Positions 1-64,000 of a DNA stretch of 64,000 nt are shown here, in pieces. The DNA comes from Paenibacillus pinihumi DSM 23905 = JCM 16419 (lineage in GTDB: Bacteria > Bacillota > Bacilli > Paenibacillales > Paenibacillaceae), in assembly GCF_000422505.1 (NCBI RefSeq), contig NZ_KE383864.1, positions 354,381-418,380 on the forward strand, written 5' to 3'. The translations under genes and the position numbers were made by a program. Within the stretch, counting starts at the first letter, position 1; each line of letters starts with the position of its first letter. The notes beneath the pieces were generated by a model. The model did no database searches and was not told where the DNA came from. It worked only from the letters and a program-made list of their open reading frames with translations.

Positions 1-167
1 GGACCGGACATGAAACGATGAATTTGCAATCCCGTCTGCTGCATAATTCTTGTGCCCGTTGTACCGGTAGAATATAAATTATGATTCTCAAATGCCTTTT
101 CATAGGCAATAACAAAATTGACCATCTCATCTTTTTTTCGATCATGTGCTATAAATGCAATATTCAT
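1..167 (-). CDS. mgsA: methylglyoxal synthase, N-terminal part (partial)
   Basis: The minus strand opens with ATG at 167 and reads [19 protein letters not shown] and then STGTTGTRI, the phosphate-binding region typical of MgsA. The family converts dihydroxyacetone phosphate to methylglyoxal in the cytoplasm, a bypass of lower glycolysis under phosphate limitation. Only 55 codons are inside the window; the gene runs off the left edge. It follows dapB, as in B. subtilis (dapB-mgsA), which supports the call. Identification is by recognisable N-terminal sequence and synteny. Confidence 0.9.
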
Positions 168-194
168 CGCTGGTTGCCCCCTAGTATCCCTGTG

Positions 195-998
195 CTAATC
201 CATCAAATGCTCAAAGCCGTAGACCATGCCTGAATATGTCATAACCTTCTTCACCGCTGTATTAACCCCCGGCATATAGCCAGCGCGCTCATAGGAATCA
301 TGTCTAATCTTCAAGGTCTGGCCATAGCCGCCAAATACAACCTCCTGCTGAGCGAATACTCCCGGCAGGCGTACGCTATGTATACGGAATCCGTTGTAAT
401 ACCCGCCGCGTGCACCCTCGATGATCTCCTCTTCCTTCGGATTGCCCTGGCGCATCTCCTCCCGGACGCCTGCGATAAGCTCTGCCGTCTTGATGGAAGT
501 TCCCGATGGAGCATCCAGCTTCTGGTCGCCATGATATTCAATAATTTCAAGATGCGGCATATATTTGGACGCCTCCGCGGCGAATTTCATCATCAGCAGC
601 GCTCCGATCGAGAAATTCGGCGCAATCAGTCCGCCAAGCCCCTTTTCCTTGCACAGCATGTCCAGCTCTTCAATCTGTTCCGGCGTAAAGCCTGTCGTAC
701 CTACTACCGGACGAACATTATGCTTAAGTGCTGTAAGCGTGTTGCTGTAAACAACTTTGGGAATTGTAAAGTCTACAAGCACATCCGGCTTCGTGCTTGC
801 CAGCGCTTCATCCAGATCCTGGCTGACCAGCACACCGCAGGCCGGCTTGTGGGCAAGCAAGCCGGCATCAACACCAACTACACTGGAAGCTGTAGCAGCT
901 ACTAATTGAAGCGACTCATCTTCCAATACCATCTTTACTACTTCTCTGCCCATGCGTCCGCTTGCACCGGCGACGGCTACTTTTATACGTTCTGACAT
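195..998 (-). CDS. dapB: 4-hydroxy-tetrahydrodipicolinate reductase
   Basis: DapB performs the NAD(P)H-dependent reduction step of the diaminopimelate/lysine pathway, which supplies peptidoglycan and, in spore formers, dipicolinate. The 267-residue protein shows the N-terminal Rossmann loop GASGRMG (11-17), VGTTG near 99-103 and the catalytic block EIIEYHGDQKLDAPSGT, with His156, Lys160 and the PSGT substrate loop. The open frame extends 34 codons upstream, but the start at 998 has an AGGTGAT ribosome site at the right distance and begins MSERIKVAVAG as expected, so the longer form is rejected. The gene lies just downstream of a TPR gene (7-nt gap) and upstream of mgsA, likely in one transcript. 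Confidence 0.96.
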   Translation of the reverse strand: MSERIKVAVAGASGRMGREVVKMVLEDESLQLVAATASSVVGVDAGLLAHKPACGVLVSQDLDEALASTKPDVLVDFTIPKVVYSNTLTALKHNVRPVVGTTGFTPEQIEELDMLCKEKGLGGLIAPNFSIGALLMMKFAAEASKYMPHLEIIEYHGDQKLDAPSGTSIKTAELIAGVREEMRQGNPKEEEIIEGARGGYYNGFRIHSVRLPGVFAQQEVVFGGYGQTLKIRHDSYERAGYMPGVNTAVKKVMTYSGMVYGFEHLMD

Positions 999-1005
999 GA
1001 CATGA

Positions 1006-1551
1006 TCACCTGTTCTTTCTTCGTATTCGCCTCCATGCTGGAGCGGTGCTTTCTCTTCGCTTCCGGGAATATTCCCTGCACAGGCGCAAAGCCTCTTCAT
1101 GCTGCGGATGCAGCTTCAAAAGCTGTCTCAGGCTGCGGACCGCATCTGCATACCGGTCAAGTTTGCCGCTGGCAATGCCCATCAGCAGAAGGGCCTCCCC
1201 GCTTAGCGGGTCCATTGCATAAGCATCCTGCAGCGCTGCAAGAGCAGCTTCATAATCCGGCTCCGCCTGCTCCATTAATCTGGCGGCCTTGCCGGCAAGC
1301 AGCCGGGCCTCTACCATTTGGAGCTGATAGCGGTATTCCGCATGGCTGTTATCAAGCTCCACTGCCTTTTGTGCATAAGCAAGCGCCTTGTGAAGCTTTC
1401 CGCTCCGGAAGCATGTAATCGAGCAGCGATAGCAGTAATCCGGATTATCCGGCTCGCTATCGATCGCCTGCTCAAACCAATGAATCGCCTGTTCGAAATC
1501 CCCGTAAAGGATGGATTCATAGGCTTTTCTCAACTTTTCCTTGCTATCCAT
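1006..1551 (-). CDS. tetratricopeptide repeat protein
   Basis: A 181-residue soluble protein with helical repeats: segments such as YGDFEQAIHWFEQAID, GKLHKALAYAQKAVELD and KLDRYADAVRSLRQLLKLHP have TPR spacing (A at position 8, A/S at 20, P at the end). TPR arrays mediate protein-protein contacts; the partner is unknown. The ATG at 1551 is preferred over the one at 1560 because AAGGGAGG would abut the earlier codon but is about 9 nt from the later one. It sits between the MazG-type gene and dapB, closely spaced with dapB. B. subtilis has no TPR gene at this exact position, so it is a local insertion. Confidence 0.8.
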   Translation of the reverse strand: MDSKEKLRKAYESILYGDFEQAIHWFEQAIDSEPDNPDYCYRCSITCFRSGKLHKALAYAQKAVELDNSHAEYRYQLQMVEARLLAGKAARLMEQAEPDYEAALAALQDAYAMDPLSGEALLLMGIASGKLDRYADAVRSLRQLLKLHPQHEEALRLCREYSRKRRESTAPAWRRIRRKNR

Positions 1552-1612
1552 CCACACCATCCTCCCTTATATATTGCTACTTAAGGTGATGGTATAGCAT
1601 ATGTACCAAACG

Positions 1613-1960
1613 TTACGCTTGTTCTGTGTCCTTGCGTGTCCAGCGCTTCGCATCCCGTGTATTGAATTTGTTCATCACTTTATTATGAGCCTCGGTCAAA
1701 TCAATGTTCAGGGAATTGGCAAAGCAGTTCAAAATAAATAAAATATCACCCAGCTCCATCTCAATGGAGTTGTCTGCTTCGCCCGGTTTCTTCGGCTTTT
1801 CCCCATACGTATGATTAACCTCGCGCGCCAGTTCTCCGACTTCCTCGCTCATGCGTGCCAGCAAGGCGAGCGGACTAAAATAGCCTTCCTTAAACTGGCC
1901 GATGTAAGCGTCAACCTCACGCTGAATTTCAGCCAATGATTTTTCGTTTTTATCTGCCAT
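1613..1960 (-). CDS. MazG-type nucleotide pyrophosphohydrolase (YpjD-like)
   Basis: A small 115-residue all-alpha NTP pyrophosphohydrolase. The metal-binding motif is visible as EEVGE (39-43) followed by EMELGD (67-72), the ExxE...ExxD arrangement of MazG/dUTPase-like enzymes. Such enzymes hydrolyse NTPs or modified nucleotides to NMP and pyrophosphate. Length and position (upstream of dapB/mgsA, next to the ypjC/ypjB/ypjA group) match B. subtilis ypjD. Start ATG at 1960 with AAGGGATC upstream. The natural substrate cannot be read from the sequence. Confidence 0.85.
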   Translation of the reverse strand: MADKNEKSLAEIQREVDAYIGQFKEGYFSPLALLARMSEEVGELAREVNHTYGEKPKKPGEADNSIEMELGDILFILNCFANSLNIDLTEAHNKVMNKFNTRDAKRWTRKDTEQA

Positions 1961-2161
1961 GACCCAGATCCCTTTCCAGCCTTTAGACTCTTCAAAATTT
2001 AATCATTCAGATTACTTCATATGTTATCGCAAAGCGCCGCTTTACACAATGGTTAAACACTTCCGTATCCATATGGATAACTAAGCCAGCAGAAGCACAC
2101 GCTAAAAAAGCCAGGCAGCAAACGCACAGCTTATTGCGATAAAAGGAGGTTTTCCGCACAT

Positions 2162-3025
2162 ATGGGCACAGTCGCTCATCCCATCCGGTCCATTATTTTT
2201 ATTTTGCTCGGGACAGCAATCTATGCATTCGGGCTTCACTATTTTGTCTTGCCCAACCAGTTAATGGAAGGCGGTGTAACCGGTATCGCCGTTCTGCTTC
2301 ATTATGCAATCGGGTGGCCGCTGTCCCTGTCGACGCTGCTGCTTAATATCCCCCTGTTTATCGTCGGATTAAGGATGCTTGGCTTGCGGTCGATGGTGCT
2401 GACCTTTATTGGAACCGGGGCATTGACTGTATTCCTGGCCCTTATGGAAGCACTCATACACCACGGGTGGCTGGAGCCGTTCCAGACGACTTCAGACTAC
2501 ATATTAGCTGCCCTATATGCCGGAGCTGTGCTGGGCACCGGGCTTGGAATTGTATTCAGGTTTGGAGGCACAACAGGCGGCGCAGATATTATCGCGCGCA
2601 TCGCGGCCAAAAAGCGCGGCTGGAGCATCGGCCAGATTATTTTGACCATGGATGTCATTATTATCGGGGCCTCACTCTTTTACATCCCCAAGGAAAAAGT
2701 GCTGTACACACTTGTCACCGTCTTTATCGCCAGCAAAATTATTGATTTTATTCAAGAGGGCGCCTACTCCGTTAAAGCTTTTTCAATTATCACGGATAAC
2801 GGGGAGCATGTTGCCGGGCGCATTACAAAAGAAATCGACCGGGGCGTCACCCTGCTTCCTGCAGTGGGTGCCTACTCCGGCCGGGCCAAGCATATGGTTT
2901 ACTGTGTCGTCAGCAGACACGAAATTCAGGCAGTCAAAACGATTGTCAAATCGGCAGACCCTGCTGCCTTCATCATTATTAGTGAAGTAAATGATGTCGT
3001 GGGCGAGGGCTTTAATCCCGGTTAA
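2162..3025 (+). CDS. ypjC: YitT/YpjC family membrane protein
   Basis: A 287-residue integral membrane protein with about five hydrophobic segments in the first 180 residues (YitT_membrane/DUF161 type, with FVLPNQLMEGGVTGIAVLL and GTGLGIVFRFGGTTGGADII) and a soluble C-terminal DUF2179-like domain (about 205-285, AFSIITDNGEHVAG to FIIISEVNDVVGEGF). The family's biochemical role is not established. AAAGGAGG lies about 10 nt before ATG 2162. It is one of the few plus-strand genes here and converges on ypjB with a 14-nt overlap of coding ends. Neighbouring ypjA, ypjB and ypjD homologues support the ypjC name. Confidence 0.85.
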   Translation: MGTVAHPIRSIIFILLGTAIYAFGLHYFVLPNQLMEGGVTGIAVLLHYAIGWPLSLSTLLLNIPLFIVGLRMLGLRSMVLTFIGTGALTVFLALMEALIHHGWLEPFQTTSDYILAALYAGAVLGTGLGIVFRFGGTTGGADIIARIAAKKRGWSIGQIILTMDVIIIGASLFYIPKEKVLYTLVTVFIASKIIDFIQEGAYSVKAFSIITDNGEHVAGRITKEIDRGVTLLPAVGAYSGRAKHMVYCVVSRHEIQAVKTIVKSADPAAFIIISEVNDVVGEGFNPG

Positions 3026-3893
3026 GCCCTGCCCCAGGGACGATCCGGTCCTGCTCGAATCTGAATCTCCGCCAACCGGAATACAAAAGCACCGATAATA
3101 TTACAAATCCGATCAGCAGCGTCCAGCGCCAGGGCATCCCGAGATATACAGGCGAAAAGACCGGTTCCGCCCCTTCTCCGCCTGGCGGCAGGAACAGATC
3201 GTCGATCGCCGAGGACACCATTTGAATAGATCCCTCCGCCAAGCGCAGGTCTCCCTTTCCGGCTGCCGCGGCTTGCAGAAGTGTACGGGAATAGTGCAAA
3301 GATTCCGTCACCGATTGTACAACTGCAGGATCTCTCTGCATCATCGCTGCAGGCGCAATGAGCCTGACATGGTCCTCAAGGGGCTTCAAGGCTGCCAGGG
3401 CTGCCTCTGTGTGATTGCTGCCAAGCTGCTTCCATGCCAAAAAAACACGCCGCACATCCTCTTGCAGCACTTCCTTGTATGATATCCATAAAGCATGATC
3501 ATCCTGTGCGAGCGCCTCGTACGCGAGCATTAGTTGCGAGCTGTAGAACCACAACTGGCCGTGCGGCTTGCCGCTCTGGATAACCTGCCCTAACCGTTTG
3601 GTAACGTCATCCACTGCCCGCCAGCCCTCAATGGAACCATATTGCTTGCGGACATTAGCGGATTGAGATAAGCGGTTCAATTTCTGCAAGCTCTGAAAGA
3701 TTAATTGCCGGTTCCCGCCATAAGCCTGCTGATAAAGCTCGTCCGACAGTTGAAACAGGCGGACTGTCTCCGTGTTGGAAGCTGCATCTATTATGCTGTC
3801 TGCCGTCTGCTGCTGCAATTGTATCTGCCATCCCGGCAGCACGAGCAGGAACAGGAGCAGGGCGACCATCACAATTCCACTTTTACCTCTCAT
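3012..3893 (-). CDS. ypjB: sporulation protein YpjB
   Basis: An exported or membrane-anchored protein of about 293 residues: an N-terminal hydrophobic segment (VMVALLLFLLVLPGW), a long helical extracytoplasmic region and a C-terminal transmembrane helix (WTLLIGFVILSVLLYSGW) followed by basic residues. Name and sporulation link come from synteny with B. subtilis ypjB; molecular function is unknown. ATGs occur at 3911, 3902 and 3893; the last is chosen because the G-run ribosome site touches the earlier ones. That G-run lies in a perfect 10-bp hairpin (3904-3927). Its 3' end overlaps ypjC on the other strand. Confidence 0.75.
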   Translation of the reverse strand: MRGKSGIVMVALLLFLLVLPGWQIQLQQQTADSIIDAASNTETVRLFQLSDELYQQAYGGNRQLIFQSLQKLNRLSQSANVRKQYGSIEGWRAVDDVTKRLGQVIQSGKPHGQLWFYSSQLMLAYEALAQDDHALWISYKEVLQEDVRRVFLAWKQLGSNHTEAALAALKPLEDHVRLIAPAAMMQRDPAVVQSVTESLHYSRTLLQAAAAGKGDLRLAEGSIQMVSSAIDDLFLPPGGEGAEPVFSPVYLGMPWRWTLLIGFVILSVLLYSGWRRFRFEQDRIVPGAGLNRD

Positions 3894-3903
3894 TATGGAC
3901 ATC

Positions 3904-3927
3904 CCCCCCATACTACCGTATGGGGGG
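3904..3927 (-). promoter_or_regulatory. hairpin covering the ypjB ribosome binding site
   Basis: A perfect inverted repeat, CCCCCCATAC-TACC-GTATGGGGGG. Read on the minus strand, its 3' arm contains the G-run that should act as the Shine-Dalgarno sequence of ypjB (start 3893). It lies in the 50-nt gap between the ypjA stop (3944) and ypjB, so a read-through mRNA would fold it. There is no U-run, so a terminator is less likely than translational control. Confidence 0.55.
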
Positions 3928-3943
3928 ACGAGCCGCTTTATGC

Positions 3944-4609
3944 CTATATCCTGTTGAATTTATTATTCATTGATGCTTTTTTACGGAAAGCGAGTGCAAG
4001 CAGGGTTACCAGAAAACTGAACAAAGAAAGACCATACGTGAACTTTTCAATGGTATCCAGATCATCCAGCAGCACTCTGGACAAGGACGGAAAAATGCCA
4101 TATGTATAATCCATCGTATCATTGAGCAGCAGCCATAGCAGCGCCGCCAAAGCTCCAAGCTTCCCGAAGGACATGAAGCGGACATATAGCAGAGCTTCCA
4201 GAGCCATGCCCAAATGGGAGACAACAAGCATCCAATGCTGCCACTCCAGCGGGTCCCCCTGCGCAGCACCGGCAAAAATCATCGCAACTGCCCATATGCC
4301 GTACTTAATGGAGGTAACGACCGCCAACCCCTCCAGAACGGCACGAAATCCGGTCATCAGACGGCCGGGACGGGAAGGCGGAAACAGCAAAAAGAGCAGC
4401 GAGAGCGTGAAAAACAGACTGGCTGTCGGGCTGTCCGGCACAAATACAAGCTGCCATAGCGGATGATGCTCATACGTATAGAGAAGCTGATTCCAATACC
4501 AGATGTATCCGTAGACCGTCCCTGCTGCGTTTATAATAAACAGCAGCCACAGAAAGGACCGGTTCAGTAATACAGAACGGTCCCAAAGCCGCAGCAATGA
4601 CCATGACAT
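3944..4609 (-). CDS. ypjA: DUF1405 family membrane protein YpjA
   Basis: A polytopic membrane protein of 221 residues with roughly six hydrophobic segments, including FLWLLFIINAAGTVYGYIWYW, LFFTLSLLFLLFPPS, IKYGIWAVAMIFAG and the C-terminal LSLFSFLVTLLALAF. The pattern NAAGTVYGYIWYWNQL...FVPDSPTASLFF is typical of DUF1405/YpjA. No catalytic motif is apparent and function is unknown. ATG 4609 follows AAGGAGA with suitable spacing; the 12-codon upstream extension is rejected. It lies between qcrC and ypjB as in B. subtilis, separated from qcrC by a strong terminator. Confidence 0.85.
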   Translation of the reverse strand: MSWSLLRLWDRSVLLNRSFLWLLFIINAAGTVYGYIWYWNQLLYTYEHHPLWQLVFVPDSPTASLFFTLSLLFLLFPPSRPGRLMTGFRAVLEGLAVVTSIKYGIWAVAMIFAGAAQGDPLEWQHWMLVVSHLGMALEALLYVRFMSFGKLGALAALLWLLLNDTMDYTYGIFPSLSRVLLDDLDTIEKFTYGLSLFSFLVTLLALAFRKKASMNNKFNRI

Positions 4610-4654
4610 GTATGCATTCTCCTTTTCTGAAAAACAAAGCGGCAAGCCGGATTT

Positions 4655-4690
4655 TGAAAAGAACCTGACCGAAAGCTTTCGGTCAGGTTC
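4655..4690 (-). terminator. terminator of the qcrABC operon
   Basis: A 15-bp perfect inverted repeat (GAACCTGACCGAAAG / CTTTCGGTCAGGTTC, 4661-4690) followed on the minus strand by a U-rich stretch (TTTTCAAAAT). It begins 12 nt after the qcrC stop codon. Confidence 0.93.
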
Positions 4691-4702
4691 TAGTTAAGCA
4701 TG

Positions 4703-5569
4703 TTATTCAGCGGCTTTCTTTTGCTTGGAGAGCCAGGTTGCGATCTGGTCAATTTCAGCTGTAGATAGCTTATCTTTAAAAGCTGGCATGTTTCCGTTAC
4801 CATTGGTAACAACATCATGCAGCTCTTCTAAGCTGAATTGATCGCCAATTCCGCGTAATGCAGGGATACCACTACCACCATTCAGGTCAGTAGCATGGCA
4901 AGCCATACAGTTTTGCTTAATAAGGCCGTAAGCCGGATCATCCTCAGCCACGATAGCAACCGGTTTCGCGCGTTTCACAGCGCTTGGGGCAGGCTGCCCC
5001 TTCTCGTAAGCTTCACGGGCTTTCTCTTCACGGACAATGTGCTCAGGCTTTGTGCCGCTCTCCTCCAGCTGGTGCTGGTAATGATCCCAGGATACCTTGG
5101 TCAGGTATACACAGGAAATCAAGGAAAGAAGCATCAATGAGGAAGCGATCGGACGGCGGTAGAAGCGGCGTTCCTTGCCAGTGTCAAGGAACGGAGCAAG
5201 CAGCAGCGCGCCGAAAGCAAGACCTGGAATACCCATTACGCCGAGAACAACGTAGTCGCCGGACACGTATGGATATTTCAGCAATTGATACATGAACAGG
5301 AAATACCAGTCAGGCATCGGAATGAATGCGGCATTCATCGGGTCCGCCGGATACCCAAGCGGAGCAGGGTGGGCGATCGTCAGAACGAGGAATCCGACCA
5401 GTACGACCACGCCGACCATCCATTCCTTCAAGAGAAAGTATGGAATAAACGCTTCTGATTTCCCAGGAAATGAAGTGAAATCAGGCGGAATGTTGACCAT
5501 ACTGTTCTTTTTGACACGCGAGTCGCCAACAAACACGACTTTTTCTTTAGAATTATGGCCATGCGCCAT
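4703..5569 (-). CDS. qcrC: menaquinol-cytochrome c reductase, cytochrome b/c subunit
   Basis: The third subunit of the Bacillus-type bc complex: an N-terminal part equal to subunit IV of b6f (MPDWYFLFMYQLLKYP, three transmembrane helices) fused to a C-terminal c-type haem domain. The haem site CMACH is at 221-225 and the probable Met ligand lies in GNGNMPAF. The complex passes electrons from menaquinol to cytochrome c, moving protons across the membrane. The 288-residue length is in the expected range. It ends the qcrA-qcrB-qcrC operon, 18 nt after qcrB, ahead of a strong terminator. Confidence 0.96.
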   Translation of the reverse strand: MAHGHNSKEKVVFVGDSRVKKNSMVNIPPDFTSFPGKSEAFIPYFLLKEWMVGVVVLVGFLVLTIAHPAPLGYPADPMNAAFIPMPDWYFLFMYQLLKYPYVSGDYVVLGVMGIPGLAFGALLLAPFLDTGKERRFYRRPIASSLMLLSLISCVYLTKVSWDHYQHQLEESGTKPEHIVREEKAREAYEKGQPAPSAVKRAKPVAIVAEDDPAYGLIKQNCMACHATDLNGGSGIPALRGIGDQFSLEELHDVVTNGNGNMPAFKDKLSTAEIDQIATWLSKQKKAAE

Positions 5570-5587
5570 GGAGAACCCTCCCTTCGC

Positions 5588-6259
5588 TTATAGTGGTCCG
5601 GAAATCCCTTGTTTCCGAATCATAAAGAAGTGTGCTGCGAGCAAGGCAAGCAATGCTCCAGGCAAGAAGAAGACGTGTATCGCAAAGAAGCGTGTGAGCG
5701 TTTGCGCACCTACGATTTCTCCACCGTTCAGCAATTCTTTAATGTAAGGTCCCAGGTAGGGTACTGATTCCGCGATTTGCAGAGTTACCTTCGTTGCAAA
5801 ATATGCTTTGTTGTCCCAAGGCAGCAAGTAGCCTGTCAGACCAAGACCCAGCATGATAAAGAAAATCAGCATTCCCACTACCCAGTTCATTTCGCGAGGC
5901 GCTTTGTAAGAGCCTGTGAAGAAAACCCGGAGTGTATGTAAGAACATCATTACGATAACAAGGCTTGCTCCCCAGTGGTGCATCGCACGCACAATACCGC
6001 CGAATGCTACTTTGTGCTGCAAATAGTCAACGCTTGCATAAGCATTGATAATATCAGGCACATAGTACATGGTCAGGAACATCCCCGATAAAATCTGGAT
6101 TACCGTGATAAAAAACGTCAGACCGCCAAAACAGTATACGAACGCAGAGAAGTGATGGGCGGGGTTAACATGCTCCGGCACCTCATGGTCCGCAACATCC
6201 CTCCACATTGGCGTTATATCAAGACGTTCGTCAATCCAATTGTAAATACCTTTAAACAT
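5588..6259 (-). CDS. qcrB: menaquinol-cytochrome c reductase, cytochrome b subunit
   Basis: A 223-residue cytochrome b6-like subunit with four transmembrane helices. Haem-ligating histidines sit in the usual contexts (HHFSAF, MHHWGAS, MFLHTLRVF, FAIHVFFLPG) and the segment PWDNKAYFATKVT is characteristic. It holds the two b haems and the quinol sites of the bc complex together with the N-terminal part of QcrC. It lies between qcrA and qcrC with short gaps (17 and 18 nt). Confidence 0.97.
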   Translation of the reverse strand: MFKGIYNWIDERLDITPMWRDVADHEVPEHVNPAHHFSAFVYCFGGLTFFITVIQILSGMFLTMYYVPDIINAYASVDYLQHKVAFGGIVRAMHHWGASLVIVMMFLHTLRVFFTGSYKAPREMNWVVGMLIFFIMLGLGLTGYLLPWDNKAYFATKVTLQIAESVPYLGPYIKELLNGGEIVGAQTLTRFFAIHVFFLPGALLALLAAHFFMIRKQGISGPL

Positions 6260-6276
6260 CTGATTGTACGCCCTCC

Positions 6277-6807
6277 TTATACTTTAGTGTTCGGCTTAAC
6301 CGGTCCGAGATAGATAAAGCCATTCTCAATCTTCAAGTCATACTCGTCCAGCGGATTCGGTGCGACTTTCAGGTTTTTGCCTTCTTTCGTATACTTCGCT
6401 TCATGGCATGGACAAAAATACTGGTCGTCTTTTTGCGTGTTCCAGTTGATTGTACAGCCCAGATGCTTACATACCGGAGAGAGGGCAAAGATATTTCCCT
6501 GATCATCCTTTGCAATCCATGCTGCCAGTTCCGGGTCGCTCTCATACCAGCCATCAACCTGGTGAATCTGGAATTTGAATTCCTGCGGCTCCGGAGTAAT
6601 CTTGCTTTCTTCCACTACTTTTACGTAAGTACCCTCTGTTTTCTTGGTCAAAATTGGATCAACCGCAAAACGGACCATCGGCAAAACCGGACCTGCTGCC
6701 AAAAAAGCCGTTGTGCCTCCAAGCGTATAAGCCAGAAACTGACGACGTGTCATTTCTTTGCGTTGGACAGGCTGATGTGCGGTTTCATGATGTTCATGGT
6801 TACTCAT
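6277..6807 (-). CDS. qcrA: menaquinol-cytochrome c reductase, Rieske iron-sulfur subunit
   Basis: First gene of the qcr operon. The 176-residue protein has an N-terminal RRQFLAYTLGG segment with a hydrophobic anchor (Tat-like targeting, as in other Rieske subunits) and a Rieske domain with CKHLGC (Cys113, His115, Cys118) and CPCH (Cys132, Cys134, His135): two Cys and two His for the [2Fe-2S] cluster plus the disulfide pair. The start at 6807 is chosen over an upstream in-frame ATG at 6864 because the G-rich ribosome site lies between them; spacing is somewhat long. The promoter is at 6887-6915. Confidence 0.95.
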   Translation of the reverse strand: MSNHEHHETAHQPVQRKEMTRRQFLAYTLGGTTAFLAAGPVLPMVRFAVDPILTKKTEGTYVKVVEESKITPEPQEFKFQIHQVDGWYESDPELAAWIAKDDQGNIFALSPVCKHLGCTINWNTQKDDQYFCPCHEAKYTKEGKNLKVAPNPLDEYDLKIENGFIYLGPVKPNTKV

Positions 6808-6842
6808 CTTCTGTTCTACCCCCCTTACCAACCGTAACTTGC

Positions 6843-6862
6843 GTTTTGTCGCATGACAAAAC
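6843..6862 (-). promoter_or_regulatory. small hairpin in the qcrA leader
   Basis: GTTTTGTC-GCAT-GACAAAAC, an 8-bp stem in the 5' untranslated region of qcrABC between the promoter and the ribosome site. No U-run follows. It may stabilise the message or bind a regulator. Confidence 0.35.
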
Positions 6863-6886
6863 ACACGACGAACTAGGACATTACCT

Positions 6887-6915
6887 ATAATATCCTAGGT
6901 GTCCAAGAGCGTCAA
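6887..6915 (-). promoter_or_regulatory. sigma-A promoter of qcrABC with flanking inverted repeat
   Basis: On the minus strand TTGACG (6915-6910), a 17-nt spacer and TATTAT (6892-6887). An inverted repeat CTAGGA-N14-TCCTAG (6873-6898) brackets the -10 element, a position where a repressor could act. ResD and AbrB control qcr in B. subtilis; whether this repeat relates to them is not known. Confidence 0.8.
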
Positions 6916-7024
6916 GAATATGCCTGACGATTTGGGAATATGATTCTAAGATCGCATCATAATTTGTTGGGATTTTGTCACATTTGACCTTGTATGGAAC
7001 TAGGTTTCCATGCTTCACGCAAAT

Positions 7025-7465
7025 TTATTCCGCTTTAATTGGCTCTTTTTCATTTTTTTGCTGCTGCCAAATCTCTGTAACCGCTTGCTTCACAGCTGCA
7101 GATTCAGGGATTGTCCCGTCTTCGCCAGGAGCAATTACAAGATCGGCTGCAATGCTGTCCAGCTTCAACCCTGCTCTGCCCGTTATCAGCACAATATAGC
7201 GAAACCCCGATGCTCTAAAACGGCGGCACAGCTCGTCAAGCTGCATCGCATCCGGCTCCTCATAGAAATGATAGGCCGGGTAAGTAACGAGCCGCCCCTT
7301 GAAAGGCACCTCTACAAGATCCATAATATCGCGCAGCCCCTCCAGCGCAGCTGTCGCTTCATCGGGAGTTTCAGTACCCGTCAATCCGGTAACCGGCAGC
7401 AGACAAGTGTCCAGATACGGCTTCAGCTCTTCCCAGCGGGATTTCTCAATTTCACTAAACTTCAA
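7025..7465 (-). CDS. ypiF: DUF2487 family protein YpiF
   Basis: A 146-residue soluble protein beginning KFSEIEKSRWEELKPYLDTCLLPV, typical of the YpiF/DUF2487 family, which in B. subtilis lies next to qcrA exactly as here. Function unknown. The initiator is TTG: GGAGGGG lies 7 nt upstream and no ATG competes. An acidic C-terminus (QQQKNEKEPIKAE) ends the protein. Confidence 0.82.
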   Translation of the reverse strand: MKFSEIEKSRWEELKPYLDTCLLPVTGLTGTETPDEATAALEGLRDIMDLVEVPFKGRLVTYPAYHFYEEPDAMQLDELCRRFRASGFRYIVLITGRAGLKLDSIAADLVIAPGEDGTIPESAAVKQAVTEIWQQQKNEKEPIKAE

Positions 7466-7566
7466 TTCCGCCCCTCCTGTTGATTTTATCCCTTACTCTA
7501 ACATTATGTTACATGAATATGGGAATACGAACAAGCCTCACCACATAATCTTCGCGGAAGGGACTT

Positions 7567-7616
7567 AAAAAAACAGCCTCCGCCCTGCCGCTTCCCAAGC
7601 AGGCAGGCACAGAGGC
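7567..7616 (-). terminator. terminator downstream of the IDEAL-domain gene
   Basis: Minus-strand hairpin with outer stem GCCTC/GAGGC and inner CTGCC/GGCAG followed by TTTTTTT, starting 32 nt after the stop at 7648. It separates that gene from ypiF. Confidence 0.8.
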
Positions 7617-7647
7617 GCCTTTTATTCAAGCTGAAATGTTCAACAGG

Positions 7648-7833
7648 TCAGGAAGCCTGAATGGACTTTAATTCATTGGTCAAACGTCTAAAGGTGTCTT
7701 CATCCCCGGCTGCCAGCGCTGTATCAATGGCTTTATATAACCGTTCTGTGCGAAATTTCAAAATAGCATCGTCAAGCATCATTTCCGCGGCTAATGCCAG
7801 CATCGTCTCATACGTCACTTTCATTTTATCCAT
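7648..7833 (-). CDS. IDEAL domain-containing small protein
   Basis: A 61-residue protein with one IDEAL motif (LYKAIDTALAAGDEDTFRRLT), the short helical module found at the C-terminus of B. subtilis YpiB and in the ComK inhibitor-like proteins. It lies where ypiB sits next to ypiF in B. subtilis but lacks the larger N-terminal UPF0302 part, so it is a stand-alone IDEAL protein. ATG 7833 has GGAGGTG about 7 nt upstream; the upstream ATG at 7860 has no ribosome site. Role unknown; a protein-interaction function is likely. Confidence 0.75.
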   Translation of the reverse strand: MDKMKVTYETMLALAAEMMLDDAILKFRTERLYKAIDTALAAGDEDTFRRLTNELKSIQAS

Positions 7834-8058
7834 AGGATACACCTCCAAACTATCGTTCAAGAGATCCTATATTCTTTTTTGTATACCATGCTGTTCTCCA
7901 GCCTCATTCTCAGCAGCAGGTCTGATATGCAGGAGAAATCAGGCAGGAGGGGAGTCTCTTGTTTTAAGCTACAACTAAACCTGCTCCTATTAAAGCATAT
8001 TCAACATGCGACACTCCGTTTCGTGCTTTTGCCCTCAGACAGATGAATGTGCTCGCGC

Positions 8059-9258
8059 CTATTCCAGCTCGATTTTGTCATTGCCAGCAATATATACTCC
8101 GGCCACCACGGCATGTCCGATTTTTGTCATGCGCAGCACCTGCCCGGCTCCCTGCTTTTCACCGATGCGAAGCAGTCCCAGATGCATCATCATTCTGAAA
8201 ATGCGCTGCTCGAGGATGGACTGGGGTGTATCATAATAGTAAGGCTTGATGAACGGCTCAAGCACCTCGCCAAGTGAATGCACCGTTACCCAACGGTCGC
8301 CGAGCCGGTCAATCCAGTTGGCAAGCGACAGCAGATTCGGAATTGCGCCTTTGTAGAGGCGGAGCCAGAACTTGTACAGCAATGTCGGCTCCTCCAGCCG
8401 CCGGTTAACCACCCACTGCTCTCCTTTGGGAGTGAGCAGGAGACGACCCCCGTCCTCAATCAACAACTGATTGTAATAGGCGTAATCATACAACAGGGAA
8501 AGTCTGTTCGGATAATCTTTGATCCGGCGCCCGTATCCAAACCGCCATTCGCCGCGGGCGGGGATTTCCTCCCGGATGTGCAGGCTTTCGAGAAGCTGCT
8601 GCAGCACCCTTTTGTACATGACTCCCTCCGTATTGAGCGCAATCTCATGCTTGCCTGCAAATTGCAGCAAGGTCAGCAGGTCATCTGACATAAGCCCCTG
8701 TTCGTCACGGAAGCCTTCCGGCTCTTCCAGGTAGTGAAGAGAGCTCCTCAGCTGCCGCCCCAGTTCATCTCCAAACCGTTCTTTCAAATCTCCCGGAACA
8801 TGAAAAAGGTAGCGTCCCGGACCTGTAAAACCATTAAACAGCCAGCCCGTCTGTTTAAACTTCACAATCAGGTCACGGGGACTGGGCGGCTCCTGACTGA
8901 TTGTGCCCTGCTTGCTTTTTTTTGTTTTTTTGGCTGCCGCCGTATCCCGCTTCTCCGGGGCCTGCACAGCTTTGGATTCTTGCGGTCCGGTGTCGAAGCG
9001 GCTTTGCTGAACCCGGGCGATCAACTCCTCAAGACTGAACGCATTCTGCGAATCAAACAACAAAGAATTAAGAAATCGCTTTTCCTCCCATGTCATGGAA
9101 CTGATTTGATTCTTAAACCCTTCTTTATTGCTAATCGCCCGGAGTATGGATTGAATCAATTCGTTCTTGGAATGGCTGTTGCACTCGCAGCGGTATACAT
9201 CCGCAATCCGGGACAACTGGCCGATATCCGCGTATCCGAGCATTTCTGATAGATTCAT
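8059..9258 (-). CDS. conserved hypothetical protein, winged-helix-like
   Basis: A 399-residue soluble protein I do not recognise as a named family. Residues 1-80 are helical (MLGYADIGQLSRIADVYRCE, then SKNELIQSILRAI, a SAP/helicase-associated style). A low-complexity basic linker (about 98-117, AAAKKTKKSKQG) follows, then a large C-terminal part with repeated helix-rich blocks (LLYDYAYYNQLLIEDGGRLLLTPKGEQWV and RMMMHLGLLRIGE... MTKIGHAVV) that look like winged helices, similar in style to the domain preceding helicases of the XPB type. No ATPase or nuclease motif is visible. GGAGGGG precedes ATG 9258. It stands alone between the IDEAL gene and a phosphatase gene. Confidence 0.7.
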   Translation of the reverse strand: MNLSEMLGYADIGQLSRIADVYRCECNSHSKNELIQSILRAISNKEGFKNQISSMTWEEKRFLNSLLFDSQNAFSLEELIARVQQSRFDTGPQESKAVQAPEKRDTAAAKKTKKSKQGTISQEPPSPRDLIVKFKQTGWLFNGFTGPGRYLFHVPGDLKERFGDELGRQLRSSLHYLEEPEGFRDEQGLMSDDLLTLLQFAGKHEIALNTEGVMYKRVLQQLLESLHIREEIPARGEWRFGYGRRIKDYPNRLSLLYDYAYYNQLLIEDGGRLLLTPKGEQWVVNRRLEEPTLLYKFWLRLYKGAIPNLLSLANWIDRLGDRWVTVHSLGEVLEPFIKPYYYDTPQSILEQRIFRMMMHLGLLRIGEKQGAGQVLRMTKIGHAVVAGVYIAGNDKIELE

Positions 9259-9369
9259 CTTCTCCCCTCCGGTTAATCAAGTAACAAGGATTGTTGTGCA
9301 TCCTCTTGCTGTACTAACCATTATGGGAAAAATCTGAGAAAATAAACCTGCATGCCCGCGGTTGCCGTA

Positions 9370-9957
9370 TTAATCGAGATGACGCATACAGTTATGAAGA
9401 GCAGACTGCCAGCGTCCTTCGTTATAATCCATAATCGAAAATGACATATTTCCGATATAGCTCTTATCTAAATTGTCACACAGGGCATGCACCATCTGAG
9501 ACAAGAAGCTGCCGTGCGAGACAACGAGCAAATTGTTCATTCCCTCCTGCAGCAGCCAATCCTTCAAAAAACCAAATCCCCTCGCCCTTACAAGCTCATC
9601 ACTTTCCTGGCCTTCATAGGTTTGGCGCCACTGTTCGCCCCAGCGGCTGATTCTCTCCTGCTCCGTTGTACCTTCAATTTCACCGAAATACCTTTCCTGC
9701 AGCCGCTCATCCGGCTCAAGCAGCGGTATTTCCAGCTTCTCAGCAATAATGCGCGCCGTCTCGCGCGCCCGGGACAGATGGCTGGATACAACGCCGTCCC
9801 AATGCATGCCATCTGCTGCCAACCGCTCCGCCAGGGCCCTGGCCTGGCGGATACCTTCCTCATTGAGCGGAATATCAGTCTGGCCTTGGATTTTGCCCAA
9901 TGCATTCCATTCTGTCCTTCCGTGTCTGATCCATCCGATTCTTTTTGATTCCTTCAT
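9370..9957 (-). CDS. histidine phosphatase family protein
   Basis: A 195-residue member of the phosphoglycerate mutase/acid phosphatase superfamily. The catalytic RHG (11-13) lies in IRHGRTEWN, the acidic FGEIEG loop is near 91-96, and the second catalytic His is in VVSHGSF (His148). Known relatives dephosphorylate small metabolites such as sugar phosphates or alpha-ribazole phosphate; the substrate is not evident. GGGGGA precedes the ATG at 9957. It is a single gene between the hypothetical and the sigma-factor operon. Confidence 0.88.
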
Positions 9958-10093
9958 TAGTGATTCCCCCGATTATTGATTAGATTTTCCTGAACGATCA
10001 TCAAACTGCCTGTCATCTTATATCATGCACTTAGGTTTATGATGAGCTGAATTTTTTATCTGATGTTTAACCGCTGCTTTCTTGCTGGTGTAT

Positions 10094-10131
10094 AAAAAAA
10101 CAAACGCCTCCAGCACAATACGCTGGAGACG
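10094..10131 (-). terminator. terminator of the ECF sigma / anti-sigma operon
   Basis: On the minus strand CGTCTCCAGC-GTATTGT-GCTGGAGGCG followed by TTTGTTTTTTT. It starts 5 nt after the anti-sigma stop (10136). Confidence 0.92.
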
Positions 10132-10135
10132 TGGG

Positions 10136-10738
10136 CTATGTTCGAGTACGTGAAAGCCAGTTTAAAATAAGCAAGGTTATAATAATGCCGAGTATCGATA
10201 ATGCCACCCAGTACTGTGGTACAGTAGGCACGACATTAAGCACAAAGGGATCACTAATACTTGCTACAGGGATTTCCTCATAAAATTCCGTGCTGATTAA
10301 GGAGATACCTTCATTCGCATTTACCGTATCCAGCAAACCCGTAATATTCGCCATCGATGTGGTGTCCGTCTTTTCACCAAACAGAAAATATACGAATCCG
10401 CAGACAAACATCGCCATACAGCATGCAATTATAGCCGATACATTCCGTTTGAACACCCTGCTAATCTGATAGCGGCGCTCATTAATCGGCATCATCCAGG
10501 ACTGCTCCATATATATACGGTCCATGACGCTGCGCGTGATGTCATCCATTGGTTCAGAAGCCGCTGGTCCTTGTTGGGCAGCGCTGCGGATCATGGCTTC
10601 ACTTTCCTCCCAGATGCGAAACTCCTCCATGCAGCAATTACAATGCTGAAGATGTTGATCAATCGCCATTCGTTCGGGGTCATTTTCCGGTAAATCCCAG
10701 TAAATCCCGAGTGATTCTTGAACTTCATGGCATTTCAT
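10136..10738 (-). CDS. zinc-binding anti-sigma factor (zf-HC2), membrane protein
   Basis: A 200-residue protein whose N-terminus carries the anti-sigma zinc motif His29-x3-Cys33-x2-Cys36 (HLQHCNCC). Two hydrophobic segments follow, near residues 100-122 (IIACCMAMFVCGFVYFLFG) and at the C-terminus (YWVALSILGIIITLLILNWL). Such proteins hold a cognate ECF sigma factor inactive until a signal releases it. The gene overlaps the end of the upstream ECF sigma gene by 4 nt, the usual arrangement of cognate pairs. The signal sensed is unknown. Confidence 0.9.
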   Translation of the reverse strand: MKCHEVQESLGIYWDLPENDPERMAIDQHLQHCNCCMEEFRIWEESEAMIRSAAQQGPAASEPMDDITRSVMDRIYMEQSWMMPINERRYQISRVFKRNVSAIIACCMAMFVCGFVYFLFGEKTDTTSMANITGLLDTVNANEGISLISTEFYEEIPVASISDPFVLNVVPTVPQYWVALSILGIIITLLILNWLSRTRT

Positions 10739-11331
10739 CTTGTCTTCATCCCTTCATATTCTTCCACTGCCAAATGTTCTCCGAAATACGGCTCAAGCTG
10801 AAGCTTCACGCTAGCACGCGCACGGAACAACAGCGACTTGACGGAACTGACCGTCTGGCCGAGTATGTTGGCGATCTCCTGATAATCCAGCTGGTCATAC
10901 TCACGCAATATGAGAGCAGAGCGCTGTTTTTCCGGGAGATTGTTGATTGCTTCCCTAACCAGCAGCATGCGTTCATTTTGCAATACCTGCTGCTCGGGAA
11001 TGGCATCCAGCGGGGCTACCGGTATGTATCCTGTTTCATCAAGCGAGAGATTGGCGTTCTTCTGCTTGCGAAGCTCACTGAGCACTGTATTTCGGGCAAT
11101 TGTATATAGCCAGGTAGAAAAGGAGGCATCAACTTCACGGAATGAATGCAGGCTGCGATAAGCTTTGTAGAAGGTCTCTGAGCACAGATCCTCTGCCATC
11201 AGCTCCAATTGCGCGCTCTTTAGCATATGAAAGATAAAGGACAATATCTTGCGCTGGTAGCGTCGCATCAATTCCGAGTAAAGCTGTACATTGCCATCCT
11301 TGATCTCTCTTATTAACTGGGAATCGGTCAT
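10735..11331 (-). CDS. ECF-type RNA polymerase sigma factor
   Basis: A 198-residue sigma-70 family protein with regions 2 and 4 only. Region 2 includes MAEDLCSETFYKAYRSLHSFR and STWLYTIARNTVLSELRK; region 4 includes LPEKQRSALILREYDQLDY and the helix-turn-helix EIANILGQTVSSVKSLLFRA. It directs RNA polymerase to a stress-type regulon and is probably autoregulated, though no convincing ECF promoter could be assigned in the long upstream gap. Translationally coupled to the zf-HC2 anti-sigma gene. The ECF subgroup cannot be assigned by eye. Confidence 0.92.
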   Translation of the reverse strand: MTDSQLIREIKDGNVQLYSELMRRYQRKILSFIFHMLKSAQLELMAEDLCSETFYKAYRSLHSFREVDASFSTWLYTIARNTVLSELRKQKNANLSLDETGYIPVAPLDAIPEQQVLQNERMLLVREAINNLPEKQRSALILREYDQLDYQEIANILGQTVSSVKSLLFRARASVKLQLEPYFGEHLAVEEYEGMKTR

Positions 11332-11573
11332 GAAGTGCGACCCTCCTTGGCCTTCGGAGTGATCTACCCAGTTCGGTATTTCCTAATCAGTTGTACCGAA
11401 TCGGGAGCGAAAAGTTGCGGTCTATTTTGAAAAAAATGAGTGTCAGGTTGAATAAAGCGTCTGTCGGGGATGAAAACCAACGAAATTCGACAAAATCCGC
11501 ACATTGGGATTTCGATAACAAAGCAATGTCTCTATTGTAGCACATGATGTCAATGTGTTGGTTAAAGATTTGT
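11332..11573. other. intergenic region upstream of the ECF sigma gene
   Basis: No credible reading frame on either strand. On the minus strand CAACTTTTCGCTCCCGATT followed by CGGTA resembles a loose ECF-type -35/-10 pair about 60 nt before the sigma start, and a TTGACA lies near 11553-11558 without a well-spaced -10 element. Neither is strong enough to call. Confidence 0.4.
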
Positions 11574-11603
11574 AAAAAAAAGACCACTCTGGTTAAGGAG
11601 TGG
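11574..11603 (-). terminator. terminator of the sufR-like gene
   Basis: Minus-strand CCACTC-CTTAACCA-GAGTGG followed by TCTTTTTTTT, starting 57 nt after the stop at 11661. Confidence 0.85.
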
Positions 11604-11660
11604 AATTTGATTGGCCACGCTTGACATCGGCCTCATTTTATTAACGGGTTGCCTTCTAAT

Positions 11661-12338
11661 TTATGCTTCGGATACCTCACTGCTGTCAAAAGCCTTCACA
11701 CTATACACACATCGTCTGCCCCCGGATACAATATGCTCAAGCCGCTCGATCCGGACACTTTCACCAAGCACAGTCTTGAAAAGATGCAGCTCATTTTTGC
11801 AGAGTCGCAAGCAGGCAGTGGCCGCATCGCAAATGGGACAATGCTTTTCCACCAGCAGGAAACTGCCATCCTCCTGATCCTGCACCTCCGCCATATAGCC
11901 CTCCTGTGAGCGTATAGACGCCAGCTTCTCGAGCCGCTCCTTCAAGCCCGGGTTTTCGCCGATTTGCTCTGAATACTGCTGCTGCATTTTTTTGTTTCGG
12001 ACATCAAGCAGCTTGTCCAGGCCGGATGGGCCAAAAGCCTCTTTCATGGAATCAATCAAACTTATGGAAAGCTCTGAATATCCGCTCGGGAAAAACTGAT
12101 TTGCTTCCGGTGTAAGCACCCACAGCTTAGCCGGGCGTCCCATCGGCCGGGCTTCTTCGATGCTGGTCACAATACCTTCCTCTTCCAGCGCATTCAACTG
12201 TTTGCGTATCGCCATCCCCGAGAGGGTAAATTCAGAAGCCAGCTTCAGGACATCCATACCTCCCCGCTGTTTTAACAAATCAATAATTGCCCTCCGGGTT
12301 TTCGTAGCTGATTCTTTACTCGATTCATTTTGCTTCAA
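11661..12338 (-). CDS. SufR-like iron-sulfur winged-helix transcriptional regulator
   Basis: A 225-residue DeoR/ArsR-type regulator. A winged helix occupies about 13-80 (TRRAIIDLLKQRGGMDVLKL, EFTLSGMAIRKQLNALEEEGI, GRPAKLWVLT). The C-terminal half has the cysteine pattern of SufR: HCPIC (Cys167, Cys170), ACLRLC (Cys176, Cys180) and RRC (Cys210), likely ligands for a redox-sensitive [Fe-S] cluster. The start is TTG at 12338, 7 nt after AAAGGGGG; the 14-codon extension to 12380 is rejected. It diverges from an A-type Fe-S carrier and a ferredoxin gene, so control of Fe-S functions from the shared region is a reasonable inference. Confidence 0.85.
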   Translation of the reverse strand: MKQNESSKESATKTRRAIIDLLKQRGGMDVLKLASEFTLSGMAIRKQLNALEEEGIVTSIEEARPMGRPAKLWVLTPEANQFFPSGYSELSISLIDSMKEAFGPSGLDKLLDVRNKKMQQQYSEQIGENPGLKERLEKLASIRSQEGYMAEVQDQEDGSFLLVEKHCPICDAATACLRLCKNELHLFKTVLGESVRIERLEHIVSGGRRCVYSVKAFDSSEVSEA

Positions 12339-12403
12339 TGGAATTCCCCCTTTCTCTTGTAACCGGATCCTCAATTTCAATATTTATATTTTAAACATAA
12401 TTG

Positions 12404-12455
12404 TTGACAAAGTCAAAAATAACATCTATGTTTACTTTATAAACTTTTAAGTTTA
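12404..12455 (+). promoter_or_regulatory. sufR / hesB intergenic promoter with two palindromes
   Basis: On the plus strand TTGACA (12404-12409), a 17-nt spacer and TATGTT (12427-12432). A palindrome AACAT-CT-ATGTT (12421-12432) covers the -10 and a second, TAAACTT-TT-AAGTTTA (12440-12455), covers the expected transcription start. These positions suit repression by the divergently encoded SufR-like protein, but no consensus SufR box is matched, so the regulator is inferred. Confidence 0.6.
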
Positions 12456-12524
12456 AAAATATAAATTGCAGGTCTGACCTTTTTCCCGGTCTGGTGCTGC
12501 ATGACTATGAGCGAGGTGAAAGCA

Positions 12525-12881
12525 TTGATTGAAGTAAGCAAAAAAGCGGAATCCATCATCGCCGGAATGATACAGGATGAAGGTGGAGAAACGTTTTTCT
12601 TGAGAGTCGCCATCGAAGACGGCGGATGCAGCGGGCTTTCCTATAAAATTAAACTTGATGATCAATTGTCGGGCGAAGACAGCACAATTCAGGCTGATGG
12701 CTTTAAGATCGTATGGGAGAAGGCATCAGAGGAATTTCTTGCCGGGGTAAAGATTGATTATATAGATCAGGGGATGACCGGGGGTTTTACCATTGATAAC
12801 CCGAATGCCAAAGCAACCTGCGGCTGCGGGGCCAGCTTCCGTACAGCGACCTACAAGGGTGCCCGGAAAAAATGTGACTAG
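12525..12881 (+). CDS. A-type iron-sulfur carrier (HesB/IscA family)
   Basis: A 118-residue Fe-S assembly scaffold or carrier. The three conserved cysteines are present: Cys35 in GGCSGLSY and Cys99/Cys101 in CGCGASF. Such proteins receive iron or Fe-S clusters and pass them to target proteins. The start is TTG at 12525: GAGGTG (12513-12518) is exactly 6 nt upstream and the product begins IEVSKKAES, as most IscA proteins do; the earlier ATG codons at 12501 and 12507 have no ribosome site. It is followed after 56 nt by a ferredoxin gene. Confidence 0.92.
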   Translation: MIEVSKKAESIIAGMIQDEGGETFFLRVAIEDGGCSGLSYKIKLDDQLSGEDSTIQADGFKIVWEKASEEFLAGVKIDYIDQGMTGGFTIDNPNAKATCGCGASFRTATYKGARKKCD

Positions 12882-12937
12882 AAATATTAGACCGGATTCG
12901 GACGCTAATCAAATTAAAAGGAAGAAGTGAGCACAAA

Positions 12938-13177
12938 ATGGCCTTTGTCATTACAGAAGCATGTATTCATGAAAAAGCCGCCGACTGCGCTGATGTGTGT
13001 CCAGTTGACTGCATTGAGGAGGGCGAGGATCAGTTTTACATTGATGCAGACATTTGTATTGACTGCGGAGCCTGTGAAGCAGCATGTCCTGTTGCGGCTA
13101 TTTACTATGAAGATGAACTCCCCGAAGACCAGAAAATATACATGCAGAAAGCTGAGGAATTCTACCGGATTAAATAA
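12938..13177 (+). CDS. two-cluster bacterial ferredoxin
   Basis: A 79-residue ferredoxin with eight cysteines: Cys9, Cys17, Cys21, Cys25 and then Cys40-x2-Cys43-x2-Cys46-x3-Cys50 (CIDCGACEAACP). The widened C-x7-C spacing of the first half is that of seven-iron ferredoxins ([3Fe-4S] plus [4Fe-4S]), though with eight cysteines the first cluster type is not certain. Acidic overall. It shares the plus strand and probably the promoter with the HesB-type gene. AGGAAG lies upstream of the ATG. Confidence 0.93.
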   Translation: MAFVITEACIHEKAADCADVCPVDCIEEGEDQFYIDADICIDCGACEAACPVAAIYYEDELPEDQKIYMQKAEEFYRIK

Positions 13178-13231
13178 CACGGTTTGGCTCCTCTGGCTAA
13201 ACAAATATCCTTTGGAAGCTGGTGCAAATAT

Positions 13232-13258
13232 ACCGGTTGCAAAATATTTTGCGCCGGT
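13232..13258 (+). terminator. imperfect hairpin after the ferredoxin gene
   Basis: ACCGG (13232-13236) pairs with CCGGT (13254-13258) around the perfect palindrome GCAAAATATTTTGC (13239-13252). It starts 54 nt after the ferredoxin stop and is followed only by TTTCC, so it is either a weak terminator or a protein-binding palindrome upstream of the next promoter. Confidence 0.45.
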
Positions 13259-13282
13259 TTCCAAAAAAAATGAAAACGCTTA

Positions 13283-13311
13283 TTGACAAAATGAAAACGT
13301 ATACATATAAT
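13283..13311 (+). promoter_or_regulatory. consensus sigma-A promoter with internal cre site
   Basis: TTGACA (13283-13288), exactly 17 nt, TATAAT (13306-13311): a full consensus match. The spacer positions 13291-13305 read ATGAAAACGTATACA, which matches all 15 positions of the CcpA operator consensus WTGNAARCGNWWWCA. A second, imperfect copy (ATGAAAACGCTTATT, 13270-13284) precedes it. A CcpA-type protein bound here would block RNA polymerase, giving catabolite repression. Confidence 0.85.
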
Positions 13312-13317
13312 AAAAGT

Positions 13318-13398
13318 ACAGTATGGTTTCTCTCCACTCCTATCCAAATACTTAGCGCTCAGAATGAGTGCTGCCACCCGGTTCGGGTGGTTTTTTTT
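13318..13398 (+). ncRNA. candidate small regulatory RNA, catabolite controlled
   Basis: The promoter at 13283-13311 has no open frame of size behind it; transcription would run about 80 nt to a strong terminator. The predicted RNA has a 5' segment rich in C and U (13328-13345, TTCTCTCCACTCCTATCC) with no obvious pairing partner, a 7-bp hairpin GCGCTCA-GAA-TGAGTGC (13355-13371) and the terminator stem. This single-stranded pyrimidine tract could pair with Shine-Dalgarno sequences. A 10-codon frame from ATG 13323 lacks a ribosome site. I cannot match it to a named RNA family. Confidence 0.65.
13374..13398 (+). terminator. terminator of the candidate small RNA
   Basis: CCACCCG-GTT-CGGGTGG (13374-13390) followed by eight T residues (13391-13398), a strong factor-independent terminator on the plus strand. 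Confidence 0.93.
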
Positions 13399-13508
13399 GT
13401 TCATTTTTACTCGTGCAGGTTGCTTCTGAACAAACAGATAAGCCTGCATGCTTCCTCTCTTCCGGAATTCATGAGCTTAGCCGGACCATGCCGGATAAGC
13501 CGCCAGCT

Positions 13509-13558
13509 ATAGCAAAGAGGCGCTGCCAAGGAAATTACTGGCAGCGCCTCTTTGCTAT
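13509..13558 (-). terminator. bidirectional terminator-like 20-bp hairpin downstream of tyrA
   Basis: Perfect 20-bp arms (13509-13528 and 13539-13558) around a 10-nt loop. It starts 14 nt after the tyrA stop. Each arm ends in CTCTTTGCTAT, giving a short U-rich segment in both directions, so it can also stop plus-strand read-through from the small RNA gene. Confidence 0.8.
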
Positions 13559-13572
13559 ATAGATAATGTGAA

Positions 13573-14664
13573 CTAGAAATGGGTGGAATAACCGGAAGAC
13601 TGGAGCAGCTGTACTGCCTGATCCAGATCCGATTGTTCCCGGAAGGATAGCCGGAGCACACCCGGTACATCTTCTCTGCTCTCAATAATTTGCAGGTTGC
13701 TCAGATTAATCCGGTGTTTGCCAAGCTCCGTTGCAATTTTCCCGATAATGCCCGGGTGATCCTCTACATCCACATAACATTCAAAAATCGAATGAATCAT
13801 ACCCTTGCGGCGCTCAGGCAGTTGGCTGCGGAATTCACCGGCTGTGAGAAAAGCTTCCTCAATCGCCGCTCCGTCGCCTTCCTCCAGCACCTTGATCACT
13901 TTGTTCGTCTCCTCCTGCCAGTCGGCAAGCAAAGACAGCATGACGTCTTTATTATTAATCAGAATATCGCGCCAAATAACCGGATCACTGGAGGCTATTC
14001 TCGTAATATCGCGGAAGCCTCCGGCAGCAAGAGAACTGTACAGCGGATTCCCTTCATTATAGCCTCTGATCTGATTGACAAGCATCGCCGCAATAATATG
14101 CGGCAAATGGCTGATTGCGCCGACAATGCCATCATGCTCTACAGCATCGACCATCACGATATGAGCCTTCGTATGCCTAAGGAGCGCCTTGAGACGGTCT
14201 ACTGCCTCCTGGGGTGTTGTCGGGTCTGGCGTCAATACATAGTACGCGTTCTCGAACAGAATCGAGCTGGCTGCCTCTACGCCTGAACGCTCCGAACCGG
14301 CCATTGGATGGCCGCCGATAAAGCAGGCTCCCTGAAGGTCATGCTTGCGCGCACTCGCAGCGACGGACGCCTTGGTGCTGCCGACATCGGTAATAATACA
14401 GCCCGGCTTGAGCTTAAATGTGCTGAGCTGCTGTACGTACTCCTCCAGATTGCCCACCGGCACGCACAGGAAGATGAAATCGGCTGCTTCCGCAGCTTCT
14501 CTCATTGAGGTTGTCCCTTCGTCCACAACCCCCCGCTGAATGTACTTCTCCACCGAGGACGGCCGGACGGAATGCCCGATAACATGAAGCCCCGGCTTCC
14601 CTTTAAAGCAAAGCGCAAGTGAACCTCCAATCAGGCCGACTCCGAAAATGGCTATTGTGGTCAT
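13573..14664 (-). CDS. tyrA: prephenate dehydrogenase with ACT domain
   Basis: TyrA makes 4-hydroxyphenylpyruvate from prephenate in tyrosine synthesis. The 363-residue protein has an NAD-binding GxGLIGGS motif (8-15), the central catalytic region containing FIGGHPMAGSERSG and HDGIVGAISHLPH, and a C-terminal ACT domain (about 293-360, CYVDVEDHPGIIGKIATELG) for allosteric feedback. It overlaps nothing but starts only 3 nt after the hisC stop, so the two genes are coupled. In B. subtilis aroA (EPSP synthase) follows tyrA; here it does not. Confidence 0.95.
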   Translation of the reverse strand: MTTIAIFGVGLIGGSLALCFKGKPGLHVIGHSVRPSSVEKYIQRGVVDEGTTSMREAAEAADFIFLCVPVGNLEEYVQQLSTFKLKPGCIITDVGSTKASVAASARKHDLQGACFIGGHPMAGSERSGVEAASSILFENAYYVLTPDPTTPQEAVDRLKALLRHTKAHIVMVDAVEHDGIVGAISHLPHIIAAMLVNQIRGYNEGNPLYSSLAAGGFRDITRIASSDPVIWRDILINNKDVMLSLLADWQEETNKVIKVLEEGDGAAIEEAFLTAGEFRSQLPERRKGMIHSIFECYVDVEDHPGIIGKIATELGKHRINLSNLQIIESREDVPGVLRLSFREQSDLDQAVQLLQSSGYSTHF

Positions 14665-14667
14665 CGT

Positions 14668-15765
14668 CTAAACTTGCACCGCCAATTCCTGCAATACCTG
14701 CTCCAGGGCGCTGATAAACTTCTCGTTCTGTTCTTGGCTGCCGACGGTAATCCGGACATGTGTCGGGTACTTGGACCATCTGGCGCGGGAAATAACGCCT
14801 CTGCGCAGCAAGCCGTCAAATATCTGGGCAGACGGATATTTCGCATCAAACATAATAAAATTTCCGTAAGCCGGGAAATAGCTCAAGCCCAGTCGTTCAA
14901 ACTCTCCGGTCATGTAATCAATCCCGCGTCTGTTCTGTTCACGACAGTAAGCCACAAACTCATTATCAGCGAGCGCTGCTTTAGCGGCAGCTTGTCCGAA
15001 GCGGCTTGTATTAAACGGCTCGCGAACCTGATTAATATAACGGATAATTTCCGGATGTCCGACCCCAAAGCCGATACGCAGCGATGCAAGTCCGTAAATT
15101 TTGGAGAACGTGCGCAGCAGAACCATGTTCTTGTACCGCTTCAGAAATTCAAAGCCGTCCGGGTACTGCTCGTCCTCAATGTATTCACAATAAGCCTCGT
15201 CAAGCACAACGAGCACATGCTGTGGAACCTGGCTCATAAATTGCTCCAGCTCATCCTTGTGCACGATTGTACCTGTCGGGTTGTTCGGGTTGCAGATCCA
15301 GACGATCTTCGTCTTGTCTGTCACACGGGCCAGCATCGCAGGCAGATCATGCTTGCCGTCCTTGAGCGGGACCTCAACAATCGTCGCATTCTCAACTTCT
15401 GCATTATGCTTATACTGGGCGAAAGTCTCGTCCGCCATAATCGTCTCGTCGCCTGTTGTCAGGAAAGCGCGCGCCAGCATCAGGATGACTTCATCAGAGC
15501 CGGCTCCGAAAATAATCTGGTCTGTGCCAACGCCGAATTTGGCTGCAATATCAGCCGTCAGGGCAACACTGGCCCCATCCGGATAAATGCTCGTGTTGGA
15601 AAGCTCTGCAACAATTGCTTCCTTCGCTTTCTCCGAAGATCCGAACGGATTCTCATTGGAGGCGAGCTTAATGACCTCTGTCAATCCGAGCTCCCGTTTT
15701 ACGTCTTCAATCGGTTTGCCCGGTTGGTAAACGGGTAGATGAACTATATTTTTTTTAGGCTGCAT
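14668..15765 (-). CDS. hisC: histidinol-phosphate / aromatic aminotransferase
   Basis: A 365-residue class I/II PLP-dependent aminotransferase. Substrate and cofactor motifs include ASNENPFG, the CNPNNPTGT segment and LLRTFSKIYGLASLRIG, where Lys222 should form the Schiff base. In the aromatic gene block of B. subtilis the HisC enzyme serves both histidine and Tyr/Phe synthesis, and the place next to tyrA supports that dual use. ATG 15765 follows GAGGTG; a GTG at 15774 inside the ribosome site is rejected. It is separated from trpA by a terminator. Confidence 0.93.
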   Translation of the reverse strand: MQPKKNIVHLPVYQPGKPIEDVKRELGLTEVIKLASNENPFGSSEKAKEAIVAELSNTSIYPDGASVALTADIAAKFGVGTDQIIFGAGSDEVILMLARAFLTTGDETIMADETFAQYKHNAEVENATIVEVPLKDGKHDLPAMLARVTDKTKIVWICNPNNPTGTIVHKDELEQFMSQVPQHVLVVLDEAYCEYIEDEQYPDGFEFLKRYKNMVLLRTFSKIYGLASLRIGFGVGHPEIIRYINQVREPFNTSRFGQAAAKAALADNEFVAYCREQNRRGIDYMTGEFERLGLSYFPAYGNFIMFDAKYPSAQIFDGLLRRGVISRARWSKYPTHVRITVGSQEQNEKFISALEQVLQELAVQV

Positions 15766-15838
15766 CACGATCACCTCATCGAATTCTGTTAAACACTATC
15801 CTTCACATTCTCTCATATCCGGCGGCCATTGAAAAGCC

Positions 15839-15870
15839 AAAAAAATCACCTTGCTTGTCAGCAAGGTGAT
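15839..15870 (-). terminator. terminator at the end of the trp operon
   Basis: Minus-strand ATCACCTTGC-TGACAA-GCAAGGTGAT followed by a run of T residues, beginning 31 nt after the trpA stop and ending before hisC. It splits the trp genes from hisC-tyrA. Confidence 0.92.
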
Positions 15871-15901
15871 TACGAACCTCAATATGTCAGGCACTGGAGG
15901 A

Positions 15902-16708
15902 TTAGCCCTTCAGTTCCTTGACAAACTGCCGGATTTGCTCCAGCCCTTCCTTACGCCGGCCGGCATCTTGCAGAAGCGGCAGCGTATCCTCAATTTTCCG
16001 CACAATTGCACTTCCGACGACTACGCCGTCGCACTGCTTGGAAAACCGCTCAACATGCTCCCTCGAGGAAATCCCGAAGCCGATTGCAATCGGCAGTTCA
16101 GTCGATTGCCTTACATCAGACAGGAACGTGTCAATACCACTGTGAAAATCGGAGCGCACACCGGTAACACCCAGTGAAGATACACAGTAAATAAAGCCTC
16201 TCGCCAGTCCCGTAATGCGGGCGATACGCTCTTTGGAGGTCGGCGCGACAAGCGGGATCAGGTGGATATTCGCCGCTTCCGCCATCGCACGCAGCTCCCC
16301 GTCTTCCTCAATTGGCAGATCAGGAATAATCAGTCCGCTGATCTCTTTTCTGCCAATCAGCTCAAAGAAATTTTCCAGCCCCATCTGGAAAACCGGATTA
16401 TAGTAAGTAAACAATACAAATGGAAGCTTGATTCCTGCTTTCCGGGCGTCTTCGGCCACCTGAATGCATTCCGTAATCGTAATGCCATGCCTGAGGGCAC
16501 GGCCGGAGGCACGTTGAATAACTGGTCCGTCCGCCAGCGGATCGGAATAAGGCACGCCAAGCTCAATCATGTCGGCTCCAGCTTCCTCCAGCTGCCGGAT
16601 GATTTCAATCGTGGTTGCCGCATCCGGATCCCCAACTGTAAGGAACGGGATAAGCGCCGTCTTCTCCTGCTCCCTTAACGCAGCAAATGTCTGATCAATA
16701 AGATTCAT
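15902..16708 (-). CDS. trpA: tryptophan synthase alpha subunit
   Basis: A 268-residue TIM-barrel enzyme cleaving indole-3-glycerol phosphate to indole and glyceraldehyde 3-phosphate. The catalytic acids Glu49 (DMIELGVPYSDP) and Asp60 (LADGPVIQ) are in place and the phosphate-binding GFGISS and GSAIV are visible near the C-terminus. Indole is channelled to TrpB in the alpha2beta2 complex. Starts 2 nt after trpB, last gene of the trp operon. Confidence 0.97.
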   Translation of the reverse strand: MNLIDQTFAALREQEKTALIPFLTVGDPDAATTIEIIRQLEEAGADMIELGVPYSDPLADGPVIQRASGRALRHGITITECIQVAEDARKAGIKLPFVLFTYYNPVFQMGLENFFELIGRKEISGLIIPDLPIEEDGELRAMAEAANIHLIPLVAPTSKERIARITGLARGFIYCVSSLGVTGVRSDFHSGIDTFLSDVRQSTELPIAIGFGISSREHVERFSKQCDGVVVGSAIVRKIEDTLPLLQDAGRRKEGLEQIRQFVKELKG

Positions 16709-16710
16709 CG

Positions 16711-17901
16711 TTACATTCCTCCCAGGTATCCCATGATCGCTTCAACATCCTTGTCACCGCGGCCGGACAAACTGACAACAATCGTCTGATCCTTGCCGAG
16801 CGAAGGCGCCAGCTTCATCGTCTGGGCAATCGCATGCGCAGATTCAAGCGCCGGTATAATGCCCTCCGTACGGGAAAGCAGCTGGAGCGCCTCAAGTGCC
16901 TCCGCATCCGTAATCGGCTCATACTGTGCACGCCCGCTATCCTTCAAATAGGAGTGCTCTGGTCCGACCCCCGGATAGTCCAGACCTGCTGAAATGGAGT
17001 GGGCGGGCAGTACCTGTCCATGGTCATCCTGCAGCACATAGCTGAGCGAGCCCTGGAATACGCCATGACGGCCCTTGGTCATCGTTGCCGCATGCTCTTC
17101 CGTTTCCACGCCTTTGCCGGCTGCCTCAACGCCGATCAGCTTCACCGACTCATCCTGAATAAACGGATAGAAAATTCCGATTGCATTGCTCCCGCCGCCA
17201 ACAGCAGCGACGACGTAATCAGGCAGCTGGCCCTGCTCGCTGAGCATCTGCTCCCGCGCCTCATCGCCAATAATGCGCTGGAAGTCACGAACCATCTTCG
17301 GATACGGATGCGGTCCCGTAACCGAACCCAAAATATAGTACGTGTCTGTAACATTGCTTACCCAGTAGCGCAGCGTTTCATTGCAGGCATCCTTCAAGGT
17401 ACGGGTGCCGGATAATACGGGCACAACCTCCGCTCCGAGCAGCTTCATGCGGAATACATTAAGCTGCTGGCGCTTGGTGTCTTCTTCGCCCATAAACACC
17501 TTGCATTCCAGGCCAAGCAGTGCCGCTGCCGTCGCAGAAGCTACACCATGCTGGCCTGCGCCTGTCTCTGCAATGACCTTAGTTTTGCCCATCCGTTTGG
17601 CAAGCAGCGCCTGAGCAAGCGAGTTGTTGATTTTATGCGCGCCAGTATGGTTCAAATCTTCCCGTTTCAGGTAGATCTGCGCGCCGCCCAAATGTTTGGA
17701 GAGTCTCTCCGCATAGTACAGCGGCGTTGGTCTGCCGGAATACTGCTTGAGCAAATATTGAAGCTCCGCTTGAAACTCCGGGTCTTTGGCGTAATGGTCA
17801 AACGCCTCTTCGAGCTCGAACAATGCATTCATTAATGTTTCCGGCACATAGCGGCCTCCAAATTTGCCATAGCGCCCATTATCGTCCGGTACCTGATTCA
17901 T
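16711..17901 (-). CDS. trpB: tryptophan synthase beta subunit
   Basis: A 396-residue PLP enzyme joining indole and serine. The PLP lysine is Lys90 in HTGAHKINN, the phosphate-binding GGGSNAIG segment is present, and the C-terminal SLSGRGDKD is typical. Begins [24 protein letters not shown], standard for the family. Overlaps the end of trpF by 4 nt. Confidence 0.98.
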
Positions 17902-18611
17902 GATTCCTTCACCCTTTCAACAAATGCCCTTATTTTTACAATATCCTTGACGCCATCCGTTTCAACACTGCTGGATACATCCACCCCGTCCGGCTTAAAG
18001 CCGAGCAGGTCCTCTACATTGCCCGCATGCAGTCCTCCTGCGACATAGAGCGGAAGACCAAGCTCATGGGCAGCTTCACGGTAAGCCGGAATGTTGCGCC
18101 AGTCAAACGGCCGGCCTGTTCCGCCTCCGGCTGTATCGATGAGCACCCCGTCGATGCTGCCTTTGTAAGGCGCAAGCAATGCCAGCGGACCGGGAGTGCC
18201 ACCTGACTCAGAAGAAACGCTGCTGTTTCCGGTTATTACATTGTCGCCAGAATCCCCGGCAGACAAGGAAAACACCTTCCACACCTTAACGCCGAGCTGC
18301 TTTACAGCATTGCAGAATTCAGGCGTTTCGTCGCCATGAAGCTGCAAGACATCGAGCGGTGCCGCTGCCAGAACAGCCTTCAGCTCATCCAGCGGGGCAT
18401 TAACAACTACGCCCACTGCCTGCACTGGTTCACCCTTGTCACTGCGCAGTAAACGTACGGCCCGCAGCAGCTCCCCGGCCTGTTCAGGCGTAACCTGACG
18501 GCGGCTTGGAGCCAGTACGAATCCGACCTCGCTAATCGCAAGGCCGTGAAGCTGATTAATGATCTCTGTATTCTTCAATCCGCACACTTTGACTCCCGTT
18601 GCTGCTGTCAT
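17898..18611 (-). CDS. trpF: phosphoribosylanthranilate isomerase
   Basis: A 237-residue TIM barrel converting N-(5-phosphoribosyl)anthranilate to CdRP. KVCGLKN (8-14) contains the catalytic Cys10; LQLHGDE and [13 protein letters not shown] with the catalytic Asp and C-terminal [11 protein letters not shown] are present. Slightly longer than usual because of an insert around 115-140 (residues [19 protein letters not shown]), which is low in hydrophobics and probably a surface loop. Overlaps trpC and trpB by 4 nt at each end. Confidence 0.95.
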
Positions 18612-19405
18612 CGTGCCGACACCGGTCCCATCAATTGTTCGACGGCCGTTCCTACATGCTCCTGGCGCATGAAATGCTCGCCAACCAATACGCCATGCGC
18701 ACCGATGCCTTGCAAGTAAGTGATTTCGTCCGGCCCGGAAATGCCGCTCTCGCTAATGACGGTTGCGCTTTTTGGCATCATGCCGATCAATTGCTCTGTC
18801 GTGCGGATATCCGTAACGAAAGTTTTCAGATTGCGGTTATTGACACCAATCAGTGTGGCCTTGTCAATGTCCAGCACCATCTCCAGTTCCTCGCGGTCAT
18901 GAACCTCCACCAGCACATCCATACCGAGAGTTTTTGCCAGGTCGTAATATTCGCTGAGCTGGCTGGAAGTCAAAATTGCCGCAATGAGCAGCACTGCATC
19001 TGCTCCGATAACACGCGCCTCATAAATTTGACGGTAATCAATAATAAAATCCTTGCGCAGCAGCGGCACTTTAACCTGCTGGCGCACCTGGGTCAGATAG
19101 TCATTGCTCCCCTGGAAGAAATCCGTATCCGTGAGCACAGAGATACAATCAGCACCGTGGCTTTCATACAGAGACGCCAGCTTAACCGGATCAAAGTCAG
19201 CCCGGATCAAGCCTTTCGACGGGGATGCCTTCTTGACCTCGGCAATGAGTCCCATCGGGCGCTTGCGGCCTGTGGTCAAGGCTGTTTCAAAACCGAGACA
19301 AGCCGGAAGCCCGGCGATTTGCTTCTCATAGTCCGGCAGTGAAAATCCGGATGCCAGCGCCTCTACTTCCTTGCGCTTTACGTCCACAATTTTATCAAGA
19401 AACAT
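18608..19405 (-). CDS. trpC: indole-3-glycerol phosphate synthase
   Basis: A 265-residue TIM barrel closing the indole ring. Conserved segments AEVKKASPSKG, LLRKDFIID, IGVNNRNLKTF and SESGIS are all visible. The ATG at 19405 is about 9 nt after GGAG; the ATG at 19411 is too close to it. The start overlaps the trpD end (19395) and the stop overlaps trpF, indicating translational coupling through the operon. Confidence 0.97.
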   Translation of the reverse strand: MFLDKIVDVKRKEVEALASGFSLPDYEKQIAGLPACLGFETALTTGRKRPMGLIAEVKKASPSKGLIRADFDPVKLASLYESHGADCISVLTDTDFFQGSNDYLTQVRQQVKVPLLRKDFIIDYRQIYEARVIGADAVLLIAAILTSSQLSEYYDLAKTLGMDVLVEVHDREELEMVLDIDKATLIGVNNRNLKTFVTDIRTTEQLIGMMPKSATVISESGISGPDEITYLQGIGAHGVLVGEHFMRQEHVGTAVEQLMGPVSAR

Positions 19406-20441
19406 GGGCATACTCTCCTGTCGTCCGAATTAGCTGCTCCAGCTTGGCCGCTGCAGCTCCTGCTTCAATTAATTCCTTGGCACGGCGGACGCCATCAACA
19501 AGCGACTCCACCGCCCCCCCTACATAAATACATGCTCCTGCGTTGGCCGCGATAATATCCCGATAAGGCCCCTGTTCTTCCCCGCTGAACACTCGTCTAA
19601 TAATTTGCGCATTGATCTGGGCACTGCCGCCCATAATCTCGCCCAGTTCAGAGCGGCAAAGCCCCAGCTCCTCAGGTGTAATATCATAGGTCCGGATATG
19701 TCCGTCCTTGAGCTCGGAAATCTGGGAAGGAGCGGAAAGGCTGATTTCGTCCAGTCCATCGTGGCTGCTGACAATCATTGCCCTCTTGAGCCCGAGCTGC
19801 TTCAGAACCCCTGCTACGGTCTCCGTACGGGAGCGCTCATAGATACCGAGCAGTTGGCGGTCAGCCCCTGCCGGATTCGTCAATGGTCCGAGCATATTGA
19901 AGATGCTGCGAATGCCGAGCTCCTTGCGCGGGCCTGCCGCATGCTTCAGCGACGGGTGATACAGCTGAGCAAACATAAAGCATATCCCGATACTATCCAG
20001 ACACTGGGCTGCCTGCTCCGCCGTCAGGGTGATGTTTACCCCGAGCGCTTCCAGCACATCGGCCGAGCCCGCTTTGCCGGACATTGCCCGGTTGCCGTGC
20101 TTGGCTACCCGGATTCCCGCCGCTGCGGCAATAATAGCCGAGGCCGTGGAAATGTTGAATTTGTGAATGCCTGAACCTCCGGTTCCGCAAGTATCAAGCA
20201 GCCCTTCCTGCTCCGTCGTGACCCGGCTGGCTTTCGCACGCATCACCTCGGCAAAACCGGTAATTTCATCCACCGTCTCGCCCTTCATCCGCAGTGCCGT
20301 CACCACCCCTGCGATCTGCGCTGAGGTTGCCTCCCCGCTCATGATAATCTCCATAATGCCTGCCGCTTCTTCACGCGTCAGATGCCCTCCGCCAATGATT
20401 TTAGTGAGTGCCTGCTGCATATTTAAAGACGTTATCGTCAT
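19395..20441 (-). CDS. trpD: anthranilate phosphoribosyltransferase
   Basis: A 348-residue enzyme attaching PRPP-derived ribose phosphate to anthranilate. The PRPP loop DTCGTGGSG and NISTA, KHGNRAMSGKAGSADVLEALG, and the downstream RSIFNMLGPLTNPA segment are typical. No glutamine amidotransferase domain is attached, and there is no trpG between trpE and trpD. Confidence 0.97.
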   Translation of the reverse strand: MTITSLNMQQALTKIIGGGHLTREEAAGIMEIIMSGEATSAQIAGVVTALRMKGETVDEITGFAEVMRAKASRVTTEQEGLLDTCGTGGSGIHKFNISTASAIIAAAAGIRVAKHGNRAMSGKAGSADVLEALGVNITLTAEQAAQCLDSIGICFMFAQLYHPSLKHAAGPRKELGIRSIFNMLGPLTNPAGADRQLLGIYERSRTETVAGVLKQLGLKRAMIVSSHDGLDEISLSAPSQISELKDGHIRTYDITPEELGLCRSELGEIMGGSAQINAQIIRRVFSGEEQGPYRDIIAANAGACIYVGGAVESLVDGVRRAKELIEAGAAAAKLEQLIRTTGEYAHVS

Positions 20442-20453
20442 TGTATAAGCCCC

Positions 20454-22007
20454 CTAAGCCTTCAAGTGGTAATCGATATTGGTGACCTGTACGCCGCCAG
20501 CGGCTGCACCCTGAACCGGAAACATAAGCTCTGCCGCACGAATTGCCTTGAGCAGCGCCATTGCTTTGTTGACTGTCTCCATATACTCGCTCTCCGGTAC
20601 AGAGTCCCACACAATACCTGCCCCGGCCTGCACATAGGCTTTGCCCTGTTTGAAAATGATTGTGCGGATAGTGATGCATGTATCGAGACTGCCGCCAAAG
20701 CCAAGATAACCGATTGCTCCTGCATAGGCGCCGCGCGCCTCATTTTCCAGCTCCGCAATAATCTCCATCGCTCTAAGTTTCGGTGCTCCCGACACCGTGC
20801 CGGCTGGCAGGCAAGAGACGAACGCATCGAAGAAATCCTTGTCCTCTCTTAGCTTGCCGGAAACATTGGAGACGATATGCATCACATGGGAATACCGTTC
20901 AATCTCCATATAGGAATCGCAGGTTACTGTACCAAATTCGCATACGCGGCCAATATCATTGCGCCCCAGATCAACCAGCATCAGATGCTCCGCCCGCTCC
21001 TTCTCATCAGCCAGCAGTTCACGCTCCAATTGCAAATCCTGCTCCGGCGTTTTTCCGCGCGGCCTTGTTCCGGCAATCGGCCGGGTCTCGACACGGCCCT
21101 GGTTGACCTTGACGAGCGCTTCCGGCGAAGTGCCGACAATGACCTCGTCATCCATTTTCAAATAATACATATAAGGCGAAGGATTCATCGTACGTAGAAT
21201 CCGGTATACCTGAAGCGGGTCAACCTCCGTTTCAATGCTGAAGCGCTGGGACAGCACCACTTGGAAAATATCCCCGGCCCGTATGTACTCCTTGGCCTGT
21301 TCAACATTGGCAATAAACTGCTCCTTGGTCAGATTGGACTGCACCTCCCCCAGATCCGGGTCCGTAGCTATAACGCCGCTGGCCATCACCGGGAAAACTG
21401 CCGGCTGCTGTAATTTCTCAAGGATCGCAGCAACCTTCGCAACCGTGGTCTCATAGGCGATCCGAATATCTTCGTCCGTGGCCTGGTCAGGAATATGCAC
21501 ATTGCCAATGACTTGAAGCTGCTGCTTAAAGTGGTCAAATACAATGATTTGATCACAGAACATGAACTGCAGGTCATTCATCTGCAAATCATCCACACGA
21601 TGGGCCGGAAGCTTCTCATAATACTGCAGCAAATCATAGCCGAAAAATCCAATCGCGCCTCCTGTAAACGGCGGCAGCTCAGAGTTTGCCGGGCTGCGGA
21701 AACTTCTTAAATAAGCTTTCAGCGTTTCAATCGGCTTATCCTTGAACACCCGCTTCTCGCCGCGCTGCTCAATTGTCATCTCACCCTGCTTGCCTGAGAT
21801 CATCATGAACGGGTCCGTGCCGATGAAAGAATAACGCGCCCACTTTACTCCGCCCTCCACGCTCTCCAGCAAAAATGCCCGGCGTTCTTGGTAAAAATGC
21901 TGGAACAAGCGAATTGGCGTCTCAGTATCAGCCATCACGTGGCGGACAATCGGAATTAAATTGTATTTCCCGGCCAATTGAATGACCTTCTGCAGTTCGG
22001 TTGTCAT
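20454..22007 (-). CDS. trpE: anthranilate synthase component I
   Basis: First structural gene of the trp operon, 517 residues, making anthranilate from chorismate. The tryptophan feedback site LLESVEGG is near the N-terminus; chorismate-binding motifs VETRPIAGTRPRG, DLGRNDIGRV and GTVSGAPKLRAMEII are intact. ATG 22007 (MTTELQKVIQLAG) follows AAGAAGGGAT; the 19-codon extension to 22064 lacks a ribosome site. An amidotransferase partner must be encoded elsewhere, as with pabA in B. subtilis. Expression is probably controlled by TRAP via the leader upstream. Confidence 0.96.
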   Translation of the reverse strand: MTTELQKVIQLAGKYNLIPIVRHVMADTETPIRLFQHFYQERRAFLLESVEGGVKWARYSFIGTDPFMMISGKQGEMTIEQRGEKRVFKDKPIETLKAYLRSFRSPANSELPPFTGGAIGFFGYDLLQYYEKLPAHRVDDLQMNDLQFMFCDQIIVFDHFKQQLQVIGNVHIPDQATDEDIRIAYETTVAKVAAILEKLQQPAVFPVMASGVIATDPDLGEVQSNLTKEQFIANVEQAKEYIRAGDIFQVVLSQRFSIETEVDPLQVYRILRTMNPSPYMYYLKMDDEVIVGTSPEALVKVNQGRVETRPIAGTRPRGKTPEQDLQLERELLADEKERAEHLMLVDLGRNDIGRVCEFGTVTCDSYMEIERYSHVMHIVSNVSGKLREDKDFFDAFVSCLPAGTVSGAPKLRAMEIIAELENEARGAYAGAIGYLGFGGSLDTCITIRTIIFKQGKAYVQAGAGIVWDSVPESEYMETVNKAMALLKAIRAAELMFPVQGAAAGGVQVTNIDYHLKA

Positions 22008-22093
22008 CGTTAGATCCCTTCTTCCATTGTTCATAGTAATTTCAAGTGAAACAGGAGCCAGCATCGAACAGCTTTTTAAATTCTATTTTGAAA

Positions 22094-22121
22094 ATAAAAA
22101 AGCTCCTGCCGCAGCAGGAGC
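22094..22121 (-). terminator. trp leader attenuator
   Basis: On the minus strand GCTCCTGC-TGCG-GCAGGAGC followed by TTTTTTATTTT, 87 nt before the trpE start codon and inside the leader RNA. Being upstream of the gene it would cause premature termination, the expected off-state of TRAP attenuation. Confidence 0.88.
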
Positions 22122-22301
22122 GAATCTACGATCAGAAGCGCGATAGAATACAGAACGAACCTGACGTATCCGGCATACAACGGCAGAACACATTGCTTTC
22201 TCAAGCAGTTGTTCCGGTCGTTCCCTGCAATACTGTGTTAAGCAACCCTCTGCTTGCATGTGATGCAGATCAGGATTGCACTCAGGCAGTTTCGTAATTC
22301 C

Positions 22302-22345
22302 CTCAACTCACTCAGCTCGTCTCAACTACTCTTGCTACTCATCTC
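22302..22345 (-). promoter_or_regulatory. TRAP-binding site of the trp leader RNA
   Basis: Minus-strand RNA reads GAG-AT-GAG-UAG-CAA-GAG-UAG-UU-GAG-AC-GAG-CU-GAG-U-GAG-UU-GAG: ten NAG triplets (eight GAG, two UAG) within 44 nt, mostly separated by 2-3 nt. This is the signature of RNA wrapped round the 11-subunit TRAP ring. Extra triplets (GAG-GA-UAG at 22375-22368; GAG at 22283-22281) flank it. TRAP is encoded at 32657-32878. The remainder of the 617-nt trpE-aroH gap shows no real gene. Confidence 0.85.
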
Positions 22346-22624
22346 TATCCACTGCAAGCAATCTTCGCTATCCTCTGACAGCAAACAATTACCATGGTGT
22401 TTTGAAAGCTATGCTTTCAGTTGTTAACCTTTATGTCGTGCATTTAAATGATGATACCAATATACAACAGAGCAGTAAAAAACGTCAACTGTTATCGCTG
22501 CAAAGGACTAAAGCAAATAGATGTCCAAAATTGCAAGGTATGCGGCATGTTCTCCCTCCGCACCCCCGGCACCATAAGTTTATGCTTGGATATATTGCTG
22601 TTTCAGCTTCTGCAGCCAGCCCGA

Positions 22625-22993
22625 TTATTTTGTGCTAAAGTCAGGACGAAGCGCTCGCGCTCTGCCCAAATACACATGGCGAATTTCACTTTGCTGCTTG
22701 TCTGTATTGACATGAACCATAAACCGGATGCATTTCTCCAGGCTCCCCTTTACCGGAACCTCCAGCGAGCACATGAGAGGAACAAGCTCCCAACCTGCCA
22801 TCTCGCGAATGACTTTCGCCGGGAATGTCGCATCCAGGTCATGCGTCACTGTAATCCAGATGCTGCATATATCATCCGGGATAATCTGATTTTCCTTTAC
22901 GATCTCTTTCAGCAATTCGCTCGTTGCCTGAAGAATAACCGTTTCTTCGTTCTGCTCAACTGTTGTTGCTCCCCGTATACCGCGAACACTCAT
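22625..22993 (-). CDS. aroH: chorismate mutase, AroH type
   Basis: A 122-residue monofunctional chorismate mutase of the B. subtilis AroH fold. RGIRGATTV with the catalytic Arg, TVTHDLDATFPAK, LMCSLEVPVKGSLEKCIR and the C-terminal HVYLGRARALRPD all match the family. It rearranges chorismate to prephenate for Phe/Tyr synthesis. GGAGGGG precedes the ATG. It follows aroB by 7 nt, and the trp leader follows it. Confidence 0.96.
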   Translation of the reverse strand: MSVRGIRGATTVEQNEETVILQATSELLKEIVKENQIIPDDICSIWITVTHDLDATFPAKVIREMAGWELVPLMCSLEVPVKGSLEKCIRFMVHVNTDKQQSEIRHVYLGRARALRPDFSTK

Positions 22994-23000
22994 TTGCGGA

Positions 23001-24095
23001 TCACCCCTCCTTCTTCAATTGCTCCACTACAGCCCTTACCCTGTCAGCGGACATCGCCTTGTTGATTTCAACTGTGCCGATCGCCGTCGGGATAATGTAG
23101 ACCATATGGCCTTCCTTGAACTTCTTGTCATGCATCATCGCTTCCATAATCTCTTCCGTATCCAGATGCTCAGGCAATCTCACCGGAAGTCCGCAACGCT
23201 GGAGGACACGCTTTGTCACCTCATAGACCTCTTGAGGCGCTCCAAGCTCCACGCCGAGGATCGCCGCGCCAACCATCCCGATTGAAATGGCTTCGCCATG
23301 CTGCAGCTCATTATAATTGGCTACAGCCTCCAGCGCATGGCCGATGGTGTGTCCCAGATTGAGAATCGCCCGCAGATCATTCTCCCGTTCATCCTGCGAT
23401 ACCACTGCTGCTTTGACGCTGCTGCCTTTGTACAGAGCGTAGCCCAGCGCTTCCGCATCCAGGGCCAGCAGCTTGTCTGCATTGGCATCCAGCCAGTCAA
23501 CAAATTCCGCATCCCAGATCAAGCCGTGCTTGACAACTTCGGCAAGACCGCTCTTAACTTCCCGCTCCGGCAGCGTCTGCAGTGTAGCCAAGTCGTAGAG
23601 CACCATTTCCGGCTGATGAAAAGCACCGATAATGTTCTTTGCCTGCGGGTGATTTACCGCCACTTTGCCGCCAACGCTGCTGTCATGCGCCAAGATTGTT
23701 GTCGGAATCTGGATAAAACGAATTCCCCTCATATAGGCCGCTGCAACATAGCCAGCCAGATCGCCCACGACACCGCCACCCAAGGCAATAACCGCCGAGT
23801 TGCGATCCAGTCCCGCCTTCAGCGCTTCTGTAATCAGCTGTTCGAATTGGGACAGCGACTTGGAGGATTCCCCGGAAGGGACAACTGCCGTTACGACACG
23901 GTAGCCGCCTTCCTCCAGCTTCTGCTGCACCTTAGGCAAAAATTTGGGGGCAACATTGGAATCCGATACGATGAACAGCGGAGATTTTTTGCTTAAACCA
24001 TGCTTGTCAAAATAAGAAGCAATTTGGTCAAGAAGCCCTTCTCCAATATAAATCGGGTACGAGCGGTCGCCCAAATCTACCGTCAGCTCTCTCAT
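23001..24095 (-). CDS. aroB: 3-dehydroquinate synthase
   Basis: A 364-residue NAD- and metal-dependent enzyme of the shikimate pathway. GGGVVGDLAGYVAAAYMRGI, the IPTTILAHDSSVGGKVAVNHP active-site block, the metal ligand Glu in SGLAEVVKHGLI and the histidines in NLGHTIGHALE and LQHGEAISIGM are all present. Begins 1 nt after aroC; the two are co-transcribed with aroH. Confidence 0.97.
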   Translation of the reverse strand: MRELTVDLGDRSYPIYIGEGLLDQIASYFDKHGLSKKSPLFIVSDSNVAPKFLPKVQQKLEEGGYRVVTAVVPSGESSKSLSQFEQLITEALKAGLDRNSAVIALGGGVVGDLAGYVAAAYMRGIRFIQIPTTILAHDSSVGGKVAVNHPQAKNIIGAFHQPEMVLYDLATLQTLPEREVKSGLAEVVKHGLIWDAEFVDWLDANADKLLALDAEALGYALYKGSSVKAAVVSQDERENDLRAILNLGHTIGHALEAVANYNELQHGEAISIGMVGAAILGVELGAPQEVYEVTKRVLQRCGLPVRLPEHLDTEEIMEAMMHDKKFKEGHMVYIIPTAIGTVEINKAMSADRVRAVVEQLKKEG

Positions 24096-24096
24096 T

Positions 24097-25266
24097 CTAG
24101 TACCGCCCCACTTGTTCTAGATAATTGTTCAGGTTTGCACGAATTTCCTCAATCGAGTCGCCGCCGAACTTCTCCAGGAACGCACGCGCAACTTCCCAGG
24201 CTACCACATGCTCCATGACAACGCTGGCTGCCGGCACAGCGCAGCTGTCCGAACGCTCAACCTGGGCTGTAAACGGCTCCTTCGTATCGATATCCACACT
24301 GCGCAGAGGCTTGTAGAGTGTCGGAATCGGCTTCATGACACCACGTACTACAATTTGCTCGCCATTGGTCATACCGCCCTCGAATCCGCCCAGACGATTG
24401 GTTGCACGGTGATATCCGCGCTCCTCACTGTACAAAATCTCATCATGAACCTGGGAGCCTCTAAGCTGTGCCGCTTCAAATCCAATACCGATCTCACAGC
24501 CTTTGAATGCATTAATGGATACAACAGCCTGCGCAATACGGGCATCCAGCTTGCGGTCCCATTGAACATGGCTTCCGAGTCCGACAGGCACACCTTCAAT
24601 AATGCATTCCACAATACCGCCAATGGAATCGCCTTCGGCTTTGATTTGATCAATGTAAGCGGTCATTTTCTCTTCTGTTTCCTTGTCAACGACACGGACA
24701 GACGATTGCTCTGTGCGCTCGATGAGTTCATCAACCGGGAGCTGGTTAGGCGGAGCCTGAATTTCACCGATACGAATGACCTGACCGGCAACCTTAATGC
24801 CGAATTCGGCAAGCAGTTGTCTGGCTACAGCGCCGACAGCGACACGTGCAGCAGTTTCCCGTGCACTGGAGCGCTCAAGCACGTTCCGCAGATCCTTCAG
24901 ATCATACTTCAATCCGCCGTTCAAATCAGCATGACCCGGACGCGGACGGTGTACCCGGCGCTTCTCCTCATCACTGCCTTCGATTGGCTCGATGTTCATA
25001 ACGGATGTCCAGTGCTTCCAGTCATTGTTGGCAACAACCAGTGCAACAGGCGCTCCGGTAGTTCTGCCGTGACGGACACCTCCTACAACTTGGGCTGTAT
25101 CCTTCTCAATTTGCATGCGGCGTCCGCGGCCATGTCCCTTTTGGCGGCGATGAAGCTGAAAATTCAATTCTTCAAAATCAAGAGTCAGGTTGCTTGGCAG
25201 TCCTTCTATAATTGCGGTTAACTGTGGCCCGTGGGTTTCACCGGCGGTCAAATAACGTAAGCTCAA
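24097..25266 (-). CDS. aroC: chorismate synthase
   Basis: A 389-residue FMN-dependent enzyme forming chorismate from EPSP. Characteristic segments: [41 protein letters not shown] and the [18 protein letters not shown] helix. The initiator is TTG at 25266 with GGAGG 7 nt upstream; no better ATG exists. It heads the aroC-aroB-aroH unit and has its own promoter at 25310-25338 (the gene is called aroF in B. subtilis). Confidence 0.97.
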
Positions 25267-25309
25267 CTTGATTCCTCCTTCAACTGTAACGCCCTAAATA
25301 TCTTTGCTC

Positions 25310-25338
25310 ATTATAGTATATGCCTTGATGATTGACAA
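25310..25338 (-). promoter_or_regulatory. sigma-A promoter of aroC-aroB-aroH
   Basis: On the minus strand TTGTCA (25338-25333), 17-nt spacer, TATAAT (25315-25310), about 45 nt upstream of the aroC start. Confidence 0.85.
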
Positions 25339-25342
25339 GAAT

Positions 25343-25390
25343 GAGGGGTATCTCCCAAAGGCGTGATCATGCCTTTGGGAGATACCCCTC
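25343..25390. repeat. 20-bp perfect inverted repeat upstream of the aroC promoter
   Basis: Arms 25343-25362 and 25371-25390 with loop GTGATCAT. It sits between a microprotein gene and the -35 element of aroC. No U-run follows on either strand, so it is not a textbook intrinsic terminator, although it may stop transcripts of the microprotein gene that ends 31 nt before it. Confidence 0.75.
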
Positions 25391-25421
25391 TGTTCGGAAA
25401 GCAGTTGAAATGGAGACAGCG

Positions 25422-25589
25422 TCAACTGCCCACCGTCTGCTGTTTGGCCTGGCTCTTGTTACTCCCTGCAAGATCCGGGTTTTCCATGATCCCTTTCACC
25501 TGCAGGCTGTCGAGGCCCAATATTTGCGCACATTCCTGTAAGGTGATAAAACCGCAGCGATAAGCGGCTACCACTTTGCGTTTGTCCAT
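25422..25589 (-). CDS. 55-residue conserved-looking microprotein
   Basis: ATG 25589 is preceded by GGAGGATCACA, an excellent ribosome site. The product starts MDKRKVVAAYRCGFITL, continues QECAQILGLDSLQVKGI and ends in a polar tail. The central segment looks like a short helix-turn-helix (GFITLQECAQILGLDS) such as occurs in small DNA-binding regulators, but the family is not recognised and the assignment is only structural guesswork. It lies between cheR and the aroC promoter, where B. subtilis has nothing comparable. Confidence 0.65.
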   Translation of the reverse strand: MDKRKVVAAYRCGFITLQECAQILGLDSLQVKGIMENPDLAGSNKSQAKQQTVGS

Positions 25590-25661
25590 TGTGATCCTCC
25601 ATCTTAGGCGTTTGCCGCTTAGTATTGGAGAATCTGGAAATGAATATACCTTGTTCAGCAG

Positions 25662-26441
25662 TTATGGGGTACGTCTGTAAAAAAAGGTTTCGACCGTCTC
25701 CAGGTTGTACTGTGACGGCGTGAAAATTTGTTCTGTGCTTCCTACAAAGAGCAGGCCGCCCGGACGAAGAGCCTTAGAAAAATTATGATATAAAAACTGC
25801 TTCGCTTCATCGGTAAAATAGATCATCACATTCCGGCATACAATCAGGTCAAATGGTCCTTCAAAACGGTCATGCAGCAAATTATGCTGCTTGAAGCGGA
25901 CGGCCCGCTTCAGCTTATCAGCAACAACAAAAGCATCATTGCGCTGGCTGAAATAGGACTGCAAATAGTCTTTAGGCACATCCTTGAGCGAGCGTTCAGC
26001 ATATTCCCCCTTCATAGCCTTGGCAATGACCCCTGCATCAAGATCAGTAGCAAGCAGGCTGCTGCGTTCCAAAGAGCCGAGCTTATCCAGAATCATAGCC
26101 AGGGTATATGGCTCCTCACCGGTCGAACAAGCCGCGCTCCATATTTTCGGGCTTCGGTTCTCCTTCAATATTTCCGGCATGAACCGATTCTCCAGCGCCC
26201 CCCAGCGGGTCGGATTCCGCCAAAATTCCGATACATTGATCGTCATTCTGTCAAGAAACTCATCCAGCAGCTTGGGCGTAGACTGCAGCGCCTCCCAATA
26301 AGCTTTGAACGTCGTAAATCCGTGCTTCATACGCAATGTCGTCAGTCGCCGCTTCATTTGGGCTTCCTTGTACTGAGATAAATCAATCGCTGTTTTCTCT
26401 TTTATGCGTGCGATAAATAATGCGAAGTCCTGATCCTCCAC
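25662..26441 (-). CDS. cheR: chemoreceptor glutamate methyltransferase CheR
   Basis: A 259-residue SAM-dependent methyltransferase acting on glutamates of chemoreceptors. The N-terminal helical domain (1-75) has LTTLRMKHGFTTFKAYW and MTINVSEFWRNP; the SAM site is SAACSTGEEPYTLAM and the catalytic domain contains FDLIVCRNVMIYFT. The start is GTG at 26441, after GAGGGGGA. Position between ndk and aroC is conserved with B. subtilis. Confidence 0.95.
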   Translation of the reverse strand: MEDQDFALFIARIKEKTAIDLSQYKEAQMKRRLTTLRMKHGFTTFKAYWEALQSTPKLLDEFLDRMTINVSEFWRNPTRWGALENRFMPEILKENRSPKIWSAACSTGEEPYTLAMILDKLGSLERSSLLATDLDAGVIAKAMKGEYAERSLKDVPKDYLQSYFSQRNDAFVVADKLKRAVRFKQHNLLHDRFEGPFDLIVCRNVMIYFTDEAKQFLYHNFSKALRPGGLLFVGSTEQIFTPSQYNLETVETFFYRRTP

Positions 26442-26493
26442 ATCCGCTTCCCCCTCGAGCTGCGCCCCTTGACGAAAGGCGGCATGACTGTAA

Positions 26494-26937
26494 TTAAATC
26501 CAGCGCTGTATCGTATGCTCGTAATCCAGAAGCTCCTCCGGCTTGAAGTAAAGCGCGATTTCGCGCTGGGCGCTTTCCACGGAATCCGAGCCGTGAATCA
26601 AATTAAAATTCGTATGTACGCCGAAATCGGAACGGATCGTTCCGGGCGCGGCTGCCAGCGCATCTGTCTTGCCAATGAGCGCTCTTGTCAGGCCAATCGC
26701 CTGATCCCCCTTCCAGACCATCGCAAAGACCGGACCTGAAAGAATGAAATCGATGAGCGGCGGATAAAAAGGCTTGCCCTCATGCTCTGCATAGTGGCGC
26801 CTTGCCAGTTCCTCATCCAGCTTCATAAACTTGGCGGCGCAAAGCTGCAGCCCCTTCTTCTCGAAACGGCACACAATTTCACCGATCAGACCGCGTTGAA
26901 CACCATCAGGCTTGATCATCAGAAAGGTTTGTTCCAT
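26494..26937 (-). CDS. ndk: nucleoside diphosphate kinase
   Basis: A 147-residue Ndk transferring gamma-phosphates between nucleotides through phospho-His115 in [27 protein letters not shown] is the standard N-terminus. Upstream ATGs at 26943 and 26985 are rejected because the AGGGGA site fits only ATG 26937. Lies between hepT and cheR. Confidence 0.97.
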
Positions 26938-26953
26938 CTTCATTCCCCTGCCT

Positions 26954-27928
26954 TCAATAGTTTCGTTTAGCGATAAATCCTGCAATGTCGGTTAAATTCT
27001 TCTTTGCCGGAATAGCCGGCAGCTCCTCCAGCGCCTGGACTGCCTTGGCGATATAGCGTCCAACGAGTTCCTCGGCACGGGCAATGCCGCTGCTGCGCTT
27101 GATCAGTTGGAGTGCACGGACCGTTCCTGCCTGGCCGTCAGTATCCCGAATCCGGTTGATCTCAGGCAGCAACTCCTCAGCTACAACCGGGTCTTCCAGT
27201 GCGAACAACACGGGAAGTGTAATATTCCCCTGCCGGATATCTGAGCCCGGGGGCTTGCCGATCTGTTTCTCGGTACCGCACAAGTCCAGCAGATCATCGC
27301 CGATCTGGAAGGCCATGCCTACATTATAACCGAAACGGTACAGGTTCTGTGAAGTGGTATTGTTGCACCCCGCCGCGATTGCCCCTAACTGGCAGCTAAT
27401 GGCGATCAGTAGCGCAGTTTTGCGGCGGATGCGCAGCAAGTAGTTGCGGACCGTCTGGGACGTATTGAAAAAGTCCCGGATTTGTTCCATCTCGCCGATG
27501 CACATTTCCACCATTGCCTTGGACAGCACCTGATGGATTTGCGGATTCTTCAAATCGGTAATCGTGAGCAGTGCCTTGGCATGGATATAATCACCCGTAT
27601 ACATGGCAATCCGGTTATCCCATTTGGACTTTACTGTCAGTTGGCCCCGGCGTGTATCGGCGTCGTCAATAACATCGTCATGGACGAGAGATGCCATATG
27701 TATAAGCTCAAGAGCAACGGCAACCTTTTTCAGCTCATCGAGGTTGTAGCTGCCGAATTTTCCGGCCAGCAGTACGAATACAGGCCGAATCCGCTTCCCT
27801 CCAGCCTTGAGCAAATGCAGGGAAGTTTCACTGAGAAGCGCATGGTCGGAAGTCATGACGGCTTCCAATTCGTTCTCAATTACATTTAAATCATGCTTCA
27901 TTTTTGCATACAAGTCCAATAGTTTCAT
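26954..27928 (-). CDS. hepT: heptaprenyl diphosphate synthase component II
   Basis: A 324-residue trans-prenyltransferase, catalytic subunit for the menaquinone side chain. First aspartate-rich motif DDVIDDAD (84-91) and second GDDLLD are intact, with [14 protein letters not shown] before the first. It needs the HepS partner encoded at the other end of this cluster. ATG 27928 follows AGGTGA; overlaps the mqnA stop by 4 nt. Confidence 0.95.
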
Positions 27929-28776
27929 TCGTTCACCTGTACAGCAGAGGGATTTGTCCAATATTCCATCTCTACCTTGTGCGGCAGTAAACCAAGCTCG
28001 CTGGCAAGGTTGAAATAAAGCTGCAGGCCGGCTTGCTGTGCTGGCCCGAAATCATAGTTCAGCTCTGTGAAATACCGGTACCAATAATCTGCCGTTCCTC
28101 CGATTAAGGTGCATGCCTTGCTGACAAGCGGCTCCAAATTGACCAGGCTGCGCCGCTTGCTCTCCCGCAGTACCTGATATACCTTGGCCAGTGTCCCGGG
28201 TTCGGCAAAGGCCGCAGATTTGCGGACAGCGACTAGCGCAAAGGTCATTCCGTAGCCTGTCCAGTTGCGCCACAGCTCTCCGAGATCAAGCACTTCATAG
28301 CGTGTATTTTCCCAAGAGGCTCTGATGGCGTCATCACCAATAAGCAGCGCAGCATCCGATTCTGCCAGCATTGCCTCCAAAGACGGCGGCTGTGTGACAT
28401 ACTCAGGCGCGGCTTCATAATAACGTTTCATAATGATTTTCAGCAGATTGACAGAAGTCGCCGACGCGTTGGTTACAGCAATTTTGCCCTGCAGCACCTG
28501 CTCCAGCGGCTTCTTCAAAAATAGCAGAATCGAATTGACGCGTCTTGGGCTGCTGACCGAAAGATCCGGCACAATTAAATAATCACCAGCATTCTGGGCA
28601 TAGGAAAACGACGATATCGCCGCCATATCAAGCTCGCCCTCAGAAAGCGCCTTATTGAGACCGCTGGGCAGCTTGGATATAACCTCTACCCCGTCCGGAT
28701 CTCCGATATAATGAAAAATAGGCCATGCGTTGGCATAATCAATCCGGCCTAAACGAAAAGGGCGGCTAGCTTCCAT
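27925..28776 (-). CDS. mqnA: chorismate dehydratase (menaquinone biosynthesis MqnA)
   Basis: A 283-residue periplasmic-binding-like enzyme that dehydrates chorismate to 3-enolpyruvyl-benzoate, the first step of the futalosine menaquinone pathway. GRIDYANAWPIFHYI, ISSFSYAQNAGDYLIVPDLSVSS, RRVNSILLFLKKP and ALLIGDDAI are typical of MqnA. ATG 28776 follows GGGGGA; the extension to 28809 is rejected. It overlaps ubiX by 11 nt and hepT by 4 nt. B. subtilis uses the MenFDHCEB route and has no mqnA here, so this marks a pathway difference. Confidence 0.9.
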   Translation of the reverse strand: MEASRPFRLGRIDYANAWPIFHYIGDPDGVEVISKLPSGLNKALSEGELDMAAISSFSYAQNAGDYLIVPDLSVSSPRRVNSILLFLKKPLEQVLQGKIAVTNASATSVNLLKIIMKRYYEAAPEYVTQPPSLEAMLAESDAALLIGDDAIRASWENTRYEVLDLGELWRNWTGYGMTFALVAVRKSAAFAEPGTLAKVYQVLRESKRRSLVNLEPLVSKACTLIGGTADYWYRYFTELNYDFGPAQQAGLQLYFNLASELGLLPHKVEMEYWTNPSAVQVNE

Positions 28777-29401
28777 TATGATCGTCCCCCCATCTCCTGT
28801 AAAGATCATGATCCAGATTCATATTGTCCATCACCTTGCCTACCATAAAGTCAATCATCTCATCCATAGAAGACGGCTGATAATAAAAAGCAGGCATGGC
28901 AGGGATAATTCGCACTCCCAGACGAGCCAGCTTCAGCATATTTTCCAGATGAATGGCATGGAGCGGCGTTTCCCTCGGAACAAGCAGTAATTGCCGCCCT
29001 TCCTTCAGAGCTACATCTGCCGCTCTCGTAAGCAGGTTATTTGAAGCGCCATTTGCGATCGAAGACAGCGAACCCATCGAGCATGGAACGACAACCATCC
29101 CTTCCATCCGGAAGGAGCCGCTTGCGATCGTCGCCCCGATATCGGCATTAGGATGGAAAATCAACCGTCCTTCCTCAAGCTCACAAGCGAACTTGGCCCG
29201 AAGCGCCTCCTGGCGCTTGGCCGTATTCCATCCAAGCTCCTCCTTAAGCACTCTCCAGCCTGCCTCTGAAATGACAAGATGAACGTGGATATGCTGACGC
29301 AGCAGTTCCTCGCACAGCCGGATTCCATAGACTGCTCCGCTGGCTCCCGTTATACCGACCGCCCATCTTTTTGCAGCGGATGGCGATGACTGGTTTACCA
29401 T
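28766..29401 (-). CDS. ubiX: flavin prenyltransferase, UbiX/MqnQ type
   Basis: A 211-residue enzyme making the prenylated FMN cofactor of UbiD-type decarboxylases. GITGASGAVYGIRL is the FMN-binding start; VVVPCSMGSLSSIANG, LTRAADVALKEGR and LLLVPRETPLHAIHL follow. In futalosine organisms a UbiD-like decarboxylase (MqnL) needs this cofactor, which explains its position next to mqnA and the prenyltransferase gene. Overlaps the end of the ubiA-type gene by 7 nt. Confidence 0.93.
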   Translation of the reverse strand: MVNQSSPSAAKRWAVGITGASGAVYGIRLCEELLRQHIHVHLVISEAGWRVLKEELGWNTAKRQEALRAKFACELEEGRLIFHPNADIGATIASGSFRMEGMVVVPCSMGSLSSIANGASNNLLTRAADVALKEGRQLLLVPRETPLHAIHLENMLKLARLGVRIIPAMPAFYYQPSSMDEMIDFMVGKVMDNMNLDHDLYRRWGDDHNGS

Positions 29402-30270
29402 TGATGCAGCACCACCAGATCAAATAGGGTAAAGATAAAAATAACCATGCTCAGTACCCCGTTCATGGTAAAAAACGCCATGTTTAGCTTGCTTAAATCG
29501 TATGGTTTGACAAGTGTATGTTCATAGAACAAAATGGCGATTGCAATAATCATCCCCACCAGATAGCCCCAGCTTAAATCCGTCAGCATAAACAGCGTAA
29601 AGAAGCCGATTGCCGTTATGGTATGAAAGATTCTTGCAATCCACAAGGCCTTGGCAATACCAAACCGGGACGGGATGGAATGCAGCTTCTCGTCACGGTC
29701 AAACTCAGCATCCTGGCAGGCATAGATGATATCAAAGCCTGCGGTCCACAACGCTACGGAAATATACAGAAGAATTGCAGTAAAGTCGATCTTGCCGGTA
29801 ATTGCGACCCATCCGCCCAGCGGCGCAAGTCCGATGGTCAATCCGAGTACAATGTGGCACAGCCACGTAAAACGTTTGGTATAAGAATAAATAACGAGCA
29901 TAAATACCGCGAGCGGAAGAAGCTTGACCGACAACGGATCGAGACGGAAAGCCGCTACAAACAGCAGGACAAACGAAATCGCAATAAAAATAAAGACCTC
30001 GCCTGATTTTAATAACCCTGCCGGCAAAGCCCGGTTTTTCGTACGTGGATTGCGCAAATCAATCGCTTTATCGATCAGCCGGTTCAGCCCCATAGCCGCG
30101 CTGCGTGCGCCAATCATGGCCAGCACAATCCATCCGATTTCCGACCAGAGCGGAAGACGCTTCTCCAAAACAACAGCGCCAAGAATGGCGCCGACAAATG
30201 CAAAAGGCAGAGCAAAAATACTGTGCTCGAATTTAATCATTTCAAGAAAAATGCTGATTTTGCGAATCAT
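29395..30270 (-). CDS. UbiA-family prenyltransferase (MqnP-like)
   Basis: A 291-residue integral membrane prenyltransferase with about eight helices. Both Mg-binding motifs are visible: NRLIDKAIDLRNPRTKNRALP and CQDAEFDRDEKLHSIP. It would attach the heptaprenyl chain to the aromatic head group, here most probably the naphthoate intermediate of the futalosine pathway (MqnP role), given mqnA, ubiX, menG, hepS and hepT around it; 4-hydroxybenzoate is the alternative substrate of UbiA proper. Overlaps menG by 4 nt. Confidence 0.9.
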   Translation of the reverse strand: MIRKISIFLEMIKFEHSIFALPFAFVGAILGAVVLEKRLPLWSEIGWIVLAMIGARSAAMGLNRLIDKAIDLRNPRTKNRALPAGLLKSGEVFIFIAISFVLLFVAAFRLDPLSVKLLPLAVFMLVIYSYTKRFTWLCHIVLGLTIGLAPLGGWVAITGKIDFTAILLYISVALWTAGFDIIYACQDAEFDRDEKLHSIPSRFGIAKALWIARIFHTITAIGFFTLFMLTDLSWGYLVGMIIAIAILFYEHTLVKPYDLSKLNMAFFTMNGVLSMVIFIFTLFDLVVLHQW

Positions 30271-30986
30271 GGCCTATCCGATCCTTTCGTACCGATATGC
30301 AGCGCTGCAATCCCACCCATAAACGGGTAAGCTTTGACATGCCGCAATCCGATTTCCCTATATATTTCAGCCAGCCGATTAATGTCCGGGAAGTTGACCA
30401 GAGATGCGGGAAGCCACTTGTACTGGTCATGGCGCTTGGCAATGACTTTGCCGATGAGCGGCATTACCTTTTGGAAGTAAAAATAGTAAATCGATTTAAA
30501 CGGCTGCCAGGAAGGCTTGGACAGTTCCAGGCAAACAACTTGCCCGCCCGGCTTGACGACACGCTCCATCTCCCTCAACACCTGTACCAGATCCGGGACA
30601 TTCCTTAGCGCAAAGCCGATGGTTGCATAATCGAAATGGTTGTCCTCAAAAGGGAGCTCCATGGCATTGCCCTGTACCAGCTTGATCTGTTTGTTCATAT
30701 TGCGGCTATTCACTTTGTTCTGGCCGATATCGAGCATATTGGCACTGAAATCCAGCCCGACAATCTCGCCGGTACCGCTGGCCTCGGCCATGGAGATGGT
30801 CCAGTCACAGGTACCGCAGCAAATATCAATAGCAGTCGAGCCTTTCGGCATCTCCATTTTTTGCATTGTAAATTTCCGCCACGCCTTATGACGGCGGAAG
30901 CTGATTAAATCATTCATCATGTCATACTTGGGAGCAATGCTCTCAAATACCGAATGTACAAACTGCTCCTTGGACTTGGGGTCCAT
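30267..30986 (-). CDS. menG: demethylmenaquinone methyltransferase
   Basis: A 239-residue class I SAM methyltransferase (UbiE/MenG family) performing the last menaquinone step. FESIAPKYDMMNDLISFRRHKAWR, the SAM loop IDICCGTCDWTI, LDFSANMLDIGQ and IGFALRNVPD are typical. Begins 5 nt after the hepS stop. Synteny hepS-menG-(...)-hepT matches B. subtilis except for the three inserted genes. Confidence 0.96.
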   Translation of the reverse strand: MDPKSKEQFVHSVFESIAPKYDMMNDLISFRRHKAWRKFTMQKMEMPKGSTAIDICCGTCDWTISMAEASGTGEIVGLDFSANMLDIGQNKVNSRNMNKQIKLVQGNAMELPFEDNHFDYATIGFALRNVPDLVQVLREMERVVKPGGQVVCLELSKPSWQPFKSIYYFYFQKVMPLIGKVIAKRHDQYKWLPASLVNFPDINRLAEIYREIGLRHVKAYPFMGGIAALHIGTKGSDRP

Positions 30987-30990
30987 GCTG

Positions 30991-31860
30991 TCACCTCATC
31001 TCGTTATATGCCGGAGCAGTTGAAGCCAGGGGCCGCAAAAATGACTCCCCGATCTGACACAGCTCTTGGACCAGCTTATCCGATTCCAGCCTTCTGGCCA
31101 CAGTCTTGACATGGTCGACTGCCTGTTTAAGTTGGGCAGCCAGCTGCTTGCGAATATTATATTTCGCCAGCAAATCTCGTACCACTGAATCTTCATTGGC
31201 ATCTTCCTTGAGCAGGCGCTTCTCTTCCTCGGTTCCTTCCTGAAGCACATGCCAGTAACCCCAGCTTCCTTTGAACTGCCCGGCCGTTTCCATCCGTTCC
31301 AGCTCGCTGACAACAACTTCGCATTGCGTAAAACCCTGCATCAGCGCCGGCCATTGCAGCCTGCTTTGCTCCTCCAGCATGCCTGTAAAAACATCAAACA
31401 GCTCCGTTTTCAATTTTACGCAGGTATGAAGGTATTCCTCTGCTGTCACGCGAAGCTGCTTCATTTTCATATACAAATTCATCTTTAACCGGTTAACCTC
31501 ACAGATCGCTCCGCTCAGCTTTTTGATCAGGTCTATCTGGCCCTCCTGGGAAAGAAGATGGTAAAACCGGCTGCTAAAATAGTCGCCGGCAAGAACCTTC
31601 AGCTGGCGCGAGCGCATCGCTTTCTCCTGTTTGTTTCCGGTATCCGTATCGATCAAATCGTGAGTATCCAGTCCCATCTGGACAAGGGAGACAACCAGCG
31701 CGTATAACTCGCTGTATTTCTCCTCCTTGCGTTCATTAGCCAGAAAAGCGTAAAGCAGGCGGACACGGGAATCAGGAAAAGCAGGCAGCTCAGTATGAAT
31801 TTGAATCATATCGTAATTGGTATATTTGCTAGCCATTTCTGGTATGCGGTAAGTTTCCAT
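30991..31860 (-). CDS. hepS: heptaprenyl diphosphate synthase component I
   Basis: A 289-residue helical protein, the non-catalytic subunit that with HepT sets the C35 chain length. Position (first gene of the cluster, just before menG), length, and segments such as MGLDTHDLIDTDTGNKQEKAMRSRQLKVLAGDYFSSRFY split over 82-122 match HepS. No DDxxD pair of a full catalytic subunit is present. GGAGG lies before ATG 31860. Confidence 0.9.
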   Translation of the reverse strand: METYRIPEMASKYTNYDMIQIHTELPAFPDSRVRLLYAFLANERKEEKYSELYALVVSLVQMGLDTHDLIDTDTGNKQEKAMRSRQLKVLAGDYFSSRFYHLLSQEGQIDLIKKLSGAICEVNRLKMNLYMKMKQLRVTAEEYLHTCVKLKTELFDVFTGMLEEQSRLQWPALMQGFTQCEVVVSELERMETAGQFKGSWGYWHVLQEGTEEEKRLLKEDANEDSVVRDLLAKYNIRKQLAAQLKQAVDHVKTVARRLESDKLVQELCQIGESFLRPLASTAPAYNEMR

Positions 31861-32005
31861 GGGACAAGCCTCCGAACAGCGCAGTCAAGCATACTGAGCC
31901 TGATATCTAAATTATTATAGCACAACTTTAAAGGTGAAGCATAAAATCTGCAGGTTGTTCATCATATTGCTACAATGTAAAAAATCCTTGTATGACGCCG
32001 TTTTT

Positions 32006-32566
32006 TCATGACTTCGGCGAGCCGTAACGCTCACGCCACAGTGGCGTATAACTCAGTCTCAGACGCTTGCTCCAGCTCCCCTCAAGCAAATCACCGGCGT
32101 GTAGAATCGGGATAATTTCGGCGAGCGATTCATCCGTCTTCCGGACATCTGCGGACAACAGCAAGCTTGGGGCCAGAGAAGCCTGGACATCTCCTGCTGC
32201 TTCGGGACATTCCAGCACCCGGACAAGCAGCCGCTCGACATTCTCCATGCGAATAAAGCCAAGACGGAGGAGTTCCAACACATCCCCATTAAGGCTTTCA
32301 GCAGTCGAGCGTTTACCGGTTAACAAGTCGACTGCCAGCACACCACGGTTTAAATCCACGCGCTTGATCTTTTGCTGCAAGCCAAGGCCGCTAAGAAGCT
32401 CCACTACGTTATCATAGTTTAGCAACTTGGGCTGGACGGCCCTGAAGACAGCGAGCTCATGCCGTGTTCCTCCCGCCGCAAGATCCGCCATCGGCAGTGC
32501 TGACAGGACCAGTGAGGCTGTGACGGCTATCGCTGCCGCTGCCCCGAGCTGCTTCCAAGCTCTCAT
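32006..32566 (-). CDS. hypothetical exported protein
   Basis: A 186-residue protein with an N-terminal signal-like segment (LGAAAAIAVTASLVLSALPMADLAAG) and a predicted soluble domain with alternating strands and helices (IKRVDLNRGVLAVDLLTG, GDVLELLRLGFIRMENVERLLVRVLE). I do not recognise the family. GGAGGGA precedes the ATG. It lies between mtrB and hepS, where B. subtilis has no gene; a 9-bp inverted repeat precedes it (32579-32622). Confidence 0.7.
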   Translation of the reverse strand: MRAWKQLGAAAAIAVTASLVLSALPMADLAAGGTRHELAVFRAVQPKLLNYDNVVELLSGLGLQQKIKRVDLNRGVLAVDLLTGKRSTAESLNGDVLELLRLGFIRMENVERLLVRVLECPEAAGDVQASLAPSLLLSADVRKTDESLAEIIPILHAGDLLEGSWSKRLRLSYTPLWRERYGSPKS

Positions 32567-32578
32567 TCCTGTTCCCTC

Positions 32579-32622
32579 CAGTATAGGTTAATTTACATGC
32601 GTATAATCAAAACCCTATACTG
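32579..32622. repeat. 9-bp inverted repeat upstream of the hypothetical exported protein gene
   Basis: CAGTATAGG (32579-32587) and CCTATACTG (32614-32622) with a 26-nt AT-rich spacer. The proximal arm borders the ribosome site of the gene starting at 32566. It could be an operator or a leader stem. Confidence 0.5.
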
Positions 32623-32630
32623 TAGTGTAC

Positions 32631-32658
32631 AAAAAAAATGAGCAGGCTATGCCTGCTC
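32631..32658 (-). terminator. terminator of mtrB
   Basis: Minus-strand GAGCAGGC-ATA-GCCTGCTC followed by ATTTTTTTT; the first bases overlap the mtrB stop codon. Confidence 0.92.
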
Positions 32659-32878
32659 AATCTTCTGATTCAACGGTTCCGTATTTGGTTAGAACCGTGG
32701 CCTTGCCCCGAATCTTGATTGCGGAAGTGTGGTCCGTGAATTGAGCAATGAGTATTTCCCCGCGGTCCAGCTTCTCGGTATGATGGAATTTGGTACTCAT
32801 TCCCCGCGTAAGACCGATAACATGAACGCCCTGCTCGTGGGCCTTGATGACAATGTAATCACCGCTTGACGGCTCCAT
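32657..32878 (-). CDS. mtrB: trp RNA-binding attenuation protein TRAP
   Basis: A 73-residue subunit of the 11-mer ring that, with bound tryptophan, wraps NAG-repeat RNA and shuts off the trp operon. [10 protein letters not shown] and [10 protein letters not shown] form the tryptophan pocket; the RNA-contacting residues equivalent to B. subtilis Lys37, Lys56 and Arg58 are present as Lys36, Lys55 and Arg57 ([12 protein letters not shown]). Its RNA target is visible in the trpE leader (22302-22345). GGGGGAG precedes the ATG. The partner gene mtrA (folE) of B. subtilis is not next to it. Confidence 0.96.
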
Positions 32879-32952
32879 GACTTCTCCCCCTTTCCGAATT
32901 GCCTGCTTCTATTCACAGCCCGCTGACGGAGCTGATTAATAACCTTTAAATC

Positions 32953-32996
32953 TAAAACTGCCTTCCCGACCATCTTGCAATCATCAGGAAAGCAGT
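32953..32996 (-). terminator. terminator after tRNA-Pro
   Basis: Minus-strand ACTGCTTTCC and GGAAGGCAGT arms (one wobble pair) around a 20-nt loop, followed by TTTTA. It lies 18 nt beyond the tRNA 3' end. Confidence 0.65.
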
Positions 32997-33014
32997 CAAA
33001 CAAAGCAATATGTC

Positions 33015-33091
33015 TGGTCGGAGTAACAGGATTTGAACCTGCGACCTCGCCCACCCCAAGGGCGCGCGCTACCAGACTGCGCCATACCCCG
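33015..33091 (-). tRNA. tRNA-Pro (anticodon GGG)
   Basis: 77 nt including an encoded CCA. The acceptor arm CGGGGTA pairs with TACTCCG, the D-arm contains GTAGCGC, the anticodon stem CGCCC/GGGCG encloses loop TTGGGGT with anticodon GGG, and the T-arm is GCAGG-TTCAAAT-CCTGT. It reads proline codons CCC and CCU. Confidence 0.97.
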
Positions 33092-33160
33092 ACAGTAAAA
33101 AACTGACTTAGGCCTATGTACGTGATGCTTGTTTCCCGATGCTGCGCGTTTGTCGTATCT

Positions 33161-33189
33161 ATTATAATTCCAGACAATTCAATTGTAAA
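33161..33189 (-). promoter_or_regulatory. promoter of the tRNA-Pro gene
   Basis: On the minus strand TTTACA (33189-33184), 17-nt spacer, TATAAT (33166-33161), about 70 nt before the mature tRNA 5' end. Confidence 0.75.
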
Positions 33190-33241
33190 GGCACTGAACA
33201 AATGTTTATACCCGCTCCGTGGCTGAAGGTCCTTAAAAGTT

Positions 33242-33272
33242 AAAAAACGCCCGAATTCGCATTCGGACGTTC
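33242..33272 (-). terminator. terminator of hbs
   Basis: Minus-strand AACGTCCGAAT and ATTCGGGCGTT arms (one wobble pair) followed by TTTTTAAC, 20 nt after the hbs stop. Confidence 0.85.
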
Positions 33273-33291
33273 ATCTTCTAATCGTAATATC

Positions 33292-33567
33292 TTAGTTGGA
33301 TACCAAATCCTTCAAAGATTTACCTGGTTTGAAAGCAGGCATTTTACTTGCTGCGATTTCGATTTCTTCTCCAGTTTGCGGATTGCGACCCTTACGTGCG
33401 GAACGCTCCCGAACTTCAAAGTTACCGAAACCAACCAGTTGAACCTTTTCGCCGCTTTGCAGCGCTTCAGAAATTGCTTCGAAAACAGCATCAACCGCTT
33501 TTGTCGCATCTTTCTTGGACAATTCAGTTGACTCAGCCACTTTCGAGATCAGATCTGTCTTGTTCAT
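33292..33567 (-). CDS. hbs: DNA-binding protein HU
   Basis: A 91-residue histone-like nucleoid protein. [20 protein letters not shown], the [20 protein letters not shown] beta-arm with its Pro tip, and [13 protein letters not shown] are standard HU features. It bends and compacts DNA as a dimer. The longer frame starting with GTG at 33576 is rejected because that codon lies inside the GGGGAGGTGA ribosome site. A good promoter is at 33659-33687. Confidence 0.98.
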
Positions 33568-33658
33568 ATCATTCACCTCCCCTGACGGTGTCCATTGGCT
33601 TCTTTATCATTCTGTTTAACCCAAAAGCCGTTTTTTATACCTCAACCCGAACAAATTT

Positions 33659-33687
33659 ATAGTAATACAGCCGAATACTAATTTCAA
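33659..33687 (-). promoter_or_regulatory. sigma-A promoter of hbs
   Basis: On the minus strand TTGAAA (33687-33682), 17-nt spacer, TACTAT (33664-33659), followed by a leader of about 85 nt. Confidence 0.7.
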
Positions 33688-33734
33688 GTAGATTAAAAAT
33701 TTTAAATGACTCTTTCAAAATTCTCTCAAAATTC

Positions 33735-34721
33735 TCATGAACGGCGTCGGCTCAAATGGACAAATGTGACGGCAAGTGCAAGCACGAGAACCGATCCTTT
33801 AATAATATCATTGACATAATATTGGAATTTCAGCATTGTCATCCCGTTAACCAGCACACCGATTAAAATTGCGCCAAAAAAGGTTCCAATAATATTCGGC
33901 TTGCCTGCGGCAAATACCGAATATCCGACAAACACAGCGGCGACAGACTCCATCAAATAAGGGGCGCCAGCATCGATCTGACCTGTTCCGATCCGGGAGG
34001 CCAGCAAGATACCGCCAATAGCCGCAAACACGCCAGAAGCCACATAAGCGGCGACACGGATACGCTTGACACGTACACCTGACAAACGGGCTGCCTCTTC
34101 ATTGCCGCCGATAAAGTGCATTTGTCTGCCCCAGCGGGTGTATTTGAAGAACAGATGTACCGCAATAACAGCCAGTACCATTAAGATAACCGGCACCGGA
34201 ACGCCAAGCCACTTGCCTTGCCCAAACCAGAGGAACGATTCAGTGAACTTGCCCGGCGCGGTCGTACCGTCAGTAAGCTGCATGTTGTTGTAAATGGTGT
34301 AACCCTTAGAAAATGTGCGGTGAACCCCTGAAATAATATACATCATCGCCAGTGTCGCCAGCAAATCCGGAATCCGGACCTTAACGATGAGGAACGAGTT
34401 GAGCAGACCAATTACAGCACCCAGCACAATCGGGACCGTAATTACGATCCACAGGGGCTGGTCGTACCATACCATCAACGCAGCTGCCACTACCGTACTG
34501 AGTGACACTGTAGAACCAACGGACAAGTCAAAGCCGTCAACCGTCAAGGAGAAGGTCACGCCGATGGCTACAAAGGTAACGATGGATATGGAGCGCAAAA
34601 TATCCGTCAAATTCCCGTAAGTAAAGAAATTTTTATTCATAATAGACAAGAAAAGTATAATAAGGCCAATCACCAGCAACGCGCCGTATTTAAACAGCCA
34701 TTCCAGCATTCTCGTTTTCAT
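33735..34721 (-). CDS. sugar ABC transporter permease, RbsC type
   Basis: A 328-residue membrane permease of the ribose/galactose family (BPD_transp_2). Typical are NLTDILRSISIVTFVAIGVTF, DGFDLSVGSTVSLSTVVAAAL, and the cytoplasmic loop FIGGNEEAARLSGVRVKRIRV that contacts the ATPase. About nine to ten transmembrane helices. Overlaps the ATPase gene by 4 nt. Substrate is probably a monosaccharide or a related compound; it cannot be specified further. Confidence 0.92.
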   Translation of the reverse strand: MKTRMLEWLFKYGALLVIGLIILFLSIMNKNFFTYGNLTDILRSISIVTFVAIGVTFSLTVDGFDLSVGSTVSLSTVVAAALMVWYDQPLWIVITVPIVLGAVIGLLNSFLIVKVRIPDLLATLAMMYIISGVHRTFSKGYTIYNNMQLTDGTTAPGKFTESFLWFGQGKWLGVPVPVILMVLAVIAVHLFFKYTRWGRQMHFIGGNEEAARLSGVRVKRIRVAAYVASGVFAAIGGILLASRIGTGQIDAGAPYLMESVAAVFVGYSVFAAGKPNIIGTFFGAILIGVLVNGMTMLKFQYYVNDIIKGSVLVLALAVTFVHLSRRRS

Positions 34722-36229
34722 CGTTTCTCCTCTCCGCCGCTCGCATAGTAAAGGAGCTGCTCCTGCGTAGCTTCGCCGCGTGCAAATTGTTTGACCAGCT
34801 GACCGTCATACATGACGATAATCCGGTCTGCTATCCCGAGAGCTTCGGCAAACTCACAAGTAAAATAGACAATTGCCTTGCCTTGGGCAGCAAGCTCCCC
34901 GATAATCCGGAAAATATCCGTCTTGGCCCCGATATCGACACCTTTAGTCGGTTCGTCAAACAAATAGACATCAGCCTTGGTCTCGACCCATTTGCCGATG
35001 GATACCTTTTGCTGGTTGCCCCCGCTAAGCAGCATAGCCGGAAGCTGCGGAGAAGCCGTCTTGATACCAAGACGGGAGATGACGCCTACAGCCAACTCTG
35101 ATTCCTTCCGCGATTGAATAAATCCAAGGCGTGAAATCCCCCGGAGAAGCGGAAGGCTCAGATTCCGCTGGACAGACTCCTCCACGAGAATTCCCTGTCT
35201 GCGCCTCTCTTCAGGAACAAGCACAATACCGCTCTTCACAGCATCTGAGGGATTTTTAAGCGCCACGGATTTGGAATTTACCTTTACCGTACCATTGTCC
35301 AGCTTGTCCGCACCAAACAGCAGCCGGGACAGCTCGGTCTTGCCTGCACCGACCAGGCCGACAACGGCTACAATCTCACCACTGTTCACTTTCAGCGAGA
35401 CACCTCTTACATGGTGCCCCCGCTTAATGTTCTCCGCTTCAAGCACGACATCGCCAATTAAGGCTTCATGCTTGACGTACTCTTCCTCCAGCGTTTTGCC
35501 CAGCATCGCCTGAATGACCTGATCCATGTCTGTCTGATCCTTCGCCGCCGTCAGCACCTTCTCGCCATCCCGCATAACGGTAATCCGGTCGCACAGTTCA
35601 AACACTTCAGGCAGCCTGTGAGAGATAAACACCGAGCCGATGCCATCCTCCTTCAACTGCTCCATGACACGGAACAACCGCTCAGCCTCTTCAAGGCTGA
35701 GCGGCGCGGTCGGCTCGTCAAAAATAACAAAGCGAGCTTGCTCCGTGAGCAGTCTGGCTATAAGCACCAGCTGTTTTTCTGCAAGAGACAACTCCTCTAC
35801 CGTTTTGCGGACCGGGATTTCTGTGCCGAGCCGGGCAAGGACCGCTTCCGCTTCCTTGTACAGCTTGCCCCATCTGATGAATCCCTTCCCGCCGCCACTT
35901 GCAAGCTGATCCATCATAATGTTCTCAGCTACAGTCAGCCCGGGTACAAGAGCTGTATCTACTTCCTGATAAATACAGTGAATGCCATATGACTTGGCAT
36001 CCACTGGGGACTGGACACGCACCGGCTTGCCATCAATGATGATTTGCCCGGAATCCGCGGTATATGCACCTGACAAAATTTTCATCAGTGTGCTTTTCCC
36101 AGCCCCGTTCGCTCCCAGCAGCGCATGTATTTCACCGCCGCGAATATCAAAATGAACCCCTTTAAGGGCAGGAACACCGGCAAAAGATTTGCCGATGTTG
36201 TCCATTTGAAGATGGCCGATGGCACTCAT
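34718..36229 (-). CDS. sugar ABC transporter ATP-binding protein, two-domain RbsA type
   Basis: A 503-residue ATPase with two tandem ABC domains. The first has Walker A GANGAGKST and signature LSLAEKQ; the second has GLVGAGKTE and LSGGNQQKV with FDEPTKGVDIGA, the pattern of RbsA/MglA, where the second Walker A is degenerate. ATG 36229 follows AAGGGGG; the 13-codon extension is rejected. Middle gene of a three-gene importer operon. Confidence 0.94.
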   Translation of the reverse strand: MSAIGHLQMDNIGKSFAGVPALKGVHFDIRGGEIHALLGANGAGKSTLMKILSGAYTADSGQIIIDGKPVRVQSPVDAKSYGIHCIYQEVDTALVPGLTVAENIMMDQLASGGGKGFIRWGKLYKEAEAVLARLGTEIPVRKTVEELSLAEKQLVLIARLLTEQARFVIFDEPTAPLSLEEAERLFRVMEQLKEDGIGSVFISHRLPEVFELCDRITVMRDGEKVLTAAKDQTDMDQVIQAMLGKTLEEEYVKHEALIGDVVLEAENIKRGHHVRGVSLKVNSGEIVAVVGLVGAGKTELSRLLFGADKLDNGTVKVNSKSVALKNPSDAVKSGIVLVPEERRRQGILVEESVQRNLSLPLLRGISRLGFIQSRKESELAVGVISRLGIKTASPQLPAMLLSGGNQQKVSIGKWVETKADVYLFDEPTKGVDIGAKTDIFRIIGELAAQGKAIVYFTCEFAEALGIADRIIVMYDGQLVKQFARGEATQEQLLYYASGGEEKR

Positions 36230-36254
36230 CGCCCAGCCCCCTTGCTGTTTAGTT

Positions 36255-37376
36255 TTATTTCGCCGCAATTTTCTCCAGCTCAGTCATCCAGTCAACCAGC
36301 CCTTGCTGGTTAGTACCCCAGCCTTCTACAAATTTGTGAAGGTCGGTAGTGTTTACCTTTTCAGGAGGTGTTGGAAGATCATCACGTTTTACATAAGTCG
36401 GAGCGAGTACAACCTTTTCGTCCGTTGTGTCTCCATGCAGCTTTTGGTATACATAACGAACTTGTACACGTCCGATATCCTTCGGATCAACTGCAGCGGA
36501 TGCTACCCAAGGTGTAGCCGGGTCCTGAATCATTTGCAGGTCCTCATCGCTCATGTCAATTCCGTAAACTTTAATTTCATCGCGTCCTGCAGCCTGAATT
36601 GCGCGGGAAGCACCTTTTGCAAATTCATCCCACGCAGCCCATACAGCCGTGATGTCGCCTTTGTTCGGGTATTGTGTCAGAACCGCTTCCATTTGCTGTT
36701 GAGCATCCAGTTGTGCGTTGCTTGCATTTCCAAATGCGGAGATTTCTTTAATATCCGGATATTTTTCCTGGAATGCCTTGTAAGCAACTTGACGGCGCTC
36801 CATCGGCGCGAAGCCTGCTACCCAGATTTTTACGATGTTTCCTTTGCCGCCGGCATCCTTCGCGAGCTGCTCCAGTGTAACTTCAGCCATCTTTTGGTCA
36901 TCCTGCGAAACAACGGTTACGCCTGGAACGTTAACGTCCGCATCAAACGCAACAACCGGAATGTTTTTCTCAATCGCTTTTTTAATTCCCGGTTCCAGCG
37001 CTCCAGCTTCGCCGTGGTCAGTCAGAATGGCATCAAAGCCCTGGTTGACTGCGGAATCCAGGTTCGCTACCATTTTACCCAGATCGTTCTCGGAAGCGAA
37101 TACTTGAACCTCGCCGCCGAATTTAGCAGCCTGCTCTTTTACACCCTCAATGTATTGAGCAGAGAAAGTACCTTGGTTGAACTGCATAATCAGAGCGATT
37201 TTTTTGCCTTTCAGTGAAGCCAGATCGCTGTTCTCAGCGCCAGCGGAGTTCTCTGTGCCAGTCCCTGCGTTTCCAGTTTGCGGCGTGTTGTCAGCAGGTT
37301 TGCTGCCGCATGCCGATACAACGAGCATAAATGCTGCAAGAAGCAGCAATAACGATGATTTACCCCATTTTTTCAA
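36255..37376 (-). CDS. sugar ABC transporter substrate-binding lipoprotein
   Basis: A 373-residue type I periplasmic-binding protein with a lipoprotein signal ending in VVSACGS, then a Thr/Asn/Gly linker and two Rossmann lobes (KKIALIMQFNQGTFSAQYIEGV; DAILTDHGEAGALEPGI; AVWAAWDEFAKGASRAIQAAG). It is longer than RbsB. The start codon is TTG at 37376 with AGGAGG 8 nt upstream. First gene of the operon; two promoters and an upstream palindrome lie at 37424-37553. This operon interrupts the hbs-spoIVA order seen in B. subtilis. Confidence 0.92.
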   Translation of the reverse strand: MKKWGKSSLLLLLAAFMLVVSACGSKPADNTPQTGNAGTGTENSAGAENSDLASLKGKKIALIMQFNQGTFSAQYIEGVKEQAAKFGGEVQVFASENDLGKMVANLDSAVNQGFDAILTDHGEAGALEPGIKKAIEKNIPVVAFDADVNVPGVTVVSQDDQKMAEVTLEQLAKDAGGKGNIVKIWVAGFAPMERRQVAYKAFQEKYPDIKEISAFGNASNAQLDAQQQMEAVLTQYPNKGDITAVWAAWDEFAKGASRAIQAAGRDEIKVYGIDMSDEDLQMIQDPATPWVASAAVDPKDIGRVQVRYVYQKLHGDTTDEKVVLAPTYVKRDDLPTPPEKVNTTDLHKFVEGWGTNQQGLVDWMTELEKIAAK

Positions 37377-37423
37377 GATCGTTTCCTCCTAAGTTTCTCT
37401 ACGAATAATAATTTCTATTTAAC

Positions 37424-37451
37424 ATCATACCAGCTTTTCCTACTATGTCAA
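37424..37451 (-). promoter_or_regulatory. proximal promoter of the sugar ABC operon
   Basis: On the minus strand TTGACA (37451-37446), 16-nt spacer, TATGAT (37429-37424), with TGG before the -10 (extended -10). Confidence 0.8.
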
Positions 37452-37508
37452 TCGGATTTATAAGTGATATGCGAATTTTGTCGATTGATAGCCAGCACAA
37501 TAAATGCA

Positions 37509-37553
37509 ATTATAGAAACGTTGGTATAAAAAATCAATAGTTTTCACGAAAAC
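37509..37553 (-). promoter_or_regulatory. distal promoter and palindrome of the sugar ABC operon
   Basis: TTGATT (37537-37532), 17-nt spacer, TATAAT (37514-37509) on the minus strand. Immediately upstream lies the perfect palindrome GTTTTC-AC-GAAAAC (37540-37553), a size and symmetry suited to a LacI- or AraC-type regulator. No regulator gene is adjacent. Confidence 0.6.
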
Positions 37554-37571
37554 AACCTATAATCCGTCCAG

Positions 37572-37612
37572 AAAAAAAGCCACTTCCCTTGAATCCAAGG
37601 AAAATGGCTTTA
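37572..37612 (-). terminator. terminator of spoIVA
   Basis: Minus-strand AAGCCA...TGGCTT outer stem with inner CCTTG/CAAGG pairing and a following run of seven T residues, starting 30 nt after the spoIVA stop. Confidence 0.85.
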
Positions 37613-37641
37613 AATCTGAATAATTTGGGGATCATTGGGAT

Positions 37642-39120
37642 CTATAAAATGATCGCGATCAACCCGCCTGAGCCTTCATTAATAATTCTTCCCAGCGTCT
37701 CCTGCAGCTTATAGCGCGCATTGTCCGGCATCATGGCAATTTTCCCCTGGATGCCTTCACGCACAATACTGTGCAGTGAGCGACCGAAAATGTCAGATTC
37801 CCAAATCTTGATCGGATCATTCTCAAAGTCCTGCATCAGATAGCGGACCAGCTCTTCACTCTGCTTCTCTGTTCCGATAATCGGCGCAAATTCGGATTCC
37901 ACATCGACACGGATCATATGAATAGACGGCGCAGTCGCCTTCAGACGCACACCGAAGCGCGAGCCTTGACGAATCAGTTCCGGCTCATCAAGCATCATCT
38001 CGGCCAGCGATGGCGCAGCAATGCCGTAACCGGTAGTCTTCACCATCTCCAGCGCCCCGGAGAAGCGGTCGTATTCCCGCTTGGCATGGGAGAACTCCTG
38101 CATCAGCTGGAGCAGATGGTCCTTGCCGCGTATTTCTACGCCGACAACTTCCATCAGAATCTGGTCATACAGTTCATCCGGCGCATAGAGATCGATCTCA
38201 GCCACGCCCTGCCCCATGTTCATGCCGCTAAGCCCGGCGCGCTCAATGAATTCGTATTCCATGAACTGGGCGACGACACGATCCACATCACGCAGCCTGC
38301 GGATATCCTTGACCGTGTCACGAACAGAGTTTTCATAGTTGCTGCGTACCCAGTGATTTTCATTCAGCACCATGACCCAGCTCGGCAGATTCACATTCAC
38401 CTCATGAACCGGGAATTCGTACAGCACTTCGCGCAGCACCGAGATAACCTCGTCCTCACCCATCGTTGCAACACTCATAGTCATGACTGGAATATCATAT
38501 TTCTCCTGCAGCTCGCCCCTGAGCTGAAGAGCTTCGTCACTGGTTGGCCGTGTAGAGTTGACGATCAGCACGAAAGGCTTGCCAACCTCCTTGAGCTCCT
38601 GGATGACTCTTTCTTCGGATTCGATATAGGAGCTTCTCGGGATTTCAGCGATTGTGCCATCGGTCGTTACGACAACCCCTAGCGTAGAATGTTCCTGAAT
38701 GACTTTACGCGTACCGATCTCGGCCGCCTCCTGGAACGGAATCGGCTCCTCGAACCAAGGCGTAGTAATCATGCGCGGCCCGTTCTCATCCTCGTAGCCC
38801 TTCGCGCCTTCCACAGCATACCCTACACAATCGACAAGTCTGACATTGACGTCCAGGCCGTCAGTAACTTTAATTTGCACTGCCTGATTCGGCACAAATT
38901 TTGGCTCGGTAGTCATAATCGTCTTGCCCGCCGCGCTTTGCGGCAGCTCGTCGATTGCTCTTGCGCGGTCTGATTCACTCGCGATGTTAGGCAGTACAAC
39001 CGTCTCCATAAAACGTTTGATAAAGGTCGATTTGCCTGTGCGGACCGCACCGACGACACCGAGGTAAATATCCCCGCCCGTTCGTTCGGCAATGTCCTTG
39101 AAAATGTCCACTTTCTCCAC
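37642..39120 (-). CDS. spoIVA: stage IV sporulation protein A
   Basis: A 492-residue morphogenetic ATPase that polymerises on the forespore surface as the base of the spore coat and supports cortex formation. It begins VEKVDIFKDIAERTGGDIYL; the Walker A motif is GAVRTGKST, followed by IDELPQSAAGKTIMTTEPKF. The C-terminus YKLQETLGRIINEGSGGLIAIIL, split here over its last 23 residues, is typical. The initiator is GTG at 39120, 7 nt after GGGAGGGG, giving exactly the B. subtilis length; the 46-codon upstream extension is spurious. Confidence 0.97.
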   Translation of the reverse strand: MEKVDIFKDIAERTGGDIYLGVVGAVRTGKSTFIKRFMETVVLPNIASESDRARAIDELPQSAAGKTIMTTEPKFVPNQAVQIKVTDGLDVNVRLVDCVGYAVEGAKGYEDENGPRMITTPWFEEPIPFQEAAEIGTRKVIQEHSTLGVVVTTDGTIAEIPRSSYIESEERVIQELKEVGKPFVLIVNSTRPTSDEALQLRGELQEKYDIPVMTMSVATMGEDEVISVLREVLYEFPVHEVNVNLPSWVMVLNENHWVRSNYENSVRDTVKDIRRLRDVDRVVAQFMEYEFIERAGLSGMNMGQGVAEIDLYAPDELYDQILMEVVGVEIRGKDHLLQLMQEFSHAKREYDRFSGALEMVKTTGYGIAAPSLAEMMLDEPELIRQGSRFGVRLKATAPSIHMIRVDVESEFAPIIGTEKQSEELVRYLMQDFENDPIKIWESDIFGRSLHSIVREGIQGKIAMMPDNARYKLQETLGRIINEGSGGLIAIIL

Positions 39121-39563
39121 TGAATATCCCCTCCCAATCAAATTTCCGAGTACAAGGTGGTACATCTCCTGCTGCAACACTGGCTTAAGGACTAATGTCG
39201 CCAGGGTCCGCCGCCATCCACCGGACGAAAGAGCGGGTATGCGACGCAACTCGTACAAACATTTGGACTAGTAATATCATATTGCCCGGACTTGCTGTTT
39301 ATGACCACTCCTGCTGAAATCTTTAAAGCTGCCCGCGCTTCGCCCTTTCAAGAAATGATATATGACGAAACTTCCATCTCTATGACAATAAATAGGCTTC
39401 GCAGCCGCTGTATCAACGTCTGCGAAGCCTTGAGCGTTAGGGCTGCCTCCTTCCCTGGCAAGCGGCAGCCGCGTGAAGCGCAGCCTCTAACAAAAGCTGC
39501 GTTCAAACGAATTGTTTCCTATTCCTTTATTGTTCCTGCATACAAAGTAAAAAAACTTGGCGC
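39121..39563. other. serS-spoIVA intergenic region
   Basis: Leader and promoter space of spoIVA (expected mother-cell promoter, not confidently located). It holds an 11-bp hairpin AGGCTTCGCAG / CTGCGAAGCCT (39394-39404 with 39420-39430), which on the minus strand is followed by the U-rich TATTTATT and could terminate serS, and a weaker GCGCAGC/GCTGCGT stem near 39477-39504. A 91-codon plus-strand frame here has no ribosome site and no recognisable product. Confidence 0.5.
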
Positions 39564-40850
39564 TTAGGAGCCATTTATCTGGAGAATCTGAAGCCCGCCC
39601 ATATATGGACGCAGCGCCTCCGGGATGCGGATGCTTCCATCCTCCTGCTGATGATTCTCCAGCAGCGGGATGAGAATGCGCGGGGAAGCTGCTGCAGTAT
39701 TATTCAGCGTATGGCAAAATTTAAGCTTTCCGTCATTGCCCCGGCAGCGGATATTGGAGCGGCGCGCCTGAAAATCATGCAAATTGGACGACGAGTGCGT
39801 CTCACCATAAGCACCGCGGCCAGGCATCCATGTTTCGATATCATATTGCTTATAAGTCTTTTGCGACATATCCCCGATACATACCGAGACAACCCGGTAT
39901 GGCAATTCAAGCAGCTGAAGCACTTCCTCAGCATGGCCGGTGATTTCCTTCAAGAGCTGATCCGACAAGGCTGCATCCGGCTCACAGATGATGACCTGCT
40001 CCACCTTGCTGAACTGGTGTACGCGGTACAGGCCGCGGACATCGCGCCCCGCCGAGCCTACTTCACTGCGGAAACAGGTGGTTACGGCAGCAAGCCTGAC
40101 AGGTTGCCCCACATCTACAATCTCATCTGCACAATACGAGATAAGCGGCACTTCAGATGTACCGACAAGCCACTTGTCTTCCCCCTGAACAGCATAAGTC
40201 TGATCTTTGCCAAGCGGGAAAAATCCGGTGTTGACGAGTGCCTGATCCTTCACGATAAGCGGAACTTCCAGTGGAGTGAATCCTTTTTTCAGCAACAAAT
40301 CCAGTGCAAGCTGCTGCACCGCCCTGTGAAGCAGCAGCCCGGCACCTTTCAGCACATAGCTTCGTGTGCCGCCGATTTTGACCCCGCCAGGGATATCAAT
40401 AATACCGTGCAGCTCGCCAAGCTCTACATGATCCCTCAGTACAAAGCTGAAGGCCGGCTGTGCTCCAACACGCTTGATCTCCACATTATCCGCATCTGAG
40501 CGTCCCATGGGCGTATCCGGCGAGACGGGATTCGGCACAAGCAGCTGCAGCCTTTCAACTTCGGAACGCAACAGCTCCAACTGTGTCTCCAGTCTGGCGA
40601 GGGCTTCATTAATTTGCTTTACCCTGCCGCGAAGTTCCTCAGAATTTTCTGTATCCCCTGCCTTCATCAATTCCCCGATCTGAACCGAAAGCCTGTTGCG
40701 ATCATAGCGCAGCACTTCTGTTTGCTGCAGCAGCTCCCTTTGTTCACGATCCCTCTTCAGCAGCTCGTCAACCGAGAAGGCAATTCCTTTTCCATCTGCC
40801 GTCTTCTGTACCTCTTCCTTATGGTCGCGAATCCATTTCATGTCCAGCAT
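39564..40850 (-). CDS. serS: seryl-tRNA synthetase
   Basis: A 428-residue class II synthetase: an N-terminal coiled-coil arm (about 25-105, binding the long variable arm of tRNA-Ser), motif 2 FRSEVGSAGRDVRGLYRVHQF and motif 3 near the C-terminus, with GAYGETHSSSNLHDFQARR. The start MLDMKWIRD at 40850 is chosen; the long upstream extension runs through the T-box leader and is not translated. Expression is controlled by the T-box at 40888-41091. Confidence 0.97.
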   Translation of the reverse strand: MLDMKWIRDHKEEVQKTADGKGIAFSVDELLKRDREQRELLQQTEVLRYDRNRLSVQIGELMKAGDTENSEELRGRVKQINEALARLETQLELLRSEVERLQLLVPNPVSPDTPMGRSDADNVEIKRVGAQPAFSFVLRDHVELGELHGIIDIPGGVKIGGTRSYVLKGAGLLLHRAVQQLALDLLLKKGFTPLEVPLIVKDQALVNTGFFPLGKDQTYAVQGEDKWLVGTSEVPLISYCADEIVDVGQPVRLAAVTTCFRSEVGSAGRDVRGLYRVHQFSKVEQVIICEPDAALSDQLLKEITGHAEEVLQLLELPYRVVSVCIGDMSQKTYKQYDIETWMPGRGAYGETHSSSNLHDFQARRSNIRCRGNDGKLKFCHTLNNTAAASPRILIPLLENHQQEDGSIRIPEALRPYMGGLQILQINGS

Positions 40851-40887
40851 GCCAACTGTCATCTCCTTTTTGTCCGATAAAAACACA

Positions 40888-41091
40888 AAGAGCGCCCTCA
40901 TCCCTTGGGACGAGGAGCGCTCTGCTCGCGGTGCCACCCAATTTGCCGAACGGTTCATACCGATCTGGCCACTTGGTTCCGCGATAACGGACGGAGCCGG
41001 TTGACTTGGAAAGCCTTGCTGCTTGCTCTCCTGGCGAAAACGCCTCCGAGTTGGATTCTCTTCACAGGCATATTCTAAATGTGAAATTGTT
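40888..41091 (-). promoter_or_regulatory. T-box leader of serS
   Basis: The minus-strand leader has the T-box sequence GGGTGGCACCGCGAGC (40939-40924) followed by a terminator hairpin (40923-40888, arms AGAGCGCTCCTCGTCCC and GGATGAGGGCGCTCT) and a U-rich tail. Uncharged tRNA would stabilise the antiterminator. A serine codon UCC in GAATCCAACTC near 41057 is a plausible specifier, read from a short stem I; this part is inference. Confidence 0.9.
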
Positions 41092-41097
41092 CTTTCA

Positions 41098-41126
41098 ATT
41101 ATAATATAAGCCGGGGTTGAAAGCAA
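41098..41126 (-). promoter_or_regulatory. promoter of the serS T-box transcript
   Basis: On the minus strand TTGCTT (41126-41121), 17-nt spacer, TATAAT (41103-41098). A hairpin-forming CCGGGTTG/CAACCCCGG repeat overlaps the -35. Confidence 0.7.
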
Positions 41127-41215
41127 CCCGGTTAGTACGGGAAGCCTCCTTAAAGGCTGCCATTCTCTATATTTTTATCTGCTGAATTGGTTGCCGTATG
41201 CGTTTTGAAGCTTGC

Positions 41216-41956
41216 TCACTGCTTTGTCTCCGCTACAGCCTGCGGTTCGCCATTTATCCATTGATACGCCGTTGATTTGACAGGCACGAGTTCGCTGCTT
41301 GCAACGAGCAGGTCACGCAGATCCATGCCTTCCTGTGGTTCCGCCACTCCGCTGCGCTCCACCGCCTTCATAATATCAAGGCCGTAGTCTACAAATACCC
41401 GTCCTTCCTGATCCATCATCGCAGAAAGCGTCATACCCGAGTAAATGCTGCGAATTGCAGGCTCCTTTTTGTTCAACTTGCTGTAGTCGATCCGGCTGAA
41501 TCCCGGGTATGCCTCGTCCCCTGCGGGCAACTCGCTGTTGCTTCGGCGGTACCCGTCCACCCAGCCCTGGATTTCGTTGACAACCTGGAATGTAACAAGA
41601 TCCATCAGTTTCACAGTCGGTTTTGTCTGTTCGTCCTGGATGAGAAAATAGTATGGACCGCCTTTCTCAAAAGAGACAGCAGGCAGATCGCTAATATATG
41701 CCATTCGCTGGAGCTTGGCAAGATCAACGATATACTTCTCGTATTTCGGTGTCTCCGGTGTGCTGTTCTTCATTGGCAGCATCCCGGTCTCCTTCTGATA
41801 CTGGTCAATAACGGCCTGCATGTTGCGCACCGCTTCACGGACTGAAGCCTTGTTCTGTGCCTGATTCTCCTTCGGGTACATACAGCCGCCAAGCAGTACA
41901 GTGCTTAATGAAACCAGAATGAGCAGCCCGAACAACTTTTTTTTGCTTTTGTTCAT
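41216..41956 (-). CDS. lipoprotein, YphF-like by position
   Basis: A 246-residue lipoprotein: signal MNKSKKKLFGLLILVSL, lipobox LLGGC with lipidated Cys25. The mature part is mixed (VREAVRNMQAVIDQYQKETGMLPMKN, DLVTFQVVNEIQGWVDGYRR, GRVFVDYGLDIMKAVERSG). Size and location between spoIVA and gpsA match the uncharacterised B. subtilis lipoprotein YphF, which is an inference from synteny. ATG 41956 has AGGAGG upstream; the 44-codon extension is rejected. It ends a run of genes with two ferredoxins and a nucleotidyltransferase-like gene. Confidence 0.75.
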   Translation of the reverse strand: MNKSKKKLFGLLILVSLSTVLLGGCMYPKENQAQNKASVREAVRNMQAVIDQYQKETGMLPMKNSTPETPKYEKYIVDLAKLQRMAYISDLPAVSFEKGGPYYFLIQDEQTKPTVKLMDLVTFQVVNEIQGWVDGYRRSNSELPAGDEAYPGFSRIDYSKLNKKEPAIRSIYSGMTLSAMMDQEGRVFVDYGLDIMKAVERSGVAEPQEGMDLRDLLVASSELVPVKSTAYQWINGEPQAVAETKQ

Positions 41957-41976
41957 ATCATTTAACCTCCTGCATG

Positions 41977-42321
41977 CTACCAGAGCGTATCTTCTTCCGC
42001 CTGTTTGGCAAGCTGGCGCCTCACAGCTGCACGCAACGGGTCCTCGGGAACTTCTACTGAAGCCGCTCCTATTATTTTGGCCTGACAAGACAAACGGACA
42101 CCGTTTTTCTCCAGATCTGCCAGCTTGCGCCGTTCATTGTCCACCATCTTGGACAATCCGCTCCCCGTCAGATCTGTGACTTTGCACATCAGGCAGCCTG
42201 CCTTGCCGCCACAACGGCTGCGAATCGGTACACCAGCCTTGCGTGCCGCATCAAATACAGTGGTGCCAGGATGAACTGTAACCGTCTTGTTATCCGGCAT
42301 AAACGTAATTTCTATCTTCAT
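41977..42321 (-). CDS. [2Fe-2S] ferredoxin, adrenodoxin/plant-type fold
   Basis: A 114-residue ferredoxin with cluster ligands Cys37-x5-Cys43-x2-Cys46-x32-Cys79 (SRCGGKAGCLMCKV and RLSCQAK). The Cx5C spacing is nearer to adrenodoxin-type than to plant-type proteins. Start ATG 42321 after GAGGA; it overlaps the upstream nucleotidyltransferase-like gene by 4 nt. Electron partner unknown. An extended C-terminal tail after residue 95 is charged. Confidence 0.88.
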   Translation of the reverse strand: MKIEITFMPDNKTVTVHPGTTVFDAARKAGVPIRSRCGGKAGCLMCKVTDLTGSGLSKMVDNERRKLADLEKNGVRLSCQAKIIGAASVEVPEDPLRAAVRRQLAKQAEEDTLW

Positions 42322-42911
42322 CTCTGGTCCTCTTGCTTGACACCAGCCCAGCGGCAAGCGCTATTGTTCAGATCGGCAGTCAATTGATTACGTTGTACAA
42401 TTTTGTGAAAAGCAGGGAGATGACAATCCGGGGCTGCCGCCATCGCTTCGCTAATCTGGCGAAGCCGGTCCTCACGGCTACGGAGCAGGTTAAACCAAAG
42501 CTCATGCGCAAGCGGAACAACGGTGTAAGCCTCATCCCCAGACCCGTTAAGCTTAAGTCCCAGAGGCTGCAGCACTTCCCGCACCTCCAGCTTATACAAG
42601 CTCCTGCCGTCACGGACCTCAAAGCCGCCTACAAGCTCTACAGATACGCCGCCTATCTCATAGTGGCTCAAGATGGAACGGTACTGCTCAGTCGTACTCT
42701 CCTCCTGCCTGTCGACCGCATAAGCAGCAAGCGCCTGATGGATGGACCGTGCATCCGCTTCATCAGCGTATAAATCCAGGTCGCGCGGAGACGCATCCAA
42801 TACAATCCCGCGCAACAAGAGGCCGGCACTGCCTCCGACTACCCATGCCGAGTGGCCGGCTGCTTTTGAAACAAGTGACAGTGCAGCTTCCAGTTCAACC
42901 TTGGTAACCAT
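42318..42911 (-). CDS. nucleotidyltransferase-fold protein
   Basis: A 197-residue protein with GGSAGLLLRG (26-35) and RDLDLY (Asp44, Asp46), the GG(S/T)...DxD signature of the polymerase-beta nucleotidyltransferase fold, as in AbiEii-like and KNTase-like proteins. The rest is helical (VVPLAHELWFNLLRSREDRLRQ). It may transfer a nucleotide to a protein or small molecule, but no target is evident. Overlaps the downstream ferredoxin by 4 nt and follows a second ferredoxin gene by 20 nt, an unusual combination. Confidence 0.75.
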   Translation of the reverse strand: MVTKVELEAALSLVSKAAGHSAWVVGGSAGLLLRGIVLDASPRDLDLYADEADARSIHQALAAYAVDRQEESTTEQYRSILSHYEIGGVSVELVGGFEVRDGRSLYKLEVREVLQPLGLKLNGSGDEAYTVVPLAHELWFNLLRSREDRLRQISEAMAAAPDCHLPAFHKIVQRNQLTADLNNSACRWAGVKQEDQR

Positions 42912-42931
42912 TTACGTCCACCTGTTTCTAT

Positions 42932-43228
42932 TTAAAAATAAGTTTTGTTGGCAACATTCACATTGCCCGCGCCGCTCTTGATCACAGCCTGGCAGGCCAG
43001 ACGATAGCCTTCATTCAGTTCCTCTTCCTCCAGACGGTTCCACTCTGCATCGGTAACTTCCTCCAAATATTCCATACCTTCCGTTACCAGGCAGCGGCAG
43101 CGTGCGCAAGTACCGCGAGTACAAGAGAATCCCCAGTCTACATCGTGCTTCAAAGCCAGATCAAGAATGGAAAGACCTGATTCCCCCTCTACCGTTGCTT
43201 TCTTCGTCCGTCCAATCAATTCAATCAC
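42932..43228 (-). CDS. [2Fe-2S] ferredoxin, plant type
   Basis: A 98-residue ferredoxin with Cys36-x4-Cys41-x2-Cys44-x34-Cys79 (FSCTRGTCARCRC ... LACQ). The start is GTG at 43228 with AGAAGGG 7 nt before it; the frame's 73-codon upstream extension runs through yphE on the same strand in another frame and is rejected. Acidic helix TDAEWNRLEEEEL between the ligands. Probably co-transcribed with the nucleotidyltransferase-like gene and the second ferredoxin. Confidence 0.88.
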   Translation of the reverse strand: MIELIGRTKKATVEGESGLSILDLALKHDVDWGFSCTRGTCARCRCLVTEGMEYLEEVTDAEWNRLEEEELNEGYRLACQAVIKSGAGNVNVANKTYF

Positions 43229-43287
43229 GTTACAGCCCTTCTTTCTGTATTTAAGCTGTTGCAGCTTATTATTTAGGGTACTCGTCC

Positions 43288-43467
43288 TCACAATATGGAG
43301 GCGAATCCGTATATAAATCCTAATATTAATATTACAAATGCGATAATCGACAGTATGATCCGAACCACACCGCGGGTTTTTGTACGGGCAATCGTTATCA
43401 GAACAGCAGCAAGCGCCATTAAGCCTATTCCAACAAACGAGACCCACATCTTCGTCATGGCATCCAT
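43288..43467 (-). CDS. yphE: YphE / DUF2768 family small membrane protein
   Basis: A 59-residue protein with two transmembrane helices: MWVSFVGIGLMALAAVLITI, then the basic turn ARTKTRG and VVRIILSIIAFVILILGFIY. This matches DUF2768 (YphE), a sporulation-associated small protein found between spoIVA and gpsA in bacilli. GGAG lies 12 nt before ATG 43467, a rather long gap. Function unknown. Confidence 0.82.
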   Translation of the reverse strand: MDAMTKMWVSFVGIGLMALAAVLITIARTKTRGVVRIILSIIAFVILILGFIYGFASIL

Positions 43468-43636
43468 TTAAGCAATCTACTCCTGCACAGTTTAGTATAC
43501 GACTTCACAGCAATAGAATCCCAATATCCACAGAACATAAGGAATCTTTTAGCTGTTTTTACGTTTAACTCTATGTATTCGCCCTGCTTAAGTTCAATGA
43601 AAATGAGCCGTTATAGCAAATATTATAGCATTGGTT

Positions 43637-43701
43637 AAAAAAAAGGACAAAAGCAGTTCCGCTTGCCTTTCCGGCAAATTACGGAAAATCTGCTTTTGTC
43701 C
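43637..43701 (-). terminator. terminator of spoVIF
   Basis: A 12-bp perfect stem (GGACAAAAGCAG at 43645-43656 with 43690-43701) enclosing a smaller TTCCG/CGGAA hairpin, with eight T residues following on the minus strand. Confidence 0.92.
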
Positions 43702-43710
43702 ACAAGATCG

Positions 43711-43989
43711 TCATTTTTTGAGCATGGCTTTCATCAGCTGCTCCATGCTGCCCAGGTTTGTTCCATTCTTCTTGACAACCCCAATGATCTCATTGACCGT
43801 CTGATCCGTAACCGGTATTTTAGCCATTGCAGATACCTGCTTGATGAGACGGCGGAGCTCCGCATCGCTCTTTAACGTTTTTGGTGTGACCCCGCTGGCC
43901 AGCTTATTCACAGCGCCTTCTGTAATCGGTTTGCCGCTTTTTTTGTTGACGGCCTTGAGAACGTCTTTCGGAAGATTTTTGTCTGCCAT
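43711..43989 (-). CDS. spoVIF: stage VI sporulation protein F
   Basis: A 92-residue small soluble protein matching the SpoVIF family: DVLKAVNKKSGKPITEGAVNKLASGV, AELRRLIKQVSAMAKIPVTD and NEIIGVVKKNGTNLGSMEQLMK. SpoVIF is a mother-cell factor needed for late coat assembly in B. subtilis. There the gene is elsewhere, so its place beside gpsA is a Paenibacillaceae-type arrangement. Good ribosome site GGAGGGA. Confidence 0.9.
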   Translation of the reverse strand: MADKNLPKDVLKAVNKKSGKPITEGAVNKLASGVTPKTLKSDAELRRLIKQVSAMAKIPVTDQTVNEIIGVVKKNGTNLGSMEQLMKAMLKK

Positions 43990-44076
43990 CGTTTCCCTCC
44001 TCCAAATATGCCACAGCTTTCTCTTGCTGCTAGCATCATATGACAGTAGGACGGGATTGGTGATAGGCTCACTTCC

Positions 44077-45114
44077 TTATACGTGCCTGCTCCACGCTTT
44101 TGTAACTTCCTCGATTTCATGCGTACGGCCGCGCCCCATTAATGACTCGACAGCCAGTTTGGGGGATTTATCCTCAAACAGCACTTGATAGAGCTGTTCC
44201 GTAATCGGCATTTGGACATCGTACAGCTTGGCCAGCTCATAAGCGGCGCGTGTCGTGCGTATACCCTCGACAACCATGCCCATCTGATTCAATACCTCGT
44301 CAAGCGCAAGCCCTTTGGCAAGCAGCGAGCCCGCCCGCCAGTTGCGGCTGTGGGTGCTTGTACAGGTCACAATCAAATCGCCGACGCCAGCAAGACCTGC
44401 AAAGGTCAGCATATTGGCGCCCATGGCATCGCCAAGCCGTGCGATTTCGGTTAATCCTCTTGTAATCAGAGCCGCCTTCGCATTATCCCCAAAGCTCAAA
44501 CCGTCAGAGAGACCCGCACCGAGCGCAATAATATTCTTGATCGCTCCAGCCACCTCTACCCCAATCAGATCCGGGTTGGTATACACACGAAAGTAGGAAT
44601 TAATAAATAAATCCTGCGCGGACTCGGCTTGATGCTGCTCCGCTGAGGCGACGACAACTGTCGTTGGCTGCTTGCGCACGACCTCCTCGGCATGACTTGG
44701 ACCGGACAGCACGGCGAGAGAACTTTCCTTGCGATCCAGCTCTTCAGCCAGAACTGTGGTCATTCTCTTGTGTGTGCCGCTCTCAAAACCCTTCGTTGCA
44801 TGGACACATAGCACATCCTTGCCTATGTATGGAGCGGCAGCACGCGCTACCTCTCTCATGGCTGCCGAAGGAGCGACAAATATAACAGCGCAGACTTCCT
44901 CAAGCGCAGTTTGAAGCTCTGTCACCGCTTCGATTCCTTGTGGGAGCAGAGCATCCCCAAGAAATTTTCCATTGGTTCGCTTGCTGTTGATTTCAGCAGC
45001 TTGATCCGGATTACGTGTCCACAGACGGACCTGGTGGCCGTTGTCAGCAAGAACGGCGGCTAACGCAGTGCCCCAGCTTCCGGCAACAAGTACGGCTACT
45101 TTAGAAATAGTCAT
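44077..45114 (-). CDS. gpsA: glycerol-3-phosphate dehydrogenase [NAD(P)+]
   Basis: A 345-residue enzyme reducing dihydroxyacetone phosphate to sn-glycerol 3-phosphate for phospholipids. Catalytic Lys lies in GAIKNIIALGAG; GDLIVTCTSTHSRN and the C-terminal MPITEQLYQVLFE are typical. The N-terminal nucleotide loop reads VAGSWG: the first Gly of the usual GxGSWG is Val10 (codon GTT). All other motifs are intact, so this is probably a tolerated lineage change rather than loss of function. It begins 3 nt after plsY. Confidence 0.95.
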   Translation of the reverse strand: MTISKVAVLVAGSWGTALAAVLADNGHQVRLWTRNPDQAAEINSKRTNGKFLGDALLPQGIEAVTELQTALEEVCAVIFVAPSAAMREVARAAAPYIGKDVLCVHATKGFESGTHKRMTTVLAEELDRKESSLAVLSGPSHAEEVVRKQPTTVVVASAEQHQAESAQDLFINSYFRVYTNPDLIGVEVAGAIKNIIALGAGLSDGLSFGDNAKAALITRGLTEIARLGDAMGANMLTFAGLAGVGDLIVTCTSTHSRNWRAGSLLAKGLALDEVLNQMGMVVEGIRTTRAAYELAKLYDVQMPITEQLYQVLFEDKSPKLAVESLMGRGRTHEIEEVTKAWSRHV

Positions 45115-45117
45115 GTG

Positions 45118-45717
45118 TCACATCCTCTTGGCGCCAAGCTTGTTTTCCTTCCCTTGCAGCAGCTTGGCAATATTGGTGCGATGACGGAGAAAAGCAAAGA
45201 TACACAGCACGAGACTTCCCCACAAAAGCGGAAGCGGCCTGTCCAGCAGCAGGACGAACACCGGTGTCATCGCTGCAAACACCAGTGAACCGAGTGAAAC
45301 ATAGCGGGTAATGGCAATCAGGGCAATGGCTGCAATTCCTGCAAAAAGGGCCGGGATAAAAGCAACGGTCAGCATGACGCCAACTGTCGTAGCAATCCCT
45401 TTGCCCCCCTTGAACCGGAACCAGATCGGCCAGTTGTGGCCAACAATGGAAGCCAGACCGCTGAGTACCATAACCCAAATATTTCCTCCACTGAACCAGT
45501 TGCCGATAAAGACCGCAAGCACGCCTTTTCCTACATCAAGCAAAAATACAAACAATGCCGGGCCTTTGCCCAAGATGCGCAGCGTATTCGTGGCTCCTGC
45601 GTTGCCGCTCCCGTGCTGGCGGATATCAATCCCCCTCACCCAGCGGGCGATCAAAATGCTGAATGCGACAGAACCAAGCAAATAGCTGATCACGATAGGT
45701 AATACAGCTTCCAACAA
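45118..45717 (-). CDS. plsY: acyl-phosphate:glycerol-3-phosphate acyltransferase
   Basis: A 199-residue membrane enzyme transferring acyl groups from acyl phosphate to glycerol 3-phosphate, directly using the GpsA product. Motif 1 DIRQHGSGNAGATN, motif 2 FKGGKGIATTVG and the C-terminal FLRHRTNIAKLLQGKENK are clear. The start is TTG at 45717 with GGGGAGA 6-8 nt upstream. Confidence 0.96.
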   Translation of the reverse strand: MLEAVLPIVISYLLGSVAFSILIARWVRGIDIRQHGSGNAGATNTLRILGKGPALFVFLLDVGKGVLAVFIGNWFSGGNIWVMVLSGLASIVGHNWPIWFRFKGGKGIATTVGVMLTVAFIPALFAGIAAIALIAITRYVSLGSLVFAAMTPVFVLLLDRPLPLLWGSLVLCIFAFLRHRTNIAKLLQGKENKLGAKRM

Positions 45718-45729
45718 GTCTCTTCTCCC

Positions 45730-47052
45730 CTAATCTTCCTCGGACTTCTTACGCGTATAAATACGGATCGGTGTCCCTTCGAAATTAAATGCTCCCCGAA
45801 TCTTGTTCTCCAGATAGCGCTGATACGAAAAGTGCATTAATTCAGGATCATTCACAAACACCACAATAGTTGGCGGCTTGACTGCTACCTGGGTCACGTA
45901 GTTGATGCGCAGACGCTTTCCTTTGTCAGACGGCGGCGGGTTCATCGCAACTGCATCCGCCACAACGTCATTCAGCAGATGCGTTTGAATTCTGAGCGCA
46001 TGCTGCTCGGACACATGATTCACTATCGGCAGCAGCTTATGCAGCCGCTGTTTTGTCTTGGCTGATAGGAATGCAATCGGCGCATACGTCATAAACAGGA
46101 AATGGTCACGGATGCTTTGCATAAATTGCTGCATCGTTTTGTCGTCCCTCTCCACTACATCCCATTTATTCACGACAAATATGGACGCCTTGCCCGCTTC
46201 ATGCGCAAATCCGGCGATATGCTTGTCCTGCTCAATAATTCCTTCTTCCCCATTAATCAGAATGAGCACAACATCGGCCCGTTCAATGGCTTTCAGCGCA
46301 CGCATAACGCTGTATTTCTCTGTTGTTTCATAGACCTTGCCACGTTTGCGCATCCCTGCAGTATCAATCAGGACATAGCGCTGTCCGTCACGCTCAAACG
46401 GAGTATCAATCGCGTCACGAGTCGTACCCGCCATATTGCTGACGATAACCCGTTCTTCCCCAAGCAACGCATTCACAAGCGATGATTTGCCGACATTCGG
46501 CCGCCCGATCAACGCAACCTTAATCACATCGTCATCGTAATCATCCTGCTTTGGCTCAGGCAGCTTCTCTACCGCCGTATCAAGCAAATCCCCGATACCT
46601 AATCCATGAGAGCCTGATATGGCAATCGGGTCGCCAAACCCAAGGCTGTAAAACTCATACACATCGTCCATACGGTTAAAATTATCCACCTTGTTGACTG
46701 CTAAAACAACAGGCTTCCTTGAACGAAATAACATTCGGGCTACTTCATCGTCCGCATGGGTCAAACCGGCTTTGGCATCTACCATGAAAATAATGACGTC
46801 TGCTTCTTCAATTGCAAGCTCAGCTTGCATACGGACAGACTTCATGATTTCATCTTCGCCATCGATTTCAATTCCTCCAGTGTCCACAATACTGAAGGCC
46901 TTGCCATTCCATTCACCAGAGCCGTACAGACGGTCTCGGGTAACGCCAGGTTTATCCTCTACAATCGCCAGCCGGTCACCGATGACGCGGTTGAAGATCG
47001 TAGATTTACCCACATTTGGCCGCCCGACAATTGCAATAACGGGTCTTGCCAT
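45730..47052 (-). CDS. der: ribosome-assembly GTPase Der (EngA)
   Basis: A 440-residue protein with two GTPase domains ([16 protein letters not shown] near the start; [18 protein letters not shown] around 183-200) and a C-terminal KH-like domain. DTGGIE and [10 protein letters not shown] are the G3 motifs; NKVD and NKWD the G4 motifs. Needed for 50S maturation. ATG 47052 follows AAGGAG; the 13-codon extension is rejected. Confidence 0.98.
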
Positions 47053-47120
47053 TGATTCCACTCCTTCGAAAATACTCACGATTACCATCATAGCAAAAAA
47101 GCGCTGGCTTGGCTAACATT

Positions 47121-47306
47121 TCATTTTGAATGATGGTTCACGATGATCAGCGTGCCGTTTTTCAAATCGTGAACCGATGCATCCAATATTTTCTCCAAAA
47201 GAAAAGCGGTTTCCTCCACCTGCTGCTGATTTTCCTCAAAAAAAATAGGAGCACCCCCGCGGACCATATCCTTTTTAGTCGTGACTACAGCCACAATTTT
47301 AGCCAT
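47121..47306 (-). CDS. small partner protein of the YIEGIA protein
   Basis: A 61-residue protein (MAKIVAVVTTKKDMVRGGA ... PIFFEENQQQVEETAFLLEK) that follows the YIEGIA gene by one base. This short protein pairs with YIEGIA membrane proteins in many spore formers, where it is described as a capping-complex subunit; the name rests on that association. The GGAPIFF segment is the likely conserved core. Confidence 0.8.
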   Translation of the reverse strand: MAKIVAVVTTKKDMVRGGAPIFFEENQQQVEETAFLLEKILDASVHDLKNGTLIIVNHHSK

Positions 47307-47307
47307 T

Positions 47308-48213
47308 TCAGGTCTCCTCCTCGTTTACCTTGGCTTCTGTCGGCATGCGGACTGCCGATTCAAGAATCGGAACACGCAGTGCGGTCTCCACTGCCTTTGC
47401 CGGGTCTTTCTCCTGAGGCAGGATAAACACGGCAAGTCTGCTGTCCCTCATATCCAGCTTGGCCATTGGAATGAGCGCTGGCTCTCCGTCATCACGGTAG
47501 ACACCAAGTATTGTCGACAAATCATACAAGATGGCCTGACGCTGTCCCAGATTGCTGAGCGTTGCTTTGCTGTTGGGATTATTCGGCTTGATGATCAGTC
47601 CGATTCCCCGCTCGCTTATAATTTCCTGGTTTGATTTCAAACCGACATTCATAATGTAGATATCCCCGACATAGAGATCCGCGCCCTCCTGACGAACCGG
47701 AGCCTCCTTTACAGTAGCAATATGTGAGAGTGACTTTCCTGCTCTGAGCAGGTGAACGACTATGAGAGACAACACGCCCACAGCAAGCCCCAAATACCAA
47801 TTCAGAGTGATGGCAGCAAAGCTGGTTACAAAGGACGACATAATAACCAAATAATTGCGTCCTTCAAAAACCATGGCAATACCCTCGATATAAGTAGCGC
47901 CGCGTTGTACCAGTTCCATACCGTCAATTTTAGTCAGCGTATCCCGCTCCATATTCCGCACATCACGGAATTGCTGAGCGGCTACTGTCAGAAAGGTCAC
48001 TGCGGTATAATCTTTTTTCAGTAAGGCCGGTACCGCAACAGAACCAAGGGCAGCTGCAATAATACCAAGCGACAGATGGATAATCTTCCCATGGGGATGT
48101 GTCGGATATTGGCGATAATCGGTCCGCAGCATGGACAGCCGGGCCAACATGCCAAACAGCATGCCCATAATAATGCCGATAGTGTATTTATTGTCCAGCA
48201 AAAATGTATTCAT
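47308..48213 (-). CDS. YIEGIA family membrane protein (YphB-like)
   Basis: A 301-residue membrane protein with N-terminal helices, the name-giving YIEGIA motif at 108-113 (TYIEGIAMVFEGRNYLVI), further helices to about 160, and a soluble C-terminal part (VGDIYIMNVGLKSNQEIIS ... MRDSRLAVFILPQEKDPA). Homologous to B. subtilis YphB, reported to contribute to spore envelope assembly. ATG 48213 has GGGGGGAG upstream and overlaps the preceding gene's stop. Confidence 0.88.
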   Translation of the reverse strand: MNTFLLDNKYTIGIIMGMLFGMLARLSMLRTDYRQYPTHPHGKIIHLSLGIIAAALGSVAVPALLKKDYTAVTFLTVAAQQFRDVRNMERDTLTKIDGMELVQRGATYIEGIAMVFEGRNYLVIMSSFVTSFAAITLNWYLGLAVGVLSLIVVHLLRAGKSLSHIATVKEAPVRQEGADLYVGDIYIMNVGLKSNQEIISERGIGLIIKPNNPNSKATLSNLGQRQAILYDLSTILGVYRDDGEPALIPMAKLDMRDSRLAVFILPQEKDPAKAVETALRVPILESAVRMPTEAKVNEEET

Positions 48214-48842
48214 GACGGTTCTCCCCCCTGATCCTTGAATCTGCGAAATCCTAACTTGCTGCCAAGCAGCACAAACAGCAGCAGGATCACAGATATGAGT
48301 CTGGCCATCAAAAGCGCACTGATGAAGCGGTCCCACCAGGCGCCTCCGCCCACGTAAAATCCTTCATGGCCCACACTCAGTCCCAGCAACAGTTGACCTG
48401 CCGGAAGCGCACAGGCCAGCACAGCAAACTGCTCCTTAAACCTGGTAACAAGCAGGCCAGCCAGCATTCCGGCAAAAAAAACGCCATCCCAACCCGGTTT
48501 TAGTACATAGAGCACAGGATCAATCCAGTATAATCTGCCGCTCCAAAACCAGACGACCGTAATAAGTGCAGCCCCGAATACCAGATAGACGAACCCGGAG
48601 CGCGATGCTGAAGCCGCACCTGCCAGAACACCACACAAGGCGAGCCAAGCTATGCTCCCCTGTATGATGATTGCCGATGTCAAAGGCCATATATAGTAGG
48701 AAAAAAACAGGCTACCAATTATAACACCCACCGCAACCCGAATGGAAATTTCCTGTATAAGTAGGCTTCTCCAGCCGGTCAGCAGCAATATGAAGAGTAT
48801 TAGCAACAGCAATCCTGCTATATAACCATCGTTCATTCCCAA
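48210..48842 (-). CDS. membrane protein, YphA-like by position
   Basis: A 210-residue polytopic membrane protein with about six hydrophobic segments (GLLLLILFILLLTGW, VAVGVIIGSLFFSYYIWPL, SIAWLALCGVLAGAAS, LVFGAALITVVWFWSG). No catalytic motif. Position upstream of the YIEGIA gene and size suggest the counterpart of B. subtilis YphA. Translationally coupled to the YIEGIA gene by a 4-nt overlap. Confidence 0.7.
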   Translation of the reverse strand: MGMNDGYIAGLLLLILFILLLTGWRSLLIQEISIRVAVGVIIGSLFFSYYIWPLTSAIIIQGSIAWLALCGVLAGAASASRSGFVYLVFGAALITVVWFWSGRLYWIDPVLYVLKPGWDGVFFAGMLAGLLVTRFKEQFAVLACALPAGQLLLGLSVGHEGFYVGGGAWWDRFISALLMARLISVILLLFVLLGSKLGFRRFKDQGGEPS

Positions 48843-48965
48843 TCCCTCCTGCTGCTTCTATTATGTGTCAAAGCAGGGGAAAACATTTCAGGGGGGATAT
48901 TTTCGAACCAATCAAGTGTAAAAGGCTAGTACAACCTTTATCAGGACTGCATCGTTTCATGCAAA

Positions 48966-49002
48966 TAAAAAAGCAGCTTCACCTGAAGGGAAGCTGCTTT
49001 TT
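48966..49002 (-). terminator. terminator of rpsA
   Basis: Minus-strand AAAAGCAGCTTC-CCTTCAGGT-GAAGCTGCTTTT continuing into T residues, about 100 nt after the rpsA stop. Confidence 0.88.
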
Positions 49003-49105
49003 GTAATATAAGAATGAAAAAACTTCTGTTGTGAATATTCTTATATGTTCACGTGAACCGGCTTATCGCACTCGGGAACGAGGCAAGCCGTTGACGTTGA
49101 ATAAC

Positions 49106-50362
49106 TTATTTAAATTTGCTCAGCTTGTCGCCGAATTTCTCGGCAAGTGTAAAGCTCATGCTTTGGTTGCTCAAGCTTACGTTCGGGTTGTTCAGCTCTT
49201 CTTTCGGAGCACGGGAGGATCTTTCAGCTCTTTCTGGTCTAGGAGCTTGTTCAGGAGCCTCTTCGGTTTCCTTGATGCTCAGGCTTACACGTTTTTCAGC
49301 CGGGTTGAAGTCCAGAACTTTTGCTTGAACTTCCTGGCCTTCTTGCAGCACCTCATGAGGTGTAGCAATGTGGCGGTGTGCAATTTGGGAGATGTGTACA
49401 AGACCTTCAACTCCTGGTGCGATTTCAACAAATGCACCGAAGTTCACAAGACGGCGAACCGTACCTGTTACAACATCGCCAATATTGAATTGGCCTCCTG
49501 CAGTTTCCCAAGGACCAGGCTGTGCAGCTTTCATGCTCAAGCTGATTTTGCCCGCTGCAGGATCAACCTTCAATACTTTTACTCTTACAGCATCACCTTC
49601 AGATACCAGATCCTTAGGATGTGCTACGTGTTGCCAGGACAGTTCAGAGACGTGAACAAGTCCGTCAACTCCGCCGATATCTACGAATGCGCCAAATGGA
49701 GTCAGGCGTTGAACAGTACCTTCCAGCTCTTGACCTACCTGAAGGGAGGACATGATTTGCTGTTTGTTTTGTTCAAAATCAGCATCCAGAACCTCTTTTT
49801 GGGAGAGGATTACTTTATTGTTCTCTTTGTCGATCTCTTTCACTTTAACGCGCAATGTGCGTCCTTTGTAGTCGCTGAAATCTTCTACGAAATGACGCTC
49901 TACCATAGATGCAGGGATGAAGCCGCGAACGCCTACATCAACAACCAGGCCGCCTTTCACAACGTCAGCAACAGCAACTTCGAACACTTCTCCGCTTTCA
50001 AAACGGTTTTGAAGCTGTTCCCATGCGTTTTCGCCGTCAACCAGACGTTTCGAAAGAACCAGTCTTTCTTTTTCGTCATCGATGCTGACAACTTTCAATT
50101 CTATTTCCTGTCCTACTTGCACAGCTTCCGCTGCATTGCCAAGCTGAACAGCCGAAAGCTCACGAAGCGGAATCACACCGTCATATTTATATCCAAGACT
50201 AACAGTCGCTTGGTTGTCTTCAATCTTGACGATTGTTCCTTTGACCGTGTCGCCTTTTTTCAGCGAGACAAGATCCATTGCGTCTTGTTGGCTAATTTCT
50301 CCAGCCTCTTGTGCAACGGTTTCTTCCACTACAGATTCCTGTACCTTTGTTTCTTCTGACAT
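49106..50362 (-). CDS. rpsA: 30S ribosomal protein S1 homologue
   Basis: A 418-residue protein with four S1 RNA-binding repeats (about 30-100, 115-185, 200-272 and 287-357; for example VGQELEGTVQRLTPFGAFVD and IGDVVTGTVRRLVNFGAFVE) and an acidic N-terminus. It corresponds to the shortened S1 (YpfD) of Bacillota, thought to help RNA binding rather than being strictly ribosomal. Ribosome site GAGGAGG. Single gene with its own terminator. Confidence 0.95.
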   Translation of the reverse strand: MSEETKVQESVVEETVAQEAGEISQQDAMDLVSLKKGDTVKGTIVKIEDNQATVSLGYKYDGVIPLRELSAVQLGNAAEAVQVGQEIELKVVSIDDEKERLVLSKRLVDGENAWEQLQNRFESGEVFEVAVADVVKGGLVVDVGVRGFIPASMVERHFVEDFSDYKGRTLRVKVKEIDKENNKVILSQKEVLDADFEQNKQQIMSSLQVGQELEGTVQRLTPFGAFVDIGGVDGLVHVSELSWQHVAHPKDLVSEGDAVRVKVLKVDPAAGKISLSMKAAQPGPWETAGGQFNIGDVVTGTVRRLVNFGAFVEIAPGVEGLVHISQIAHRHIATPHEVLQEGQEVQAKVLDFNPAEKRVSLSIKETEEAPEQAPRPERAERSSRAPKEELNNPNVSLSNQSMSFTLAEKFGDKLSKFK

Positions 50363-50613
50363 TTGAAATACCTCCTCGATTCATACCCCAACTTTATTTA
50401 AACCTGTGCATATCATTTGAAACGCTATGGACACAGTATTTAAAACATTTTTTTCACATGCGCCAGTTCCCAGTCATCTTGCTGTTCATACGGTGCGCTG
50501 GCGGCAGCGGCGAAAATCCAAGCCAGGCAAAGCAACAGTTTTGCCCGCCTTCCTGCACCGCCTTCAAGTCTCCGGAAATAATGCCTTCACAAACCTATTA
50601 ACGCTTGCAGCCG

Positions 50614-51186
50614 TTAGGCTGATTTTTTTTGCTCCCGAATTTTAACCATAATTGTATCCGTCAGCCGCTCAAGCGCATCAGGTGAAGTATCCTCCATAAA
50701 TTCGCTCAAGTCAACCGGTTTGCCATAAATTACTTCCATTTGCCGGAACCACTTGTATTCTCCGACGAGCGTTACCGGTATTATAACCGCTCCGCTGCGA
50801 AGCGCGATCATGGCAGCACCCTTCTTGGCTGCGCCGCCTGAATTGCGGCTTCCCTCCGGAAAAATCCCCATAACATGGCCATCCTTAAGCAATTGAATGG
50901 AATTTTTGATCGCATCCTTGCTTACGCCGCCTCTCTTGACCGGAAAAGCTCCCAGACCGGAGAGAAATGCGCCCAGCGGACGGAAGCTGAACAGCTCCGC
51001 CTTAGCCATGTAATGTACTTTGCGGTCAAGCTTAATGCCTACTGTAGCCGGATCAAAGTTGCTAATATGGTTAGAACAAAGGAGAACAGGTCCTTTATCC
51101 GGAATATTTTCCAGGCCCTTTACTTTCATGGGGAAAACAACAGCAAAAAAAATACGGAGCATTCCACGGCAAAATTGATATAACAT
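50614..51186 (-). CDS. plsC: 1-acyl-sn-glycerol-3-phosphate acyltransferase
   Basis: A 190-residue membrane-associated acyltransferase making phosphatidic acid. Motif I appears as SNHISNFDPA (NHxxxxD), motif III as FPEGSRNSGG, and PVTLVGEYKW follows. N-terminal hydrophobic helix. Start ATG 51186, 3 nt after the cmk stop, ribosome site within the cmk end. It extends the set of phospholipid genes here (gpsA, plsY). Confidence 0.95.
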   Translation of the reverse strand: MLYQFCRGMLRIFFAVVFPMKVKGLENIPDKGPVLLCSNHISNFDPATVGIKLDRKVHYMAKAELFSFRPLGAFLSGLGAFPVKRGGVSKDAIKNSIQLLKDGHVMGIFPEGSRNSGGAAKKGAAMIALRSGAVIIPVTLVGEYKWFRQMEVIYGKPVDLSEFMEDTSPDALERLTDTIMVKIREQKKSA

Positions 51187-51189
51187 AGT

Positions 51190-51885
51190 TTACTTCGCCT
51201 CCACCTTTTTGGTTCGGCTTAATTCAACAATTTGCGACACAACCTGCCCAATCGTCATTGACGTGCTGTCAATGACAACCGCATCGTCCGCGCAAATAAG
51301 CGGAGAAATCTCGCGTTCACGGTCCTTTTGGTCCCGCTCGGCAATCTCTCTCTCCAGCTGCTCCAAATCAATCCTGTCAGCCTGTCCGGTTTCCTTGTAG
51401 CGCCGCTCAGCCCGTGTACGGACGGAAGCAGTCAGAAAAACCTTCAACTCTGCATCAGGAAGCACATGTGTACCGATATCGCGACCGTCCATGACGACGC
51501 CCTTGCGGCCGGCCAGCACTCTCTGCAAGCCCACAAGCTGTGTGCGTACCTGCTCGACTGCAGCTACCTGCGATACGTGAAGATTGACCTCCCGGGAACG
51601 AATCTGTTCCGTTACATCCTCGCCGTTAAGCAATACCTTCTGCCCGTTCTCACTCGGCAGAAGCCTGATGTCAAGCGAAGCTGCCATGCGGCTTACACGC
51701 TCGGAGTGGTCAGGCTCAATGCCTGCACGCAGCGCGCTTAGCGTAACCGCCCGGTACATAGCTCCGGTATCAATATAAACGTAGCGAAGCAGTTCGGCTA
51801 CTCTTCTTGCTACTGTGCTCTTGCCTGCTCCTGCCGGACCGTCAATTGCGATATTAATCAGTCCCTGCAAGGAGCTCTCCTGCAT
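51190..51885 (-). CDS. cmk: cytidylate kinase
   Basis: A 231-residue P-loop kinase phosphorylating CMP and dCMP. Walker A GPAGAGKSTVARRV near the N-terminus, RSREVNLHVSQVA, MDGRDIGTHVLPDA and FLTASVRTRAERRYKE are diagnostic. ATG 51885 fits the AGGTGG ribosome site; the frame's GTG at 51894 lies within it. Confidence 0.97.
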   Translation of the reverse strand: MQESSLQGLINIAIDGPAGAGKSTVARRVAELLRYVYIDTGAMYRAVTLSALRAGIEPDHSERVSRMAASLDIRLLPSENGQKVLLNGEDVTEQIRSREVNLHVSQVAAVEQVRTQLVGLQRVLAGRKGVVMDGRDIGTHVLPDAELKVFLTASVRTRAERRYKETGQADRIDLEQLEREIAERDQKDREREISPLICADDAVVIDSTSMTIGQVVSQIVELSRTKKVEAK

Positions 51886-52050
51886 GGTTTCCACCTGTTA
51901 AATTCCTCCTCGATTAGGAGACGAAGCAACGCTTAAGCGTGCAATGGCATTCTCCTCAAGCGCATAAACGGTCCGCTGCAATGCGGGGCGTTAATACGGA
52001 GAAATAGAGGCAAAGTATAGGTTCTGGCTTATACTTTCTCATATTTCAAG
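51886..52050. other. cmk leader region with 8-bp inverted repeat
   Basis: No gene. Contains the perfect inverted repeat AAAGTATA-N10-TATACTTT (52012-52037) just downstream of the ypfAB terminator, a possible operator for cmk. No well-spaced promoter pair was found. The stretch 52072-52276 likewise shows no supported gene. Confidence 0.45.
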
Positions 52051-52071
52051 AAAAAAGCAGGCTCTGCCTGC
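52051..52071 (-). terminator. terminator of the ypfA-ypfB transcript
   Basis: Minus-strand GCAGGC-AGA-GCCTGC followed by TTTTTTCTTG. It lies about 205 nt after the ypfB stop and upstream of cmk. Confidence 0.75.
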
Positions 52072-52276
52072 AACGTGAAAATTATACCACATCACGCTAT
52101 GAGATGCAAAAAACTAGAGCCTTGCGGCCTCCCCGCGCATTTGCAGAGGCTAGCCCCGAACACGCAAGCGGCTTCATCCCGAACAAGCATAAACTGCTGC
52201 ATCGTCCCGGACAGAAGCAGCAGCGTTTTGCTTGCAGATTTTAAGAATATTATTCATTTTAATAAGATATGAACTT

Positions 52277-52453
52277 TTATTTTGGGTTAAACGGCAGTCC
52301 CTCCAGGCGGTCTACGCCCGTTATCCATTCGCGGACAAACGCAAACTGCAGGGCAAACTGCGCAAGAATCAGGACACCGAGAACAATACTGCATAAAATG
52401 ATAATCCAAGTCGTGATCCGCTCTGTCTGCTTTAGCCAACGTTGTTGTTTCAC
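52277..52453 (-). CDS. ypfB: DUF5359 small membrane protein YpfB
   Basis: A 58-residue protein with one transmembrane helix (TTWIIILCSIVLGVLILAQF) preceded by a basic segment KQQRWLKQTERI. It matches YpfB/DUF5359 in size, topology and position next to ypfA. The start is GTG at 52453 with AAGGA about 9 nt upstream; the longer 79-codon frame from an upstream ATG has no ribosome site. Function unknown. Confidence 0.75.
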   Translation of the reverse strand: MKQQRWLKQTERITTWIIILCSIVLGVLILAQFALQFAFVREWITGVDRLEGLPFNPK

Positions 52454-52549
52454 AGCCGACCATCCTTTTCCTGTCAGGTTGAGGATAGTTTTTCCATAAC
52501 TATGGATGCTATGCATGTTTGCCGGATTTGCAGTGTATATGGCGCTTCC

Positions 52550-53203
52550 TTATCTGTTCCTGAATTCCAGCTGGCGCTCAAAGCAATATCTGATTATTCT
52601 CTGACGCTCGCTGTCATTGATTTGTTCGAATTTGCACATCACCTGAATCCGTCCGGTTTCCAGCGTCTTTACCCGTACAATCTCGGAGACAAAACCTGCA
52701 TGGTCCAAACTTCCATTCTTATAATGAAGCAGAAGCCAGCATTCGAGTTTGTCGCCGGCCTTCGCCGGCCATTTGCCGTCCGTTAGAAATGAAATGCCTC
52801 CTCCGCCGACGTCGTCAGTATACGCCAAAAATCGGGTCTGGTCGGGCAGTTTTACAGACAGTTCCAGCTCAGCATGGACACGGAAGAAGCTCCGGCGCTG
52901 AATTTTCGTAATCTGGTCAGGATCAGGCTTGCGGACGGATACCAGCCGGATGACATCTTCCTTGAAGCCGAGAACATGGCTGTTAAAGTAGTGCTTCACG
53001 CCGTCCTCACTCAGGAAATAAGCGGACAGTTCATCTCCGAGGTACAGCTTCTTCAGCCTCCCCGACTCCTCATTCATCGGCACTTCAATAAGCAAATCAT
53101 GTTCCCTCGCATCAGCGATGCGGGCTTTATATAAGATTTTGCTCTCTTCTTCATCTGCTGAGGCGACTTGCAGATACAAGATTGAATTTACTTTCGGCAG
53201 CAA
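52550..53203 (-). CDS. ypfA: PilZ-domain cyclic di-GMP receptor YpfA
   Basis: A 217-residue protein with a YcgR-like N-terminal domain (about 1-95) and a PilZ domain. The c-di-GMP motif RxxxR is intact (RRSFFRV, Arg104 and Arg108), but in the (D/N)xSxxG motif the Ser position is Gly133 (DVGGGG). In B. subtilis YpfA inhibits motility when bound to c-di-GMP. The initiator is TTG at 53203, 9 nt after AGGAGGGGG. An ATG at 53233 lacks a ribosome site and lies upstream of the likely transcription start (extended -10 TGGTATAAT at 53242-53234). Confidence 0.85.
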   Translation of the reverse strand: MLPKVNSILYLQVASADEEESKILYKARIADAREHDLLIEVPMNEESGRLKKLYLGDELSAYFLSEDGVKHYFNSHVLGFKEDVIRLVSVRKPDPDQITKIQRRSFFRVHAELELSVKLPDQTRFLAYTDDVGGGGISFLTDGKWPAKAGDKLECWLLLHYKNGSLDHAGFVSEIVRVKTLETGRIQVMCKFEQINDSERQRIIRYCFERQLEFRNR

Positions 53204-53233
53204 TCTGAAGCTCCCCCTCCTGTGTATAGGCAT

Positions 53234-53242
53234 ATTATACCA
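53234..53242 (-). promoter_or_regulatory. extended -10 promoter of ypfA
   Basis: Minus-strand TGGTATAAT. No convincing -35, as is common for extended -10 promoters. The start of transcription near 53227 would leave a leader of about 24 nt before the TTG start codon. Confidence 0.5.
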
Positions 53243-53267
53243 TGATAGACTTAAAGGGGGCTATATG

Positions 53268-53319
53268 AAAAAAGGGCGGTTTCCCGTCCTCCCTTTCAGG
53301 AGTCGCGAAACCGTCCTTT
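53268..53319 (-). terminator. terminator of ypeB
   Basis: Minus-strand GGACGGTTTC and GAAACCGCCC arms (53316-53307 and 53283-53274) around a 23-nt loop, followed by six T residues, starting 8 nt after the ypeB stop. Confidence 0.88.
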
Positions 53320-53326
53320 ATTTCGT

Positions 53327-54685
53327 CTAAGAGGTGGCCGGCAAGGCATCCTCGCCGATACCTGGAAGCTGCTCAATCGATTCCTCTACACCGTCATCCG
53401 CATTCACATAGATGCGGTAGAAATGTCCATTAATTTTGCCGAGGAACTCGTAGCAAAGCACTTCCTTGGACATTTCATTTTTAATAACCGCCTGCTGGGT
53501 CTTTATTGCCTTGAACTCCGGGTTCAATACTTTCTTTGCTTCAGCTTCGCCAAGCTTAGGCTTGCCGATCTTCCGGCTCTTGTGCTCAAAGGCGAAGTCC
53601 TCAGCGTGCATTCCGACAACACTGCCGTTATCCAAACCTACCTTGACTGTCAGCTTCTCCGGATAAATAAGCACTTTATCCTGGGTGGCAACAAAGCTGA
53701 GATTGACGGAGTCGCCGTAGTTGTCATAGCTTACCGCCGTCATGGAAGGGTAGCCATGGGAATCCAGGAACTTCTTGGCCGACTGCTCCGCCCGGGCTAC
53801 TCCAACCTTCCTCTTGCCAATGTTGCGGCTGTCGAGGAATCTGAGCAATTGCCCGCCTTTCTTGCTGTAATCCAATTGTACATTGCCTTCCTTACGCTCC
53901 AGTGTAGCCGAATAGGAAGCATATTCCGTCGACTGGCCATGCTCCGCCACCTTGATCCGGCCAGAATCAGATACACCGAGGAATTCAGCGGCCTTGCTCC
54001 TGACATCTGCCTCGGTTACGGGTGTACCGCTTAGCATCTTGATAGAGCGTCTTTCGAACATTGCTGTTACGGATGGACCCCAGTTGATTTCCGGATATCC
54101 TTCCACCTTCTTATCAACCGTTTTGAAGCCGTCGATGATTGTGTTGTCACGGGTAGACTGTTCAGTGGCCAGTGCTGACTCCACATCCATCCAGCGCAAA
54201 TTGTTCTGAAGCACCTTACTCTGCATGCCCTGAAGATCTTTTGTAATTTCTTCCGATTTGGCATACAGGGTTTTCAAGGTGTCATATTCTTTTGGAGACA
54301 GCGGTTCCTGATTCAAATCCCTAACGGCAGTACGGTAAGAGAAATTGGCAATCCGCGCCAGAAAGTCCTCCGTCTTGTTGAACGGCAGCAGCGTCAGCGG
54401 CAGCTGATTAATCTTGCTCTGCGCATCGCTGGTCAGCCGCCACACGTTAACCAGGCTTTTGCGATGGTAATTTTTCGAGGTCGAATTTACAGCCAGCGTA
54501 TGTCCTAATTGGTTATGAAGCTGCTCCACATTGTAGCTCAGCTCATGGAAGGCCCGCTGATACTGGTTCTCCGCCTTGATCAAAATCGAGTTTTTCTCTT
54601 GATGCTCCTGATACCCCCAATAAATGGACCCGATAAACAAAAGAGCCATAACCGGGAACAAAACAGCGCTCAGTCGTTGGTACAT
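53327..54685 (-). CDS. ypeB: germination protein YpeB
   Basis: A 452-residue protein with an N-terminal membrane anchor (LSAVLFPVMALLFIGSIYWGY), a long helical domain and C-terminal PepSY repeats (about 220-440; EADVRSKAAEFLGVSDSGRI, KRKVGVARAEQSAKKFLDSHG, LGEAEAKKVLNPEF). YpeB stabilises the cortex-lytic enzyme SleB in dormant spores. In most spore formers sleB is directly upstream; here it is absent from the neighbourhood. Its ribosome site AAAGGAG is part of a perfect 11-bp stem (54692-54747). Confidence 0.93.
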   Translation of the reverse strand: MYQRLSAVLFPVMALLFIGSIYWGYQEHQEKNSILIKAENQYQRAFHELSYNVEQLHNQLGHTLAVNSTSKNYHRKSLVNVWRLTSDAQSKINQLPLTLLPFNKTEDFLARIANFSYRTAVRDLNQEPLSPKEYDTLKTLYAKSEEITKDLQGMQSKVLQNNLRWMDVESALATEQSTRDNTIIDGFKTVDKKVEGYPEINWGPSVTAMFERRSIKMLSGTPVTEADVRSKAAEFLGVSDSGRIKVAEHGQSTEYASYSATLERKEGNVQLDYSKKGGQLLRFLDSRNIGKRKVGVARAEQSAKKFLDSHGYPSMTAVSYDNYGDSVNLSFVATQDKVLIYPEKLTVKVGLDNGSVVGMHAEDFAFEHKSRKIGKPKLGEAEAKKVLNPEFKAIKTQQAVIKNEMSKEVLCYEFLGKINGHFYRIYVNADDGVEESIEQLPGIGEDALPATS

Positions 54686-54691
54686 AACACA

Positions 54692-54747
54692 AAAGCTCCT
54701 TTCTTGTGCAAAACCTGGTTTTAGTTTGGTTTGCGCAAAGGAGCTTT
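54692..54747 (-). promoter_or_regulatory. hairpin sequestering the ypeB ribosome binding site
   Basis: Arms AAAGCTCCTTT (54692-54702) and AAAGGAGCTTT (54737-54747) are perfectly complementary, with further GTGCAAA/TTTGCGC pairing inside. On the minus strand the 3' arm holds AAAGGAG, the Shine-Dalgarno sequence 10 nt before the ypeB ATG. The weak following U content (TTTTGTG) makes it at best a poor terminator of the microprotein gene upstream. Confidence 0.6.
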
Positions 54748-54752
54748 ATGCA

Positions 54753-54911
54753 TTATCCGAACAGTTCTTCAATTTCAAAATCATCCGCATTGCTGCAAAT
54801 GCACTGCTTGAAGCCGGTATCAATTTTCCCTTTGTCTTTCCGGCCCCTTAAAATAAACTTTTCCCCGCACTGGTTGCAGCGAATCGTTACTTTCACTCTT
54901 GGCTGATCCAT
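54753..54911 (-). CDS. 52-residue zinc-ribbon-like microprotein
   Basis: ATG 54911 is preceded by AAGGAGGCCAAGT, a strong ribosome site. The product MDQPRVKVTIRCNQCGEKFI has a CNQC knuckle (Cys12, Cys15) and a later CIC (Cys37, Cys39), spacing suited to one bound zinc, and an acidic tail DDFEIEELFG. I do not recognise the family. It lies between prsW and ypeB, in the space sleB would be expected to occupy, and its transcript would run into the ypeB leader hairpin. Confidence 0.7.
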   Translation of the reverse strand: MDQPRVKVTIRCNQCGEKFILRGRKDKGKIDTGFKQCICSNADDFEIEELFG

Positions 54912-54962
54912 ACTTGGCCTCCTTCTGTCCATTCCTTCTAAACGACATTATAGACAGAAGGC

Positions 54963-55661
54963 TTACAATTTAACCTCTTCCTCCCGCCGGACAAACCGGA
55001 AGGGAGATCGTGAATTGGCACGGTTGATCTTGCGCAGCCCTTTGATCCAGAGATAAATCATCAAGGGCACTATAAGGTACATCCAATTGGACTTGACGAC
55101 AAGCATTATCCAGTCGTACAAGCCATGCCAGAACAACGGCTGGATAAGGGAAAACAGAATCAGCACCCGCTTGCGCTGCTTATCCGGCGAAAACTTCGCT
55201 TTGCCCAAATAATAGCCCATAATAATACCGAATAATGCATGGCCGGATACCGGGAGAAGCGCCCTCATCAGCAGAGATCCGAATGTCGAGGGTTCCAAAA
55301 TAGCGTACAGAACATTCTCAAGAGTAGCAAATCCAAGCGAAATCGCCGAAGCATAGACAATGCCGTCGTAAGGTTCGTCGAAGGTGGTATGGTTATATAT
55401 AATGTGGTATAGCACGAACCACTTCAAGCCCTCTTCTACCCCGGCTGAAATAATAAAGGCGAATACGAAGGGTGATTCTCCAAGCCCAAGCATCAGACCA
55501 CGCTGGATGATCATAATCGGAAATGCGACGAGCGCTCCGAATACGAACATCCGGATGACCATATAAATGGGCTCCGTATCATATTTGTCCTTCAGATAGA
55601 GGAAGGTGAGCAGGGAGATGCCAGGAGCCACAGCTGCTGTTAGTATGGAAAGAAATAACAC
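54963..55661 (-). CDS. prsW: intramembrane protease PrsW
   Basis: A 232-residue multi-pass metalloprotease that performs site-1 cleavage of the anti-sigma factor RsiW in B. subtilis. The active-site motifs are visible: GVEEGLKWF (EExxxK type), FATLENVLY, SGHALFGIIMGYY and FWHGLYDW. The start is GTG at 55661 after GGGAGG. Whether it acts on the zf-HC2 anti-sigma encoded at 10136 is open. Confidence 0.92.
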   Translation of the reverse strand: MLFLSILTAAVAPGISLLTFLYLKDKYDTEPIYMVIRMFVFGALVAFPIMIIQRGLMLGLGESPFVFAFIISAGVEEGLKWFVLYHIIYNHTTFDEPYDGIVYASAISLGFATLENVLYAILEPSTFGSLLMRALLPVSGHALFGIIMGYYLGKAKFSPDKQRKRVLILFSLIQPLFWHGLYDWIMLVVKSNWMYLIVPLMIYLWIKGLRKINRANSRSPFRFVRREEEVKL

Positions 55662-55691
55662 CTGCTTGAATCCTCCCTTCGTATTGCCAAG

Positions 55692-56945
55692 CTATACCCA
55701 GCCGCGGTATTGCACCGCCTGCGCCATCTTGCGGACGCCTGCCATATAAGCCGCCAAGCGCATATTAACGCCTTTCGTTTCATGAATCTGGTATACCTGG
55801 TTGAAACCCCTGATCATCATTTCGCGGAGCTTATGCTCCACTTCATTTTCCGTCCAGTAATAGCCCTGATTGTTCTGCACCCATTCGAAATAGGAGACAA
55901 TAACCCCGCCCGCGCTTGCCAGTACGTCAGGGATGAGCAGGATGCCCCGATCGGTTACAATCCGTGTTGCTTCCAGTGTGGTTGGCCCGTTCGCAGCCTC
56001 GACAATAACTTTGGTTCTCAGCTTATGTGCATTATGTGCGGTAATTTGATTCTCAATCGCAGCCGGAACCAGCACATCGCATTCAATCTCCAGCAGTTCA
56101 TCATTGGAAATTGTATTTTTGAATAGATTCGTCACCGCTCCGAATGAGTCCCGGCGGTCGATCAAATCATTAATGTCAAGTCCATCCTCATTATACAGCG
56201 CACCGTGAACATCCGAAATAGCAATTACTTTGGCCCCTGAATCATGCATGAATTTCGCCAGAAAGCTGCCGGCATTGCCGAAGCCTTGAACAACTACCCG
56301 TGCATCATGCAAGGCAATACCGTTGACCTTCAGTGCTTCGTGAATCATTACGGCTACCCCGCGCGCGGTTGCCGTCTCCCTGCCGTGCGAGCCGCCAAGC
56401 ACGATTGGCTTGCCTGTAATAAAACCAGGGGAGTCAAATTCACGGATACGGCTGTACTCATCCATCATCCAGGCCATAATTTGCGAGTTGGTCATCACAT
56501 CCGGTGCAGGAATGTCCTTTGTCGGACCTACCAGCTGGCTGATCGCTCTTACATAACCGCGGCTCAGCCTCTCCAGCTCGCGCAGCGACATTTTTCTGGG
56601 ATCACAAATAATGCCGCCTTTCCCCCCGCCGTAAGGCAGATCAGCAATGCCGCATTTCAGGCTCATCCAGATGGAGAGTGCTTTGACTTCCTCTTCATTG
56701 ACATCAGGGTGGAAACGCACCCCTCCCTTGGTCGGTCCAACCGCATCATTATGCTGTGCCCGATAGCCGGTAAAAACTTTTACATGGCCGTCATCCATCC
56801 GCACCGGAATCCGGACTGTCAGCACGCGCATTGGCTCCTTCAGCAGTTCAATCATATCTTCGCCAAAGCCCAGCTTCGTCAGTGCGTCCTTAATAACAAT
56901 CTGGGTCGAGGACAGCATGGATAGCGTTTCCTTCGGTTCATACAT
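55692..56945 (-). CDS. gudB: NAD-specific glutamate dehydrogenase
   Basis: A 417-residue Glu/Leu/Phe/Val dehydrogenase converting glutamate to 2-oxoglutarate and ammonia. Catalytic Lys in LKCGIADLPYGGGKGGI, GPTKDIPAPDVMTN, the NAD-binding VQGFGNAGSFLAKF and ILLIPDVLASAGGVIVSYFEW are present. By position between prsW and ypbH it corresponds to gudB; no internal duplication of the kind that inactivates gudB in strain 168 is seen. Confidence 0.96.
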   Translation of the reverse strand: MYEPKETLSMLSSTQIVIKDALTKLGFGEDMIELLKEPMRVLTVRIPVRMDDGHVKVFTGYRAQHNDAVGPTKGGVRFHPDVNEEEVKALSIWMSLKCGIADLPYGGGKGGIICDPRKMSLRELERLSRGYVRAISQLVGPTKDIPAPDVMTNSQIMAWMMDEYSRIREFDSPGFITGKPIVLGGSHGRETATARGVAVMIHEALKVNGIALHDARVVVQGFGNAGSFLAKFMHDSGAKVIAISDVHGALYNEDGLDINDLIDRRDSFGAVTNLFKNTISNDELLEIECDVLVPAAIENQITAHNAHKLRTKVIVEAANGPTTLEATRIVTDRGILLIPDVLASAGGVIVSYFEWVQNNQGYYWTENEVEHKLREMMIRGFNQVYQIHETKGVNMRLAAYMAGVRKMAQAVQYRGWV

Positions 56946-57213
56946 GCTTCATTAACACCCGCCTTTGCTTTTTTAAGTGCAAACGGCAAAATGCCGTATT
57001 GACTTTAGGCAAACAAATGAAAGCCTTTCGGCTGCTCATTACCCCGCAGGTTAGTATTTGTCAATGCTGCAATCTACAACCATAGAATTGTTCCAACATG
57101 CGGGGAGGCTCGTCCGCCAGTCCGCTAAACCGGAAAATGGCGCCTCCCTATTCTATATCTGATCCAACTTGCTTATATGCTTAAATTGATCATAAAACCT
57201 ATTTTTTCGTAAA
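56946..57213. other. upstream region of gudB
   Basis: About 270 nt without a gene. A minus-strand TTGACA occurs at 57064-57059 without a good -10 at 17 nt (TAATGA is the best). CCCCGCA and TGCGGGG (57099-57105 and 57043-57049 on the plus strand, read as complementary arms) can pair and would enclose that -35. No further function is apparent. Confidence 0.4.
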
Positions 57214-57250
57214 GAAAAAAGCAACCGGACAGAACTGACTGCCCGGTGCT
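57214..57250 (-). terminator. terminator of the ypbH/mecA gene
   Basis: Minus-strand AGCACCGGGCAG and CTGTCCGGTTGCT arms (with one bulge) and loop TCAGTT, followed by TTTTTTC, 14 nt after the stop at 57264. Confidence 0.85.
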
Positions 57251-57263
57251 CGGTATGTGGAAA

Positions 57264-57878
57264 TCAGGATTTGAAATGAGTGCATATTTCAGCAACGGCT
57301 CCGGAAGCCATGATTAGCTTGCCGTATTCCTCCAGGACCGCTGTTGTAACTGAAGTGGCCTCGCCATACTCTGCGAGCAGGGCAATAAGTGCCGCTGTAC
57401 GTCCTTGATCGGAATTGACAGGGTCAAAGGTCAAAATCCATTTTCCCCGGTAAGAGTAGAGTCTTCCGTCTTCCGTAAGCTTCGCTTGAAGAAGCTGATG
57501 GCTTACCGAAATGACGTCTTCAAAATCGCGGAATGCATACATGATCACATCGCTGTGCTCAAGCGTCACTTCCATTTCATATACATCTTCATCCTGGTCC
57601 TCATCCGCATCCGCGCGCTCGCTCTGTTGAGCTTCCGATTTTCCGCGCGTTACGATGACAACCATACCTTGTGCGGGCAATGCAAATACTTCAACAGCCA
57701 GCGGCCCGCTAGCATCAAATCCGAGCTCATTATATGCTTGGTCCATCATTTCGCTGAACAGCTCATGAACCTTCGGGATTTCACGCCACATATCATCCTT
57801 CTGGATCCCTCGTTCCAGCAGGTCGTCGAACGTCAGGAAAATCTTAATCTTATTCTGGCTCAAACGCTCGATTTTCAT
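57264..57878 (-). CDS. adaptor protein MecA/YpbH
   Basis: A 204-residue ClpC adaptor-family protein. N-terminal substrate-binding domain starts MKIERLSQNKIKIFLTFDDL, an acidic linker (DADEDQDEDVYEME, about 92-105) follows, and the C-terminal ClpC-binding domain includes FRDFEDVISVSHQL and GRLYSYRGKWILTFD. Position beside gudB matches B. subtilis ypbH rather than mecA; both are paralogues that feed substrates to ClpCP. ATG 57878 follows AAAGGAGG; a 60-codon extension is rejected. Confidence 0.93.
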   Translation of the reverse strand: MKIERLSQNKIKIFLTFDDLLERGIQKDDMWREIPKVHELFSEMMDQAYNELGFDASGPLAVEVFALPAQGMVVIVTRGKSEAQQSERADADEDQDEDVYEMEVTLEHSDVIMYAFRDFEDVISVSHQLLQAKLTEDGRLYSYRGKWILTFDPVNSDQGRTAALIALLAEYGEATSVTTAVLEEYGKLIMASGAVAEICTHFKS

Positions 57879-58099
57879 GACAGGATCCTCCTTTGCAGCA
57901 TCGGTTATAACAGCGTATGAAGTTTCATATAATATGTGATTAAAATCATCATATGTAACTATGTTAACACTTTTGACTCTGAAATGCACTACCTGTAAAT
58001 TGAGGATTTTACAAATAATAAGCAGAAGACCAATGTCTTTGTTTCCGCACTGTTGCATGCACTTATACTAAAAAGGAAAAAGACTTGAAAAGCTTGTAT

Positions 58100-58114
58100 T
58101 TGTAAACGCTATCA
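58100..58114. promoter_or_regulatory. cre site (CcpA operator)
   Basis: TTGTAAACGCTATCA matches all 15 positions of WTGNAARCGNWWWCA. It lies in the gap between the mecA/ypbH gene (minus) and the terminator of the next gene, about 220 nt before the ypbH start, and overlaps a loose plus-strand promoter TTGTAT-N16-TATAAA (58094-58121). The controlled transcript is uncertain. Confidence 0.55.
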
Positions 58115-58127
58115 ATATAAATTTCAT

Positions 58128-58161
58128 AAAAATCGCCAGCCTTCTTGGCTGGCGATTTTTT
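58128..58161 (-). terminator. bidirectional terminator
   Basis: AATCGCCAGCC-TTCTT-GGCTGGCGATT (58131-58157) with T-rich sequence on both sides; it starts 14 nt after the stop of the gene at 58175 on the minus strand. Confidence 0.9.
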
Positions 58162-58174
58162 GATGCGGTTCTAT

Positions 58175-58564
58175 TTAATGGGCTGTCCCCAAGCCTTCAG
58201 CCATAATCTTCTCCGTTTCCCGTTTGGCCTCCGGGTCGCTCTCAATCAGCTGTTCAATACGGTCCCAGCTTTCCGAGTCCTTATGCGCAGCGGCTGCTCC
58301 AGCTTTATGTGTTGATTTTTTCGTCGCTGTATGGGCTGCCCGGCCTGCTGCAGATCCCGCAGCTTCTGACGCCCGGTTCTCTCTGTTTGCAAAAGATCCC
58401 AGCCCGATCTCCACCATTCTGTTCATCTTGCGTTCCCTCATGCCCTTCATCGCATCGCCCACTGCATGGGATACCCAGCTAAAAGCAGCCGGACGCTTCT
58501 TCGCCAATACGGTTGCTGCAGCCATGCCAACAATTCCTCCGGCTATAAATGCGGTCCATCTCAT
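58175..58564 (-). CDS. hypothetical membrane-anchored protein
   Basis: A 129-residue protein with an N-terminal hydrophobic segment (WTAFIAGGIVGMAAATVLA), then a basic region (MKGMRERKMNRMVEIGLGSF), an Ala-rich polar stretch (about 65-95) and an acidic C-terminal helix (SWDRIEQLIESDPEAKRETEKI). Not a recognised family. GAGGAGG precedes ATG 58564; the 15-codon upstream extension is rejected. Single-gene transcript with its own terminator. Confidence 0.7.
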   Translation of the reverse strand: MRWTAFIAGGIVGMAAATVLAKKRPAAFSWVSHAVGDAMKGMRERKMNRMVEIGLGSFANRENRASEAAGSAAGRAAHTATKKSTHKAGAAAAHKDSESWDRIEQLIESDPEAKRETEKIMAEGLGTAH

Positions 58565-58791
58565 GGTATTCGCCTCCTCATTATAATCATTAATAAAATT
58601 CAGATGCATAGTTATCGTTCCCTGAAGGCCTCATTGGCAATCCGCCTATTTTTAGCAGCCGTCTTACCTGACTTTGCTTGAAGTTTGAGGTGATTGGAAT
58701 CAATACCACGTGTCATGGAACAAAAATAAGCGGGAACACTAATAAAATAAGCAGGTCAAGGTTTAATTTCACTTATTCAGGAGGTTGGTTT

Positions 58792-59604
58792 ATGAAGCCA
58801 AAACAAGCAGTAATTTCGATGCTCTCAGCAGTAATCGTTGCGGGGATATGGGGGATGCCTGCCGCAGCTCATATTAACGGCATGGAAGAAATCCTGCAAA
58901 ACACCAAGGTTTCGGAGTCCGAATCTACTTTTTATATGGATGATACAGTCAATAATAACGGTCTATACAAAATGGACAGCAACTATCGCTTTGTCCCGGT
59001 TAATGACACTGCTTCAGCACGGAAAGTCCTCTTGACCTTTGATGACGGTCCCAAAGACAGGGCAGTGCTGGAAAAGCTGCTGGGCGTTCTGGAGAAGCAT
59101 TCAGCCAAAGCAATATTTTTTGTCAATGGCATTCATGTTGAGAAGCATCCCGAACTGCTTCGCCTGATTGACCGTTCCGGCCAAACTGTAGGCAATCATA
59201 CATGGAGCCATCCGGATTTGCGGAAGCTGCCGCCGGAAGAAGCCGCCAGGGAGATTCAATACGTGCAGGATATTGTCTCCAAAATAATCGGCAAAAAACC
59301 TCGCTTTTTCCGTCCTCCCTACGGATCAGGCAATGAACAGGTCCGGCGCATTGCAAAAAACCATGCCCTATTGTACATGACATGGTCTAATGGTTCACTT
59401 GATTGGGCGGAGAGTGCCCGGAACAACCCGGCGGCCGTCATCCGAAATGTAATGAGCCAGCTCCACCCTGGCGCCAATATCCTCATGCATGAGGTACCTT
59501 GGACTGCGGATGCGCTGGATTCGCTGCTTTCGAATCTGGAGGCCCAGGGCTACGGATTTATTGATCCTGCAGCAATCATTGTACCCGCCGGTTCCGCAAA
59601 ATAA
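58792..59604 (+). CDS. polysaccharide deacetylase (NodB domain), exported
   Basis: A 270-residue protein with an N-terminal signal segment (AVISMLSAVIVAGIWGMPAAA) and a NodB domain: TFDDGPK (catalytic Asp and first metal Asp), GNHTWSHPD (metal His pair), RPPYGSGN and NILMHEVPW with the terminal His. Members deacetylate peptidoglycan or other N-acetylated glycans outside the membrane. ATG 58792 follows AGGAGG; the 38-codon extension is rejected. Its 3' end overlaps the convergent phosphoesterase gene by 29 nt. Confidence 0.92.
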   Translation: MKPKQAVISMLSAVIVAGIWGMPAAAHINGMEEILQNTKVSESESTFYMDDTVNNNGLYKMDSNYRFVPVNDTASARKVLLTFDDGPKDRAVLEKLLGVLEKHSAKAIFFVNGIHVEKHPELLRLIDRSGQTVGNHTWSHPDLRKLPPEEAAREIQYVQDIVSKIIGKKPRFFRPPYGSGNEQVRRIAKNHALLYMTWSNGSLDWAESARNNPAAVIRNVMSQLHPGANILMHEVPWTADALDSLLSNLEAQGYGFIDPAAIIVPAGSAK

Positions 59605-60409
59605 GCAAATGGGTCTCCGAGGGCGCCAGCAGCCGCAGCGGTATCCGGGAAGTGCCAAAGCCGCAGCTGACAAGAAGCCGGGTGCGGGTGTCTGAGTGGC
59701 TGTCCGCTGCCGGGAACCAGCCCCGGCAATACTTGTTGACAATTGATGACCTTGACAGCGGTCCAATAAGAGGAAGGGCGATTTGCCCTCCATGTGTATG
59801 ACCGGACAGCATCAAGTCAACAGGCAGACCATCGAGCCAGTCAATCAGATTGGGATCATGGGACACCAAAATTGTAAAAGGGGAATCATGGCTGGTCTTG
59901 TCATGCGAGTTAAGGAATGAAAAAGCTCCCTGAAGCACTTCTCTTCCGGTAATCGGATCATCAACTCCGCACAGGACAAGCTGATCACTCCCTTTATTCA
60001 GAACGACGCTCTCATTAATAAGGGGAACAGCCTGTTCCTGCCTCAGCAATTCATCAACCGGACGAATGGATTCGTCATAATCATGATTGCCGTATACCGC
60101 ATAGACAGGACCAAGACGGCGCAACTGTCTGATATTGTCGCGAATGCGGTGCAATGGCACGCCCTGCTCCCTGATATCCCCGCCAATGACCACAAGATCG
60201 GCTCCGCCTTCATTTTGACAAAGCTCGATAAGCCGTTCAGGAATTGCCCTCCGGTGAATATCGCTTATAAAAAATAACCGCAAGCCGTCAAATGCGGCTG
60301 GCAGCTTCTCAAAAACAACCTCTTCTTTTTTTACACGTACCCGAAATGCCTCCAGCAGCATCCAGACGATACCGGCTGCTGACAGGACAAGAAGCCCTAT
60401 CCAAACCAT
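59576..60409 (-). CDS. metallophosphoesterase (YpbG-like)
   Basis: A 277-residue calcineurin-type phosphoesterase with an N-terminal membrane anchor (VWIGLLVLSAAGIVWMLL). Dimetal motifs are SDIHRR, VIGGDIRE, YGNHDYDE, LVSHDPN and LSGHTHGGQI. Relatives include UDP-2,3-diacylglucosamine pyrophosphatase-like and phosphodiesterase enzymes; the substrate is unknown. ATG 60409 fits the GGGTGA ribosome site; a GTG at 60418 lies inside it. The position matches B. subtilis ypbG. Confidence 0.9.
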   Translation of the reverse strand: MVWIGLLVLSAAGIVWMLLEAFRVRVKKEEVVFEKLPAAFDGLRLFFISDIHRRAIPERLIELCQNEGGADLVVIGGDIREQGVPLHRIRDNIRQLRRLGPVYAVYGNHDYDESIRPVDELLRQEQAVPLINESVVLNKGSDQLVLCGVDDPITGREVLQGAFSFLNSHDKTSHDSPFTILVSHDPNLIDWLDGLPVDLMLSGHTHGGQIALPLIGPLSRSSIVNKYCRGWFPAADSHSDTRTRLLVSCGFGTSRIPLRLLAPSETHLLILRNRRVQ

Positions 60410-60488
60410 ATTATTCACCCGTTTCTTTTCTGCAGCATCTTTCCATTATATTCTATTTATACCAGACTATTGCTGCAATAAACAGCCG

Positions 60489-60707
60489 TTATCCATAAGC
60501 GCTTCTGCCATATATAAGCAGGCCTACAACCAGGCAGACAAACAGCACAATCAGAAGATTATAATACAGCTTCGTAAGCTGCTGTCTGGTTGAGACATGC
60601 TTGTTTTTGCGCGAAGGGAGTTCATCTCCTTGCTGCTCCTCAAAATTTTCCGCAGTGCGGGCGCGTCTTGCACGGCCGCGGCTGCGGAAACGTTCCTTTC
60701 TGCTCAT
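60489..60707 (-). CDS. small membrane protein (YpbF/YpbE-like position)
   Basis: A 72-residue protein: a highly basic N-terminus (MSRKERFRSRGRARRAR), a polar segment and one C-terminal transmembrane helix (YYNLLIVLFVCLVVGLLIYG). No family recognised. It overlaps the CPBP protease gene by 4 nt, so they are probably co-expressed. Its place corresponds to the ypbE/ypbF genes of B. subtilis, but sequence identity cannot be claimed. Confidence 0.7.
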   Translation of the reverse strand: MSRKERFRSRGRARRARTAENFEEQQGDELPSRKNKHVSTRQQLTKLYYNLLIVLFVCLVVGLLIYGRSAYG

Positions 60708-61297
60708 GACTCCCTCCGGTAACGTATAATGAATCCCATTACAGCATCAATCACAAAATGCGCAGCAATCGGCGCCCAAAGCGTGCCCGTATAATCATAT
60801 ATCCATCCAAGTCCATAGCTGATGGAAAATACAAGTCCGGTCGGAATCCAGTGCTTCAAATAGCGGACATGTATGGCCGCAAAGATGATGCTTGTCCAAT
60901 AAGCACCGAAAGCATGCTGGAGCGCTCCGCGGAACAGCAGCTCCTCACAGACGGATACAATAAATGAGATGACAAGTATATGCCACCACGGACGATTCCG
61001 GAACAACCGTTCATTTACACCGCCGTCATCTGTTGCCTCATCCGGCACCCACCTTGAAATGAGCAGATCAACCAGGATGACAACAGCCGCGAGACCCGCA
61101 CCCCAATATAAAAAATTCAGCGTATTTGGCAATTGCAGCAATAAAATTGGGTTCCGATGCTGAAATAAAATCCATATGATGCCGATAATAAGCGTAAGCG
61201 CCTGCGTCATGTACAGATTAATCAGCAGCAAACGGTCATCAATTTGGTCTACAGAAACCTTGCGGAGCTTCAGCTTGCGGATATCGAATTTTTTCAT
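60704..61297 (-). CDS. CPBP family intramembrane metalloprotease (YpbD-like)
   Basis: A 197-residue multi-pass protein with the CAAX protease/bacteriocin-processing (CPBP) motifs: SVCEELLFRGALQHAFG (EExxxR), FAAIHVRYLKH (motif 2 His) and APIAAHFVIDAVMG (motif 4). Function in Bacillota is mostly undefined. ATG 61297 follows GGCGGGA. It diverges from the hypothetical gene at 61407. Confidence 0.88.
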   Translation of the reverse strand: MKKFDIRKLKLRKVSVDQIDDRLLLINLYMTQALTLIIGIIWILFQHRNPILLLQLPNTLNFLYWGAGLAAVVILVDLLISRWVPDEATDDGGVNERLFRNRPWWHILVISFIVSVCEELLFRGALQHAFGAYWTSIIFAAIHVRYLKHWIPTGLVFSISYGLGWIYDYTGTLWAPIAAHFVIDAVMGFIIRYRRES

Positions 61298-61406
61298 AAC
61301 TTCCCGCCTGTTATCTAAGTATGTTATTCCCTTTTCGCCAAAATTCACCTATACTATTAAACAAATTGGTACTTCATTCCTACTACCTACTTTGAAGGAG
61401 ACAACG

Positions 61407-62330
61407 ATGGAAAAACGACTGACCCGCACAGAAATGATATTCAGTCTCGGCTTTTTGTTCATGCTTATTCTGGCAGTTGCCGCTTTTTTCTACGGGGTAA
61501 AGGTTGGCTCCGAGAAAACCGATGCTAATTACATTCAGATGAAGCATCTCAATTCCGAGGGCGGACCTAAAGTTACGGCCTATCAACAACAAGATCTGGT
61601 TACATACTATCATACTGTATTTTTGCCGCTGCGTGAATTTCAGACCGAATGGTTCTCCGCCATCGAAAAGCTGGAGAGCGGTCGTTCAACAGATGCGGCT
61701 GCCTCCTTCAAAGAACTCGCCAAGCAGGCAAAAAAACAATACCAGACCATTACGACCGCTACCATTCCTGCTATATCCCCGCTTCTTGCGGATTCACAGG
61801 TCAATGTCCTGAAAAGTCTCAAACTGTTCGAGCAGGCTTCAAGCCGTTCGGTCGCTTACTCGAAGGACAAGTCCGTAGCAGCAGTCCTTGATAATCTGAA
61901 CAAAGACGCTTATTATACGCAAGCTGTTACGCATGCGCTGCAATCCCAGCAGCAATATTATGATTCCATGCTCAAGTGGGGAGCAACGATGAACGCCAAG
62001 ATTCCCGGCGAATACGAGACTCCATCCGTTCTGGAAATCTCAAGCTGGAACAAACTGCCGTTCCTGGTCAAAAACAAAGTAATGGCGGATCAGCTGTTAT
62101 CCCGCAGTACGATGGAGACGTTCTACCCTCATGATTTGAGCGTTCGGGTGGATGAGTTCATTGCATCCGGCCAGCCGGCCAAAATGAGAATCAAGACCGT
62201 CTCGGCCGTCGTTGATTTGCTGCTCGGCACTAAAGCTGTCCGGAACGGGGATTTCACAGCCTCCAAACTAACCCGTTATGACAAGGAACTGCTGCCGCAG
62301 CTGCCATTCTTTTATATGGAAGCCAACTGA
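61407..62330 (+). CDS. hypothetical membrane-anchored protein
   Basis: A 307-residue protein with an N-terminal transmembrane helix (MIFSLGFLFMLILAVAAFFYG) and a large helical extracytoplasmic region (VTYYHTVFLPLREFQTEWF, FEQASSRSVAYSKDKSVAAV, ALQSQQQYYDSMLKWG). No known domain recognised. GAAGGAG precedes ATG 61407; the 77-codon extension runs back into the divergent protease gene and is rejected. Converges with the rhodanese gene. Confidence 0.75.
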   Translation: MEKRLTRTEMIFSLGFLFMLILAVAAFFYGVKVGSEKTDANYIQMKHLNSEGGPKVTAYQQQDLVTYYHTVFLPLREFQTEWFSAIEKLESGRSTDAAASFKELAKQAKKQYQTITTATIPAISPLLADSQVNVLKSLKLFEQASSRSVAYSKDKSVAAVLDNLNKDAYYTQAVTHALQSQQQYYDSMLKWGATMNAKIPGEYETPSVLEISSWNKLPFLVKNKVMADQLLSRSTMETFYPHDLSVRVDEFIASGQPAKMRIKTVSAVVDLLLGTKAVRNGDFTASKLTRYDKELLPQLPFFYMEAN

Positions 62331-62370
62331 CCGATTGCCAGATTATTCTGTATGGTTCAAACCGCATGTA

Positions 62371-62724
62371 TTAATCGTACTGAAAGCCGCGAATAGAGGC
62401 CGCGTCCGCCATTCCACCCGCAACATTGTGGAGGCTGACGCGGCCTTGTCCGTCCAGATAACGGCATACCGCTACACTCCTCACTCCGTGTGCGCAAATA
62501 ATGTACAGGTCTTCTTCTCCCATAAGCTCATCGATACGTTCCGGGATCGTATTCATCGGAATATGTCTGGTGCCTTCCAAATGATAATATTCCCATTCCA
62601 TAATCTCCCTTACATCGACAATTTGCTGCGCTCTGATCTCACCGCGATCCAGCTTCTCAAGCAGGCTGTCCGCTTCAATATCCTTCCAGTCCTCCAACAG
62701 GCTTCTCTCCTTATTCATCCTCAT
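62371..62724 (-). CDS. rhodanese-like domain protein
   Basis: A 117-residue single-domain rhodanese. VDVREIMEWEYYHLEGTRHIPM is the CH2-A motif and YIICAHGVRS contains the active-site loop with Cys flanked by the C-x5-R type end (CAHGVRS). Such proteins carry persulfide sulfur; the acceptor is unknown. The start at 62724 has only a weak ribosome site and ATG 62718 is an alternative. Confidence 0.85.
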   Translation of the reverse strand: MRMNKERSLLEDWKDIEADSLLEKLDRGEIRAQQIVDVREIMEWEYYHLEGTRHIPMNTIPERIDELMGEEDLYIICAHGVRSVAVCRYLDGQGRVSLHNVAGGMADAASIRGFQYD

Positions 62725-62794
62725 ACTAGAGTCCGGCCAAGCCGTTCATGCTTGAATCATAACAAAAAAATTCACAAATGAGCAAGTTTGAGGA

Positions 62795-62824
62795 TTGCTT
62801 TTGTCTACCATATTGCTATAAAAT
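62795..62824 (+). promoter_or_regulatory. probable promoter of serA
   Basis: TTGCTT (62795-62800) and TATAAA (62817-62822) with a 16-nt spacer; the TATAAAATAAT block offers alternative -10 registers. Transcription from about 62830 leaves a leader of about 190 nt. Confidence 0.55.
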
Positions 62825-62862
62825 AATAGAGGTTAATAGCGCCGCATTTGCAACCCTTGCAT

Positions 62863-62972
62863 TTGTCGAACGGGCACTGCGGGCATACGAATCATTCGAC
62901 AATTTTTTGATGATGCGAATGAAACTCTCGTCTATTTTGCTCTACTTGTAGATGCGCTAGACGAGGGTTTTT
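62863..62972 (+). promoter_or_regulatory. serA leader with two tandem terminator-like hairpins
   Basis: Hairpin 1: TTGTCGAA (62863-62870) with TTCGACAA (62895-62902), then six T residues. Hairpin 2: a 13-bp stem with one wobble, 62922-62934 with 62958-62970 (core CTCGTCTA/TAGACGAG), then TTTTT. Both precede the serA ribosome site (GGGAGGA, 63004-63010), so they could cause conditional termination. The T-box sequence is absent and I recognise no known riboswitch core. Confidence 0.65.
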
Positions 62973-63019
62973 CTCTTACAGCAATATCATTTTCTCAAAT
63001 CTAGGGAGGATTACCTGAC

Positions 63020-64000
63020 ATGTTCAAAGTGCTAGTTTCAGATCCGATCAGTGACCTTGGTATCCAGCAGCTTGTGGATGCTGAGGACGTATTGGTGGAT
63101 AAAAAGCCCGGATTAAGCGAGGATGAGCTTGTTGCCATCATTGGCGAGTATGATGCGCTGCTGGTTCGCAGCCAGACACGGGTAACACCAAGAATTATGG
63201 AAGCAGGGACCAATCTGAAAGTCGTTGGACGCGCGGGTGTAGGTGTAGACAATATTGATCTGCCTGCTGCAACCCAACGCGGGATTATCGTTATCAACGC
63301 GCCTGACGGCAACACGATTACCACTTGTGAGCATACCTTTGCGATGATGATGGCTGTAGCCCGTCACATTCCACAAGCATATGCCAAAACAATCGGTGGG
63401 ACATGGGACCGCAAATCCTTCCTCGGCGTAGAGCTGCGCAACAAAGTGCTCGGCGTTCTCGGAATGGGCAGAATCGGAAGTGAAGTAGCCAAGCGCGCCA
63501 AAGCATTTGGCATGGAAATTATGGGGTATGACCCGTTCCTGACCGAGGAACGTGCTGAGAAAATGGGAATCAGACTGTCCAGCGTAGAGGATATCGTCCG
63601 CAATGCGGACTTTATGACGGTTCACACCCCGCTGACGCCTGAAACCCGCCATATGATTGGCAAAGCCCAATTCGAGATTATGAAGCCAGGCATGAGAATT
63701 GTGAACTGTGCCCGCGGCGGAATTATTGATGAGTTGGCACTGGTAGAAGCCGTTGACCAAAATATCGTTGCAGGAGCTGCATTTGACGTATTTGAGGTAG
63801 AACCTCCGGCTGAGGATCATCCGTTCCTGACGCATCCTAAAATTATCGTTACCCCGCATCTAGGAGCTTCTACTGTAGAAGCACAGGAGAATGTAGCGAT
63901 TGACGTCTCCGAGCAAGTGCTGCATATTTTGCGTAACGAGCCTTTCAGCAATGCGGTCAACATGCCGCCGGTTCCAACTGAAGTGCTGAATAAGCTCCAG
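63020..64000 (+). CDS. serA: D-3-phosphoglycerate dehydrogenase (partial)
   Basis: The first 327 residues of SerA, first enzyme of serine synthesis; the gene continues past the right edge. MFKVLVSDPISDLGIQQL, AGVGVDNIDLPAA, the NAD loop GVLGMGRIGSEVAKRAKAFG, VNCARGGIIDE with the catalytic Arg, VFEVEPP with the Glu and TPHLGAST with the catalytic His are intact. The C-terminal ACT region would lie beyond the window. GGGAGGA is 9 nt before ATG 63020. Confidence 0.97.
   Translation, partial: MFKVLVSDPISDLGIQQLVDAEDVLVDKKPGLSEDELVAIIGEYDALLVRSQTRVTPRIMEAGTNLKVVGRAGVGVDNIDLPAATQRGIIVINAPDGNTITTCEHTFAMMMAVARHIPQAYAKTIGGTWDRKSFLGVELRNKVLGVLGMGRIGSEVAKRAKAFGMEIMGYDPFLTEERAEKMGIRLSSVEDIVRNADFMTVHTPLTPETRHMIGKAQFEIMKPGMRIVNCARGGIIDELALVEAVDQNIVAGAAFDVFEVEPPAEDHPFLTHPKIIVTPHLGASTVEAQENVAIDVSEQVLHILRNEPFSNAVNMPPVPTEVLNKLQ

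Follow-up and report, generated by a model that had tools for sequence, protein, structure and literature searches.

We identified a predicted small RNA gene of about 81 nt in the genome of Paenibacillus pinihumi DSM 23905, located between a ferredoxin gene and tyrA and carrying a cre site (CcpA operator) within its promoter. From its sequence, the locus probably encodes a free-standing, trans-acting RNA that would be repressed by CcpA and would block Shine-Dalgarno sequences. It seems to represent an old gene regulator of the class Bacilli, seemingly one without a name as yet. The window referred to throughout is the whole 64,000-nt stretch of contig NZ_KE383864.1 that was analyzed (positions 354,381 to 418,380, forward strand), and all coordinates of features in P. 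pinihumi are those of the window.

The interval between the 4Fe-4S ferredoxin gene (12938–13177, plus strand; Pfam Fer4 families) and the convergent tyrA, encoding prephenate dehydrogenase (13573–14664, minus strand; Pfam PDH_N, PDH_C and ACT), contains no evident gene. Within it, a −35 hexamer TTGACA (13283–13288, plus strand) and a −10 hexamer TATAAT (13306–13311, plus strand) are separated by a 17-nt spacer and agree with the consensus in 12 of 12 letters. Exact TTGACA-N17-TATAAT occurs a single time on the two strands of the window, compared with a mean of 0.01 in shuffled sequences. Downstream lies an intrinsic terminator (13373–13398, plus strand), with a stem at 13373–13391 followed by T residues to 13398; the general count of terminators around the locus was not above that of shuffles (5 vs. 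4.3). We placed the RNA start at 13318 from its spacing to the −10 box and the end at the terminator, giving a predicted transcript of about 81 nt (13318–13398, plus strand) that also draws on its folding z-score and on the covariance model R1 described below. The folding energy of 13318–13399 was −25.9 kcal/mol, against a shuffle mean of −15.83 (z = −3.61). The promoter, the gene-free interval and a terminator some 80 nt past the start had all been part of the original prediction and were borne out, and its proposal of a free-standing small RNA gene with a cre in the promoter is supported at the level of sequence. Judged in this way, the locus has its own promoter and its own intrinsic terminator, as expected of a trans-acting small RNA gene.

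No Rfam 15 family matched the RNA at gathering score, the sole match in the window being a tRNA at 33018–33091. With a lax threshold (13240–13420, E up to 10), the top score was 15.8 bits (Qrr) and the lowest E value was 0.42 (ylbH, on the other strand); we took these matches as chance.

The promoter spacer is filled by a cre, ATGAAAACGTATACA (13291–13305, plus strand), that agrees with every position of the cre consensus WTGNAANCGNWNNCW. A second, cre-like site read from the sequence, ATGAAAACGCTTATT (13270–13284, plus strand), lies upstream with one mismatch, so that both sites are as first described. Full cre matches number four in the window against 1.63 expected by chance, a count reached by 8 of 100 shuffles, and the cre taken alone is therefore weak evidence; the evidence for this putative operator is its position within the spacer together with its conservation. 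All 142 unique family promoters readable by our script, part of which came from loci retrieved with a promoter-containing query, had TTGACN-16..18-TATAAT-like hexamers, and every one of them was overlapped by a cre (exact in 134, one mismatch in 8). Upstream of the spacer, a further cre with at most one mismatch was present in 85 of the 142. When Paenibacillales loci were picked by the core alone, 99 of 99 unique promoters retained the promoter, with an exact cre in 94 and one mismatch in 5. CcpA itself is encoded in the genome (TIGR01481, 493 bits, above the curated cut-off). Within its own family, the RNA is probably switched by the main sugar-sensing repressor.

We analyzed the distribution of the locus at increasing taxonomic distance. 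A 161-base query that includes the promoter matched 7 of 7 genomes of the genus and all 394 sampled genomes of the family, covering 19 of 19 genera. Searching a single genome of each species for an exact 23-mer from the core gave at least 118 stretches; among the matches listed were Paenibacillus, Cohnella, Saccharibacillus, Brevibacillus, Aneurinibacillus, Pseudalkalibacillus, Caldalkalibacillus, Thermoactinomyces, Melghirimyces and others. The covariance model R1 of the transcript, built on 30 family sequences, matched 156 of 398 class genomes (69 of 146 genera, 30 families), comprising 37 from the same family, 1 from the same order and 118 from the remaining class; the other 242 had no match in this search, which, like the class-wide search with RF01820 discussed below, used stricter filters that lose weak matches. 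The original assignment to Paenibacillaceae holds in that all 394 sampled family genomes have the locus, and is too narrow in that R1 matches 30 families of the class. Across the phylum, the 20-nt core with at most two mismatches was found in 5 of 299 genomes, all 5 from the same family, and in none of the 288 genomes of other classes. A mobile origin was rejected, as phages and plasmids gave no match to the locus and a 21-nt stretch of the core had no exact counterpart in viral contigs.

Beyond the order, the promoter differs in its letters. We searched 230 bases around the core at 38 loci outside the order and found a cre with at most one mismatch at 18. The corresponding number averaged 3.6 and never exceeded 10 across 200 shuffles, and 82 of 816 control windows taken from these loci had such a site. 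Of the 18 sites, at least two (L200 and L224) are located at the edge of a stretch and may be chance. Exact cre sites were present at 6 of the 38 loci against 3 of the 816 control windows. The remaining 20 loci had no cre within one mismatch nearby, indicating that CcpA control is not universal. The sites also differ in position, covering the −35 region at L188, L195, L203 and L221 and lying about 50 bases upstream at L209 and L213. By reading, eight of the 38 loci (L189, L194, L197, L201, L203, L204, L207 and L220) contain a cre-like palindrome within the terminator hairpin, about +38 to +60 from the core, where one sequence could serve both as DNA operator and as terminator stem. Because cre sites are enriched but stand at differing places, the link to catabolite control looks older than any single operator.

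The transcript contains an ultraconserved core, UAUGGUUUCUCUCCACUCCUAUCC (13322–13345, plus strand), in which the 20 inner letters (UGGUUUCUCUCCACUCCUAU) are nearly invariant among the 178 unique transcripts obtained from 219 loci; the 3′ part is variable. Many of the 219 loci were retrieved with the core itself, so that this invariance is partly by selection, and a few loci, including L123 and L190, were left out when they lay near the end of a stretch or when the core or terminator was missed by our script. We also read 40 loci taken by place from the R1 match list, across families and with promoter and cre ignored in choosing. The 26-nt form of the core, AGUAUGGUUUCUCUCCACUCCUAUCC, was exact in 19 of them and within one mismatch in 28; among the other 12, nine differed only in outer letters or in UGG and three (L206, L208 and L215) inside the loop as well. 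Folding of the 178 unique transcripts gave mean unpaired probabilities of 0.81–0.99 for UUUCUCU and CUCCUAU and 0.53 for CCA, and in the predicted folds UGG has two alternative partners, CCA within the core and UCC(A) at the core's end. The originally noted C/U-rich unpaired stretch is therefore present, mostly unpaired in the folds and nearly invariant, and has the predicted accessibility of a conserved single-stranded seed, as expected of a trans-acting small RNA.

Two hairpins follow the core, as had been proposed: P2 (13354–13372, plus strand), which has 8 pairs and a variable sequence, and the terminator hairpin. Both covary. In 18 sequences, 3 of 8 pairs in P2 and 2 of 7 pairs in the terminator hairpin changed on both sides; for the two together this amounts to 5 of 15 pairs and 19 cells, against 4.0 in shuffles. 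When the structures were slid, no more than 45% of cells remained paired, down from 94%. Of five covariation measures, one, the number of further pair types, did not exceed shuffles (87 of 500 as high). In relatives, then, the unpaired segment and the terminator are kept and the hairpins covary, the outcome for which the original prediction had suggested a conservation check. By reading, P2 is seemingly missing in some other families (e.g., L199, L209 and L213), so that the minimal RNA would consist of core and terminator. In L209 and L213 (family f28) and in L216–L218, the core lies further from a −10-like box and its outer letters are changed, suggesting a longer 5′ end. As a separate observation, the spacer between −35 and −10 in L197 and L220 contains AGTGGAGAGGG (GGAGTGGAGAGGG in L197), which is complementary to the RNA's own core, and the same spacer sequence is found in L047 (Caldalkalibacillus).

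During growth on a preferred sugar, CcpA would occupy the spacer operator of this sigma-A-type promoter in Paenibacillaceae and keep RNA polymerase off; once the sugar runs out, the RNA would be made. Its 5′ part is predicted to form an unpaired C/U-rich loop, complementary to Shine-Dalgarno-type sequence (GGAUAGGAGUGGAGAGAAACC). This loop would most likely pair with the ribosome-binding sites of several mRNAs, whose translation would be blocked or which would be exposed to decay, and the 3′ hairpins, the structure of which is supported by covariation, would stabilize and terminate the RNA. The complement of the core, GGAUAGGAGUGGAGAGAAACCAU, resembles a ribosome-binding region, and this resemblance favors the blocking of translation starts as the mode of action. 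A loop that is nearly invariant across many families suggests either many targets or one indispensable partner, fixed early in Bacilli.

Target prediction with the unpaired segment, which had been suggested originally, gave no clear target, with a match at cggR in three genomes and a weak lean toward the resident RNA at sucC. In the P. pinihumi genome, the complement pattern of the core (G:U allowed, at most three mismatches) had 104 hits against 97 for a reversed control, and among 30 of the 104 that were read, none was free of mismatches except the locus itself. The pattern RGGAGTGGAG..ATG was searched in 59 family genomes; among the matches listed, 70 loci were examined, one of them misplaced, and 56 entries precede an open frame of at least 40 codons. 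Also among the matches listed, cggR of the gapA operon showed 12–15 nt of perfect complementarity to the core in three family genomes. A class-wide look at 30 loci, 12 of them from the same family, drawn from 133 genomes with a hit revealed nothing like the cggR match outside the family. We then compared cggR pairing with that of 200 shuffled cores, the P. pinihumi genome being excluded because the start was not recovered. In the three genomes that had raised the idea, 4, 1 and 1 shuffled cores paired as strongly, against 23 to 151 in 11 further family genomes. Since only the former stand out, cggR was dropped as a target. We also examined 1403 frames, both from the surroundings of the locus and from further stretches; in no group did the mean advantage over control cores exceed 2.5 kcal/mol, and no consistent site was seen. 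In one genome, 400 kb with 425 genes yielded 8 sites of strong pairing at ribosome-binding sites against 3.7 for control cores, which is no clear excess, and five of the eight came from one repeated element. This element (L277, L285 and L289 in G535) carries nearly the same 78-codon frame at five places in the 400 kb, and its upstream sequence, GGATAGGTGGGAGACTGAG, produced false target hits.

The metabolic mRNAs that RsaE/RoxS targets through their ribosome-binding sites include sucCD. The ribosome-binding site of sucC contains GAUAGGAGGAU or a near form in several R1-positive genomes, including that of P. pinihumi, and in a few genomes positive for RsaE. We read 69 sucC starts from 89 genomes with a hit (43 R1-positive, 20 RsaE-positive and 6 with neither), one RsaE genome having been dropped as no start was found. 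Across these 69 genomes, the pairing energy at the sucC site gave p = 0.055 for the new core and p = 0.33 for RsaE, and the energy difference leaned toward the resident RNA with p = 0.015, a value not corrected for kinship. The data are weakly suggestive of sucC as a candidate target.

That no target stood out in these searches fits a different explanation, in which a conserved RNA-binding protein (e.g., a chaperone, Rho or a translation factor) recognizes the invariant pyrimidine loop and is titrated or carried by the RNA. The length of the core is in line with this explanation, as an invariant 20-nt stretch exceeds the usual seed length, which counts against pairing, and near-invariance of some 20 nt over many families would be unusual for an RNA that pairs with many mRNAs. 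However, the loop is complementary to Shine-Dalgarno motifs, and a known pairing RNA, RsaE/RoxS, also keeps a long C-rich stretch, UUUCUCCCAUCCCC, which was intact in 15 of 20 RsaE loci read. We consider the protein-binding explanation unlikely, and pairing of the loop with ribosome-binding sites remains our preferred reading.

RsaE/RoxS (RF01820) is the closest parallel to the new RNA. RsaE is described, in the abstract of PMC4409812, as the only known trans-acting small RNA besides 6S conserved between S. aureus and B. subtilis. Both are short small RNAs found in Bacilli over a wide range, and both conserve a long C/U-rich segment that is complementary to Shine-Dalgarno sequences; trans action is a proposal in the case of the new RNA. 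They differ in sequence, in the 5′ half and in length (112 nt for the RF01820 model vs. about 81 nt). They also differ in control, the new RNA having a cre in its promoter and RsaE/RoxS being under ResD/SrrAB according to PMC4409812. Searching the same 398 class genomes, RF01820 matched 112 (82 above cut-off) in 17 families; no genome and no family was common to R1 and RF01820, and 130 genomes had neither. At E 0.001, RF01820 matched none of the 156 R1-positive genomes. In the window, it was absent from the matches at gathering score and from 13240–13420 at E up to 10, and the new RNA does not fall within this family. Conversely, the core with at most three mismatches gave 12 hits (11 genomes) in 72 of the 112 RsaE genomes, against 22 for a reversed control.

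These data bear on the alternative that the RNA is a diverged orthologue of RsaE/RoxS and no separate RNA. Such an orthologue could account for the motif UUUCUC..CCA.YCC in both cores and for the finding that none of the 398 genomes matches both models. However, the shared motif is no better than composition, its local score of 14 being reached by 3916 of 20,000 shuffled cores, and homology by the C-rich core was rejected on this basis; moreover, RF01820 has no match in the region of the locus and, by reading, the 5′ half of RsaE transcripts differs. We regard orthology as improbable, somewhat more so than protein binding. With no significant core similarity beyond composition and no shared genome or family among the 398, we read the new RNA as an analogue and possible predecessor of RsaE/RoxS, not as a family member.

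A sucC tree of 30 genomes (18 with the new RNA and 6 with RsaE) placed the RsaE rows on one side of one branch with 96% bootstrap support; three rows (G434, G445 and G463) had implausibly long branches, probably from the wrong strand, and the root is unreliable. As the tree needs only one label change, a probability for the mutual exclusion is not computable from genome counts, and the exclusion may reflect a single replacement. Speculatively, the new RNA probably performs work of the type carried out by RsaE/RoxS in the clade from which the new RNA is missing. A wider proposal, which we find possible though rather doubtful, is that, as a riboregulator of central metabolism, the new RNA is ancestral in Bacilli and gave way a single time to the non-orthologous RsaE/RoxS in the B. 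subtilis clade. Under this proposal, the CcpA/cre signal would have been retained in many lineages, with the operator moving between promoter spacer, −35 region and terminator stem.

A tiny peptide on a leader RNA could begin at the ATG at 13323 (MVSLHSYPNT), which lies inside the invariant core. We rejected it as very improbable, since its stop is not conserved, its six wobble positions deviate from the commonest letter in just 2 of 1068 cells and no Shine-Dalgarno sequence precedes the ATG within the predicted RNA. An operator or recombination site acting as DNA, with no RNA gene, would fit the conservation of cre and promoter alongside the core inside the family, but it is barely credible: outside the family the promoter letters change, yet the loci read keep promoter-like sequence, core and a terminator-like hairpin in order, and the hairpins covary.

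The genomic neighborhood favors a free-standing RNA with a long history. In 17 of 24 loci, with names assigned by eye from translations, the RNA lies directly downstream of hisC, tyrA or aroA on the same strand, and ypiA/ypiB-like or ECF sigma genes follow it in several. In the window, the RNA adjoins tyrA, which is on the other strand, and is preceded by an iron-sulphur assembly gene and the ferredoxin gene (Pfam); the convergent orientation of the downstream gene makes a leader role unlikely there. The locus appears old and mostly vertically inherited. One genome of family f23 has a second R1 match (L224; G614:C1:1017043-1017104) away from the tyrA/aroA locus, with promoter-like sequence and a terminator. 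Elsewhere in the window, 11661–12881 encodes a winged-helix regulator of the DeoR/ArsR type that has cysteines close to its C-terminus. Its gene is divergent from one for iron-sulphur cluster biosynthesis, and the protein looks SufR-like. The stretch 10136–11331 holds an ECF sigma factor gene followed by a gene with no Pfam hit that probably encodes the anti-sigma factor; sigma genes of a similar kind also occur downstream of the RNA locus in other families.

Other small RNAs are tied to catabolite control. SR1 is such an RNA in a Bacillales genome, that of Bacillus subtilis; it has about 205 nt and encodes the peptide SR1P, whereas the new RNA has about 81 nt and no conserved reading frame, and so lacks the features of SR1. 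RsaI of Staphylococcus aureus is a CcpA-repressed small RNA. For the new RNA, SR1 and RsaI are analogies only. PMC8216469 describes RosA of B. subtilis as CcpA-repressed, a C-rich region of RsaI that binds mRNAs, and G-rich regions of RosA and RsaI that bind C-rich small RNAs. The unpaired part of the new RNA has no such G-rich region and would form the opposite side of such a pair. Judging by titles and abstracts, our literature searches listed no paper on the new RNA, and five spellings of the core sequence itself were not found in them. In Paenibacillus riograndensis SBR5, 27 small RNAs, most of unknown function, were counted among the intergenic novel transcripts, according to PMC5670726; given such unnamed intergenic RNAs, the new RNA may already have been seen as a transcript.

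In the same 398 genomes, the new RNA is found in more families than RsaE (30 vs. 17), none of them shared. Its core motif is easily searchable, so that RNA-seq data already in existence allow tests of the presence, expression and targets of the RNA. If our reading is correct, Paenibacillus, Brevibacillus, Thermoactinomyces and their relatives would possess a sugar-linked post-transcriptional regulator that annotation has missed, and the class would offer a natural experiment on the swapping of one broad small RNA for another.
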